39,543 nucleotides of DNA from a virus. The DNA is taken from the IMG/VR virus record IMGVR_UViG_3300045996_000619, positions 1-39,543 of that record; one strand, given 5' to 3'. The notes below the pieces were generated by a model. The model had not been told where the DNA came from. It worked only from the letters and a program-made list of their open reading frames with translations, and made no database searches. The translations under genes were made by a program, and so were the position numbers. Positions 1 to 39,543 of this stretch are shown piece by piece; position 1 is the stretch's first letter, and each line of letters begins with the position of its first letter.

Positions 1-127
1 CACCTTCGGAGCGGTGATGCTGGCCGGGCGGAACAGCGCAAACATGCGCCGACGTGCCTCAACCTGATCCTGCGCCGTGACCTGCACCTGGCGGGCCACG
101 CCGTTGCGCATCGTCGCGTGCGCCGTG
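1..127. repeat. 127-bp exact direct repeat, left copy (junction with 38711-38837)
   Basis: These bases are identical to 38711-38837. The first difference is at base 128 (a against t), after which nine more bases agree before the two sequences part. The repeat carries most of a small minus-strand gene. The window starts on the first base of the repeat and the identity is exactly 127 long, which is the largest word size commonly used by de Bruijn assemblers. That suggests a graph junction or circle closure rather than a biological terminal repeat. Closing it gives a circle of 38,710 bp. Confidence 0.9.
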
Positions 128-147
128 AACGTCTGCTTCTGTGCCAT
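1..147 (-). CDS. Small conserved leftward-operon protein, cut by window start
   Basis: The minus-strand ORF starts at ATG 147-145 and runs off the window at base 1 after 49 codons. The protein begins MAQKQTFTAHATMRNG and is basic. A strong ribosome binding site (AAGGAGAG) lies a few bases upstream, and the leftward promoter is about 40 bases further up. If the 127-bp repeat is joined to 38711-38837 the gene finishes at 38702 and encodes 51 residues ending APKVAQ. It is then the first gene of the leftward operon. A near-identical gene sits at 38702-38854 and differs only in its first residues. I do not recognise the family. The product is too small for a recombinase and could be an early regulatory or accessory peptide. 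Confidence 0.75.
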   Translation of the reverse strand, partial: MAQKQTFTAHATMRNGVARQVQVTAQDQVEARRRMFALFRPASITAPKV

Positions 148-187
148 CTGCTTCTCTCCTTTGCTGCTCTGTGCAGCGCATAAGAGA

Positions 188-217
188 ATTAAACAACACG
201 TTGATGCCACATGTCAA
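188..217 (-). promoter_or_regulatory. Leftward early promoter (PL-like)
   Basis: Read on the minus strand there is a perfect -35 box TTGACA (217-212), an 18-base spacer and a -10 box TTTAAT (193-188). It points at the gene starting at 147, which has a good ribosome binding site. Two operator-like sites overlap the -10 and the -35. In the circularised genome it would drive the whole leftward operon down to about 30633. Confidence 0.8.
190..204. promoter_or_regulatory. Left operator site, over the -10 box
   Basis: TAAACAACACGTTGA matches the palindrome TAAACGCGGCGTTTA (found at 1447-1461) at 10 of 15 positions. It keeps both outer half-sites (TAAAC and CGTT.A). Its centre is 24 bp from the centre of the next site. 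It is probably bound by the repressor and/or the Cro-like protein. Confidence 0.55.
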
Positions 218-228
218 CGGGGCGTTTA
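214..228. promoter_or_regulatory. Left operator site, over the -35 box
   Basis: TCAACGGGGCGTTTA matches the palindrome TAAACGCGGCGTTTA at 13 of 15 positions and overlaps the -35 box of the leftward promoter. The close match to the rightward operator suggests that one DNA-binding protein controls both promoters, as in lambda. Confidence 0.7.
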
Positions 229-239
229 GCCTTTGGTCG

Positions 240-267
240 AAAAAAATGCCCGCGGGTGTGCGGGCAT
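240..267 (-). terminator. Rho-independent terminator after the lipoprotein gene
   Basis: An inverted repeat has arms ATGCCCGC and GCGGGCAT (246-253 and 260-267) around a 6-base loop. On the minus strand it is followed by a run of T (bases 246-240). It ends the minus-strand transcript of the lipoprotein, small conserved and repressor genes, and shields the leftward promoter from read-through. Confidence 0.85.
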
Positions 268-282
268 CGTGCGTTCAGTGTG

Positions 283-582
283 TCACGGGCACCGGTAGAC
301 CTTGCCGCTTGATGTTGTTGCGCCATGCGCAACGGACGGGGCATCCCAGACCAGGTGGGTGCCACCAAGAGCGCCGGCCTTCGCAAGCGCCTGCGCTCTT
401 GTGTCCTCCAGGGCACTTGCGGCGAAGATGCCGTACCGGCTCGACACGCTTGCCACGGTGTCAAGGTAGGTGCAGCCCTGCACCGCTTCAGAGGTGGCCG
501 GGCGGGCTGGCCCGCTGACCGCCAGCTGGCCTTGAGTTGCGCACCCAGCCAGAAGGAGGGCGATGCAGGGGGGCAGACGCAT
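283..582 (-). CDS. Small lipoprotein, DUF4156-like (probable lysogeny moron)
   Basis: The 99-residue protein has a short signal peptide and a lipobox: MRLPPCIALLLAGC, with the lipidated cysteine at residue 14. The mature part has the pattern GCTYLDTVAS...ALEDTRAQALAKAGALGGTHLVW. This resembles the small DUF4156 (YjeI-type) outer-membrane or periplasmic lipoproteins of proteobacteria. It lies downstream of the repressor and the 77-aa gene on the same strand and is followed at once by a terminator, so it is probably expressed in the lysogen. The related block at the right end of the window lacks it, which marks it as a cargo gene. A role in altering the lysogen's envelope or excluding other phages is inference. 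Confidence 0.8.
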   Translation of the reverse strand: MRLPPCIALLLAGCATQGQLAVSGPARPATSEAVQGCTYLDTVASVSSRYGIFAASALEDTRAQALAKAGALGGTHLVWDAPSVAHGATTSSGKVYRCP

Positions 583-593
583 GTTGTTCTCGC

Positions 594-827
594 TCAGGTT
601 CCGTTGTGAATCAAGCGGCTCAGGCTGTCATCAAGTGCGCCGACCGCGCCTCTGGCGAACGTCGGGCTGCGTTCCGCCTCGCCGCAGACGTTCACTTCGT
701 AGTGCCGCTGCGAGTAGATGGCGACATACGCGATGCCGATCAGCTTCTTGGCCCGGGCGTCGGCGTGGAGCTGCTGAAGGCACCTGGCCGTGTCTGGGGA
801 GCCGCGGGAGGGGACGAGTTTGAACAT
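594..827 (-). CDS. Conserved repressor-linked small protein (77 aa)
   Basis: Unknown function. The C-terminal two thirds (KKLIGIAYVAIYSQRHYEVN...PTFARGAVGALDDSLSRLI) match the 83-residue protein at 38987-39238 in pattern: IG.A.....Y.VN..GEA.R.PTF.RG.V.ALDD.L...I. Both genes sit directly downstream of a repressor-type gene. The stop codon of the repressor overlaps this start (TGATG at 829-825), so translation is probably coupled. The conserved linkage hints that it helps the repressor or is made in the lysogen, but no catalytic motif is visible. Confidence 0.75.
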   Translation of the reverse strand: MFKLVPSRGSPDTARCLQQLHADARAKKLIGIAYVAIYSQRHYEVNVCGEAERSPTFARGAVGALDDSLSRLIHNGT

Positions 828-1387
828 CAGATTCCGCTCCTCCTGCGCGCCGGGCTCTGCTCCGGTGTGTTGATCAACTTCTCTCGATCAGGCGGCTCGA
901 CTGCTGGGCCCCCGGCCTTGATGTAGGCCTTCATCTGCTGCGCCTGCAGCATCGCCGCCGTCTCCTGGAGCTTGGACATCGCTCGAGACTTCATCTCCTC
1001 GATCTCGTCGTGTGTGAACAGGGTTTTCACGGCCGTGAGGGCGGCCCAGTCACTGTCGCTGACCTCGTGACGGTCCGCGAAGTCGGCCGGTGGTGGGGGT
1101 GGTGGAGCGGCGAACCTGACTGCCCGCCCAGAGGGCGCGTCTGCGCCGGCAGCGGCGGCCGATCCCGGAGAGCCTTTCCCTTCAAGAACCCAAGTCGCCG
1201 AGCAGCCAAAGATCCCTTCGGCAGCCAGTGCGCCCTCCTTGGAGATGCCGCGAGCTTTCCAGTTGGTCATCACGGCGGAGGACACCCCCAGCCGGCGCGC
1301 AAGCGTGGCGAAGTTCACGACCGGGTCACGAGAACCCGCAGTCGCTTCCTTCGAGTACTCCATGAGACGAATGACCGAGGCGTGCAT
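827..1387 (-). CDS. CI-like phage repressor lacking a peptidase domain
   Basis: The 186-residue protein has an N-terminal helix-turn-helix (about residues 25-55: FATLARRLGVSSAVMTNWKARGI) of the phage CI HTH type, followed by GCSATWVLEG. A linker with six consecutive prolines lies near residue 95. The C-terminal part is short, helical and charged (DWAALTAVKTLFTHDEIEEM...). No LexA/S24 Ser-Lys peptidase domain is visible, so RecA-driven self-cleavage is not expected. I chose ATG 1387 because MHAS.IRLMEY fits the usual start of these repressors; ATG 1363 is the alternative and neither has a clear ribosome binding site. The upstream ATG at 1441 would place the start inside the rightward promoter. 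The gene is divergent from the Cro-like gene across the operator region. Confidence 0.8.
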   Translation of the reverse strand: MHASVIRLMEYSKEATAGSRDPVVNFATLARRLGVSSAVMTNWKARGISKEGALAAEGIFGCSATWVLEGKGSPGSAAAAGADAPSGRAVRFAAPPPPPPADFADRHEVSDSDWAALTAVKTLFTHDEIEEMKSRAMSKLQETAAMLQAQQMKAYIKAGGPAVEPPDREKLINTPEQSPARRRSGI

Positions 1388-1423
1388 AAGCCGCGAGTGT
1401 GGCGGAGGTAAACAAATGGTTGA

Positions 1424-1438
1424 GTAACGCGGTGTTGA
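1424..1438. promoter_or_regulatory. Right operator site, over the -35 box
   Basis: GTAACGCGGTGTTGA matches TAAACGCGGCGTTTA at 11 of 15 positions and overlaps the -35 box of the rightward promoter. Its centre is 23 bp from the centre of the perfect palindrome at 1447-1461, echoing the 24-bp pair in the left control region. Confidence 0.6.
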
Positions 1439-1463
1439 CATTTCGATAAACGCGGCGTTTAAT
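1435..1463 (+). promoter_or_regulatory. Rightward early promoter (PR-like)
   Basis: A -35 box TTGACA (1435-1440), a 17-base spacer and a -10 box TTTAAT (1458-1463) form a near-consensus sigma70 promoter. Transcription should start about 1469-1472, at or just before the ATG of the Cro-like gene at 1472, so that mRNA is leaderless or nearly so. Confidence 0.85.
1447..1461. promoter_or_regulatory. Right operator site, perfect palindrome over the -10 box
   Basis: TAAACGCGGCGTTTA is a perfect 7-base inverted repeat around a central G, lying in the spacer and -10 of the rightward promoter. It is the best copy of the four related sites in the window and the likely strongest site for the repressor or the Cro-like protein. 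Confidence 0.85.
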
Positions 1464-1471
1464 AACGTCTT

Positions 1472-1678
1472 ATGAAATCCGACCGCGAACTCATCGACGC
1501 TCTTGGCGGCCCTGCTCGGGTCGCTGAACTCCTCGGCTACGACAAGGACTCCGGGGGAACCCAGCGGGTCCACAACTGGCGTACCCGCGGCATCCCGGCC
1601 AAGGTCAAGGTGCTTCGGCCAGATCTGTTCATGGACCTGGCCCCGCGTGCTCGGACCAAGGTCAAGCAGGCGGCTTGA
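1472..1678 (+). CDS. Cro-like DNA-binding protein
   Basis: The 68-residue basic protein contains a helix-turn-helix pattern LIDALGGPARVAELL...VHNWRTRGIPA, typical of Cro/YdaS-type phage regulators. It is the first gene after the rightward promoter and divergent from the repressor, exactly where cro lies in lambdoid phages. It probably competes for the TAAACGC/GCGTTTA operators and shuts off repressor synthesis in the lytic cycle. The predicted transcript starts at or within a few bases of its ATG and there is no ribosome binding site, so translation may be leaderless. Confidence 0.85.
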   Translation: MKSDRELIDALGGPARVAELLGYDKDSGGTQRVHNWRTRGIPAKVKVLRPDLFMDLAPRARTKVKQAA

Positions 1679-1689
1679 GCAATGCGCCC

Positions 1690-1782
1690 TCATAGGTTCA
1701 TTCCCGCATCCGCCAGCGCCTTCATGCGCGCCACCAGCTCGGCCACCTTTGCCGCAGCCCACGCGTGGATCTCTTCGTTCAT
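1690..1782 (-). CDS. Possible 30-residue peptide, antisense between the Cro-like and CII-like genes
   Basis: On the minus strand an ATG at 1782 is preceded by a good ribosome binding site (AGAGGA). It opens a 30-codon frame, MNEEIHAWAAAKVAELVARM and onward, ending TGA at 1690. The peptide would be a single amphipathic helix. It could be made from a repressor-establishment transcript running leftwards. Length alone gives little support, so this is only a candidate. Confidence 0.3.
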   Translation of the reverse strand: MNEEIHAWAAAKVAELVARMKALADAGMNL

Positions 1783-2087
1783 TCGTTCCTCTGCAAGTCG
1801 GTTTGTTGGAGCGTCCTGCTCCCTGTCGGCCCAGACCGAAACCTCCCATCACCTGGGTGGATCGGGACGGGCGCTCCACCAAGCCTGATTTCTTCAACCA
1901 AGCGCAAGTGATGGGAGTCCAAAGCGTGTTCACGACCCGAAGTGTTTTGCCACCCGAATGGCAAGTCCAAGCAAGCCCCAGCAACCACGGGCAATACCAG
2001 TTGCCGGTGCACAACGTCATCCGGGAGCGTCAGCCCGGTCTTTTGCCGCTCGGAGCTCTCCGCGGTGCGTCGTTCAGTTCCATCCTC
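1783..2087. other. Non-coding leader between the Cro-like and CII-like genes
   Basis: No convincing gene is seen here. Codon use in the frame that continues into the CII-like gene is poorer in third-position G+C than its neighbours, and neither ATG 1911 nor GTG 2008 has a ribosome binding site. A small hairpin GGAGC-GTCCT-GCTCC lies at 1808-1822. The stretch could hold promoter or leader signals for the regulator, or an N-terminal extension of it. Confidence 0.4.
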
Positions 2088-2363
2088 ATGAACGCCGTCA
2101 TGCGCAGTGACTACGACCAGCGCAGCCTGGCCGAGAAGATGCACATCAGCGAGGGCTACACCTCGCGCTTCCTGAAGACCCGTGCCGAAGCCTGGGCCAA
2201 GCGGATCGTCCGCTTCATGCAGCTCACCAACGACCTGGGCGCCCTTCAGTGGATCGCCAACCAGATGGGTTGCGAGGTAGTGGTCCGGGCCTGCGTCGAG
2301 GCGGAGCTTGCCGTCGCCAAGGCTCGGGTTGCCGAGCTCGAGCGGCAGGGGTGCGCGGCATGA
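2088..2363 (+). CDS. CII-like regulatory protein (phage CP76-type)
   Basis: From ATG 2088 the protein has 91 residues. It includes LAEKMHISEGYTSRFLKTRAE, a helix-turn-helix, followed by AKRIVRFMQLTNDLGALQWIANQMGCEVV, which is the signature of the phage regulatory CII/CP76 group. A C-terminal helix (ELAVAKARVAELERQ) may mediate oligomerisation. It sits just after the Cro-like gene, the CII position, so it may activate repressor or integrase promoters or act in replication control. The start is uncertain: the frame stays open upstream (ATG 1911, GTG 2008) and no candidate has a clear ribosome binding site. Its stop overlaps the next start (ATGA). Confidence 0.7.
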   Translation: MNAVMRSDYDQRSLAEKMHISEGYTSRFLKTRAEAWAKRIVRFMQLTNDLGALQWIANQMGCEVVVRACVEAELAVAKARVAELERQGCAA

Positions 2364-2929
2364 GCGCGAATGTCGTCATCCCCGAGAACGTGTGGGACTT
2401 CCTGCACCGCGCCAGCCAGGACGTGGGGCGGATCGAAGCGCAGTACTTCTCACAACAGATGCATGGGCGGCTCTACGAAGGGGCGATTCACTCTCCCATT
2501 GAGCAGATCTTCTACGTGGCGCTTCACACGATGTGCCGCGGCCTCTGCATCAAGCCTTGCGCCGAGATCGGGGAGGGCCCGAACGGCGAGCCGTACCTGT
2601 ACGGCGGCCTGGTGATCTCTCCGCAATTCCGCATCGAACCCTACAGGGTTGATTTCCACGTCAAGTCGTACCCAGCCCTGCGCGGGGACAAGGCTTCCGA
2701 AGTGGTCGTCGAGCTGGATGGGCACGAGTTCCACGACAAGGACAAGCGGCAGCGCAGCTATGAAAAGGCCCGTGACCGCGCCCTGACCCGACAGGGCTAT
2801 CGGGTTCTCCATTTCACCGGCAGCGACGTTGTGCGTGACCCGTACGGCGTCGCGTTTGAAGTGCTCTCCGCGCTCGAGTTGCTGGGGAACGAGGAGTACG
2901 ACCCGCAAAACCCATTCGGGATCGACTGA
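2360..2929 (+). CDS. DUF559-like / PD-(D/E)XK-type nuclease-fold protein
   Basis: The protein has 189 residues and its ATG overlaps the preceding stop. An N-terminal helical part carries SPIEQIFYVAL, where the glutamate is typical of this fold. It is followed by YRVDFHV and then VVVELDGHEFHDKDKRQRSYEKARDRALTRQGYRVLHF. This E...D...ELDGH arrangement, with a trailing helix of K/R residues and a final strand, is that of the DUF559/very-short-patch-repair-like PD-(D/E)XK family. A role in nicking or processing DNA during early replication or recombination is inferred from its place before the replication genes. Host-defence or anti-defence activity is another option. Confidence 0.7.
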   Translation: MSANVVIPENVWDFLHRASQDVGRIEAQYFSQQMHGRLYEGAIHSPIEQIFYVALHTMCRGLCIKPCAEIGEGPNGEPYLYGGLVISPQFRIEPYRVDFHVKSYPALRGDKASEVVVELDGHEFHDKDKRQRSYEKARDRALTRQGYRVLHFTGSDVVRDPYGVAFEVLSALELLGNEEYDPQNPFGID

Positions 2930-2939
2930 GGCAACCGCT

Positions 2940-3710
2940 GTGAACTACTGGCCCCGCTGGATCCGCGCCATTCGCGGCAAGACGCTGACTCTCTCGATGT
3001 CTCAAATGGGCGCGTACGACCGCCTGCTGGACTACTACTACGAGGAGGAGAAGCCCCTTCCTTCGGACGTCGACGAGTGCTGCCGGATTGCTGGCGCGGT
3101 AAGCAAGCAGGACCGTGCTGACGTGAAGAAGGTGCTGGACAAGTTCTTCGTTCTGTCAGAGGCGGGGTTCAGCCAAGAGCGAGCTGACGCCGAGATCATC
3201 CTTGGGCGTCACAAGATCGCCGTAGCGAAAGCCAACGGTAAGGCTGGTGGTAGGCCAAAGGGTTCCGCGAAGAAACCCGCTGGGTTACCCAGCGGGTTTG
3301 CAGATGGAAACCAAGAGCAAACCGGCGGCGAACCCACAGGCAAAGCTCACCAACCCCAGAGAGAAATACCTTCCGAAGCTAACGCTTCGGCCGCCGCTGG
3401 CGGCGAGGTTGAGTTGACGAGGGTTGAGCTCTGGAGCGCTGGGAAGTCGCTCCTCGAAACCCAGGGCATGCCCAAGGCCCAGTGCGGCAGCTTCGTCGGG
3501 AAGCTCGTGAAGGACTACGGCGACGCGATCGTGGTCGAGGCGGTGAGGGCGACCGTGGTCGAGCGCCCGGCCGATGCCGCCGAGTTCCTTGTCGGCGCGT
3601 GCAAGAACGCCGCCGGCAAGCGCCCGGCAGGAAAGGCGAACGGGAAGCACGCCGGTTTCGAAAACATGGACTACCACCAAGGAGTTGACGCCGATGGATC
3701 GCTTGTCTGA
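2940..3710 (+). CDS. DUF1376-type replication protein
   Basis: The start is GTG 2940, about 9 bases after a GAGG site; the 256-residue protein begins with the hallmark VNYWPRWIRAIRGKTLTLSMSQ. Residues 1-75 form the DUF1376 domain found in phage replication proteins that occupy the position of lambda O. A basic linker (about residues 95-155; GGRPKGSAKKP) is encoded by DNA with strong inverted repeats at 3273-3404, a possible origin. The C-terminal domain (VELWSAGKSLLETQGMPKAQCGSFVGKLVKDYG) resembles the distal part of other phage replication proteins. The helicase loader gene starts inside its 3' end. It most likely binds the origin and recruits the loader and host DnaB. Confidence 0.75.
   Translation: MNYWPRWIRAIRGKTLTLSMSQMGAYDRLLDYYYEEEKPLPSDVDECCRIAGAVSKQDRADVKKVLDKFFVLSEAGFSQERADAEIILGRHKIAVAKANGKAGGRPKGSAKKPAGLPSGFADGNQEQTGGEPTGKAHQPQREIPSEANASAAAGGEVELTRVELWSAGKSLLETQGMPKAQCGSFVGKLVKDYGDAIVVEAVRATVVERPADAAEFLVGACKNAAGKRPAGKANGKHAGFENMDYHQGVDADGSLV
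3273..3404. other. Palindrome cluster inside the replication gene, candidate origin
   Basis: Three perfect inverted repeats lie in a row. The first is 3273-3299, with 13-bp arms AAACCCGCTGGGT / ACCCAGCGGGTTT around one base. The second is 3373-3390, CCGAAGC-TAAC-GCTTCGG. The third is 3390-3404, GCCGCC-GCT-GGCGGC. Between the first two the DNA is richer in A than its surroundings. Lambda also places its origin inside the initiator gene. The region encodes the flexible linker of the protein, where such structures can be tolerated. A regulatory RNA hairpin is the alternative. Confidence 0.45.
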
Positions 3711-4467
3711 CGCGCTGCCGTCGAAGCAGCCCCCCCGCACTGCGTCCTGCCCGGAGCACGGGGAGTACGAGAGCAAGAACCTGTTTCGGGCCATCTGGTC
3801 GACCTGCCCGACCTGCTCCGCTCGGAAGGACGCCGAGATCCACGCGCAGCAGGAGCGCGAGCGCAAGGAACGCGCCGAGCAGAACCACCGGGCGATGTTG
3901 GCTGACGCTCGGATCCCGGCACGGTTCATCGGGCAGACCTTCGACACGTTCGTTGCCGACACCAACCCGAAGCGGCACGCGCTGACGCTGGCCCGCGACT
4001 ACGCCGAGAACTTCGAGGAGCACTCAAAGCGCGGCGGCGTGCTGATCTTCGCTGGCAAGCCGGGCACGGGGAAAAGCCACTTGGCCGGCGCGATCCTCCA
4101 AGCCGTCCTGACGCCGGACGTTCGCTACATCACCTGCATGGACCTGATCCGCATGGTGCGGGAGACGTGGCGGAAGGACTCCGAGAAGTCCGAAACCCAG
4201 GTGCTCCGCTACCTCGAGCGGCTCGACCTCCTCGTGATCGACGAGGTCGGCATGCAGTACGGCACCGAGGGCGAGCAAACCATCCTCTTCGACGTGCTGG
4301 ACCGCCGGTACCGCGAAGTCCGCCCGATGGTCCTCCTGACCAACCAGAACCGCGACGGCTTCAAGTCGTTCGTCGGTGACCGCATCTATGACCGTCTGGT
4401 CGAAACCTCCCGCTGGGTTCCCTTCGACTGGGAAAGCTTCCGCGGGACTGCAAGGAAGTCGCAATGA
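3694..4467 (+). CDS. DnaC-like helicase loader (AAA+ ATPase)
   Basis: The 257-residue protein starts at ATG 3694 behind an AAGGAG site and overlaps the 3' end of the replication gene. Residues 19-41 hold a C..H...C..C zinc-binding pattern (CPEHGEY...CPTC), as in many DnaC/IstB-type loaders. Walker A is FAGKPGTGKSH (119-129) and Walker B is LLVIDEVG (179-186). Sensor residues are in VLLTNQNRDGF and an arginine is in GDRIYDRL. It probably loads the host replicative helicase DnaB at the phage origin together with the DUF1376 protein. Family assignment is firm; the exact partner is inferred. Confidence 0.9.
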   Translation: MDRLSDALPSKQPPRTASCPEHGEYESKNLFRAIWSTCPTCSARKDAEIHAQQERERKERAEQNHRAMLADARIPARFIGQTFDTFVADTNPKRHALTLARDYAENFEEHSKRGGVLIFAGKPGTGKSHLAGAILQAVLTPDVRYITCMDLIRMVRETWRKDSEKSETQVLRYLERLDLLVIDEVGMQYGTEGEQTILFDVLDRRYREVRPMVLLTNQNRDGFKSFVGDRIYDRLVETSRWVPFDWESFRGTARKSQ

Positions 4468-4664
4468 ACCTCTACCCCCGCAACCCTGGCGCCAGCAAGC
4501 GCGCCGAAGTGCAGCAGCACGCAATGGCCCACCGGACGCTCGACCGCGCAGCTCGTGGCGAGAAGGTCCGCCCGGATGTCATGGACTGGGCCCTGGCCGC
4601 GACTGGCGACTTGGCCGGCCTGAGCCGCGGTGAACTCGAGGCTGCTCAAAAGGTGGCCGCATGA
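4464..4664 (+). CDS. Hypothetical protein (66 aa) after the helicase loader
   Basis: The start ATG overlaps the stop of the helicase-loader gene (ATGA), so translation is coupled. The protein is small, basic in the first half and helical (KRAEVQQHAMAHRTLDRAARGEKVRPDVMDWALAATGDL). I see no known domain, membrane segment or catalytic motif. The frame keeps the high third-position G+C of its neighbours. It belongs to the replication block, so a helper role there is plausible but not shown. Confidence 0.7.
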   Translation: MNLYPRNPGASKRAEVQQHAMAHRTLDRAARGEKVRPDVMDWALAATGDLAGLSRGELEAAQKVAA

Positions 4665-4870
4665 CCGACCTCCGCAACAACCTCCAAAGCCTCGCCGCCC
4701 GTCCGTGGCGCTCTGACGAAGCCGCCTGCTACGGCCTCGCCTGCGCCGTCCACGCATCGTGCGCCCGGTACGCCGCCGTCGAGGGCAACCAGAACGACAA
4801 CCAGGTCTTCATCGGGAACTGCGGGCCGGATCGGCTGGCGTTCATCTCCACGACTGGAGAGACGGCATGA
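4661..4870 (+). CDS. Hypothetical protein (69 aa)
   Basis: A short protein whose start overlaps the previous stop and whose own stop overlaps the next start, so it is embedded in the early operon. It contains RPWRSDEAACYGLACAVHASCARYAAVEGNQNDN. Several cysteines are present but not in a clear zinc-finger spacing. No family is recognised. Confidence 0.65.
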   Translation: MTDLRNNLQSLAARPWRSDEAACYGLACAVHASCARYAAVEGNQNDNQVFIGNCGPDRLAFISTTGETA

Positions 4871-5520
4871 CCTACGCCGAACGAGTCATCGACTGGCTGC
4901 AGGAGAACGGCTGCGGCACGACGGCTGAGATTGCTGCTGGCATCAACTTCCCGGCCCGCCGTCTGACCGAGAAGCTTTGCCTGATGCGCGACTCTGGCCT
5001 CCTTCAGGTCAGCGAGACCATGGCGGTGAAGCGCCCCTCGGGCGGGCGGCCATCGTTCGTGTGGGGCCTGACCCGTCGAGCGCTTGAGGATCTGGCGTCG
5101 AGGAAGCCGAAGACGCGGGCCGAGCAGGTCTTGGCCTGGCTCTACATCGGGAACACCGGCAGTACCGAGCAGGTCGCCAAGGTGGTCGGCATCAACAAGA
5201 AGCAGGCCGGAGACGCGCTGACGTGGCTCGAGCACTGCGGGCTGGTGAAGGTGCTGGAAACGAAGCGCCCCGCAAGCGGAACCGGCCGGTCCTTCTACGT
5301 CTGGGGGTGGACTGGCGCTACCCACCGTGTTCCTGAGCGGCCGCGCACCGGCCGGTCTGCCTTGCGCGCCGCTGTGCCGCATCAGGAGCGCGCACCGCGC
5401 AAGCGCCCGGAGCGGGATGACAGCCTGCTTCCACTGAACCGCACGCCGGTCGAGGTGATCGTCAAGACCGCCATCAAGCGCCGTCATGCGCTGGATATGG
5501 TCTGGGGGGCGACAGCATGA
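4867..5520 (+). CDS. Tandem winged-helix DNA-binding protein
   Basis: The 217-residue protein starts at ATG 4867. It appears to contain two winged-helix units. Residues 1-60 read YAERVIDWLQENGCGTTAEIAAGINFPARRLTEKLCLMRDSGLLQV, ending GRPSFVWGLT. Residues 78-145 read RAEQVLAWLYIGNTGSTEQVAKVVGINKKQAGDALTWLEHCGLVKV, ending GRSFYVWGWT. The internal repeat and paired (S/R)F(Y/V)VWG motifs suggest duplication of one unit. The C-terminal 70 residues are basic and probably unfolded. It may be a transcription regulator or replication accessory factor of the early operon; the target is unknown. Confidence 0.7.
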   Translation: MTYAERVIDWLQENGCGTTAEIAAGINFPARRLTEKLCLMRDSGLLQVSETMAVKRPSGGRPSFVWGLTRRALEDLASRKPKTRAEQVLAWLYIGNTGSTEQVAKVVGINKKQAGDALTWLEHCGLVKVLETKRPASGTGRSFYVWGWTGATHRVPERPRTGRSALRAAVPHQERAPRKRPERDDSLLPLNRTPVEVIVKTAIKRRHALDMVWGATA

Positions 5521-5996
5521 GCCGCAAGCGCTCCGCCTACCGGCCGCGCCCGGTCATCTCCGACCCGCTGAGCCTGCTGCGCCCGGCCGACCCGACCCGC
5601 CGCGGGAAGCTGATGCTCGTCTTCCTCACCGCCCTGGACGCCATGACCAACGGCGAGCACCCGGGCGAAGAGGAGTGGCGCTCCCTGTCGGATGCCGTCA
5701 ACACGGTCGAGACCATGGCCCTGCACCTCGGGAAGCTGGACAAGGCCGAGGTGATGCCGACCGTGACCGCGGCGATCGGCGGCATGGTGCGCGCCGCCCG
5801 ACGATTCGACGCCGGCCAGGGAATGCGCCTGGACGCAGATGGCCTGAAAGCCTTGCGCGAGGTCATCGACATCTACGGCCAGTGCCTCGACGGCTACACC
5901 GAGCGGGAGATGGCCATGGCCCAGGCCGAGACCGACCGCCGCATGCGCGAGCTGCTGCGCAACAGGAAACAGAGCCATCAGCTCGTGATGGTCTGA
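5517..5996 (+). CDS. Hypothetical early protein (159 aa)
   Basis: The start overlaps the stop of the winged-helix gene. The N-terminus is very basic (MSRKRSAYRPRPV) and the rest is alpha-helical (GEEEWRSLSDAVNTVETMALHLGKLDKAEVMP...). It ends in a basic helix (MRELLRNRKQ). No enzyme motif is seen. Its place between replication genes and ninG, and its DNA-binding-like charge, make a late regulator possible, but nothing in the sequence proves that. Confidence 0.7.
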   Translation: MSRKRSAYRPRPVISDPLSLLRPADPTRRGKLMLVFLTALDAMTNGEHPGEEEWRSLSDAVNTVETMALHLGKLDKAEVMPTVTAAIGGMVRAARRFDAGQGMRLDADGLKALREVIDIYGQCLDGYTEREMAMAQAETDRRMRELLRNRKQSHQLVMV

Positions 5997-6012
5997 CAAC
6001 AAGGGGAACGAC

Positions 6013-6228
6013 ATGAGCCGACTCAAGTACGACGCCGAGCAGGCGGCAATCCCGGGAACTTGGCAGAACCGACAAGGACGTGAGCTCGTCGACGACGGCC
6101 TCAGCGAGGACGGCGTGCCAGGGACGGGCGTGGTGCTCGCGCTCATCGTCACCGTCATGGCGGTCGGCGTCGGGATGCTCCTCGCGGACGTCTGGACCGC
6201 CGTCTCCTCGCTGTGGAGCGGCCAGTGA
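6013..6228 (+). CDS. Small single-pass membrane protein (71 aa)
   Basis: The N-terminal half is polar (MSRLKYDAEQAAIPGTWQNRQG). It is followed by one clear hydrophobic segment, about residues 37-60 (GTGVVLALIVTVMAVGVGMLLADVW), and a short tail. A GGGGAAC site precedes the ATG. It overlaps the GTG start of ninG. The protein is expected in the inner membrane; its role is unknown, with superinfection exclusion or a metabolic effect as open options. Confidence 0.7.
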   Translation: MSRLKYDAEQAAIPGTWQNRQGRELVDDGLSEDGVPGTGVVLALIVTVMAVGVGMLLADVWTAVSSLWSGQ

Positions 6229-6767
6229 CGAAGCCCAAGCGCTGCAAGCTGTCCTCGTGCCGGCAGGAGTTCGTGCCCGCCCGCCCCATGCAGGCGGTGT
6301 GCGGCCCCCTGTGCGGCCTGAAGCTCGCCCGGGACAAGCGCGAGAAGGCCGAGCGCCGAGACCTGGCCGTCGCTCGGCTGCGCATCAAGCCCCGCAGCGA
6401 GTGGGTCAAGGAAGTCCAAGTGGCGTTCAACGCCTGGGTCCGAGCCCGCGACGCGCACCTTCCCTGCATCTCCTGTGGCCGGCATCACCAGGGGCAGCAA
6501 CACGGTGGTCACTTCCTCAGTGTGGGCGCCCGCCCGAACCTCCGCTTCGACCCGGCCAACGTGCACAAGCAGTGCCAGCCCTGCAACACCCACCTCCACG
6601 GGAACCTCGTGAACTACCGAATCAACCTCATCCAGCGCATTGGCCTGGCCGAAGTGGAACGCCTCGAGGCTGACCACGCGCCCCGGCACTACACCGTCGA
6701 CGAGCTCAAGGCCATGAAGCGCGAGTACGCCGCCGCGGCCCGGGCACTCACCAAGGAGGCCGCATGA
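6225..6767 (+). CDS. ninG: NinG/Rap-like recombination nuclease
   Basis: The 180-residue protein begins at GTG 6225, which overlaps the previous stop (GTGA). The first 45 residues hold a zinc-binding pattern (CKLSSCRQEF...CGPLCG). The core holds CISCGRHHQGQQHGGHFLSVGARPNLRFDPANVHKQC and then CNTHLHGN. This is the NinG signature, an HNH-like metal site with paired cysteines and histidines. In lambda, NinG (Rap) resolves branched recombination intermediates. Here it would work with the ERF and YqaJ proteins encoded on the leftward operon. Family call firm. Confidence 0.9.
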   Translation: MTKPKRCKLSSCRQEFVPARPMQAVCGPLCGLKLARDKREKAERRDLAVARLRIKPRSEWVKEVQVAFNAWVRARDAHLPCISCGRHHQGQQHGGHFLSVGARPNLRFDPANVHKQCQPCNTHLHGNLVNYRINLIQRIGLAEVERLEADHAPRHYTVDELKAMKREYAAAARALTKEAA

Positions 6768-7225
6768 TCCGCGCCGCACTCACCGCCGCCCTGATCGCGG
6801 CCACCACGCTGCCATCGCATGCCGGAACTGTGGGCGTGCACCTCGTTTCCAAGCACGAGGCCGACACCCACGAAGTCACCGCACCGGACGGCAGCAAGTT
6901 CCGCGAGGAGTACAACAACCGGAACCCGGGCCTGTACTACATCGCCGACTCCGGCCTCACGGTCGGCGCCTACCGCAACAGCTACTTCCACAGCACGGTC
7001 TACGCCGGCTGGACCTGGCACGGTCCGACCTTCGGCCCGCTGCAGCCCGCCGTGACCGCCGTTCTTGCCACCGGCTACCGGCGCGTGCACGGGGTAGGGC
7101 TGCTCCGCCCGATGGTCCTGCCGTCCTTGCGCCTGGAGGGGCCGGCCGGCGTGGCGCTGCGCTACCACCTCGGGCCGGCCAAAGGCGGCGTCTTCCAGCA
7201 CCTGGCCGTCGAGCGGAGCTTCTGA
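6764..7225 (+). CDS. Exported protein, outer-membrane-like (153 aa)
   Basis: A signal peptide is clear: MIRAALTAALIAATTLPSHA followed by GT, with cleavage likely after residue 20. The mature part is rich in aromatic and alternating polar/non-polar residues (NPGLYYIADSGLTVGAYRNSYFHSTVYAGWTWHG) and the last residue is phenylalanine. Together these fit a small beta-barrel or periplasmic beta protein. Similar exported proteins occur as unexplained genes in proteobacterial phages. It lies between ninG and the terminase genes, a common site for cargo genes. Envelope modification of the infected cell is inference; no catalytic motif was identified. Confidence 0.7.
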   Translation: MIRAALTAALIAATTLPSHAGTVGVHLVSKHEADTHEVTAPDGSKFREEYNNRNPGLYYIADSGLTVGAYRNSYFHSTVYAGWTWHGPTFGPLQPAVTAVLATGYRRVHGVGLLRPMVLPSLRLEGPAGVALRYHLGPAKGGVFQHLAVERSF

Positions 7226-7226
7226 C

Positions 7227-7409
7227 ATGAACGACGAACCCCGCCACCAGCCCGGCGTGCCCGCGTTCCGCCAGATCGGCGCCGGCCACCTCGTCACCCG
7301 CAGCTGCATGGGATGCCAGCAGAACCGGCTCACCCTCGGCGGCAAGGGCATTGGCATCCGCTGGCGCTGTGCCGAGTGTTCCAAGCAACGAAGGAAGGAA
7401 GCCGCATGA
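7227..7409 (+). CDS. Small zinc-ribbon protein (60 aa)
   Basis: A 60-residue protein with two CXXC pairs (CMGCQQN and CAECSKQ) about 22 residues apart, forming a zinc ribbon. The loop between is basic and glycine-rich (TLGGKGIGIRWR). The product ends with KQRRKEAA. It probably binds nucleic acid. The gene is followed by a second cysteine-rich gene with an ATGA overlap. Confidence 0.7.
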   Translation: MNDEPRHQPGVPAFRQIGAGHLVTRSCMGCQQNRLTLGGKGIGIRWRCAECSKQRRKEAA

Positions 7410-7636
7410 AGTGCCCAGCCTGCGAATCCGCCAAGACCGACCCGAACTGCGGCTTCTACCAAGCCGAGTGCCGCGGCTGCATGGTTCGGACCATCGCCAG
7501 CAGCCCGAAGCACATCCGGGAACGCCTGTACGAGATCGAGAAGGCCATCGGCGGTCCTCAGGCGCTTCTGGACCTGAAGGGGCTGGTCAAGCTGGAGTAC
7601 GAGCGCATCCAAGCGCTGAAGGAGGCCAAGCAATGA
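7406..7636 (+). CDS. Cysteine-rich zinc-binding small protein (76 aa)
   Basis: The 76-residue protein starts at ATG 7406 behind GGAAGG. The N-terminus reads MKCPACESAKTDPNCGFYQAECRGCMVRT, giving four to six cysteines in two pairs that can bind zinc. A helical C-terminal half follows (RERLYEIEKAIGGPQALLDLKGLVKLEYERIQALKEAK). This layout is common in phage proteins of the nin/late-regulation region. The function is unknown. Confidence 0.7.
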   Translation: MKCPACESAKTDPNCGFYQAECRGCMVRTIASSPKHIRERLYEIEKAIGGPQALLDLKGLVKLEYERIQALKEAKQ

Positions 7637-7944
7637 GCCACATCATGGAACCGCCCCGCGCTTCGTCATCGCGGCCCCTCAACCGGGACCAGCTCCGCAT
7701 CGTTCGGACCCGGCTGCTGTCTACCTGGCAGACCTCAGCGGCGATCGCCCAGCACTGCGGCCTGCCTGCCCGGACCGTGCTGGCCGCCCTGAAGCGCCAC
7801 GAGACGGAGTGGGGCCTGGAGATGCGGACGATGCGGCTGGACGGGCACAACCAGGTCCACCTGTGGCGCCGCCGGCAGAGGATCTTGGTGATGGGGGTTT
7901 CATTCCCGATGCAAGGGGACAACGAGGAAGGGGAAGAGCTGTGA
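7633..7944 (+). CDS. Putative winged-helix protein before terminase (103 aa)
   Basis: The 103-residue protein contains LRIVRTRLLSTWQTSAAIAQHCGLPARTVLAALKRHETEWGLEMRTMRLDGHNQVHLWRR. This reads as a winged-helix DNA-binding unit with a recognition helix (LPARTVLAALKRHE) and a beta wing. Its start overlaps the previous gene and its stop overlaps the GTG start of the small terminase. It could help late-gene control or DNA recognition for packaging, but this is not demonstrated. Confidence 0.65.
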   Translation: MSHIMEPPRASSSRPLNRDQLRIVRTRLLSTWQTSAAIAQHCGLPARTVLAALKRHETEWGLEMRTMRLDGHNQVHLWRRRQRILVMGVSFPMQGDNEEGEEL

Positions 7945-8303
7945 CGGAAAAGATCCAGAAAGAAGCTGAGAAATCAAGATATTCCGTGAGCGCGCCAGGG
8001 CGGGGCGGGCCGCGGGCTAACTCCGGCCGGAAGAAGGGCAGCGCGAACAAGAAGACGCGCGAGATCGCTGACCGGGCGGCAGAGGAGGGCATCACGCCGC
8101 TCGAGTACATGCTGAAGGTGATGCGGGCGGACATCCCGGCTGGCCTCGAGCCGCGGGAGGTGCTGGCGGCCGAGAACATGCGCTTCGAGGCGGCCAAGGC
8201 TGCGGCGCCGTACATCCATCCGCGCCTGGCCGCTGTCGAGCACACCGGCAAGGACGGCAATGCGCTGATCCCGCCGAGCTTGGTTGTGACCATCGAGAAA
8301 TGA
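7941..8303 (+). CDS. terS: Small terminase subunit-like protein
   Basis: The 120-residue protein starts at GTG 7941. The N-terminus is basic and glycine-rich (GRGGPRANSGRKKGSANKKTREIADRAAE), as in many phage small terminase proteins. It is followed by ITPLEYMLKVMRADI and FEAAKAAAPYIHPRLAAVEH, a motif common to short TerS-like proteins. It lies directly before, and overlaps, the large terminase gene. It should recognise the phage DNA and stimulate the large subunit. The packaging site itself cannot be read from the sequence. Confidence 0.8.
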   Translation: MTEKIQKEAEKSRYSVSAPGRGGPRANSGRKKGSANKKTREIADRAAEEGITPLEYMLKVMRADIPAGLEPREVLAAENMRFEAAKAAAPYIHPRLAAVEHTGKDGNALIPPSLVVTIEK

Positions 8304-9751
8304 GCCGACTCGACCTCCGCCTGCACCCGAAGCAGGGGCGCGCGTTCACCAGCAAGGCGACCGAGATCCTGTACGGCGGGGCGGCGGGCGCCGGGAAGAG
8401 CCACCTCAAGCGGGTGGCCGCCGTGTCCTGGGCCTATGCCGTGCCCGGGCTGCAGGTCTACCTGTTCCGGCGCACGTTCCCTGACCTGTGGAAGAACCAC
8501 ATGGAGGGGCCGTCCGGCTTTCCCGGCATGCTGGCGCCCTGGCTGGCCTCCGGCATGGTCCAGATGAACCTCGGGGACGGGGTGATCACGTTCTGGAACG
8601 GCAGCAAGATCCATCTCTGCCACTGCCAGCATGCCAAGGACGTGATCAAGTACCAGGGAGCGGAAATCCACGCGTTGCTGATCGACGAGCTGACCCACTT
8701 CCCGGAGTCGGTGTACCGCTTCCTTCGCGGCCGATGCCGGATCGGTGGCTTGAACGTCCCGGAGGACTGGAAGGGGCTGTTTCCGCGCATCCTCACCGGC
8801 GCCAACCCGGGCGGCGAGGGGCACCACTGGGTGAAGCAGTCCTTCATCGACATGGCGTCCCCGATGGAGGTCCGGCGCATGGAGCCGAAGGAGGGCGGCA
8901 TGCTGCGGCAGTACATTCCCGCGCGTCTGGTTGACAACCCTACGGTCGATGGCGCCGACTACGCAGACAAGCTGGCCGGCCTGGGGAGCGAGACCATGGT
9001 CCGGGCGATGCTCGATGGCGACTGGGACATCGTCGCAGGGGCGTTCTTCACCGAGTTCAGCCGGGACCGGCACGTACTGAAGCCGTTCACCATCCCGGCG
9101 CACTGGACGCGCTACCGCTGCTTTGACTGGGGCAGTGCAAAGCCCTTCGCCTGCTACTGGATCGCGGTGGCGGACGGTGACAGCTTCAACCTGCCCCGTG
9201 GCGCTCTGGTGGTGTACCGGGAGTACTACGGCATGTCCGAGGTGCCGAACGTGGGGCTCAAGCTGCCAGCCGACCGCGTGGCACAGGAGATCCACTCCCG
9301 CGACCTGGGCGAGACGACCAAGGACGGCGGGTGGGGGGTGGCTGACCCGGCAATCGTCAAGACGGACGGCGGCCCGAGCATCGCCGAGGTGATGCGCAAG
9401 AACGGCGTCAGCTGGAGGTCGGCCGACAACAAGCGCCTGGCTGGCTGGGAGCAGATCCGCATCCGGCTGGAGGGGGACGCGGACGGGAAGCCGCTGCTGT
9501 ACTTCTTCGAGACGTGCAAGCACCTAATCCGGACGCTACCGGCGCTGCAGCATGACAGCCACCGGCCGGAGGACGTCGACACGAACAACGAGGACCACGG
9601 TCCGGACGCACTGCGGTACGGCTGCATGGCCCGGCCGATCGTCAGGGATGCCGCGCCGCGCCGCGCGCCGGAGCCGCAGCCGGGCTCGATCGACTGGCTT
9701 CTGCGCAACACCAACCAGCCGAAGGAGCGGTCCAAGTACCGGAGCGGATGA
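8300..9751 (+). CDS. terL: Terminase large subunit
   Basis: The 483-residue packaging motor has an N-terminal ATPase domain with Walker A YGGAAGAGKSH (25-35) and Walker B HALLIDELTHFPE (124-136). The C-terminal RNase-H-like nuclease domain has RCFDWGSAKPFACYW with a metal-binding aspartate near 276, and further acidic sites in ADPAIVKTD (near 350) and NNEDHGPDALRYG (near 445). The length is normal for the family. It cuts the phage DNA and drives it through the portal into the prohead. The start overlaps the stop of the small subunit gene. Confidence 0.95.
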   Translation: MSRLDLRLHPKQGRAFTSKATEILYGGAAGAGKSHLKRVAAVSWAYAVPGLQVYLFRRTFPDLWKNHMEGPSGFPGMLAPWLASGMVQMNLGDGVITFWNGSKIHLCHCQHAKDVIKYQGAEIHALLIDELTHFPESVYRFLRGRCRIGGLNVPEDWKGLFPRILTGANPGGEGHHWVKQSFIDMASPMEVRRMEPKEGGMLRQYIPARLVDNPTVDGADYADKLAGLGSETMVRAMLDGDWDIVAGAFFTEFSRDRHVLKPFTIPAHWTRYRCFDWGSAKPFACYWIAVADGDSFNLPRGALVVYREYYGMSEVPNVGLKLPADRVAQEIHSRDLGETTKDGGWGVADPAIVKTDGGPSIAEVMRKNGVSWRSADNKRLAGWEQIRIRLEGDADGKPLLYFFETCKHLIRTLPALQHDSHRPEDVDTNNEDHGPDALRYGCMARPIVRDAAPRRAPEPQPGSIDWLLRNTNQPKERSKYRSG

Positions 9752-9818
9752 AATCGCATGGATGGGCAGCGGTTGGACGAACCTGCATGGGTTCTCACTC
9801 AACTTTCGAGGCCCAACC
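9749..9818 (+). promoter_or_regulatory. Structured leader after terL with repeated 14-mer
   Basis: The leader begins at the terL stop codon with TGAAATCGCATGGA, which recurs exactly at the portal stop codon (12475-12488). Its core ATCGCATGGATGGG recurs before the tail fibre gene (25184-25197). GGTTGG (9771-9776) can pair with CCAACC (9813-9818), which ends right at the ATG of the next gene, so the stem would occlude its start. GAACC-TGCATG-GGTTC forms a smaller hairpin inside. Confidence 0.45.
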
Positions 9819-10127
9819 ATGCGCTCTCTCGATCTCGGCTCCCTCGCGGCTGTTGCGGCCGGCACCGCCTTCCAGGGCAACGGCAACGGCTTCCTGCCGG
9901 GCGAACTCGTCAAGGCCGAGATCTTCTCGCCGGACGGCGCCTTCGCTGGCTCCGCTCGCCTCCAGACCTCACCGGATGGCACCACCTGGACCGACGTCGG
10001 CCCGGCCGCCCACACGACCGCCGGGTACAACACCTACATGATCACGCTGAGCTCGTACGTCCGCCTGAACGCCACCGCGCGCACGGCTGGCACGATCCGC
10101 GCCGTCCTGTTCAACGACATCGGCTGA
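9819..10127 (+). CDS. Small beta-rich virion-type protein (102 aa)
   Basis: From ATG 9819 the protein has 102 residues: MRSLDLGSLAAVAAGTAFQGNG, then mostly beta-prone sequence (VKAEIFSPDGAFAGSARLQTSPDGTTWTDVG...MITLSSYVRLNATARTAGTIRAVLFN). This resembles small phage beta-sandwich proteins that bind head or neck. The frame is open upstream into terL, but codons before 9819 look non-coding and a GAGG site precedes this ATG. Location between terL and portal suggests a head decoration or neck component. No firm family. Confidence 0.65.
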   Translation: MRSLDLGSLAAVAAGTAFQGNGNGFLPGELVKAEIFSPDGAFAGSARLQTSPDGTTWTDVGPAAHTTAGYNTYMITLSSYVRLNATARTAGTIRAVLFNDIG

Positions 10128-10131
10128 TCCC

Positions 10132-12477
10132 GTGAGCGACCCGGTCTGGGCCGCCGCATCAGGACAGGGCTACCCCATCGGGGCGGCCGTCCTGGGCGCG
10201 CTGCCGTCTGTTGATGCGCCTGCTGCAGTCCTGGCCCCCGGTGTCGAAGAGCCGCCGAAGGTCGATGAGCAGCAGAAAGCCCTGTGCGCCAAGCTGCAGA
10301 AGCGGCTCAAGTACTTCGGCAATCTTCACTCCGACGAGGTCAAGCGCTGGAAGCGCAACCGCAAGCACGTCAACGGGGAGGAGGGCGACGACGGGGAGGG
10401 CGGCCTTGTCCGGGTCAATCTGATCGCCTCAGTGGTCAACACCATCCAGCCGAACATCTACGCCAAGGCGCCCGAGGTGTCGGTCCAGCCGGAGGAGCGG
10501 GTTTCCCCGGCCGAGTACCAGGGGCTGCGCGCGTTCGCTCGCACGCTCGAGCTTGTCCTGAACCGCTACGCCATCCGCGGCGGCCAGCTCAAGGCACGCG
10601 GCAAGGAGGCGGTCCGGTCGTCGCTCACGTCAACCACGGGCTGGGTGAAGGTCATCTACCAGCAGGACAAGCGCGAGGATCCGCTGGTCCGCAACCGCAT
10701 CAACGACGCCCAGGACAACATCCTGCGTGTCGAGCAGCTTCTGCGTGAGACGAAGGACGAGGCCGCGTCGGTCGACTACCAGGCCAAGATGGCGGAGCTT
10801 CGCCAGCAGATCAGCGCCTTGGAGTCCCAGGTCGAGGTGACGGTGTCCGAGGGCATCGTGATCGACAACGTCCAGGCAGAGCACATCCGTATCCTGGACG
10901 CCTCGGTCAAGAGCATCGACGAGTACGGCCAGGCGTCCGCCATCGCTCACGGCGTCTACATGACCGTCGCCGCCTACAAGGGCCAGTTCGGCGGTAAGGA
11001 GCCACCCAAGAAGGCAACCCGGTACAGCGCCGGGGGTGACGACGGGGACGACAACGGCGAGCCGCGCGAGGGCACGCGCACCAGCATGGACGAGGACGAC
11101 CAGCTTGTGCTCGTCTGGGAGGTGTGGTCGAAGGACGACCTGACCGTCTACACCCTGTGCCAAGGCGCGGAGGAGTTCTGCCGCGACCCGTACCAACCGG
11201 CCACCCTCGGCCAGGTCTGGTATCCCTTCTTCCCGCTGCAGCTGTGGCGCGTGAGCGGCTATCTGTACGCCCGGGCGCTGGTGGACAACCTGATCGAGCT
11301 CGTCGACGAGTACAACACCCGCCGGACGAGCGCGGCCGAGCACCGCCGGAAGAACAAGCCGGTCCGCCTGTTCAACAAGGCCGCGGGCACGAGCGATTCT
11401 GAGATCGCGGCGATCAACAGCCGCGGGGACTCCACGGACATCATCGGTGTGACGGTGGACCCTGGCACGCCACTCCAGAACGTGCTCGGGAGCCTGGCCG
11501 AGGTGCCGTACAACCCCCAGATGTACGACACCAGCGACATCCTCCGCGACGTCGAGATGGTGTCCGGCGCCCAGGACGCGAGCCGCGGCGGCGTGAACCA
11601 GGCCAAGACCGCCACCGAGGCGGAAATCATGGCGATGGGCATGCAGTCGCGCACCAGCGAGCAGCTGGACACGATCGAGGACTGGCTGACGTCGATCCTG
11701 ATCTATGCCGCGCAGTTGCTGCTGCAGAACCTGACGCCTGCCCAGGTCAAGGAGAAGTTCGGCCAGGACGCCGTGTGGCCCGAGCTCGACAAGAAGTCCC
11801 TGTTCGAGCAGGTCATGGTCCAGATCCGGGCCGGCTCGACCGCGAAGCCGAACAAGATGCGCGAGCGCGACCAGTGGCTCCAGTTCCTGCCCCAGCTGCA
11901 GCAGGCCATCGTCCAGATCAGCGAGCTCCGCCAGGCCGGCAACGAGGAGATGGCCGATGCACTGATCAAGGTGCTGGACGAGACGCTCCGCCGCTTCGAT
12001 GAGCGCATGTCGATCAAGGAGTTCATCCCCGGCGCAGGCGATGACGGCGAAGAAGGCGGCGACCCCAACAAGCGGATGATGGAGCAGGGCCAGAAGAAGC
12101 TGCAGGCGATGATGGCCGAGGCCCAGGCCGCGCTTGAAGAGCAGAAGAAGCTGCTGGCCGAGTCCGAGCAGGAACTGCAGCGCCGGGCGACCGAGCTTCA
12201 GGTCAAGGAGATCCGCTTCGACGCCGACCGGGAGGTTGACGGCATCCGCAGGGCGTTCGATGCCAAGGCGCGCAAGCTCGAGACCAAGGAGATTGCCGAT
12301 TCGGTCGTCTCCCGCGTGACCACACTCCTCGACAACCACCAGCAGGCGGTCAATGCGATGGGCCTGCCCGTCGAGCCGGTTGTCGTGGATCAGGTGTACG
12401 GCGAACTCGCGCCGGCCCTGGCCCAAATCGATCCGCCGGAGGAACAGCCCGTGATGGGCGCGCCGATGGGGTTCTGA
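10132..12477 (+). CDS. Portal protein
   Basis: The 781-residue protein starts at GTG 10132. Its length and features match the large portals of P22/BPP-1-type podoviruses. The N-terminal region carries NRKHVNGEEGDDGEGGLVRVNLIASVVNTIQPNIYAKAPEVSV. The central stem region carries LIELVDEYNTRRTSAAEHRRKNKPV, then DVEMVSGAQDASRGGVNQAKTATEAEIM. The C-terminal 150 residues form a long coiled coil (EQGQKKLQAMMAEAQAALEEQKKLLAESEQEL) like the barrel of large portals. Twelve copies should form the DNA entry ring bound by terminase. The call rests on these motifs and position after terL. Confidence 0.85.
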   Translation: MSDPVWAAASGQGYPIGAAVLGALPSVDAPAAVLAPGVEEPPKVDEQQKALCAKLQKRLKYFGNLHSDEVKRWKRNRKHVNGEEGDDGEGGLVRVNLIASVVNTIQPNIYAKAPEVSVQPEERVSPAEYQGLRAFARTLELVLNRYAIRGGQLKARGKEAVRSSLTSTTGWVKVIYQQDKREDPLVRNRINDAQDNILRVEQLLRETKDEAASVDYQAKMAELRQQISALESQVEVTVSEGIVIDNVQAEHIRILDASVKSIDEYGQASAIAHGVYMTVAAYKGQFGGKEPPKKATRYSAGGDDGDDNGEPREGTRTSMDEDDQLVLVWEVWSKDDLTVYTLCQGAEEFCRDPYQPATLGQVWYPFFPLQLWRVSGYLYARALVDNLIELVDEYNTRRTSAAEHRRKNKPVRLFNKAAGTSDSEIAAINSRGDSTDIIGVTVDPGTPLQNVLGSLAEVPYNPQMYDTSDILRDVEMVSGAQDASRGGVNQAKTATEAEIMAMGMQSRTSEQLDTIEDWLTSILIYAAQLLLQNLTPAQVKEKFGQDAVWPELDKKSLFEQVMVQIRAGSTAKPNKMRERDQWLQFLPQLQQAIVQISELRQAGNEEMADALIKVLDETLRRFDERMSIKEFIPGAGDDGEEGGDPNKRMMEQGQKKLQAMMAEAQAALEEQKKLLAESEQELQRRATELQVKEIRFDADREVDGIRRAFDAKARKLETKEIADSVVSRVTTLLDNHQQAVNAMGLPVEPVVVDQVYGELAPALAQIDPPEEQPVMGAPMGF

Positions 12478-12539
12478 AATCGCATGGAACGCGGGTGCTC
12501 TTGTGACGATGCCAGCACGGCAACCACAAGAGCACACCC
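12475..12539 (+). promoter_or_regulatory. Structured leader before the scaffold gene
   Basis: The leader begins with TGAAATCGCATGGA at the portal stop codon, as after terL. An 11-bp perfect inverted repeat, GTGCTCTTGTG (12495-12505) and CACAAGAGCAC (12525-12535), encloses a 19-base loop and ends 4 bases before the scaffold ATG. No T run follows, so it is not a terminator. It could control translation or mRNA processing. No ordinary ribosome binding site is seen before this gene. Confidence 0.6.
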
Positions 12540-13577
12540 ATGGACCCCGAACTGGAAGAAAGCGGCGAAAGCCCATCGTTGGAGGATCAGCTGGCGGACG
12601 CCATTGGCGTGACCGAACCTGATCCTGTTGTCACGCCTGCCGATCCCGAGGCTCCTGCTGCGCCGACCGATGCGCCCGCCGCCGATCCGGCCGCGCCGGC
12701 TGCTGATCCTGCCGCCGCTCCGGTTGACCCTGCCGCCGTCCCCGCGCCCGAGGTCAAGCCCGACGCCAATGCGGACCTGTACGCGCCGCTGCCCGAGCAC
12801 AACCCGCGCAAGACCCATGAGCGCTTCGCCAAGCTGGTGGAGGGCCACAAGGAGATCAGCCAGAAGTACGAGGCCGCCGTCCAGGAGCGCGAGCAGATCA
12901 AGAGCCGCGTCCAGCAGTACGAGCAGGGCCTGCAGCCGCTGCGCGAGATGGGCTTCAACACCCCCGACGCGGTCCAGGACCTGCAGCAGTTCAGCCAGTA
13001 CCGCAAGGCGCTCCAGTCCGGCAACGTCGACAGCGCGATGCAGATCCTGCAGGCGCAGATGAACCAGCTTGCGCTCGCGTCGGGCCGGCGTGTGGAAGTC
13101 AACCCGCTGACCTCCTTCCCTGACCTGGCCGAGCGTGTCCAGGTGGGCGACCTCGACGAGCGCACCGCGCTGGAGCTTGCCCGTTCGCGCCACGGCCAGA
13201 GCGTTCAGCAGCAACACCAGCAGCGCATCCAGCATTCGGAGCAGCAGCACGCCCAGCAGATGCAAGTCATCCGTCAAGGAGCGCTCGCTGTGGATCAGGT
13301 CGTGCAGCAGCTGCAGCAGGACCCGGACTACCGCGCCGTGGAGCCCGAGCTGGTCAAGCAGCTGGACTACATCAAGACGAACTACCTGCCCCACCAGTGG
13401 GCCGGCGAGATCAAGCGTTCCTTCGACACCGCCCGCCAGATGCTCGCCCTCCGGCAGCAGCAGGCGGTCCAACAACGCCAGCCCCAACCGTTGCGCGGCA
13501 ACGGCCATGCGGGCGGGCAACCGGCACCGGCGTCCATGCAGGACGCGGTGCTGCAGGAGCTCTTCGGTCACAACTGA
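12540..13577 (+). CDS. Scaffolding protein
   Basis: The 345-residue protein is acidic at the start. Residues 25-70 are almost only A, P, D and V. A glutamine-rich coiled coil follows (HKEISQKYEAAVQEREQIKSRVQQYEQGLQ, later QQQHQQRIQHSEQQHAQQMQ). There is no globular signature. Such a composition, placed between portal and major capsid genes, is typical of podovirus scaffolds, which guide prohead assembly and then leave. The C-terminal part (GEIKRSFDTARQMLALRQQQ) is basic, as expected for binding coat protein. Identified by character and position rather than by sequence family. Confidence 0.75.
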   Translation: MDPELEESGESPSLEDQLADAIGVTEPDPVVTPADPEAPAAPTDAPAADPAAPAADPAAAPVDPAAVPAPEVKPDANADLYAPLPEHNPRKTHERFAKLVEGHKEISQKYEAAVQEREQIKSRVQQYEQGLQPLREMGFNTPDAVQDLQQFSQYRKALQSGNVDSAMQILQAQMNQLALASGRRVEVNPLTSFPDLAERVQVGDLDERTALELARSRHGQSVQQQHQQRIQHSEQQHAQQMQVIRQGALAVDQVVQQLQQDPDYRAVEPELVKQLDYIKTNYLPHQWAGEIKRSFDTARQMLALRQQQAVQQRQPQPLRGNGHAGGQPAPASMQDAVLQELFGHN

Positions 13578-13591
13578 CCGAGAGCTTGGAC

Positions 13592-13690
13592 GGCTGTACG
13601 CGGGGTTCGCCGCCCGCAGTGATTCGCTAGACCTTGGCTGTACTTCGGGGCTCGCCTCCCGGTTTGGGCTGTTGCAAAGCGCTCGCCCGC
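13592..13690. repeat. Three imperfect direct repeats before the capsid gene
   Basis: The first two units, 13592-13616 and 13636-13661, share GGCTGTAC, two to three variable bases, GGGG, a base, TCGCC, a base and CCCG. A weaker third unit lies at 13667-13690 (GGGCTGTT...GCTCGCCCGC). They fill the non-coding gap before the major capsid gene. They may fold in RNA (CGGGG with CCCG) or bind a protein; their function is unknown. Confidence 0.5.
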
Positions 13691-13724
13691 GCATGGACAC
13701 GTCAAAACCTAAATGGGGTGAAAA

Positions 13725-14771
13725 ATGCCTTTGAACGCACTCGAGATCGAGAAGATCTCCAAGGTCGCCATCGACCACTACCGCAAGAACAAGCCGGTCG
13801 ACCAGGTGAACGTCGACCGCCCGCTGCTCGATCTGCTGCTCCCGAAAGCCAAGCCCATCATCGGCGGCAAGGAGTACATCGTCGAGAACATCTTCGTCGC
13901 CAACGGTGCCAACGGCCAGTACTGGTCCGGCAACTCCAAGGTCACGTACAACACCCGCAGCCCGAACGAGCTCGCCAAGTACCGCTGGGCGAACTTCCAC
14001 GACGGTTTCACCCTCAACGAGGATGAGCTGACGCGCGCCGGCATCAAGGTGAACGACGACAAGGGCCGCAGCACCGCCACGACCGGCGAGGCCGTGATGC
14101 TGACCAACATGCTCGAAAGCCACTTCAAGGCTCTGGACGAAGGCGCCCGCGACTTCATCCACGCCTCCCTGTGGCTGGATGGCTCGCAGTCGCCCGACGC
14201 CGTGCCCGGCATCGACGGTCTGATCTCGCTGACCCCCGCGGTCGGCACGATCGGCGGTATCAACGCTGCGACCGCCACCTACTGGCGCAACTTCGCCCTG
14301 ACCGGTCTTGCCACCACCGTGGCGGCCATGTCGGACGCGATGGAACAGGCCAAGCGCGCGATCATGCGCACCAAGGGCCGTGTGACGCACATCTTCGCCG
14401 GTGCTGCGTTCATCGACGCCATGCGCAACGCCGTCCTGGCGTCGAACCAGACCCAGATCAACTACAACGGCGGCGGCAAGCTGTCGATCGACCTGGCCAC
14501 CAACGGCCTGAAGTTCGACGGCATCCCCATCGTCTGGGTCCCTGACTTCGACACCAACTTCGGCGGCTCCGCGCCGACCATCCCCTGGACCAAGCGCTGC
14601 TACATGCTGGACCTGTCGCACCTGTACCTGAACCGGGACACGGACGACTGGCTGCGCATGCGCTACCCGGGCCGCCCGATCGACCAGTACGTCTACTACT
14701 ACGCCATGACGGCGAAGTACGGCCTGGGCATGACCAAGCGGAACGCCCACGCGGTGCTGTCCATCGCCTGA
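13725..14771 (+). CDS. Major capsid protein
   Basis: The 348-residue protein starts at ATG 13725. It follows the scaffold gene and is followed by a strong terminator, as expected for the most abundant virion protein. The sequence includes FVANGANGQYWSGNSKVTYNTRSPNELAKYRWANFHDGFTLNEDELTRAGI, then DARD-type helices and the C-terminal DTDDWLRMRYPGRPIDQYVYYYAMTAKYGLGMTKRNAHAVLSIA. This resembles coat proteins of BPP-1-like and related podoviruses with the HK97-type fold. No protease gene is seen nearby, so coat maturation by cleavage is not expected. A high share of optimal codons supports strong expression. Confidence 0.85.
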   Translation: MPLNALEIEKISKVAIDHYRKNKPVDQVNVDRPLLDLLLPKAKPIIGGKEYIVENIFVANGANGQYWSGNSKVTYNTRSPNELAKYRWANFHDGFTLNEDELTRAGIKVNDDKGRSTATTGEAVMLTNMLESHFKALDEGARDFIHASLWLDGSQSPDAVPGIDGLISLTPAVGTIGGINAATATYWRNFALTGLATTVAAMSDAMEQAKRAIMRTKGRVTHIFAGAAFIDAMRNAVLASNQTQINYNGGGKLSIDLATNGLKFDGIPIVWVPDFDTNFGGSAPTIPWTKRCYMLDLSHLYLNRDTDDWLRMRYPGRPIDQYVYYYAMTAKYGLGMTKRNAHAVLSIA

Positions 14772-14785
14772 TCCTGAGTTGCCGG

Positions 14786-14810
14786 GGCCCGGTTCACGCC
14801 GGGCCTTTTT
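14786..14810 (+). terminator. Rho-independent terminator after the capsid gene
   Basis: A stem of GGCCCGG (14786-14792) and CCGGGCC (14799-14805) with a 6-base loop is followed by TTTTT (14806-14810). It lies 14 bases after the capsid stop codon. It probably reduces read-through so that capsid mRNA exceeds downstream virion mRNA. Confidence 0.85.
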
Positions 14811-14851
14811 ACGGGGCCCTCGTGCCCCGCTTTTTGGAGGAGAAGAACACC

Positions 14852-15295
14852 ATGAGCAAGGTTCCCTACGTTGTGGCCGTGATCCACAAGGACGCCGTTG
14901 AACAACTGCCGCTGGTCGTGGCCGCGTACGAGGTGCCGATCCTCGTGGCGATCCACGGCGAGCACAAGATTTCGATCGACGAGAACGCCGACCTGCCGAA
15001 CGGCTTGACCGAGAAGGAACTGGTCGACGACGAGGCGATGGAGGAAGAGTACGCCCGCCTCGAGCAGCGCTACGGCAACCACCCGGACACCAAGCAGCCC
15101 TACGCCTCTTTCGTGTTCCGCAACGTCGACGAGTTCGCCGACCAGGTGGGCCGCTTCGAGGAAGTCCAGGAGAAGCAGCAGCGCGCTGCCGCCAAGGGCA
15201 AGGGTGCCAAGGGCAAGGCCGCGCCTGAGCCGGCTGTCGTGCAGACCTCCCGCCAGGTCAGCGGCACCGAGCGCGCCAACCATCCCGAGGAGTGA
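14852..15295 (+). CDS. Hypothetical virion-region protein (147 aa)
   Basis: The start at ATG 14852 is chosen because of a strong GGAGGAG site just before it; GTG 14822 has none. The N-terminal half is compact (KVPYVVAVIHKDAVEQLPLVVAAYEVPILVAIHGEHKISI) and acidic residues follow (LVDDEAMEEEYARLEQRY). The tail is basic and alanine-rich (KQQRAAAKGKGAKGKAAPE) and likely unfolded. It is placed between the coat and adaptor genes, where BPP-1-like phages have a small head-completion gene. The function is unknown. Confidence 0.7.
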   Translation: MSKVPYVVAVIHKDAVEQLPLVVAAYEVPILVAIHGEHKISIDENADLPNGLTEKELVDDEAMEEEYARLEQRYGNHPDTKQPYASFVFRNVDEFADQVGRFEEVQEKQQRAAAKGKGAKGKAAPEPAVVQTSRQVSGTERANHPEE

Positions 15296-15301
15296 TCCTC
15301 T

Positions 15302-15958
15302 ATGCTCCCGCTGAAGCGCACGCTGGGGGACATGCGGGGCGAGCTGCAAACGCGGCTCGGCTTCGGCATGTCCGGCCAAGCGGGGATCGTGAACGCCCCG
15401 ATCATGGACAGCTTCCTGCGCTCAGCCCAGGAGCAGCTGTACGCCGTCTGTGACTGGCGCGAGCTCGTCACCTTAGAGGAGCGCGAGACAGGCACCGATC
15501 AGGCCTTCTACGACTACCCGGCCGACTGCAACGTCGAGCGCATCCGTGGCGTGGCGATCTGGGACGGCGGCTTCTGGCAGCCCCTCGTCGAAGGGATCGA
15601 CGTGGAGGACCGCAGCACCAACGTCTACCGCGTGCCGCTCAAGTACGAGCGCGGCGAGCAGATGGAGGTCTGGCCCGTCCCGAACGGTGTCTACCGGATG
15701 CGCCGCGACTACGTCAAGACGCTGGCGCCCTTCAGCGAGAGCGCGCACCGGTCTTCGCTCCCGAGCGAGATGGTCTTCCTCGTGGCCCTGGCAAACGCCA
15801 AGGCGCACTACCGGCAGCCCGATGCCGGGAATTACCAAGCACAGGCGGACGCGCTGATGCTGCGGCTCAGGGCCCAGCACCGCGGCAAGTCCGTCTACAC
15901 CGCAACCCGTCGTGACACCCGTTCGGAGAAGGATCGGTTCTACGACAAAGTGAGGTAA
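15302..15958 (+). CDS. Head-to-tail adaptor protein (P22 gp4-like position)
   Basis: The 218-residue protein reads LKRTLGDMRGELQTRLGFG at its start. It continues MDSFLRSAQEQLYAVCDWRELVTLEERETGTDQAFYDYPADCNVERIRGVAIWDGGFWQPLVEGI and ends LPSEMVFLVALANAKAHYRQPDAGNYQAQADALMLRLRAQHRG. This is the usual pattern of podovirus adaptor/head-completion proteins, with N-terminal helices, a central beta part and C-terminal helices. It should bind under the portal and join it to the tail hub. The call is by pattern and gene order. Confidence 0.7.
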   Translation: MLPLKRTLGDMRGELQTRLGFGMSGQAGIVNAPIMDSFLRSAQEQLYAVCDWRELVTLEERETGTDQAFYDYPADCNVERIRGVAIWDGGFWQPLVEGIDVEDRSTNVYRVPLKYERGEQMEVWPVPNGVYRMRRDYVKTLAPFSESAHRSSLPSEMVFLVALANAKAHYRQPDAGNYQAQADALMLRLRAQHRGKSVYTATRRDTRSEKDRFYDKVR

Positions 15959-15963
15959 GTCGC

Positions 15964-17340
15964 ATGGCCGACAGCTTCTTCATCGATGCGCGGGGGCAGT
16001 TGATCCGCAGACCGTCAAATCCCAACGTGCCCCCCTCGATCGTGGAGGATGTGTCGCTGGACATGACCTCTGACGAGCGCGTGGCACTCCTGGCGCTGGC
16101 CGCAGGGCACCCGCTGCGCTCCAAGGTGGAGCGGGCAGCCAGTGGCGGCGGAGGCGGATCAGGCGGCGTGCCGACCACATCGGCGGCTGGCACGTCGATC
16201 GTCCTGGACTCCACCATGCGGGTGTATGACCCGTTGACCGTCACGGGCCCTACGACGATCTCCGTCACCGGCTCGACCAAGGGTGCGCGGGCGCAGATGG
16301 TGGTCGTTGCAGATGGCACGAACGTGCCGACCATCTCGGGGGCCACCGAGTGGGCCAACTCCTTCGGCTACCTGAACGCCGCAGGCATCCCGAACCTGCT
16401 GGACCTCGAGCACAACGGCCTGATGCCGATCTGCGCCTGGTCGCAGGCCGCCGTCCCTGGCGCCGTGGCGACGCCCGCACCTCCAGCGCCCACGCCTCCA
16501 GCCCCGGCTCCGCCCGCTGTACCTGGCCCCGTGGTTAGCTTGGCCGCCGGCACGCCGACAGCTTCGACCATCCCCCTGACCTGGAGCGCGCCGGCCAGCG
16601 GAGGCACGCCAACCGACTACGTGGTTCAGTACGCCGCGGCCGGCACGTCCTTCGCCAGCCCGACGACCTTCGCTGACGGCACGAGCACGACGACCGGCGC
16701 AACGATCACGGGCCTGCCCGCGTCGACTGCCCTCGACGTCCGCGTGGCTGCAGCGAACGGCACCGGCACGGGCTCCTATTCCTCTGTCCTGAACGTCTCG
16801 ACCGCTGCGGCCCCGACCGGCGGCCAGGCGGGCACTCCGGTGACGTTCGCCAGCACGCAGTTCCTCACGGACCTCGGGAACGAGATCTACGAGGCGACCA
16901 GCTCCGGGACCTCCTACGGTGCCCGCGGCGTCGTGGCCGGAACGGCAGCCGGGGATTGCTTCATCGAGGCGCAGTACCCCGCCTCTGGTTCGACCAGCAC
17001 GATCTTCGGCCTCGACCCCGGAACGGTTGCGCAGCGGCCGCACAACGAGATCGACTACTGCTGCCAGCTCGGCAGCGCTGGGACGGTCACGCAGGCGACG
17101 AACAACATGACGTTCAGCGCCACGCTGACGACGCTGACCCCGAGCCCGACGACCCGAGTGGGCATCCGCCGTGTCGGGACTGTGGTGACACTGGAGACCA
17201 CGACGGACGACTGGGCGACCAGCACGGTGCGCCACACGTTCGCGCTTGCCAGCACCGGGCCGCTGTCCGCGCACTACTACACCGTCTTCTCGACGACCGC
17301 CCGGCGGATCTGCCAGCCGCGCGTCACGGGATTCGCATGA
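15964..17340 (+). CDS. Fn3-containing fibre-like virion protein
   Basis: The 458-residue protein has an N-terminal virion-binding part (FFIDARGQLIRRPSNPNVPPSIVEDVSLDMTSDERVALLALAAGHPLRSKV). A glycine-rich hinge (SGGGGGSGG) and a beta-rich segment follow, then a linker of P and A (about 165-190). A fibronectin type III domain comes next (about 190-280: IPLTWSAPASGGTPTDYVVQYAAAG...TGLPASTALDVRVAAANGTG), and a C-terminal beta domain ends in a low-complexity-free region. Fn3 domains are common on phage surface proteins and can bind host carbohydrate. The SGNH hydrolase gene overlaps its end (ATGA). It is probably a head or tail fibre; the receptor is unknown. Confidence 0.7.
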   Translation: MADSFFIDARGQLIRRPSNPNVPPSIVEDVSLDMTSDERVALLALAAGHPLRSKVERAASGGGGGSGGVPTTSAAGTSIVLDSTMRVYDPLTVTGPTTISVTGSTKGARAQMVVVADGTNVPTISGATEWANSFGYLNAAGIPNLLDLEHNGLMPICAWSQAAVPGAVATPAPPAPTPPAPAPPAVPGPVVSLAAGTPTASTIPLTWSAPASGGTPTDYVVQYAAAGTSFASPTTFADGTSTTTGATITGLPASTALDVRVAAANGTGTGSYSSVLNVSTAAAPTGGQAGTPVTFASTQFLTDLGNEIYEATSSGTSYGARGVVAGTAAGDCFIEAQYPASGSTSTIFGLDPGTVAQRPHNEIDYCCQLGSAGTVTQATNNMTFSATLTTLTPSPTTRVGIRRVGTVVTLETTTDDWATSTVRHTFALASTGPLSAHYYTVFSTTARRICQPRVTGFA

Positions 17341-18074
17341 TCCGCCGCTACCCTCGGGCGCCGGTGTCATCCAGCGCGCTCAAGATCATCGTGCACGCCA
17401 ACAGCTTGGGCTTCGGGGCGGGCACCTCGAGCACAAACAAGCGCTGGCCGTCGGTGATGAACACCCTGGCCCCGCTGGCAGGAAAGGGCATCAGCATCAG
17501 CAACGTGTCTGTCGCCGGCATGGGGATCGTCACGAACAGCGGCGCTGGCACGATGACCGCGACCGCGCCGAGCTCGGTGGACCCGCTCCTGGACCCGGCG
17601 AAGCTGAACGTCCTGTTCATCCATGAGTTCATCAACGAGCTCAAGGGCAACAGCAACAACGTCAACGCGGCGATGAGCGCCTGGGCGGCCTACTGCCAAG
17701 CCCGGCGGACTGCCGCAGCCAATGCCGGGGCGAAGTTGTTCATCGTCACCATGACCACCACCCCGGCCGGTGCGGCGCCGGCAGGCCAGGGCCAGTCCTG
17801 GGTTGATGCACGCATGGCCGCCATCCGCGGCTGCAACGAGTCGATGCGCCGGAACTACCGGGGCTACGCCGACCTGCTCATCGACATGGCAGCGGTCGAG
17901 CCTTTCGCGTCGATGTACGCGGCCAATGTCTGGACGCCGGCCGCCTTCCAAGCATCGGGCCTGTGGGCAATGTCAGATGGAAGTGCCGACGACTACACAC
18001 ACTTCGGGGACTCGGGATACGCCCTCATGGCCGCGGTGGCCGCGCGGGCTATCCCTCGAATCCGCAAGGTCTGA
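17337..18074 (+). CDS. SGNH-type hydrolase (probable virion esterase)
   Basis: The 245-residue protein shows the block order of SGNH/GDSL hydrolases. Block I is IIVHANSLGFG (17-27), with Ser23 as nucleophile in place of the usual GDS context. A glycine lies in VSVAGMG (block II, near 61). Block III is FIHEFINEL with Asn100. Block V is DYTHFGDSGYALMA, with Asp219 and His222. Such enzymes remove acetyl groups from polysaccharides. Placed between the Fn3 protein and the stabilisation protein, and translationally coupled to the former, it may act on host O-antigen or capsule during adsorption. The signal-free N-terminus fits a virion part rather than a secreted enzyme. Confidence 0.7.
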   Translation: MIRRYPRAPVSSSALKIIVHANSLGFGAGTSSTNKRWPSVMNTLAPLAGKGISISNVSVAGMGIVTNSGAGTMTATAPSSVDPLLDPAKLNVLFIHEFINELKGNSNNVNAAMSAWAAYCQARRTAAANAGAKLFIVTMTTTPAGAAPAGQGQSWVDARMAAIRGCNESMRRNYRGYADLLIDMAAVEPFASMYAANVWTPAAFQASGLWAMSDGSADDYTHFGDSGYALMAAVAARAIPRIRKV

Positions 18075-18077
18075 CGC

Positions 18078-19484
18078 ATGGCGACGATTTCGTTCAACCA
18101 ATGGGGCTTCGGCCTCGACCTGCGCAAGGGCGCGAGCACCGCGGACGCCAACCGCTTGCGCGTCCTCAAGAACGCCTACGTCACCGACGGCAAGACGGTG
18201 CGCAAGCGCCCGGGCCTGAAGCATGTCGAAACGCTGACGCCCGGCACGGTCGGCCTCTTCGCAGGATTGGGGCGCCTGAACACCTTCCAGACGTCGAACA
18301 CTGCGACCGTTGTCCATCCAGGGCAGGTCCTGAACCACGTCCTCACGCCAGAGAGTGCCCCTGAGCCGCCATTGCTGAACGTGTCTTACTGCGACACCTT
18401 CAACGGGAAGTTGTATGTAGTCGCCTGGCACTACTCGATTCCTTTCGCGGTGTATCGGCACCATTACCTTGATGGATCGCCGGATACCCGCATCCTGGAT
18501 GTCAACTGCCCGTATGGCATCTTTGCCATGACCGCCACCAAGGCTGCTTCGAAGATGTGGGCCGGCGACGAAGACGTGGTCCGCTTCTCTGCCACGAACA
18601 ACCCCCGAGACTGGACGACCGCCGATGATGCCGGGTTCCTTCCGGTTGGGATTCAGGCGTCGGGAAGCAGTGACGTGCAGGCGCTCGGCTCGTTCCAGAA
18701 CAGGCTAGTCACCTTTTTCACCGATTCCTCCCAGATCTGGCAAGTCGATCCGGACCCGGCGAATCACCAGTTCCTTGATCAGCTCGACATCGGCACGAAA
18801 CGGCCGTACGCCCATCAGAACATGAGTGGGGACGTGTTCTTCCTTTCCCCCGGCGGGGTGCGCACGATCACTCGCCAGGCCAGCACGGAAAGCCTTGTGG
18901 ACTCGGACGTCGGCTCGCCGATCGACTACGAGCTGTTGCGGAACACCTTCATCGACGTGTCAAAGGCCCGCGCCCAGTATTACCGAGGTGCTGGACAGTA
19001 CTGGCTGTACCAGGGCGCGAAGGCGGTTGTCTTCACCTTCTCGCGCTCCTCGAAGATCAGCGCTTGGTCCGTCTACGAGTTCCCGTTCTCACTCGATTGG
19101 ATCGATGAGCTCGACGGCGAGCTCTATGTCCGGTCAGGCGATGAGGTGTACCAGCTGGACCGTGAGACCTGGACAGACAACGGCACCCCGTACGAGGTGC
19201 TGATCGAAACCCCATTCGTGGACTTCAAGTCGCCGGGCGTGGACAAGATGATCTACGCGCTCGACGCGGTGCTGACTGGGACCGGCGAGATCTCCCACCG
19301 GTTCGACCCGCGCCAGCCGCAGCTGCTGACCTCTCCGCCGGTGACGATCACCGGTGACACGCAGCCGGGCACGCTCTACCCGGTGGAACTCGTGACGACC
19401 AACCTCGCCACCCGCGTGCGCAACTTCGACGACAAGGAATTCGAGCTGCACAGCTTCAGCTACAAGTTCGAGGTTTTGGCGTGA
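18078..19484 (+). CDS. Tail hub / packaged-DNA stabilisation protein (P22 gp10-like)
   Basis: The 468-residue protein opens MATISFNQWGFGLDLRKGAS. It continues LRVLKNAYVTDGKTVRKRPGLKHVETLTPGTVGLFAGLGRLNTFQ, the hallmark start of phage stabilisation/tail-hub proteins, where the RKRPG motif follows a list of strands. The remainder is beta-rich with propeller-like repeats (VVRFSATNNPRDWTTADDAGFLPVG; LVTFFTDSSQIWQVDPDP; DVFFLSPGGVRTIT). It should close the portal channel after packaging and anchor tail fibres. The call is well supported by the N-terminal pattern and position. Confidence 0.8.
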   Translation: MATISFNQWGFGLDLRKGASTADANRLRVLKNAYVTDGKTVRKRPGLKHVETLTPGTVGLFAGLGRLNTFQTSNTATVVHPGQVLNHVLTPESAPEPPLLNVSYCDTFNGKLYVVAWHYSIPFAVYRHHYLDGSPDTRILDVNCPYGIFAMTATKAASKMWAGDEDVVRFSATNNPRDWTTADDAGFLPVGIQASGSSDVQALGSFQNRLVTFFTDSSQIWQVDPDPANHQFLDQLDIGTKRPYAHQNMSGDVFFLSPGGVRTITRQASTESLVDSDVGSPIDYELLRNTFIDVSKARAQYYRGAGQYWLYQGAKAVVFTFSRSSKISAWSVYEFPFSLDWIDELDGELYVRSGDEVYQLDRETWTDNGTPYEVLIETPFVDFKSPGVDKMIYALDAVLTGTGEISHRFDPRQPQLLTSPPVTITGDTQPGTLYPVELVTTNLATRVRNFDDKEFELHSFSYKFEVLA

Positions 19485-19942
19485 CGCGGCTCCGCCTGGC
19501 CATCGAGGCCGACATCCCGACGCTGCTGGACATGGGCGCGGAGATGTTCGCGGGCAGCAGCTTCGCGCCGATGGAGTACTCGCGCGAGAAGGCTGCAGCC
19601 ACCATGCTGCACGGCATCAAGACGGCCTTCTTGGCGGTCAGCCTGAACGACGCGGGCGACATCACCGGGGCAATCCAGGGCGACGTGATCGAGCCCTGGT
19701 ACTCCACCGATCGCATGGGGATCGAGTACTTCGTCTATGTTCGCCCCGAGTACCGCGGCACGCGGGCTGCGTGGATGCTGATCAAGGCGTGGACCCTCTG
19801 GTGCATCGACTCGGGGGCCAAGCAAGTCAGGCCGGCAACGGCGGCCACCAGTGAAGCGGCCGACCGGATGTACGCCGGTCTGGGCTTCAAGCGGGCGGGA
19901 TCGCTGTTCGTGATGGACGTGAATCAGAAGGAAAAGCCGTGA
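19481..19942 (+). CDS. GNAT-family acetyltransferase
   Basis: The 153-residue protein from GTG 19481 has the GNAT fold pattern. It starts MTRLRLAIEADIPTLLDMGAEMF. A strand and the acetyl-CoA-binding motif A follow (YFVYVRPEYRGTRAAWMLIKAW, about 83-104, with the R-G-T-R-A turn). The end is A.DRMYAGLGFKRAGSLFVMDV. Similar acetyltransferases recur inside podovirus virion gene blocks. The substrate is unknown; modification of a virion or host protein are the options. The gene is coupled on both sides by GTGA overlaps, so it is expressed with late genes rather than being a separate cargo gene. Confidence 0.85.
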   Translation: MTRLRLAIEADIPTLLDMGAEMFAGSSFAPMEYSREKAAATMLHGIKTAFLAVSLNDAGDITGAIQGDVIEPWYSTDRMGIEYFVYVRPEYRGTRAAWMLIKAWTLWCIDSGAKQVRPATAATSEAADRMYAGLGFKRAGSLFVMDVNQKEKP

Positions 19943-20760
19943 TCGATCTCTTGGCGCTCAAGCGCAGCACGCTCCCGATGGGGGACCGCAAGTACGGTGG
20001 CGGCGGCGGTGACGGCGGCGTGGCCGAGCGCCAGGCGGCGATGAAGGCCGAGCAGGACGCCGCGATTGCCGAGGTCAACTCCGTCTTCGGCAAGGGTGAA
20101 GGCATCCCGATCTGGGCGACGCGCGAGGTCCGGACGCCAGTCGTTCGCTCGGGCCCGGACGGTGACTACACGGACTACATCACAACCCAGGAACGCTACA
20201 TCTCGGGCTATGACCCGGCGGGGCGGGACAAGGCCGCGGTCGAGCGCGAGAAGCTGTACGGAACGATCACGCAGGACGCCAGCGCCCGCCTGCTGAGCAA
20301 GCTCGCCGAGGACCGTGGCGACGCCGAGCGCGGCACACGGTTCCAGCTGGCCCGCCAAGGCCTGGCCGGCGGCAGCGCAGACATCGACCAGAACGCCGAG
20401 CTTCTCGATCGCTTCAACGAGGGCAGCATGGAAGCGGCCACCGCTGCGCTGTCGGCGGCGAACAGCGCCCGCTCAGCCGATGAGAAGACGCGGGTCGGGA
20501 TCATCAACAACATCCGCAACGGCATGGCGCAGAGCGATGCCCTTTCGTCCTCCTATGCCGCACTGACGAACAACGCCAACGAGGCGCGTGACGCCGCCCT
20601 GGCAACGGACATCGGCGGCTTCTTCGACGACATCAACAACATGAACCGCCAACGCGAGTTCAACCTGGGCCAACAAGCCATCCAGCAGCGCTACGGCGGC
20701 AGCGGCGGCGGTGCCACCTCGGCAAACGCTGGCGGCTTCGGCGGTCGGATCACTCGATAA
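19939..20760 (+). CDS. Internal virion-type protein (273 aa)
   Basis: The protein from GTG 19939 has a glycine-rich start (GDRKYGGGGGDGG). A helical region follows, rich in A, E and R (AERQAAMKAEQDAAIAEVNSVFGKGEG), with long helices to the end (STMEAATAALSAANSARSADEKTRVGIINNIRNGMAQ-type stretch). It closes with a Gly/Ser tail (GGSGGGATSANAGGFGGRITR). There is no enzyme motif. Position after the stabilisation and GNAT genes and before other helical proteins suggests an ejection-type protein carried inside the head. Function inferred from context. Confidence 0.65.
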   Translation: MIDLLALKRSTLPMGDRKYGGGGGDGGVAERQAAMKAEQDAAIAEVNSVFGKGEGIPIWATREVRTPVVRSGPDGDYTDYITTQERYISGYDPAGRDKAAVEREKLYGTITQDASARLLSKLAEDRGDAERGTRFQLARQGLAGGSADIDQNAELLDRFNEGSMEAATAALSAANSARSADEKTRVGIINNIRNGMAQSDALSSSYAALTNNANEARDAALATDIGGFFDDINNMNRQREFNLGQQAIQQRYGGSGGGATSANAGGFGGRITR

Positions 20761-20772
20761 GGGGAACAGAAG

Positions 20773-21387
20773 ATGTGCACTGGGGCAGAGATCGCGATGC
20801 TGGCAATGGCCGCCGCGGGGACGGCAACGAGCGTCTACACGGCAGACCAGGAGGCGGACAACCGTCGCCGGGCCGCCGCTCAAGGGGCGGAAGCCGAAGC
20901 CAAGATTCAGGACAAGGCGAACGATGCGACTCAGGAGTTCGTGACGGAGACCTTTGACCCGACCACCCGGGCGGCAAACTACGAGAGCGAGGCCGGCACG
21001 CGTGAGAAGGCGCTGGGAGACCTCCTCGCCGCGCAGAGCGACCAGGGCATGGGGGACGTGAACGCTGCCACCACCGGTGCACTGTCGGACACGTACACCC
21101 GCGCGAAGGCCGGCGCGACCGCTTCCTCTGCGCAGAAGGCGCGCAACCAGGCCAAGCTCCTGTCGCGTGCGGGCGCAACCGGCGGGCTGTTCGGGCGAGA
21201 GGCCATCACGGGGGCCGACTATGCCAGCGACATGCTCGGCTTCGGGGTTGACTCCCGGCTGAATCAGAGCCTGACGGGCGCGCGCTACGGAAACGCTGGC
21301 AACCAGAACCTCCAGATGCTGAGCGGTCTCCTTGCGGGCGCCGGACAGGCGTACGGCAGCTACAGCCAGCCGAAAGCGGGGGGCTGA
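20773..21387 (+). CDS. Internal virion protein, T7 gp14-like position (204 aa)
   Basis: The start is MCTGAEIAMLAMAAAGTATSVYTADQEADNRRRAAAQGAEA, a short hydrophobic helix followed by a long alanine-rich coiled coil. This is characteristic of podovirus internal core proteins such as T7 gp14. The middle has repeated helical stretches (REKALGDLLAAQSDQG; RAKAGATASSAQKARNQAKLL) and the end is glycine-rich. During infection such proteins form part of the channel across the cell envelope. A GGGGAAC site precedes the ATG. Confidence 0.7.
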   Translation: MCTGAEIAMLAMAAAGTATSVYTADQEADNRRRAAAQGAEAEAKIQDKANDATQEFVTETFDPTTRAANYESEAGTREKALGDLLAAQSDQGMGDVNAATTGALSDTYTRAKAGATASSAQKARNQAKLLSRAGATGGLFGREAITGADYASDMLGFGVDSRLNQSLTGARYGNAGNQNLQMLSGLLAGAGQAYGSYSQPKAGG

Positions 21388-21390
21388 ACC

Positions 21391-22875
21391 GTGGCCGGAC
21401 CGTACGGGAATCTCGGCCGGTCGATCTCCACAGGGATCGGCAGCTTCTTCGGGAACAACCAGGCGCGGCAGGCGGGCGAGCTGGCCGGCCTGCAGCAAGT
21501 CGCGCTCGGCGACCAGATCGAGCAGCGGCGCCAAGCGGCCCTGTTCGAGCAGCAGAAGGCGCAGCGCGAGGCGGACGCTGCAGCGCTTGGCAAGCCCGAC
21601 GCCGCGCTCAGCCGCATCGCGGCTCTTTTCCAGGTGCCGGCCGACTCCCTGCCGGCGATCAAGGAGTACCAGCGCACCGGCAACCTGCCGATGACCCCGG
21701 CTGAGCCGCTCGCACCTGGGCTGCAAGGCCCCGAGGCACCGCCCCAGATGCCAGCGGGGCTGACCCCTGAGAAGCTGACCAAGATCGCCCAAGCCTTCTT
21801 CGCCGACCAGTCCGTCCAAGCCGGGTCATCCAAGTCGTTGAAGGACGCGATCGAGGCCTTGGTGATGCAGCCGAAGGTGTCCCTCACGCAAGGCGTAGCG
21901 GAAGGTTCGATCGCCCCTGGCGCCGGCGGGGCCCGCTTTGCCGCCCTTGAGGGCAAGCCGCTGTTCAACTCGGACGGGAATGGTGCGGTCCTGGACGTGT
22001 TCGGTGGCGGGCTCAACGAGGACAGCCGGCTGGCTCAGGGCGCGATCGGCGTGCGTGCAGCACAGGCAGCGGCGCAGAAGGCCAACGCGGCGCAGAGCTA
22101 CGCGTCTGCCGACGCTTCCCGTGCCAGCGCCGCCAAGAGCCGGCAGGACGTTCAGCAAGGCGCGCGAGCTGGCAATGTGCAGATCGTCACGGATGCCGGT
22201 GGCAACATCACCTTGGTCGACAAGGGAACCGGGCTTGCCCGGCCCGCGGTTGGCTTGGACGGGAAGCCTGTGGGTGCACGAGTGGCCGGCGGCGGGAACG
22301 CCAGCGAGAGCGAGCGCAAGGCGGCGACTCTTCTGTCGCGCCTGGAGTTCTCCGAGCAGCAGCTGCAGAACGCTCTCCAGGACGACCCTAGGGCAGCAAA
22401 GCCCGGCTACGTCTCCGAAGCCGTTCGCAAGGTTCCGTTCATCGGCGGCGACACCCCGGCCAACATGCTGACGCCGCAAGCCCGGCAGCGGGTCGAATCG
22501 GCCCAGCTCGACATCCTTGACGCCGCCCTGACGCTTGGCACCGGTGCGGCCTACACCCGCGAGCAGCTTGAGGGCTACCGCCGCAGCTACTTCCCGCAGA
22601 TCGGGGACGACCCGAACTCGGTAGCCGACAAGCACGCGCGCCTGCAGAACGTGATCGAGGCGGCCAAGATCGCGGCCGGCCGAGCGGCGCCGGCCTCACC
22701 GAACAAGCCTGTAGCTCCGGGGACGCCGTCCGCCGTTGCGCGCACCACGCCGCGCCCGAGCAGCCCGACTGCAAAGACTGACCCGGTGCCCGTCACTTCG
22801 GACGCCGACTACCTCAACCTGCCCTCTGGCACGCGCTTCCGCGCCCCGGACGGCACCATTCGAGTGAAGCCCTGA
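21391..22875 (+). CDS. Internal/ejection-type virion protein (494 aa)
   Basis: A long alanine- and glutamine-rich protein from GTG 21391. The N-terminus is amphipathic (MAGPYGNLGRSISTGIGSFFGNNQARQAGELAGLQQVALGDQIEQRRQAALFEQQKAQREADAAALG in pattern). A helical middle follows (SYASADASRASAAKSRQDVQQG), then a folded region (SERKAATLLSRLEFSEQQLQNALQDDPRAAKPGYVSEAVRKVPFIGG). A linker of P, S and T leads to a small C-terminal unit (SDADYLNLPSGTRFRAPDGTIRVKP). That last unit resembles the short end motif 'Y..LPSG..F..PDG..R.K' seen in other phage virion proteins. It probably forms the ejection apparatus with its neighbours; no lysozyme motif is seen. Confidence 0.65.
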   Translation: MAGPYGNLGRSISTGIGSFFGNNQARQAGELAGLQQVALGDQIEQRRQAALFEQQKAQREADAAALGKPDAALSRIAALFQVPADSLPAIKEYQRTGNLPMTPAEPLAPGLQGPEAPPQMPAGLTPEKLTKIAQAFFADQSVQAGSSKSLKDAIEALVMQPKVSLTQGVAEGSIAPGAGGARFAALEGKPLFNSDGNGAVLDVFGGGLNEDSRLAQGAIGVRAAQAAAQKANAAQSYASADASRASAAKSRQDVQQGARAGNVQIVTDAGGNITLVDKGTGLARPAVGLDGKPVGARVAGGGNASESERKAATLLSRLEFSEQQLQNALQDDPRAAKPGYVSEAVRKVPFIGGDTPANMLTPQARQRVESAQLDILDAALTLGTGAAYTREQLEGYRRSYFPQIGDDPNSVADKHARLQNVIEAAKIAAGRAAPASPNKPVAPGTPSAVARTTPRPSSPTAKTDPVPVTSDADYLNLPSGTRFRAPDGTIRVKP

Positions 22876-22876
22876 C

Positions 22877-25123
22877 ATGGCCGCCTGGGACGAAGCCCCG
22901 ATCGAGAACGCTCCGCAGCAGCCCGGCCAGCCAGCAAAGCGGCCTGCGTGGGAGGCTGCTCCGGTGGAGCCGCCAGCCGTGGTCAAGGTTGGCCGCGGGC
23001 TGATGGAGATCCCGCGCCAGATCGGGCTCACAGCCCGGTATGGCCTTGAGGGGGCAGGTCAGGCGAGCGAGCTTGTGACTGAGCCGTTGCGTCAGTACGT
23101 GACGGATCCGCTGGTCCGCTTGGTGACTGGCTCCGGCAAGCAGAACCTCTCCAGCCTTGTCACCGGACAGCAGCAGCCCACCCAGTCGCCGGCGGCGGGC
23201 CAGGTCGCCTCCGGCTTCGCCGACTGGCTGGGCCTGCCGAAGCCGGAGGGGGCGAACGAACGCGTCGTTGGAGATGTGGCGCGCACGATGGCATCCGTTG
23301 GCACGCTGGGTGGCGCAGGGCGAGCCGTGACTGGCGCGGCCGATACCGCAGTCCAAGCTGCTCAACGGCTCGGCTCGAGCCCTGCAGCTGCGCAGCTCGT
23401 CAGCAAGATCGGCCAGTTCTTCAGCGCCAACCCGCTCCAGCAGGTCGTGTCCGCGGCTGGCGCCGGCGGCGCCGGTGGGGCAGTTCGTGAGGCCGGCGGC
23501 GGCCCCGGCTCGCAAGCGATCGCCGCATTGGCCGGCGGCTTGGCTGCCCCGGCCGCGCTCGGTGGTGCGCAGGCGGTCGTGAACAAGGCCGGGGCCATCC
23601 TGCGCCCGGCGCAGACCGCGCAGCAGGTCGAACAGCAGATTGAGCTCGCCCTGTCGCGCAACGGCGTGGACTGGAAGGCTGTGCCAGAGCGGCTGAAACA
23701 GGGCATGCGCGCAGAGGTGCAACAGGCCCTCAAGACGAACGGTGAACTGGACGGCGAGGCGCTAACCCGCCTGCTCGACTTCAAGCGCATCGATGGCGCC
23801 ACGCCAACCCGCGGCATGGTGACGCTTGATCCGGTGCAGATCACCCGGGAGCGCAACCTGGCCAAGACTGGCGCCAACAGCGTCGACGTCGGGATGCAGC
23901 GCCTGGCGCAGGTCGAGAACCAGAACAACCGGGCGCTGATCAACGCCTTGAACACGGCCGGCGCGGCCAACGCACCCGATGCGGTCGCCACCGGCAGCCG
24001 GGTGATGCAGTCCCTGCAGCGCAACCTCGACGCCGACCAGGCCAACATCAACAGCCTCTACGGCGCCGCTCGTGACACCGCCGGCCGCAGCTTCCCGCTC
24101 GACGGGACAGCGTTCACGTCGACCGCCAACAAGGCGCTGGACGACGCGCTGCTTGGAGGGGCTCTGCCGCCCTCGGTCGCTGACCACATGAACCGGATCG
24201 CCACCGGCAAGGTGCCCTTCACGGTCGACTACGCCGAGCAGCTGAAGACGGCGATTGGCAACCTGCAGCGGGCATCCCAGGACGGCAACACGCGCCGGGC
24301 GCTGGGTGTGGTCCGCCAGGCGCTCGACGACACCCCAGTGGTCGGGCTGGGCCAGCAGGGGCCGGCGGCCGGCGCTCGGCCGAACAACCCGGGCATGCTG
24401 CCGGCCGTGCCGAACGCTCCGCAGCTCGGCGAGGAGTCGGTCGCGGCCTTCAACAAGGCGCGCGCGGCCAACCGGGCGATGATGCAGCGCGTGGAATCCA
24501 CCCCGGCGCTCGCCGCCGTGCGCGAAGGCATCGAGCCGGACAAGTTCGTCCAGCAGTTCATCACCGGCGGCGGCAAGGACGCCAGCATTCGCAGCGTGCA
24601 GGCCCTGCGCAAGGAGATCGCCAACGACCCGGAGGCCATCGCAGCCGTGCGGGGCAACATCGCGTCCTTCCTCAAGGACAAGGCCCTGAACGGGGCGGCC
24701 GACGAGGTGGGCAACTTCAGCGCGGCGAACTTCCGCAAAGCGCTCGACGGCATCGGCGACCAGAAGCTGCGGGCGTTCTTCAGCCCTGAGGAGATCGAGC
24801 AGCTGCGCGCGGTATCCCGAGTGTCGAGCTACATGACCGTCCAGCCGAAGGGCAGCGCGGTGAACAACTCCAACTCCGGGGCGATGCTGATCGGACGGGG
24901 GATGGACTGGCTCGACACCATCGCCGGACGCTTGCCAATCGGTCAGGACACGGTGCGCGGAGTGGTGCGTGGGGTGCAGCAGGGCAACGCGGTCAACGTG
25001 GCGCCGGCACTGGTCAGGCCGACTCAAGCACAGTCGGTCCGCAAGCTGCCGGCCGCGGTCACCGCCACCGGGCTATTCGCCCTTCCGGCTGTTCCACAGG
25101 CCCAGGACGACCGCAGCCGCTAA
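22877..25123 (+). CDS. Large internal/ejection-type virion protein (748 aa)
   Basis: The largest internal-type protein. The first 25 residues (AAWDEAPIENAPQQPGQPAKRPAWEAAPVEPP) contain a repeated WE/DEAP motif. A glycine/alanine-rich hydrophobic middle (about 170-240: VVSAAGAGGAGGAVREAGGGPGSQAIAALAGGLAAPAALGG) could enter membranes. The rest is helical (ERNLAKTGANSVDVGMQRLAQVENQNNRALINALNTAG). No transglycosylase or peptidase signature is visible, although similar large proteins in other podoviruses carry one. It is likely ejected into the cell envelope ahead of DNA. The end overlaps a short antisense frame discussed in the findings. Confidence 0.65.
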   Translation: MAAWDEAPIENAPQQPGQPAKRPAWEAAPVEPPAVVKVGRGLMEIPRQIGLTARYGLEGAGQASELVTEPLRQYVTDPLVRLVTGSGKQNLSSLVTGQQQPTQSPAAGQVASGFADWLGLPKPEGANERVVGDVARTMASVGTLGGAGRAVTGAADTAVQAAQRLGSSPAAAQLVSKIGQFFSANPLQQVVSAAGAGGAGGAVREAGGGPGSQAIAALAGGLAAPAALGGAQAVVNKAGAILRPAQTAQQVEQQIELALSRNGVDWKAVPERLKQGMRAEVQQALKTNGELDGEALTRLLDFKRIDGATPTRGMVTLDPVQITRERNLAKTGANSVDVGMQRLAQVENQNNRALINALNTAGAANAPDAVATGSRVMQSLQRNLDADQANINSLYGAARDTAGRSFPLDGTAFTSTANKALDDALLGGALPPSVADHMNRIATGKVPFTVDYAEQLKTAIGNLQRASQDGNTRRALGVVRQALDDTPVVGLGQQGPAAGARPNNPGMLPAVPNAPQLGEESVAAFNKARAANRAMMQRVESTPALAAVREGIEPDKFVQQFITGGGKDASIRSVQALRKEIANDPEAIAAVRGNIASFLKDKALNGAADEVGNFSAANFRKALDGIGDQKLRAFFSPEEIEQLRAVSRVSSYMTVQPKGSAVNNSNSGAMLIGRGMDWLDTIAGRLPIGQDTVRGVVRGVQQGNAVNVAPALVRPTQAQSVRKLPAAVTATGLFALPAVPQAQDDRSR

Positions 25124-25174
25124 CCAGCCCACCCAGATCGGGTTGAGGCCCCAGAGGGTCGCGGCTTCGTTCAT
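25073..25174 (-). CDS. Possible antisense single-pass membrane peptide (33 aa)
   Basis: A minus-strand frame from ATG 25174 to 25073 encodes MNEAATLWGLNPIWVGWLAA and then a hydrophobic run VVLGLWNSRKGE, i.e. one membrane helix with a basic tail. It overlaps the last codons of the ejection-protein gene in antisense. No clear ribosome binding site precedes it. The membrane-helix composition is suggestive but could arise by chance from alanine/proline codons on the other strand. Confidence 0.2.
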   Translation of the reverse strand: MNEAATLWGLNPIWVGWLAAAVVLGLWNSRKGE

Positions 25175-25183
25175 GGGCTGGTT

Positions 25184-25246
25184 ATCGCATGGATGGGGGG
25201 TGTGCCGAGTGTACTCGTCCTCACCCTGACCCAGTGAGCGGCCACA
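25184..25246 (+). promoter_or_regulatory. Leader before the tail fibre gene with shared 14-mer
   Basis: ATCGCATGGATGGG at 25184-25197 is identical to 9753-9766. The first ten bases also match 12479-12488. A small inverted repeat CGAGT-GT-ACTCG follows. The fibre gene starts at GTG 25247 without a clear ribosome binding site. The repeated element marks three late-gene leaders and may be a regulatory signal. Confidence 0.4.
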
Positions 25247-26881
25247 GTGACCTACGCCTCCGATTACAACCCGTCGAATAGCTTCGCCGACGACGAAACG
25301 AATGAAGCGTCTGGCCGCTCCACCGTCCGTACGGTCGAGCTCGACAACCAGTTTGCAGATATCGCCGCGGCCCACAACGAGCTCAACTCGAACCTCAAGA
25401 AGCTGCAGCGGGACGATGACAAGCTGCGGGACTTCATCGTTGAACCGCGCACGCTGAGTGAACAGCTGCGTGCGATGTTGGTCGTTGCCGGGAAGATCAT
25501 CCTGGGTGAGTGGAAGCCGAACACGATCTACTTGACCGGCGTGCTGGTCCAGCGGAACAACATCGCGTACATCTGCCAGACCGCACACAACAGCGGGCCG
25601 ACGTTCAATCTTGGCTTCTGGATCGCCGTGAGCGGCGACGGCCAAGCTCAGGCGTGGGCAGAGCAGGCCGAGATCAGCAGGCTGGCAGCGGTGGACGCCG
25701 CCGATACTGCCTCCACCTCCGCTCTGACGGCCTCAGTTGCCGCATCTGAAGCCGCCGCATCGAAGATCGCGGCGGCATCAAGCCAGCTTGCAGCCCAGAA
25801 CGCGGCCGACTCGATCGCAGGCCTGTCGCCGGTCAACCTGTCTTCCTACATGCTGGGCTTCCTCGGGGGCGGCTCTGCGGCCACGGCCCTCGCGTCACTC
25901 GGAGCCGTGGCGACAGCTGATCTGGTGTCTGGCTTCAACGATCAGATCCGTGCCCAGCGGTTCGGCACCATCGGCCCGGTGTCGCCGTACACCCTGGCGA
26001 GTTTCCAGATCAACAAGACCGCGGTCGCGCATGCGCACTACGGCATCCTCGACAGCACCATCTACGACTTTACCGGGAACACTCAGCCGCTGATCGGCAG
26101 TGCGAGCTACAACGACAACAGCACGACAACGGGCGCGAACCCAACCACTGCTGGATCGATCGATCACCACTACAGCTTCCAGGCGTACCACCACGTTTCC
26201 ATGAATGTAGGCGGCGTGCTGGCTCAGTACAGCGCCTTGTTCTCGCAGCTTGAGATCACCTCCGGGTCAGTCACGACGGCAAACCTCGCGTGGCTCAACA
26301 ACCCTCTTGGATCCGGAACCGTCGGGACTCTCACCGGCGTGCGAGTCGAGAACCTGACCAAAGGCAGCACCAACTGGGGCATCTTCTGCAAGACCGCTCA
26401 ATCGTTCCTCGGGACGACTGTTCGGTTTGGCAACGTCGATGGCACTGCCTACACAAGCATCGGGTATGACACGACGCTTGGCCACATGACGCTTACCCCG
26501 CGGGCGGGCTATGGCGTCCGCATCCAGGGTGCTGCCGGGGACCGAAAGCTCCGGATCGGGGCGCCAGGCGGTGGCCCAGGCTCCGACGCCGACGACAGCA
26601 TCATCGAACAGCTCGGTGATGGCCGTACGGCGATCACCCCTCGACCCGGTTACGGGATCGTGCTCCAAGGCACAACCGAGGTAACCGGCGGGCTCATCTT
26701 GAGCACCCCGCTGGTGATGCGCGCCTACACGGTCGCAACCCTGCCTCCGGCGGCTTCCTGGAGTAATGGCCGCTGCATGGTCACGGACGCAACCACCGGC
26801 GTGTTTGGGGGCGCAGTGTCCGGAGGCGGAACACTGCGCGCGCCTGTGTACAGCGATGGAACGACTTGGCGGCTTGGCTAA
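25247..26881 (+). CDS. Tail fibre protein
   Basis: The 544-residue protein starts at GTG 25247. The N-terminal part has the usual podovirus fibre anchor pattern: YASDYNPSNSFADDETNEASGRSTVRTVELDNQFADIAAAHNELNSNLKKLQRDDDKL. A carbohydrate-binding-like unit follows (GEWKPNTIYLTGVLVQRNNIAYICQTAHNSG). An alanine-rich coiled coil lies at about 135-190 (EISRLAAVDAADTASTSALTASVAASEAAASKIAAASSQLAAQ). The distal part is beta-rich and ends VTDATTGVFGGAVSGGGTLRAPVYSDGTTWRLG, a common tip of phage fibres. It should recognise the host surface. No chaperone or peptidase end and no diversity-generating cassette was found. Confidence 0.85.
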   Translation: MTYASDYNPSNSFADDETNEASGRSTVRTVELDNQFADIAAAHNELNSNLKKLQRDDDKLRDFIVEPRTLSEQLRAMLVVAGKIILGEWKPNTIYLTGVLVQRNNIAYICQTAHNSGPTFNLGFWIAVSGDGQAQAWAEQAEISRLAAVDAADTASTSALTASVAASEAAASKIAAASSQLAAQNAADSIAGLSPVNLSSYMLGFLGGGSAATALASLGAVATADLVSGFNDQIRAQRFGTIGPVSPYTLASFQINKTAVAHAHYGILDSTIYDFTGNTQPLIGSASYNDNSTTTGANPTTAGSIDHHYSFQAYHHVSMNVGGVLAQYSALFSQLEITSGSVTTANLAWLNNPLGSGTVGTLTGVRVENLTKGSTNWGIFCKTAQSFLGTTVRFGNVDGTAYTSIGYDTTLGHMTLTPRAGYGVRIQGAAGDRKLRIGAPGGGPGSDADDSIIEQLGDGRTAITPRPGYGIVLQGTTEVTGGLILSTPLVMRAYTVATLPPAASWSNGRCMVTDATTGVFGGAVSGGGTLRAPVYSDGTTWRLG

Positions 26882-26974
26882 AGAGTCCCGAATTCGCGCA
26901 TTCATGTGCATCCACCTTCACCACAACAACAAGCCCTTGGGGATCTCGTGAACCAACAGAACGGAGCCCCAGGT

Positions 26975-27280
26975 ATGCCACACACACGCTCTGAAGATTC
27001 CCCGGCAGTCAAACCGGTGCGTACCGTCCCGTTCGGGACGATCCTGGGGCTTCTGGCCCCTGTGGTTGTCGCCGTAGTCGCCCAGGCTCTCATGCTCTGG
27101 AAGGGGCAGGCCGAGCAGACCCTTCAGATCCGCCACCTGTCCGAGAAGATCGCCGAGCAGACCGCCGAAGTGCGGGCCATGTCCGCCCAGATGGCGCTCA
27201 AGAGCAGCAAGGACGCCGAGCAGGACGCGCGCCTTATCGAGGTGGACCGCCGGCTCACTCGCCTGGAGCTCCGCCCGTGA
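26975..27280 (+). CDS. Membrane protein with coiled coil (lysis region, 101 aa)
   Basis: I chose ATG 26975, behind a GGAG site; GTG 26948 is an alternative that adds 9 residues. One membrane segment lies at about residues 20-40 (FGTILGLLAPVVVAVVAQALMLW). A long charged coiled coil follows (QTLQIRHLSEKIAEQTAEVRAMSAQMALKSSKDAEQDARLIEVDRRLTRLEL). It overlaps the holin gene start. Such one-helix proteins next to holins occur in podovirus lysis cassettes and may modulate lysis timing. The precise role is not known. Confidence 0.7.
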   Translation: MPHTRSEDSPAVKPVRTVPFGTILGLLAPVVVAVVAQALMLWKGQAEQTLQIRHLSEKIAEQTAEVRAMSAQMALKSSKDAEQDARLIEVDRRLTRLELRP

Positions 27281-27537
27281 AGCTCGTGCACAACTGGCGC
27301 CGCTGCGCCCGCATGTTCTCGGTCCAGGCCTTCGCGGCTATTGGCGCCCTGCAAGCCTCCCTCGTCGCCTTCCCGGCCGAGCGCCTGCTGCAACCAGTCC
27401 CTGTAGTAAGCGCCTGGCAGGTTTCTGCCGGGATGACCTGGGGCGATCTGTCGTTCGCCCTGACGATTCTTCTGGCAGTCCTGGGGGCGCTGGGTCGCCT
27501 GGTGGATCAAGGCCAGATCACGGAGCCCAAGCAATGA
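27277..27537 (+). CDS. Putative holin (86 aa)
   Basis: An 86-residue protein from GTG 27277. It has a basic start (MKLVHNWRRCARMFSVQAFAAIGALQASLVAF) with a first amphipathic/hydrophobic helix. A second membrane helix (MTWGDLSFALTILLAVLGALGRLV) precedes a polar tail with DQG. The pattern 'W.....FS.Q......A.......P' followed by 'L......LLA.LGALGRL..Q' is shared by a group of small phage holins. It would form the inner-membrane hole that lets the signal-free endolysin reach the cell wall. Good support by topology and by the neighbouring endolysin and spanin genes. Confidence 0.8.
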   Translation: MKLVHNWRRCARMFSVQAFAAIGALQASLVAFPAERLLQPVPVVSAWQVSAGMTWGDLSFALTILLAVLGALGRLVDQGQITEPKQ

Positions 27538-28982
27538 AACAGTTCCTTCTCGTTCTCGGCCTGGCCGCGTTGTCGGCCACCGCCCAGACCGTCGTTCCCT
27601 TCTACGAGCTGTCGCGTGATGGCGAGCTGGTGAAGGAGTACACCTCGCTCGCCTACTGCGAAGCTGGCGCCAAGGGCCTGGGCACCAAGGCCGGCGGCAC
27701 CACGGTGTACGACTGCGTGCGGCGCGTGCGCGTCGTGGCGCCTGTCGTTGCTGCGCCGGCGCCGAGCCCCGCGCCGGCTCCGGCCCCAGCGCCTGCGCCC
27801 GCCCTGACAACCGCCTGGGTCGAGGGGCGCGTGGCGCTCGCCGCCCCAACGTCGACCCGGCCGGCGCGCGGCGTGGCCACGCTCGACCCCATCACGAAGC
27901 AGGCCGTCTACCGGGTGACCGATGCAGCCGACCCGGTGTCCGGCTTCGGGCGCAACGACTACAGCCGCCGCCAGGCTTTCAACGCCGGGAACACGCGGCA
28001 GCTTGTCTCGTCGCTGGACGGTCACTGGCACACGTACAACGCGAACACGTTCGCTCACGAGAAGAAGCTGGCGGCCCTGGCGGGCGACGCTGAACCGCAG
28101 TGGCACCCGACCGACCCGGACCTGCTGTACTTCCTGCCGTTCGCCGGTGTGGGCATGACGCTGCGCGAGCTCAACGTTTCGACCAACACCGCCCGCACCG
28201 TGGCCGAGTTCGGGCCGCGCCTGAAAGCCATCTGGCCCACCGCGGCCGCGGCCTGGACTCGCTCGGAGGGCTCGCCGTCGGCGGATGGCCGCTACTGGTG
28301 CTTCATGGTCGACAACTCGTCCTGGGCGTCCCTCGGGGTGTTCGTCTGGGACATGAGCACGAACACGATCACGGGCACCTTGCCGACCGGTGGTGATCGA
28401 CCGGACCACGTCAGCATGTCGCCCTCGGGCAAGTCGTGCGTGGTGTCCTGGACGAGCAGCAAGGGGACCGTGGCGTTCAGCCGGGACTTCAAGACCAGCC
28501 GCAAGGTGCACACCGCGAGCGAGCACAGCGACCTCGTCCTGATGCCTGATGGTTCGGACGCGTACGTGACCGTCGACTACGCGACGAACACCGGCGACGT
28601 CTTCATGGTCAACCTCGAGACCGGCGTCCGGACTGCCCTGTTTGCCGGCTACCCCGGCGACGGCAGCTCACGGGCCTTCCACTTCTCCGGCAAGGGCTAC
28701 GGCTGCCCAGGCTGGGTGCTGGTGAGCGCGCAGCACGAGACGGCCGGCAAGGCCCTGTCGTGGATGGACCGCAAACTGACCCTGGTGGAGATGAAAGCGG
28801 GCGGCCGAGTGCTGAACGTGGCATACCACCGCGCCGGCTTCCCTTCGAGCGAAGGCTACTTCTTCTCGCCGGTGGCCTCCCTGAGTCGGGACTGCACCCG
28901 GGTTGCGTTCACATCGACCTGGGGCACCGGTGTACAGGCCGACATCAGCGCCTACCAAGTGCGCCTGCCGGCCATCAAGTGA
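27534..28982 (+). CDS. Secreted beta-propeller-like protein in the lysis cassette
   Basis: The 482-residue protein starts with a signal peptide (MKQFLLVLGLAALSATAQ). A small domain with two cysteines follows (EYTSLAYCEAGAKGLGTKAGGTTVYDCVRRV). A linker of alternating A and P comes next (about residues 64-84). About 390 residues of repeated beta strands make up the rest (VYRVTDAADPVSGFGRNDYSRRQAFNAGNTRQLVSSLDGHWHTYNAN; AEPQWHPTDPDLLYFLPFAG; GDRPDHVSMSPSGKSCVVSW; DLVLMPDGSDAYVTVDY). The periodic D/N-G-S/D loops resemble a TolB- or WD-type propeller. It sits between holin and endolysin, an unusual place for such a gene, and would act in the periplasm or outside. Function unknown. Confidence 0.7.
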   Translation: MKQFLLVLGLAALSATAQTVVPFYELSRDGELVKEYTSLAYCEAGAKGLGTKAGGTTVYDCVRRVRVVAPVVAAPAPSPAPAPAPAPAPALTTAWVEGRVALAAPTSTRPARGVATLDPITKQAVYRVTDAADPVSGFGRNDYSRRQAFNAGNTRQLVSSLDGHWHTYNANTFAHEKKLAALAGDAEPQWHPTDPDLLYFLPFAGVGMTLRELNVSTNTARTVAEFGPRLKAIWPTAAAAWTRSEGSPSADGRYWCFMVDNSSWASLGVFVWDMSTNTITGTLPTGGDRPDHVSMSPSGKSCVVSWTSSKGTVAFSRDFKTSRKVHTASEHSDLVLMPDGSDAYVTVDYATNTGDVFMVNLETGVRTALFAGYPGDGSSRAFHFSGKGYGCPGWVLVSAQHETAGKALSWMDRKLTLVEMKAGGRVLNVAYHRAGFPSSEGYFFSPVASLSRDCTRVAFTSTWGTGVQADISAYQVRLPAIK

Positions 28983-28989
28983 GGCGCGC

Positions 28990-29472
28990 ATGAACTTTGA
29001 GCAAGCATTCGCGGCGCTGATCGGGCATGAGGGCGGGTACCTGTCGCCAGAGGCGGCGCGCCGGCAGGGCGATCCCGGCGGAGAAACCAAGTTCGGGATC
29101 TCCAAGGGCGCCTACCCCCAGGAGGACATCGCCGCCATGACGCTCGACCGGGCCAAGGCGATCTACCGCCGCGACTACTGGGGCCCCGCGGGCTGCGACG
29201 CGGTTCCGGAGGCAATCAAGTTCGACCTGTTCGACACCGCTGTGAACTCGGGCGTCCGATCAGCCGTGCGCCTGCTGCAAAAGGCGGTCGGCGAGGCGGA
29301 GGACGGTGCCCTCGGCCCGAAGACTCTCCAGGCGGTGCAGTCGATGCCGCCTGACCGGCTGCGCTTGCGCTTCAGCGCCTGCCGCCGCCTCCTGTGGTCG
29401 AGCCTCAGCACCTGGCCGGCCTTCGGCCGCGGCTGGACCATCCGCCAAGCCAAGAATGATCTTCTCCCCTGA
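28990..29472 (+). CDS. Endolysin, GH108 muramidase
   Basis: The 160-residue protein starts at ATG 28990. It has the GH108 (N-acetylmuramidase) signature MNFEQAFAALIGHEGGYLSPEAARRQGDPGGETKFGISKGAYP, with catalytic Glu14 in GHEGGY. It continues DIAAMTLDRAKAIYRRDYWGPAGCDAVPEAIKFDLFDTAVNSG and then a C-terminal peptidoglycan-binding type 3 part (VRLLQKAVGEAEDGALGPKTLQAV). It cuts the glycan chains of peptidoglycan. No signal peptide is present, so release depends on the holin. Family assignment is firm. Confidence 0.92.
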   Translation: MNFEQAFAALIGHEGGYLSPEAARRQGDPGGETKFGISKGAYPQEDIAAMTLDRAKAIYRRDYWGPAGCDAVPEAIKFDLFDTAVNSGVRSAVRLLQKAVGEAEDGALGPKTLQAVQSMPPDRLRLRFSACRRLLWSSLSTWPAFGRGWTIRQAKNDLLP

Positions 29473-29482
29473 AAGGACCATC

Positions 29483-29635
29483 ATGGAACTCATCTCCGTC
29501 GCAATCGGATTCGCCGCCGGCATCGCTGTCGGCTTCGCCGGCTACCGCTACAGCCTGAAGCGCAACCCCGAGAAGCTCGAGGCCTGGGCCAAGTCCATCA
29601 AGGCGGCCCGCGAGTCGGCCGCCAAGCGCTTCTGA
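29483..29635 (+). CDS. Small membrane protein next to the endolysin (50 aa)
   Basis: A 50-residue protein starts at ATG 29483 behind AAAGGA. One glycine-rich membrane segment (MELISVAIGFAAGIAVGFAGYRYSL) is followed by a basic helix (KRNPEKLEAWAKSIKAARESAAKRF). Its stop codon overlaps the start of Rz. It could be a second holin, antiholin or regulator of lysis. Confidence 0.7.
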   Translation: MELISVAIGFAAGIAVGFAGYRYSLKRNPEKLEAWAKSIKAARESAAKRF

Positions 29636-30210
29636 TGATCTCGCCCCGGCTGTCGCCCCGGGTGATCGTCGGCGGCGTGGTTGTGCTTGCAGTCGCGGGT
29701 GCGATCGGCACGCTGTGGGCCCAGAAGTCCGGCCTTCAGCGTGAACTCGCCACCGAGCGGCAGGGCAGGGCGGAGGCGGTCGCCCAGGCCGCGAGCGCCG
29801 CCACCGGCGAACTGACCCGCCAGCTGGAAGAACAGCGCCGCCGCGACGACGCCACTCGAAAGGCCCTCGATGATGAACGACTCAAGAACGCGACCCTTGC
29901 TGCTGATGCCGCTTCTGCTGCTGACGCTGTCGGCCGGCTGCGCAACGCAGCAGCCCGCGCCGCCGCCCGTAGTTGTCCCGCCGCTGCGCATCCCCCCGAT
30001 GCCAGCGGCAGCACGCCAGCCGCCGACTCCGGAGTGGTGCTTGCCGACGTGCTCGGCCGGCTGGCAGCGCGAGGTGCAGAACTCGCTGACCTTGCTGGAA
30101 GGCGCGGGCTTGCCGGCGAGACCTGCGAGCGGGAGCGGGACGCGCTGACCACCCCGCCGGCCGGGCTACGATTGCCGAATGTGCAATCGATACCGTCCGC
30201 CGAACCCTGA
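29635..30210 (+). CDS. Rz: Rz-like inner-membrane spanin
   Basis: A 191-residue protein with an N-terminal signal anchor (VIVGGVVVLAVAGAIGTLWAQ). A long periplasmic coiled coil follows (LQRELATERQGRAEAVAQAASAATGELTRQLEEQRRRDDATRKALDDERLKNATLAADAA). A second part carries cysteines and the end CERERDALTTPP. The Rz1 lipoprotein gene lies inside it in another frame, the classic Rz/Rz1 arrangement. Together they fuse inner and outer membranes in the last step of lysis. The start overlaps the previous stop. Confidence 0.85.
   Translation: MISPRLSPRVIVGGVVVLAVAGAIGTLWAQKSGLQRELATERQGRAEAVAQAASAATGELTRQLEEQRRRDDATRKALDDERLKNATLAADAASAADAVGRLRNAAARAAARSCPAAAHPPDASGSTPAADSGVVLADVLGRLAARGAELADLAGRRGLAGETCERERDALTTPPAGLRLPNVQSIPSAEP
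29870..30148 (+). CDS. Rz1: Rz1-like outer-membrane spanin lipoprotein, nested in Rz
   Basis: The frame lies wholly within Rz in a shifted frame. The 92-residue product has a signal peptide and lipobox (LLLMPLLLLTLSAGC, lipidated cysteine near residue 24). A proline-rich stretch follows (PAPPPVVVPPLRIPPMPAAARQPP), which is the hallmark of Rz1. The alternative start ATG 29873 would give the same mature protein. It would be anchored in the outer membrane and bind the end of Rz across the periplasm. Confidence 0.85.
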   Translation: MMNDSRTRPLLLMPLLLLTLSAGCATQQPAPPPVVVPPLRIPPMPAAARQPPTPEWCLPTCSAGWQREVQNSLTLLEGAGLPARPASGSGTR

Positions 30211-30601
30211 CGACATCCGGCACCGCTGGCTGCGGGAGCCGCAGTCCAACTTCCCGCCCGGGCCCTGGTCCGAGGTCTTCCCGCGCAAGCAGGGTCTGAT
30301 CCTCCGGCCAGGGTCGACTGGCGCACTTGAGCTCATCGAGGCGCGATGGCAGTTGGTGCCCAGCTATCACCGCAAGCCGCTCGACCAGTTCAAGCTGTCG
30401 ACGAACAACGCGCGGTGGGAGGACAAGGTCCGCACCTCGCCGACGTTCAAGCCTTCCTGGGTCGGTGGCCGGCGCTGCCTCATCCCGACCGCCTGGTTCA
30501 ACGAGCGGACCATTCGGCGCTTGCGAAGACATGGACACATCCACGCCCGTGGCAAGCAAGAGCCCAACTTCTTCGATGCGTCCACTACGATTGCGGATTA
30601 G
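30179..30601 (+). pseudogene. Truncated SRAP (YedK/HMCES-like) gene
   Basis: The frame starts MCNRYRPPNPDDIRHRW, with the obligatory Cys2 of SRAP domain proteins. It continues ELIEARWQLVPSYHRKPLDQFKLSTNNARWEDKVRTSPTFKPSWVGGRRCLIPTAWFNE, matching the family up to the conserved active-site asparagine and glutamate. After WFNE the next 28 residues do not match and the frame ends at 30601. The usual C-terminal half with its active-site histidine is missing. SRAP proteins crosslink to abasic sites in single-stranded DNA. This copy is probably inactive, or a shortened variant, and the break coincides with the convergent junction to the leftward operon. Confidence 0.7.
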
Positions 30602-30632
30602 TGGACGATTCGCCCGAGGAGGCGGCCGAGAT

Positions 30633-30983
30633 CTACGCCTGCGAGTCGCCGCCGGAGTAGCGGTGCATTTGCTGGACGGTCGCCGGGATGTGGTCGCCGC
30701 GAAGGTTCCGGCACCACCAGGCCTGCGGGTTCATCGCGGACGACCGCCCGTAGGCCACGTACTGCCGGCCGCGCAGCATGAAGTCGTCGCCCTTCATCGG
30801 GCCGACCTGGACCTCGATCATGGGCTGGATGATGTGGTCGCGGGCGTAGTGCTCTCCGGCGTGCAGGTAGGCCACGCCGTCGGCAGTGATGGTCAGGTTC
30901 CCGGTGTGGCGGGTGGCCGCGGCGACCTCCTCGGGCGTGAGCTTCATCCCGGTGGCGCGGAGTTCGACGACTTCGACGAGCAT
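30633..30983 (-). CDS. Hypothetical protein, last gene of the leftward operon (116 aa)
   Basis: The 116-residue protein from ATG 30983 reads MLVEVVELRATGMKLTPEEVAAATRHTGNLTITADGVAYLHAGEHYARDHIIQPMIEVQVGPMKGDDFMLRGRQYVAYGRSS. It has mixed alpha/beta character and no motif that I recognise. Codon use is phage-typical. It is convergent with the truncated SRAP gene and separated from the HNH gene by about 200 AT-richer bases. The opposite-strand frames here are shadows of it. Confidence 0.6.
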   Translation of the reverse strand: MLVEVVELRATGMKLTPEEVAAATRHTGNLTITADGVAYLHAGEHYARDHIIQPMIEVQVGPMKGDDFMLRGRQYVAYGRSSAMNPQAWWCRNLRGDHIPATVQQMHRYSGGDSQA

Positions 30984-31179
30984 GCTCAGACCTGTCTATT
31001 TCTACTTCGGCAACCCAGTATCCATCGGGGTTGCACGCGATCGAAGATCGTCAAAAGTTTTAGACAAACTCACTGCCGATTCTCAATGCCGACAGATACT
31101 TAGCCGCGCTCGCCGGGGTACTGCTGCATCATTGGCGTATGCTCTTTTTCGTTTGAAATCAATTACTTAGCCCGATGCT
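30984..31179. other. AT-richer intergenic stretch, candidate attP region
   Basis: This is the lowest-GC stretch in the window and has no convincing gene. It carries a short direct repeat with a 13-base period, CTCACTGCCGA (31069-31079) and CTCAATGCCGA (31082-31092). It also has the inverted pairs GATC-GAA-GATC (31040 region) and AAAA-G-TTTT. It lies one gene downstream of the integrase, where attP often lies. No tRNA 3' end could be recognised, so the attachment core remains unidentified. Confidence 0.4.
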
Positions 31180-31674
31180 CTAACAGATGTCTAATACTCG
31201 GCGACCGCGGTGGTGGTTCATCAGGCGCAAGAGCACCTCCTCGCCCCACGTGTTCATCGCAATGTTCGCCGCTGCGCAAACCAGCCGGCAATTGTCAGCC
31301 AAGTAGCCGACAGCGTTGTCCTTGCGGTCGATACTCGGTGCGTATGGGCGCTGCGCCCGAGGGCCTACAGCTTCCAGCGAGTAGGGGACACCAGTCACAG
31401 AACAGCGGAAGTCGCATGCTTCCAGCATCCGGTCAATGTCGGCTGCTATCAGGGTGTGCTCAAGCCCACGCCGGCCCTTCGCGTTGGCTCGGGATCGCGC
31501 AAGTTGGGTGTGGGCGAATGCCGCGATCTCCTCACGCGAATTGCCGGCGGAGTCGCTGAGCCGAGCCAGGGCGGCCGGCACCTCAATTAGGCGGTCGGTC
31601 AGCCGGATCCATTTGTTGTTCCGCACCAAGTAATACGCGCCGTGCTTTGCGTAGACGTTTTTAGGTAGCGCCAT
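31180..31674 (-). CDS. HNH-like nuclease with an integrase-type N-terminus (164 aa)
   Basis: I chose ATG 31674 because it follows AAAGGAAAG; the longer frame from 31719 lacks such a site. The first 40 residues (LPKNVYAKHGAYYLVRNNKWIRLTDRLIEVPAALARL) align with residues 11-45 of the adjacent integrase (LPACVYFKHGRFWYVKQRKWHDLGTDQAAALTAY). The C-terminal part reads CDFRCSVTGVPYS...APSIDRKDNAVGYLADNCRLVCAAANIAMNTWGEE, an HNH-like layout with SIDRKD and N..LVC...N. The gene starts inside the integrase 3' end. It may nick DNA near the attachment region or be a mobile nuclease; the role is inferred. Confidence 0.75.
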   Translation of the reverse strand: MALPKNVYAKHGAYYLVRNNKWIRLTDRLIEVPAALARLSDSAGNSREEIAAFAHTQLARSRANAKGRRGLEHTLIAADIDRMLEACDFRCSVTGVPYSLEAVGPRAQRPYAPSIDRKDNAVGYLADNCRLVCAAANIAMNTWGEEVLLRLMNHHRGRRVLDIC

Positions 31675-32656
31675 CGCTTTCCTTTGGCGGGGTCGATTTG
31701 ATACTCGGGCCAGATACAACGGCTGTTTTCCTGCGGCGAATGTACCGCCTGGTCATCGTCGGGCTCGCATGACCCAGGAGGGTTTGGGCGTTCTCGCCTG
31801 CTTCGTCCGCATCCGTGGCTGACTTCGCCCGCAGATCGTGGGGGGTCGCATCGGCCACGCCGGCGGCAGTGCGCGCGTCGTGCCATTGCTTGAGGACCGT
31901 GCGGTATTCCGGGGCCGCGCCGGTCCGGCTGTAGAGCAGCGTGAGCGCAGCGACCTTGGGGTTCAGCGCCTTCGCCCGCGCCACCACCGCCTCGAGGTCT
32001 GGGTTCCAGGCAACGCAAAGCTTGGCGTCCGTCTTCTGCTGCTGGAAGACGATCCCCTTCTCCGTCAGGTCCGCCCGCCGGATGTTGAGGACATCCTCGA
32101 TCCGCTGGCCCGTCAGGTAGAGCAGGTCGATGATGACCTGGAGCCGCGGCGCTGCCTGCGCGCGGATGGCCGCCACCTCCTCGTCGGTCAGGTAGCGGTC
32201 CCGCTTCTTCTCGTCGTGGCGCTTGATTCCGATGCAAGGGTTGCTGTCGACCAGTTGCCACTCGACGGCATAGTTGAAGACCGTTCTGAGGAACGAGAGC
32301 TTCCGGTTCGTCATGTTCGGGCTGTCGCCGCCGGCGAGCTTGAACGCGGCGATGTGCTTCCCCTTCACCTGCTCAGGAGAGAACTCGGCGAACACCTTCT
32401 TCAGTGAGTTGGCCGCGATGCGGTACTGGGCCCGGGTGTTTTCCGAGACGGTGGCCGCGTGATGCTGGAACACCTTCTCGATGAGCTCGGCCATCCCGCC
32501 CTTCGGGGTGGCGATGATCTGCGCGTATGCCGTCAGGGCGGCGGCCTGGTCAGTGCCCAGGTCGTGCCACTTCCGCTGTTTGACGTACCAGAACCGCCCG
32601 TGCTTGAAATAGACGCAGGCCGGCAGGTGTCGATCGTGCTTGCGGGGACGGTTCAC
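31661..32656 (-). CDS. int: Tyrosine recombinase integrase
   Basis: The 331-residue protein has an N-terminal arm-type unit (LPACVYFKHGRFWYVKQRKWHDLG, 11-34). A SAM-like core-binding domain covers about 55-140. The catalytic domain has Arg185 (TGQRIEDVL), Lys208 (QQQKTD), His273 and Arg276 (PHDLRAKSATD), His296 (LLGHASPTMT) and nucleophile Tyr305 (RRYIRRR). All active-site residues are present, so the enzyme should be functional and the phage temperate. It is on the leftward operon, and its start overlaps the DUF4224 gene that lies upstream. Confidence 0.95.
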   Translation of the reverse strand: MNRPRKHDRHLPACVYFKHGRFWYVKQRKWHDLGTDQAAALTAYAQIIATPKGGMAELIEKVFQHHAATVSENTRAQYRIAANSLKKVFAEFSPEQVKGKHIAAFKLAGGDSPNMTNRKLSFLRTVFNYAVEWQLVDSNPCIGIKRHDEKKRDRYLTDEEVAAIRAQAAPRLQVIIDLLYLTGQRIEDVLNIRRADLTEKGIVFQQQKTDAKLCVAWNPDLEAVVARAKALNPKVAALTLLYSRTGAAPEYRTVLKQWHDARTAAGVADATPHDLRAKSATDADEAGENAQTLLGHASPTMTRRYIRRRKTAVVSGPSIKSTPPKESDGAT

Positions 32657-32859
32657 AGTCGAAGCTGAGGTTCGCGGGCGTTGATCGTAGCGCCGGGGGC
32701 GGCGTCTGGGTCGCGCTCGACGTGCGCGCGCAGGACGGCCAGCGTGCCGTCATGGCGCACCCGGTACGGGATCTTCATCGCTTCCAGGGCCCGCCGGCGC
32801 GCGTCGACACGGTGGCGCTGCGTCAGCTCCTCCAGTTCGGCGTCGGATAGGGTCATCAT
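32653..32859 (-). CDS. DUF4224-like protein, probable excisionase-type partner
   Basis: A 68-residue protein with LSDAELEELTQRHRVDARRRALEAMKIPYRVRHDGTLAVLRAHVE. This is the pattern of DUF4224 proteins, which regularly lie just upstream of phage integrases. The fold looks like a small winged helix with basic residues on the recognition helix. It may direct excision or regulate int. Translation is coupled to int through an ATGA overlap. Confidence 0.8.
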   Translation of the reverse strand: MMTLSDAELEELTQRHRVDARRRALEAMKIPYRVRHDGTLAVLRAHVERDPDAAPGATINAREPQLRL

Positions 32860-32993
32860 CCTCGAAACTCCTTGTTCAACCAGGCCAGCTCATCGCTGCC
32901 GGGGTATTCGTCCACTGGGACGTCGCGGTCGGCGGCGTCGGCATCTCGCTCGGACCGCCAGTCCTGTTCCTCTTGCGGGCGGGGGCGGGTCAT
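32856..32993 (-). CDS. Small acidic hypothetical protein (45 aa)
   Basis: The start ATG 32993 overlaps the stop of the next upstream gene (32990-33202), as elsewhere in this operon. The longer frame from 33086 would overlap that gene and is not used. The peptide (MTRPRPQEEQDWRSERDADAADRDVPVDEYPGSDELAWLNKEF) is acidic, polar and without a known motif. Confidence 0.6.
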   Translation of the reverse strand: MTRPRPQEEQDWRSERDADAADRDVPVDEYPGSDELAWLNKEFRG

Positions 32994-33202
32994 GGCTTCG
33001 GCCTCGGCCCATAGAGCGATTCCGGCCAGGCCGGCGCGTTGCTCTCGCCATAGGTCCGCACGATGTCCGTCCAGATGTTTCGGCACCGAACCTGCGCCTG
33101 CCTGGCGCGCTGCATGGCGAACTCCTCCGCCCGGCGCTCGTCCCGCAGCTCGTTGAGCATGCGCAGCAGATCGTGTTTCTCTTCCAGTGACAGGGCGCGC
33201 AT
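32990..33202 (-). CDS. Helical hypothetical protein (70 aa)
   Basis: Start ATG 33202 gives MRALSLEEKHDLLRMLNELRDERRAEEFAMQRARQAQVRC and a short tail ending YGPRPKP. It is a charged, mostly helical protein. The start overlaps the upstream stop (ATGA), which supports this start over the longer frame. No family recognised. Confidence 0.65.
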   Translation of the reverse strand: MRALSLEEKHDLLRMLNELRDERRAEEFAMQRARQAQVRCRNIWTDIVRTYGESNAPAWPESLYGPRPKP

Positions 33203-33540
33203 CACCGCCCCCCTTCCACCGAAGCCGGCTGTTGCGGCGCGGCGAACGATGACAGCGCGCAGTCGACTCCTGCCAGGACTTCGTCGTACCTGTCGGCGGC
33301 TTCGCGGCCGAGCGCGTCCGGTTTGCCGGTCTTCGGGTCGTGGTGCGAGTCGAGCACAGAGTCCCGCTCTTCTCGAATGGTGGTACGCGCGACGATCAGG
33401 GCAGGGCGGATCATCTTGCCCAGCGCCTGCCAAGCCTCGGCGGCAAACTGCACGTGCGTGTCGATGTACGTCTTCCCGTCAGGCTTGCGCCAGGTCGGCC
33501 AGCCCTTGCTGCGGGCGAACTGCTCGAAGGCGGGGGTCAT
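33202..33540 (-). CDS. Hypothetical protein of the leftward operon (112 aa)
   Basis: The 112-residue protein begins MTPAFEQFARSKGWPTWRKPDGKTYIDTHVQFAAEAWQA. The motif 'F..W........Y....V...W.AW/L' is common in phage-encoded accessory proteins of unknown role. A middle helix (LIVARTTIREERDSVLDSHHD) and a C-terminal helix (DRYDEVLAGVDCALSSFA) follow. It overlaps both neighbours by ATGA junctions. Confidence 0.7.
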   Translation of the reverse strand: MTPAFEQFARSKGWPTWRKPDGKTYIDTHVQFAAEAWQALGKMIRPALIVARTTIREERDSVLDSHHDPKTGKPDALGREAADRYDEVLAGVDCALSSFAAPQQPASVEGGR

Positions 33541-33848
33541 TCCCCACCTCGCTTCGTTGCGTCGATGGCGGCGTCACGCATGGCCTTCACCTCGTCGATG
33601 CACTCGGCCTTGGTCAGGCTGTACGGGTTTTGGTTCAGTCGCTGGATGACGCGCAACAACGTGGCCGCCTCCGCATCCTTCGCCCCGCTGGCCACCATGT
33701 CGCGCAGGCGGTTGATGTTGCGAATGAAGAGTCGCGCTGTGTCCTTGTGCATCTCGAAGTGGTTGGCCCACATCGGGTCATCAATGCACAGCTGCAACTG
33801 ATTGGTGAGTACCTTCGCCAGCGCTTCCGGCGTTTGGTTGGTTGGCAT
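33537..33848 (-). CDS. Helical hypothetical protein (103 aa)
   Basis: The 103-residue protein starts at ATG 33848 behind AAAGGAAC. It is wholly helical (ALAKVLTNQLQLCIDDPMWANHFEMHKDTARLFIRNINRLRDMVASGAKDAEAATLLRVIQRLN). No motif is recognised. It ends with an ATGA overlap into the next gene. Confidence 0.7.
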   Translation of the reverse strand: MPTNQTPEALAKVLTNQLQLCIDDPMWANHFEMHKDTARLFIRNINRLRDMVASGAKDAEAATLLRVIQRLNQNPYSLTKAECIDEVKAMRDAAIDATKRGGE

Positions 33849-33849
33849 G

Positions 33850-34047
33850 TCAGGTTCCTTTCGGAAGTCGCGCGATCAGGTTCGGGTGCATAACCAGCAT
33901 GTCGTCGCCGATCATGTATACGCCCGGCTCGGTGCGCCACACCAAGCGCCAGTTGCGGCGCCGCTTCTTGATCGGCACGCGCTCCACCCGAAGCGCCCTC
34001 GTTGCCGCGTACGGGGACGAGACAACCTTGATTCCGAACAGGCTCAT
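33850..34047 (-). CDS. Basic hypothetical protein (65 aa)
   Basis: From ATG 34047 the protein reads MSLFGIKVVSSPYAATRALRVERVPIKKRRRNWRLVWRTEPGVYMIGDDMLVMHP. It is strongly basic in the centre (KKRRRNWR) and beta-rich, so it may bind nucleic acid. The start is supported by a GGGGAG site and the overlap with the upstream stop. That junction is duplicated at the next gene boundary. Confidence 0.65.
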   Translation of the reverse strand: MSLFGIKVVSSPYAATRALRVERVPIKKRRRNWRLVWRTEPGVYMIGDDMLVMHPNLIARLPKGT

Positions 34048-34060
34048 CGCTGCTCCCCGG
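34043..34060. repeat. 18-base stop-start linker repeat, copy 1
   Basis: CTCATCGCTGCTCCCCGG occurs here and at 34237-34254. On the minus strand each copy encodes the end GEQR, a GGGGAG ribosome site and the ATGA junction into the next gene. The shared linker suggests that a gene cassette was inserted or exchanged by recombination at this boundary. Confidence 0.7.
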
Positions 34061-34241
34061 CGACGGCTCGTGCGCGGTAGTCGGGCGGATACCTGCACCA
34101 CTCGATCTTGCAGTGGCTGATTTCCCGGAGGAATCCCTGTTGGTGTGGGTTCGCCTCATCGTGGTGTGACTTCTCGGCCTCGATCAAGTCGGCGATCTGT
34201 CGGTGCAGGGCTTCGATCTGCTTTCGCGTGGCGTCTCTCAT
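34044..34241 (-). CDS. Coiled-coil hypothetical protein (65 aa)
   Basis: The protein is MRDATRKQIEALHRQIADLI, then EAEKSHHDEANPHQQGFLREISHCKIEWCRYPP. The N-terminal helix is followed by a short region with His and Cys that could bind metal (HH...H...HC...C), though the spacing is not a known finger. It ends in GEQR, the same four residues that end the next gene upstream. Confidence 0.6.
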   Translation of the reverse strand: MRDATRKQIEALHRQIADLIEAEKSHHDEANPHQQGFLREISHCKIEWCRYPPDYRARAVAGEQR

Positions 34242-34254
34242 CGCTGCTCCCCGG
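34237..34254. repeat. 18-base stop-start linker repeat, copy 2
   Basis: This copy is identical to 34043-34060. The two copies flank the 65-residue gene at 34044-34241, so that gene looks like a unit bounded by direct repeats. Confidence 0.7.
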
Positions 34255-34900
34255 TGATGCCGTGGTGTTCCTCTGCGAAGCGCACACCGGCAGAGAAGGC
34301 CGATGGCTCGACCATAACTGGCCGGACTGCTTCGATTTGGCCGGGTGTCAGCGGCTCGCGCTTGCCCGTAGTGGGGGCGGCGTCGCCCCGTGGCGGGTTG
34401 AACTCGATCCTCTGGAACTTCGGAGCGTCAGTGTCGAGGGCTGGCCTTCTCAAGTGAGGCTCGCACGTCACCATCGGAACCTCGGTCTGCGCCTGGGTGG
34501 CCGCTGCGAGGAGTGCGCGGGCGAAAGGTCGGTGTGCCACCCGTGTTTCGTTGTTGAACGCAAACCAGATGCTGTCGATTCGCTCATCCGTCAGCGCCTG
34601 ACCGGAGCCCGTCGCCTGTTGCGCAGAGGTGTAGAGCGGGTAATCGCCCACGGGCAGGCTTTCCCACACCATCGACTCATCGGGGCGAAAGTTCGGATTG
34701 AGGGCGTAGGTCTGCACCCCATCAAAGTACCTGCGGCGCAGCGTCGCCACCGGCTCCCCGCTGCCCTGCCGCGCCTCGGCCATCGCTTGCAGTTGGTCGA
34801 TGGTGGCATTCAGCTTCTGCAGGGTCTCGCTTTCGTATACGTCATGGCAGATGGCAGCGAGGTGGCGCGCCTTGTCCGCCAGTTCTTTCGGTGTGGTCAT
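34238..34900 (-). CDS. Modular phage accessory protein (220 aa)
   Basis: I chose ATG 34900, which overlaps the upstream stop; the longer frame to 35149 is a shadow. The N-terminus reads MTTPKELADKARHLAAICHDVYESETLQKLNATIDQLQAMAEARQ. It is followed by GEPVATLRRRYFDGVQTYALNP...VWESLPVGDYPLYTSAQQ and LTDERIDSIWFAFNNETRVAHRPFARALLAA. Such 'EPV...PLYT' and 'LTDE.I...HRPFARA.L' segments are shuffled among many proteobacterial phage accessory proteins of the Ead/Ea22 kind. The function is unknown. The end PSAFSAGVRFAEEHHGITGEQR carries the repeated GEQR tail. Confidence 0.7.
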   Translation of the reverse strand: MTTPKELADKARHLAAICHDVYESETLQKLNATIDQLQAMAEARQGSGEPVATLRRRYFDGVQTYALNPNFRPDESMVWESLPVGDYPLYTSAQQATGSGQALTDERIDSIWFAFNNETRVAHRPFARALLAAATQAQTEVPMVTCEPHLRRPALDTDAPKFQRIEFNPPRGDAAPTTGKREPLTPGQIEAVRPVMVEPSAFSAGVRFAEEHHGITGEQR

Positions 34901-35199
34901 TGGGTGTCCTTTTGCATGGCTGCGTCGATGGCCCCGCGCCACTTGCGCAGGTAGTCGGCTTCGTCTTCCCACTCGTAGCCGCCCGGGAACTCCATACCGA
35001 AGTTCGCCGGGTGCAGGTTCGGCAGCAACCATGCGAGCCGCTGCGCATCCGTCACCTCGTCGGCGGCAGAGCCCACCGGCTCGGCTTGCCGTTGCGTGGC
35101 GAGGGCGGCGCGTGCCACAAGTGCGGCCTCTTGGCACCTTCCGCAGCATGTGCTGTTTGCAATGCTCCGCAGTGCTTCACGCATCTTCTCGTTGCTCAT
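34897..35199 (-). CDS. Hypothetical protein of the leftward operon (100 aa)
   Basis: The 100-residue protein reads MSNEKMREALRSIANSTCCGRCQEAALVARAALATQRQAEPVGSAADEVTDAQRLAWLLPNLHPANFGMEFPGGYEWEDEADYLRKWRGAIDAAM. A C-C-x-x-C cluster near residue 18 is present but no full metal site. The second half, with an aromatic 'W...G...AID.AM' end, is a phage accessory motif. Start behind AGGAGAAG. Confidence 0.7.
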   Translation of the reverse strand: MSNEKMREALRSIANSTCCGRCQEAALVARAALATQRQAEPVGSAADEVTDAQRLAWLLPNLHPANFGMEFPGGYEWEDEADYLRKWRGAIDAAMQKDTQ

Positions 35200-35621
35200 G
35201 TCTTCTCCTGATAGGCCGCCAGGGCGGCGTCGATGTAGGCAGAGTCACACTCGGATGGTTTGACCATTCGGCGGGCGTACTTCAATGCCTCGGCCAACTG
35301 CTTCACCAGGGCATCCCGCTTCGCCAGAACCGCGCGTGCCTCAATACCGTGGCGGGCAAGGTGGTCCTTCAGCCGCACGTTCTCCATCTGCGCTTCCTTG
35401 CGAGACTCGCGTTCCTTTTCGAGCAGGGCATTGGTCGCAAGGTGCTCCCGTTCCTTGGCTTCGAGGTGGGCGCGGAGGGCAGCCAGCTCAGCGTCTCGCC
35501 GCTCCAGGAGGGCACGGTCCCCGTGGTCGCCAGCCTTGTAGGCCCAGCGCGCAGCTTCATCGGCCAACTCGACACCCAGCTCCACCCACTCGCTGGGGGC
35601 GGCCTGCTTGTCGGGGGTCAT
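35196..35621 (-). CDS. Coiled-coil protein of the leftward operon (141 aa)
   Basis: Start ATG 35621 overlaps the upstream stop. The protein MTPDKQAAPSEWVELGVELADEAARWAYKAGDHGDRALLERRDAELAALRAHLEAKEREHLATNALLEKERE is an almost continuous coiled coil. It has a C-terminal part ending SECDSAYIDAALAAYQEKT. It could oligomerise or bind DNA or protein; no enzyme motif is seen. Confidence 0.7.
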   Translation of the reverse strand: MTPDKQAAPSEWVELGVELADEAARWAYKAGDHGDRALLERRDAELAALRAHLEAKEREHLATNALLEKERESRKEAQMENVRLKDHLARHGIEARAVLAKRDALVKQLAEALKYARRMVKPSECDSAYIDAALAAYQEKT

Positions 35622-35941
35622 GCGGCGATCCCGGTGGCCTTGGCGATGGCGGCGTCGCGGAGCATGACAAATGCACACTGGCTGCAGCGGCACGGGCCTT
35701 CTCCGGCCGGCGGCGTGTGCAGTTGGGACGGCCCGGCGATTAGTGCTCTCAGCAACTCCGGCGCTGCGGCGATCAGGCGGGCGTCCGCAAACGCATCTCC
35801 GCTGCGGTCAAAGCCATCACCGGGGCCGTCGCAGATCACTCGAAAGCGCGACACCTCTGCCACTTCAAAGACTTCGACCTCGCGTGCAGCGGCTTCGCTG
35901 ATGACCTTCCATGGTCCGCGTGTGTGTTCGGGTGTGTTCAT
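35618..35941 (-). CDS. Phage accessory protein with DARLIAAAPELL motif (107 aa)
   Basis: The protein starts MNTPEHTRGPWKVISEAAAREVEVFEVAEVSRFRVICDGPGDG. It then has DARLIAAAPELLRAL, the hallmark of a widely distributed small phage family of unknown role ('HT.GPW...DARLIAAAPELL'). A C-terminal CRCSQCAFV could bind metal. Family-level recognition is good but no function is known. Confidence 0.8.
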   Translation of the reverse strand: MNTPEHTRGPWKVISEAAAREVEVFEVAEVSRFRVICDGPGDGFDRSGDAFADARLIAAAPELLRALIAGPSQLHTPPAGEGPCRCSQCAFVMLRDAAIAKATGIAA

Positions 35942-36252
35942 GCGGCACCTCCAGCAGCGAACATGTCCACGGTCTTGGTGTCGCGCTCGGCCGGGTCTTC
36001 CTCAGGCAACACGTCGCGCAGGCGTGGATTGTCTCCGCCGTAGGCGCAGCAGTCAGGCTCCCATGCAGAGTCGAGCCGCTTGAGGTGTGCGAGGCTCTTG
36101 ATCTCGACCGTCGTGTCGAAACCCGGGGCGCCCTGGTCCGACACGATCTCGAAGGCGTCGCGTTCGGCCGCGCGCTCGGCATCGCGCTCGCTGGCCGCCA
36201 TGACGACAGCCGAGTAGGTCAGCGTCACGTAGAAGAGTTTCAGGGTGCTCAT
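35938..36252 (-). CDS. Hypothetical protein (104 aa)
   Basis: The protein reads MSTLKLFYVTLTYSAVVMAASERDAERAAERDAFEIVSDQGAPGFDTTVEIKSLAHLKRLDSAWEPDCCAYGG. The start YVTLTYSAVVMAASERDAE...A is typical of small phage proteins that fold as a beta-alpha-beta unit. No catalytic motif. An 'ATGA' junction links it to the next gene. Confidence 0.7.
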   Translation of the reverse strand: MSTLKLFYVTLTYSAVVMAASERDAERAAERDAFEIVSDQGAPGFDTTVEIKSLAHLKRLDSAWEPDCCAYGGDNPRLRDVLPEEDPAERDTKTVDMFAAGGAA

Positions 36253-36276
36253 CAGGTTCTCTCCGTAGTGGTGGCG

Positions 36277-36678
36277 TCAGGCGTACTCGTGGAACTGGAC
36301 GCCCAGCTCGCGCGCGGCGTAGGCTTCCAGCTTCTCCATGTACCGGCCGAAGTCCTCGACGCTCAGGGTCGTCGTGCTGATCGCCTTCAGGTCGCCGTTC
36401 GGCAGTTCCTGGCAGCCGATGAACATGCGCGCGAAGTGCTCGTGCCACACCTCGCTGCTGTAGGTCTTGCCGTTCACGAACGCCTGTTCCGCGATCTCGG
36501 CAAGCAGGGCCCAGTACCGGGCGTTCTGCAGGGTGTTGCGCTTGGCCTTGTGCTCGCTGACGATCACGGACAGCGGCTTGCCCGCCTGGGCGCAGCCGGC
36601 CGCGTTCATCTTCAGGAACGCGGCCAGCAGCTTCCACTGCTCCGGACCGCGCAGGACGAAGGTGCGGTGCAGGCTCAT
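36277..36678 (-). CDS. ninB: NinB-like recombination protein
   Basis: From ATG 36678 the protein has 133 residues. LHRTFVLRGPEQWKLLAAFLKMNAAGCAQAGKPLSVIVSEHKAKRNTLQNARYWALLAEIAEQAFVNGKTYSSEVWHEHFARMFIG matches the NinB pattern of lambda (basic strand, 'R....QN..YWALL..I', then 'W...F...'). NinB/Orf binds single-stranded DNA and SSB and helps load recombinases. It overlaps the exonuclease gene and works with it and the ERF protein. The longer frame to 36951 is not used because the exonuclease occupies it. Confidence 0.85.
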   Translation of the reverse strand: MSLHRTFVLRGPEQWKLLAAFLKMNAAGCAQAGKPLSVIVSEHKAKRNTLQNARYWALLAEIAEQAFVNGKTYSSEVWHEHFARMFIGCQELPNGDLKAISTTTLSVEDFGRYMEKLEAYAARELGVQFHEYA

Positions 36679-37310
36679 GCCGCCACCGGCACGCGCAGCG
36701 CCGCCTCGTACTCGTCCACCAGGTCGCGGAACTTCAGCAGGTCCGCCTCCAGCTGCTCGATGAACTTCTCGTCGCGCTCGACGTGCTCGATGTAGAGCTC
36801 CTTGCCCACCGGCGCCAGGCGCGGGTCGAACATGATGAAGTCGCACCAGTGCCTCCCGGTCAACCACAGGCCCATCTGGATCTGGTGCCGGTACTCGGCG
36901 ACGTCGTGGTCCTTCCACATCGTCACCACCTTCAGCGCGGAGATGGGGCACTTGATCTCGATGAGGCCGTCGGTGCCCACGAACCCGTCCGTCGAGTAGC
37001 CGAACACGCCGTCATCCGTCAGCGCGATCCCGGACTCGCTCACCAGCTGGCCGGTGTGCTCCTCGTAGGCCAGCCGGGCGCGGGGCTCGAGCTCGCTGCC
37101 GCGGCGCATGGCGAAGTTCACGAACGTGTCATCGCACGGCACGCCGGCAACCCGCTCCATCGCCACCTGGGCGGCGTAGGCCAGTGCCTTGGCCGAAGGG
37201 GCGCCGCTCTTCAGCGTCTCGCAGGCTTCGGCCGCCTTGCTTGCAGTGATGACGCCGAGCCTGGATCGGAGCCAAGCCTCGGTACCTTGGGTGCAGTTCT
37301 TGATGATCAT
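36675..37310 (-). CDS. YqaJ-type viral exonuclease
   Basis: The 211-residue protein has TQGTEAWLRSRLGVITASKAAEAC at the start. It continues FVNFAMRRGSELEPRARLAYEEHTG and GVFGYSTDGFVGTDGLIEIKCPISALKVVTMW. The acidic residues (Glu74, Asp108, Glu118) and Lys120 form the PD-(D/E)XK site of lambda-exonuclease-like YqaJ enzymes. It digests 5' ends of double-stranded DNA to give a single strand for annealing. The gene is coupled to the ERF gene upstream and to ninB downstream. Confidence 0.9.
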   Translation of the reverse strand: MIIKNCTQGTEAWLRSRLGVITASKAAEACETLKSGAPSAKALAYAAQVAMERVAGVPCDDTFVNFAMRRGSELEPRARLAYEEHTGQLVSESGIALTDDGVFGYSTDGFVGTDGLIEIKCPISALKVVTMWKDHDVAEYRHQIQMGLWLTGRHWCDFIMFDPRLAPVGKELYIEHVERDEKFIEQLEADLLKFRDLVDEYEAALRVPVAA

Positions 37311-37897
37311 GCGGCCCCCTTGTCGGCCTCCGCCGCGATCGACTTGAGCTCAGCGTGATGAGCCGCCAGCGCCTGCCGGTCTTCCTTGCTCAGTCCCTTG
37401 AAATACTCGGCGTAGGCGGCGGTCCCGCGCTCGGCGGCGGCGATCGCCGCGTCAGGGAGCGAAGGCGCCTCGTCCTCCTGGCCGGCTTCCGGGTCCATCG
37501 CCACCAGCGGAACGATGAACTGCTGGAACAGCACGGTGCGGAATGCAACCGACTGAGCCTTGATCGTTGCTTTGTCGCCTGTGTCGATCGATTCTCCGTA
37601 GGCCTCGGCGGTGACGCTCGACCCATCCTGAGCGGCGAATGTGAACGAGCCCTTGAGCGTCACGCACCGGCTGAACTTCCCACCCTCGCGGGCGCGCTCA
37701 GTCACCACAAGGTCGGAGTAGCGGGGCGTGACGGTGATCCCGTTGCGCACCAGGATCGGAGACATCTCCGACATGGCCGCGTCGATTCCGCGGTAGTTGT
37801 AGCGCGCCCCACCAGCGTCGGCCTTGCTGTTCTTGCCAATGCCGATCTTGCAGATTTCACGCATCGCCCCGATCAGGGCTTCTTGAATCATGGTCAT
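37307..37897 (-). CDS. erf: ERF-family single-strand annealing protein
   Basis: The 196-residue protein reads MTMIQEALIGAMREICKIGIGKNSKADAGGARYNYRGIDAAMSEMSPILVRNGITVTPRYSDLVVTERAREGGKFSRCVTLKGSFTFAAQDGSSVTAEAYGESIDTGDKATIKAQSVAFRTVLFQQFIVP. The YNYRGID and GDKATIKA motifs are hallmarks of the ERF family. The C-terminal third is acidic and helical. It anneals complementary single strands with the YqaJ exonuclease and can circularise phage DNA. No other annealing protein is visible in the window. Confidence 0.9.
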   Translation of the reverse strand: MTMIQEALIGAMREICKIGIGKNSKADAGGARYNYRGIDAAMSEMSPILVRNGITVTPRYSDLVVTERAREGGKFSRCVTLKGSFTFAAQDGSSVTAEAYGESIDTGDKATIKAQSVAFRTVLFQQFIVPLVAMDPEAGQEDEAPSLPDAAIAAAERGTAAYAEYFKGLSKEDRQALAAHHAELKSIAAEADKGAA

Positions 37898-37909
37898 GGT
37901 GTCCTCAGT

Positions 37910-38119
37910 TCAAAGCGCGCACAGGCTGCGCAGTTCGTCGCTCATCTGCCGGCGGGCATCGCGGTAGACGCCTTCCTGGGCTTCCAGGGCAGCAACGCCG
38001 GCCTGGCAGTGCTCGATGTCGCGGTCGCAGCTGCGCACGCGCAACCGCAGGTAGGTGATTCGCAGCAGGCGCCAGACCGGGTTCGGCACGGCGGTCGGGG
38101 TGATCGTTGCGGTGCTCAT
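37910..38119 (-). CDS. Basic helical hypothetical protein (69 aa)
   Basis: Start ATG 38119 overlaps the upstream stop. The protein MSTATITPTAVPNPVWRLLR is followed by ITYLRLRVRSCDRDIEHCQAGVAALEAQEGVYRDARRQMSDELRSLC, a long charged helix. It sits just before erf in the operon. No family recognised. Confidence 0.65.
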   Translation of the reverse strand: MSTATITPTAVPNPVWRLLRITYLRLRVRSCDRDIEHCQAGVAALEAQEGVYRDARRQMSDELRSLCAL

Positions 38120-38280
38120 GTGAGGCTCCCAATCAGGGCGCGCAGCAGGCGCCGTACGAGGTTGATGCGGCGGGCCGGGGCAGGGCGGAAGGCCTGCGAG
38201 TGCATGCGGTAGGGCGACATGGCCCCGCCGCCGCCGATGACGAAGTGGGCTTGGCGCTCGGTGCGGAGTTCGCGGCTCAT
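38116..38280 (-). CDS. Small basic protein (54 aa)
   Basis: The minus-strand frame from ATG 38280 to TGA 38116 encodes MSRELRTERQAHFVIGGGGA and then MSPYRMHSQAFRPAPARRINLVRRLLRALIGSLT. It overlaps both neighbours by ATGA junctions, which fits the operon. The basic C-terminal helix might bind nucleic acid or membrane. No known family. Confidence 0.6.
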   Translation of the reverse strand: MSRELRTERQAHFVIGGGGAMSPYRMHSQAFRPAPARRINLVRRLLRALIGSLT

Positions 38281-38705
38281 TGCAGCTCCCCCGCGTTGTA
38301 CGCATCGGCCTGCACCTCGTCCGCAGCCATCACCCGCGCCACGTCGTCGCCGTAGTAGTTCATCCAGCGAGCGAACGTGTCGGCCTGGAACTTCGCCTTG
38401 AGCGCAGCCACTTCCTCAGGCTTGGCGCTCATGATCCGCAGAGGCGCGTCGATGTACTGGTCATCCCCGGCCGATGCGAGTTCGCGCAGGGCGTCCATGA
38501 ACGGCACATCCCACAGCACGCGGCCAGGGACGCCAGACACGCGGGGCAGCATGACCGCCTCACCCGTCCAGCCCTTGGCGAACAGCGCTTCGATCTGGGG
38601 AAACAGCGCTTCCTCGGCGGCAAGCTCACGGGCCCGCACCTTCGACCGGCGGTCGTAGGCGTGCCAGTCAGCCTCGGGGTGCACGAACATTTGGCGCGCG
38701 TTCAT
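38277..38705 (-). CDS. Hypothetical protein of the leftward operon (142 aa)
   Basis: The protein begins MNARQMFVHPEADWHAYDRRSKVRARELAAEEALFPQIEALFAKGWTGEAVMLPRVSGVPGRVLWDVPFMDALRELASAG. It ends with helices (EEVAALKAKFQADTFARWMNYYGDDVARVMAADEV). No motif that I can assign. It is the second gene of the leftward operon and its ATG overlaps the stop of the first. Confidence 0.7.
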   Translation of the reverse strand: MNARQMFVHPEADWHAYDRRSKVRARELAAEEALFPQIEALFAKGWTGEAVMLPRVSGVPGRVLWDVPFMDALRELASAGDDQYIDAPLRIMSAKPEEVAALKAKFQADTFARWMNYYGDDVARVMAADEVQADAYNAGELQ

Positions 38706-38854
38706 TGCGCCACCTTCGGAGCGGTGATGCTGGCCGGGCGGAACAGCGCAAACATGCGCCGACGTGCCTCAACCTGATCCTGCGCCGTGACCTGCACCTG
38801 GCGGGCCACGCCGTTGCGCATCGTCGCGTGCGCCGTGTACGTCTGCTGTGTCAT
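38702..38854 (-). CDS. First gene of the leftward operon, right copy (50 aa)
   Basis: The 50-residue protein starts MTQQTYTAHATMRNG and ends PASITAPKVAQ. The stop TGA (38704-38702) overlaps the ATG of the next gene. From residue 8 on it is identical to the gene cut by the window start; only the first residues differ (MTQQTY against MAQKQTF). The two N-termini belong to the two alternative upstream blocks. Confidence 0.75.
   Translation of the reverse strand: MTQQTYTAHATMRNGVARQVQVTAQDQVEARRRMFALFRPASITAPKVAQ
38711..38837. repeat. 127-bp exact direct repeat, right copy
   Basis: Identical to bases 1-127. On this copy the sequence to the left is the leftward operon and the sequence to the right is the second regulatory block (38838-39543). 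Only one of the two right-hand continuations can follow the operon in any one circular genome. Confidence 0.9.
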
Positions 38855-38881
38855 GTGGACCCCTCGTTGTTCGATGGGATC

Positions 38882-38911
38882 AGTTTAGAACACACTAAAC
38901 GTCAGCGTCAA
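38882..38911 (-). promoter_or_regulatory. Leftward promoter of the right-end block
   Basis: On the minus strand there is a -35 box TTGACG (38911-38906), an 18-base spacer and a -10 box TAAACT (38887-38882). It points at the 50-residue gene at 38854. Position and spacing mirror the left promoter at 188-217. Confidence 0.7.
38883..38900. promoter_or_regulatory. Operator of the right-end block, perfect palindrome
   Basis: GTTTAGAACACACTAAAC has perfect 6-base arms around AACACA. It overlaps the -10 and spacer of the promoter here. The sequence is unlike the TAAACGC/GCGTTTA sites of the left block, so it should be read by a different repressor. Confidence 0.7.
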
Positions 38912-38924
38912 GCGAAAACTAAAC
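38907..38924. promoter_or_regulatory. Second operator-like site of the right-end block
   Basis: GTCAAGCGAAAACTAAAC keeps one full half-site (CTAAAC) and four of six bases of the other. It overlaps the -35 box. Its centre is 24 bp from the first site, the same spacing as in the left block. Confidence 0.5.
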
Positions 38925-38940
38925 TATTTGCGCAGGGACG

Positions 38941-38967
38941 AAAAAAAGCCGCCTCGCCGGGCGGCTT
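38941..38967 (-). terminator. Rho-independent terminator of the right-end block
   Basis: AAGCCGCC (38946-38953) and GGCGGCTT (38960-38967) form a stem with a 6-base loop, followed on the minus strand by T's (bases 38947-38941). It ends the transcript of the 83-residue gene. Its place matches the left terminator at 240-267, although the stem sequence differs. Confidence 0.85.
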
Positions 38968-38986
38968 GTTGCGCTGGAAAGACGGG

Positions 38987-39238
38987 TCAGGGCGAGCCGC
39001 CACGGATGCGTCCGCTCAGCTGGTCATCGAGGGCGGCCACCATGCCGCGGGTGAACGTGGGATTGCGGAAGGCCTCGCCCGACGTGTTCACGATGTAGCC
39101 CCGCTTCTTGAGCATGGCAGCGAACGCCACCCCGATCACCTCGCCGCGCCTGGCCGCTGAAAGCAGCTGCTCCAGCGATTCCACGGTGTCGTTCGAGATG
39201 GTGTCGGGGACGAGGATGAAGGGTGGGCGGCGCTTCAC
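38987..39238 (-). CDS. Homologue of the repressor-linked small protein (83 aa)
   Basis: The protein reads MKRRPPFILVPDTISNDTVESLEQLLSAARRGEVIGVAFAAMLKKRGYIVNTSGEAFRNPTFTRGMVAALDDQLSGRI. It shares the pattern IG.A.....Y.VN..GEA.R.PTF.RG.V.ALDD.L...I with the 77-residue protein at 594-827. Both follow a repressor-type gene and precede a terminator. Its start overlaps the stop of the upstream partial gene. Unknown function. Confidence 0.75.
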   Translation of the reverse strand: MKRRPPFILVPDTISNDTVESLEQLLSAARRGEVIGVAFAAMLKKRGYIVNTSGEAFRNPTFTRGMVAALDDQLSGRIRGGSP

Positions 39239-39543
39239 TTCTTCCCCGCCTTGCGCTCTGCCTCCTCAAGCTCACCGAAGCCGCTCATCCCGGTGTCCAC
39301 CAGGTTGTCGACCGGCTGGGAGGCGTCCCGCTTGACCCCGGCCGAGGGCAGTGTCTCCGCGGCCCGGCCTGATGTGACGTAGCTTTTGACCCCGTGGTTG
39401 TTCCGCAGCAGCGAGTCCGTGGCCCTGAGTCCGTCAGCGATCTCAAGGATGCGCGAAATCAGCTGGGCGTGCGTCTCCGGGTTGATCCGCTGGATGTCGC
39501 GCAGGGCCAGAAGGGCGGTCACCTCAAGGTCCGTGGCGACCTC
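39235..39543 (-). CDS. C-terminal part of a repressor-type protein, cut by window end
   Basis: The frame stays open to the last base of the window (GAG GTC GCC ACG... reading inward), so the apparent GTG start at 39522 is not the true start. The fragment VTALLALRDIQRINPETHAQLISRILEIADGLRATDSLLRNN resembles in layout the C-terminal helical part of the CI-like protein (WAALTAVKTLFTHDEIEEM..AMSKLQETAAML). It ends with a disordered acidic/basic tail. By synteny it is the end of the alternative repressor. The DNA-binding domain is outside the window. Confidence 0.6.
   Translation of the reverse strand, partial: EVATDLEVTALLALRDIQRINPETHAQLISRILEIADGLRATDSLLRNNHGVKSYVTSGRAAETLPSAGVKRDASQPVDNLVDTGMSGFGELEEAERKAGKK

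Follow-up and report, generated by a model that had tools for sequence, protein, structure and literature searches.

A second immunity cassette at the tip of a lambda-like phage contig very probably comes from a differently immune phage joined at an assembly fork

Introduction

In phages of the lambda type the repressor acts on the early promoters, maintains lysogeny and confers immunity to like phages. Different operators lead to heteroimmunity, as in lambda and 434, whose circuits are homologous but differ in operator sequence (PMC6550527). Assemblies made by metaSPAdes with k up to 127 are treated in the COBRA study: where repeats break contigs, the ends were found to overlap by exactly maxK, and within-population variation was simulated as another cause of fragmentation (PMC10914622).

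Here we analyse a viral contig on which both subjects meet. The window (39,543 bp) is the complete IMG/VR record IMGVR_UViG_3300045996_000619, as found in a search of its own record. Very probably the contig consists of a lambda-like circle with one immunity cassette (referred to as left) and of 706 bp of a second, differently immune phage joined to it at an assembly fork. This tip is most likely a part of an alternative repressor-operator cassette from a sister phage of the same sample, which shares the leftward early genes.

Results

The repeat at the contig ends

The initial annotation described an exact match between the two ends of the contig that stops after 127 bases. Exact comparison reproduces it (Table 1): the copies diverge from the very next base (A at 128, T at 38838), and agreement resumes at the following bases. 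All other exact repeats in the window have at most 18 bases. Elsewhere in the record the tip sequence matches only bases 1-137, at 99%, which makes the difference at 128 a substitution within a longer similarity. Since agreement resumes past 128/38838, the split falls among the initial codons of one 50-aa gene, the two copies of which (MAQKQTFTAHATM... and MTQQTYTAHATM...) are identical past these codons. On the linear contig the left copy lacks a stop codon. A join of 38710 to 1 provides it with the stop that the right copy has, and it then overlaps the following gene in the same way, so the 38,710-bp circle proposed earlier fits and is coherent at the gene level.

Table 1. Coordinates of the features of the two cassettes and of the contig ends.
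Feature	Position	Strand	Remarks
Repeat copy 1	1..127	.	begins at first base of contig; exact comparison
50-aa gene, left copy, first of PL operon, MAQKQTFTAHATM...	1..147	-	no stop within contig; 38702-38710 completes gene if circle closed
PL-left promoter, TTGACA-18-TTTAAT	188..217	-	
Left-type operator, PL-left -10, TCAACGTGTTGTTTA	190..204	-	
Left-type operator, PL-left -35, TAAACGCCCCGTTGA	214..228	-	
Terminator behind left repressor operon	245..268	-	
Lipoprotein-like gene, small, 99 aa	283..582	-	left cassette only
Conserved cassette gene, left version, 77 aa	594..827	-	
Left repressor, putative HTH N-terminus	827..1363	-	43% identity to L004 repressor N-terminus
Left-type operator, PR-left -35, GTAACGCGGTGTTGA	1424..1438	+	
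PR-left promoter, TTGACA-17-TTTAAT	1435..1463	+	
Left-type operator, PR-left -10, TAAACGCGGCGTTTA	1447..1461	+	
Cro-position DNA-binding gene, 68 aa	1472..1678	+	phrog_8008 DNA binding protein, E 1.3e-22
50-aa gene, right copy, complete, MTQQTYTAHATM...	38702..38854	-	stop overlaps start of 38277-38705
Repeat copy 2	38711..38837	.	38710-to-1 join would close 38,710-bp circle; exact comparison, own-record search
PL-tip promoter, TTGACG-18-TAAACT	38882..38911	-	
Tip-type operator, -10, GTTTAGTGTGTTCTAAAC	38883..38900	-	
Tip-type operator, -35, GTTTAGTTTTCGCTTGAC	38907..38924	-	
Terminator behind tip repressor operon	38946..38967	-	
Conserved cassette gene, tip version, 83 aa	38987..39238	-	
Tip repressor, C-terminal 102 codons	39235..39543	-	cut by contig end; start lies beyond

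A real genomic repeat may have any length and is not required to start at the first base of a contig. The length found here, 127, is a maximum k often chosen for metaSPAdes, and the repeat starts at base 1. This record was probably assembled by metaSPAdes with k up to 127, in line with JGI practice. Exactly 127 bases from base 1, a length that would equal maxK in such an assembly, favour a fork in the assembly graph. Neither the repeat nor the tip end was found in other IMG/VR contigs, and no contig continuing the tip turned up there, in a search set that may lack near records.

The phage backbone

To judge from its predicted genes, the phage is lambda-like and temperate. Pfam matches comprise a tyrosine integrase (31661-32656), a YqaJ exonuclease, NinG, terminase and a GH108 lysin, and an ERF protein matches just under the cutoff. 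The start of ORF 30179-30601 (MCNRYRPPNP) presumably resembles that of an SRAP/HMCES-type protein. The leftward genes run as the PL operon of lambda does, with the 50-aa gene at their start and the integrase at their end, and the rightward genes start with the DNA-binding gene in the Cro position. Relatives of the terminase reach at most 73% identity in IMG/VR and less than 60% in GenBank phages. The records with related terminases (L009-L016) gave no match to the immunity genes of the window within the stretch compared, and no alternative cassette. For the gene adjoining the junction (38277-38705) no relatives were found in IMG/VR.

The presence of the integrase and the fact that direct repeats flank prophages would suit a junction of tandem prophages, or the end of a prophage adjoining host DNA. 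Such a junction is expected at the attachment site by the integrase, about 6 kb away, and not in the first PL gene, while the tip is phage immunity DNA and not host DNA. As the junction is not at the integrase, we reject this explanation, to which we give next to no credence.

The small conserved gene of the cassettes described below is present in a Rhodoferax MAG, a Nitrosospira genome and an Azoarcus MAG, as well as in 5 of 399 genomes of the order drawn around the Rhodoferax MAG. This distribution suggests that the host is likely betaproteobacterial.

Two cassettes with the same layout

Read outward from the repeat, both sides have the same order: PL with two operators, terminator, small gene and a gene in the repressor position. 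The order claimed in the initial annotation is borne out by the coordinates (operators of PL at 190-228 and 38883-38924, followed by the terminators, the small genes and the genes in the repressor position), as is the claim that the sequences of the two sides differ. The 77-aa and 83-aa proteins are 50% identical over 76 aa (E 2e-23), and the operators are distinct. The right version was also said to be without the lipoprotein gene, and this gene is indeed found on the left only. It gives nothing above the cutoff in Pfam, and its position is variable among relatives too.

The short left repressor shows weak CI-type HTH matches, below the cutoff in Pfam and PHROGs (Phage_CI_repr, phrog_8), and no peptidase S24 domain was matched in it. 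The tip repressor is assigned by its position and by its 4-base overlap with the 83-aa gene. The similarity of this partial sequence to other repressors is weak and no relatives were found in IMG/VR, although its tail MSGFG is as in L006, with a similar tail in L047.

Promoters and operators

The operator geometry is common to both cassettes: one site lies on the -35 and one on the -10 element, and the sites of each PL pair are 24 bp apart (22-24 bp across the promoter regions tested). The operator sequences are distinct, TNAACGNNNYGTTNA at the left versus GTTTAGN6CTWRAC at the tip, with no sites in common. With G permitted at the first place, the left motif occurs at the four sites of PL and PR and in one stray match at 17605. 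Counted on both strands, 6 hits were observed in the two promoter regions compared with at most 2 in 20,000 shuffles, a test that is partly circular, as the motif was derived from the same sites. A motif-free search gave paired sites in all six promoter regions examined, scoring above 300 of 300 shuffles in five (PL-left and PL-tip among them) and above 296 of 300 in the sixth, PR-left. These ranks mean that the two-operator layouts are not due to chance.

The left repressor gene is located between the divergent PL-left and PR-left, and the tip side has PL alone. The left operators of PL match those of PR, so a complete immunity region is already present on the circle by itself.

Relatives and the cassette family

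Both cassettes belong to a family with a conserved protein of 77-90 aa (GEAxRNPTFARGxVxALDDxL) encoded behind phage repressors, in the window (594-827 and 38987-39238) as well as in the related loci L003-L008, L042 and L047-L049. The 83-aa gene is 67-71% identical to five relatives from IMG/VR and about 55% to a sixth. It directly follows a repressor-like gene in nine of the ten relatives, and in the remaining one (L049) it is preceded by an integrase instead. None of the libraries searched contains the cassette family: the 77-90-aa protein has no match in PHROGs or NCBIfam and nothing above the Pfam cutoff, and the 83-aa gene was not found in GenBank phages or plasmids. The fold prediction of the 83-aa protein (pLDDT 54) is too poor for use. 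By analogy with rex, whose position it resembles, the 77/83-aa gene might possibly serve in the exclusion of other phages.

The paired-operator geometry is also seen in L004, L006 and L007, in the latter two with other sequences. L004 has left-type operators and a repressor N-terminus related to that of the left repressor (Table 1), and the C-terminus of its repressor is 60% identical to that of L003. The C-terminal end of the left repressor (827-1363) is in turn common to L006 and L047. Where both are readable, the operator type thus appears to go with the HTH end, and the two ends of the repressor recombine, so that the repressors are mosaic.

The break of the record G011 (L042 and L043 at its contig ends) falls inside a gene with an ANLAGA-type repeat, immediately after the immunity region. 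The two ends are compatible with a circle of the same order: immunity region, early operon, ERF gene.

Could a single genome hold both cassettes, with a separate copy of the 50-aa gene in front of each? Both versions appear intact as far as they are readable (promoter, operators and terminator), and the sequence forbids nothing of the kind. A true duplication is nevertheless opposed by a repeat that equals an assembler k and starts at base 1, and by the tip-type operators, which occur nowhere else in the window beyond 38883-38924: no second set, as a PR would have, exists in 38.7 kb. The small gene is present in one copy in each of seven viral records and three genomes of the relatives, and in at most one copy in eleven related virus records, a count weakened by the fact that several of these may be fragments. 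None of the related virus records examined has two cassettes. We therefore consider a duplication very improbable, and a genome with two complete cassettes in which recombination between the 127-bp repeats would switch the immunity type more improbable still. The meeting of two variants at a de Bruijn junction, preferred to duplication from the outset, is the best supported explanation. Separately, one genome (G300) has two members of the 83-aa family, one on contig C17 and one on C8, perhaps in two prophages.

The tip could also belong to a more distant co-occurring phage, which would share a short stretch around the 50-aa gene and not the whole backbone. Identity between the two owners is proven over 127 bp alone, and cassettes of this family occur in phages with otherwise different genes (L003-L008). 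However, the 50-aa gene was not found in any other phage of IMG/VR or among GenBank phages, so a distant owner with identical 127 bp is less likely than a sister phage, and we regard such a chimera as unlikely. We infer that the sister phages share their backbone beyond the 127 bp covered by the identity.

Discussion

The fork between sister phages may be pictured as follows. The second phage would carry a different immunity cassette ahead of the same leftward early (PL) operon. The graph would then fork at the last common 127-mer, within the 50-aa gene, one branch leading to the left cassette and closing the circle, and the other to the tip. The assembler would circle once and then exit towards the tip.

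In each phage the repressor would be expressed from a leftward operon together with the 77/83-aa gene. It is predicted from sequence to bind the two operators over the -35 and -10 elements of PL (and of PR at the left). The bound repressor would silence the phage and block superinfection by phages with the same operators. With distinct operators, heteroimmunity between the two phages is to be expected.

If this is true, the contig captures an exchange of immunity between sister phages within one sample and confines the border of the swap to the initial codons of the first PL gene. A single contig can then conceal a second immunity type, and a contig tip beyond a repeat of k length is not to be taken as a part of the genome. 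The cassette family itself is marked by exchangeable repressors, each followed by the conserved 77-90-aa gene, and by operators that come in pairs at a nearly fixed spacing.

As in the maxK overlaps described for COBRA, the contig end would share exactly k bases at a fork. In contrast to them, the present contig would run through the fork into the second branch, and its two ends do not match.

The probable immunity exchange is of the kind known from lambda and 434. The immunity regions of lambda, 434 and 21 likewise comprise a repressor, an accessory gene in the rex position, a terminator, PL with its operators, a leftward operon and a gene in the Cro position across PR. Lambda has three operators per promoter, whereas the window has two. 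The short left repressor without a matched S24 domain and the conserved 77/83-aa gene, which is without PHROGs, NCBIfam or above-cutoff Pfam matches, also set the window apart from the lambdoid regions. Cluster A mycobacteriophages (L5, Bxb1) offer a further parallel as related phages that have syntenic repressors and diverged operator consensus sequences and are heteroimmune. Their stoperators are many and scattered, whereas each type of site in the window is grouped around the early promoters.
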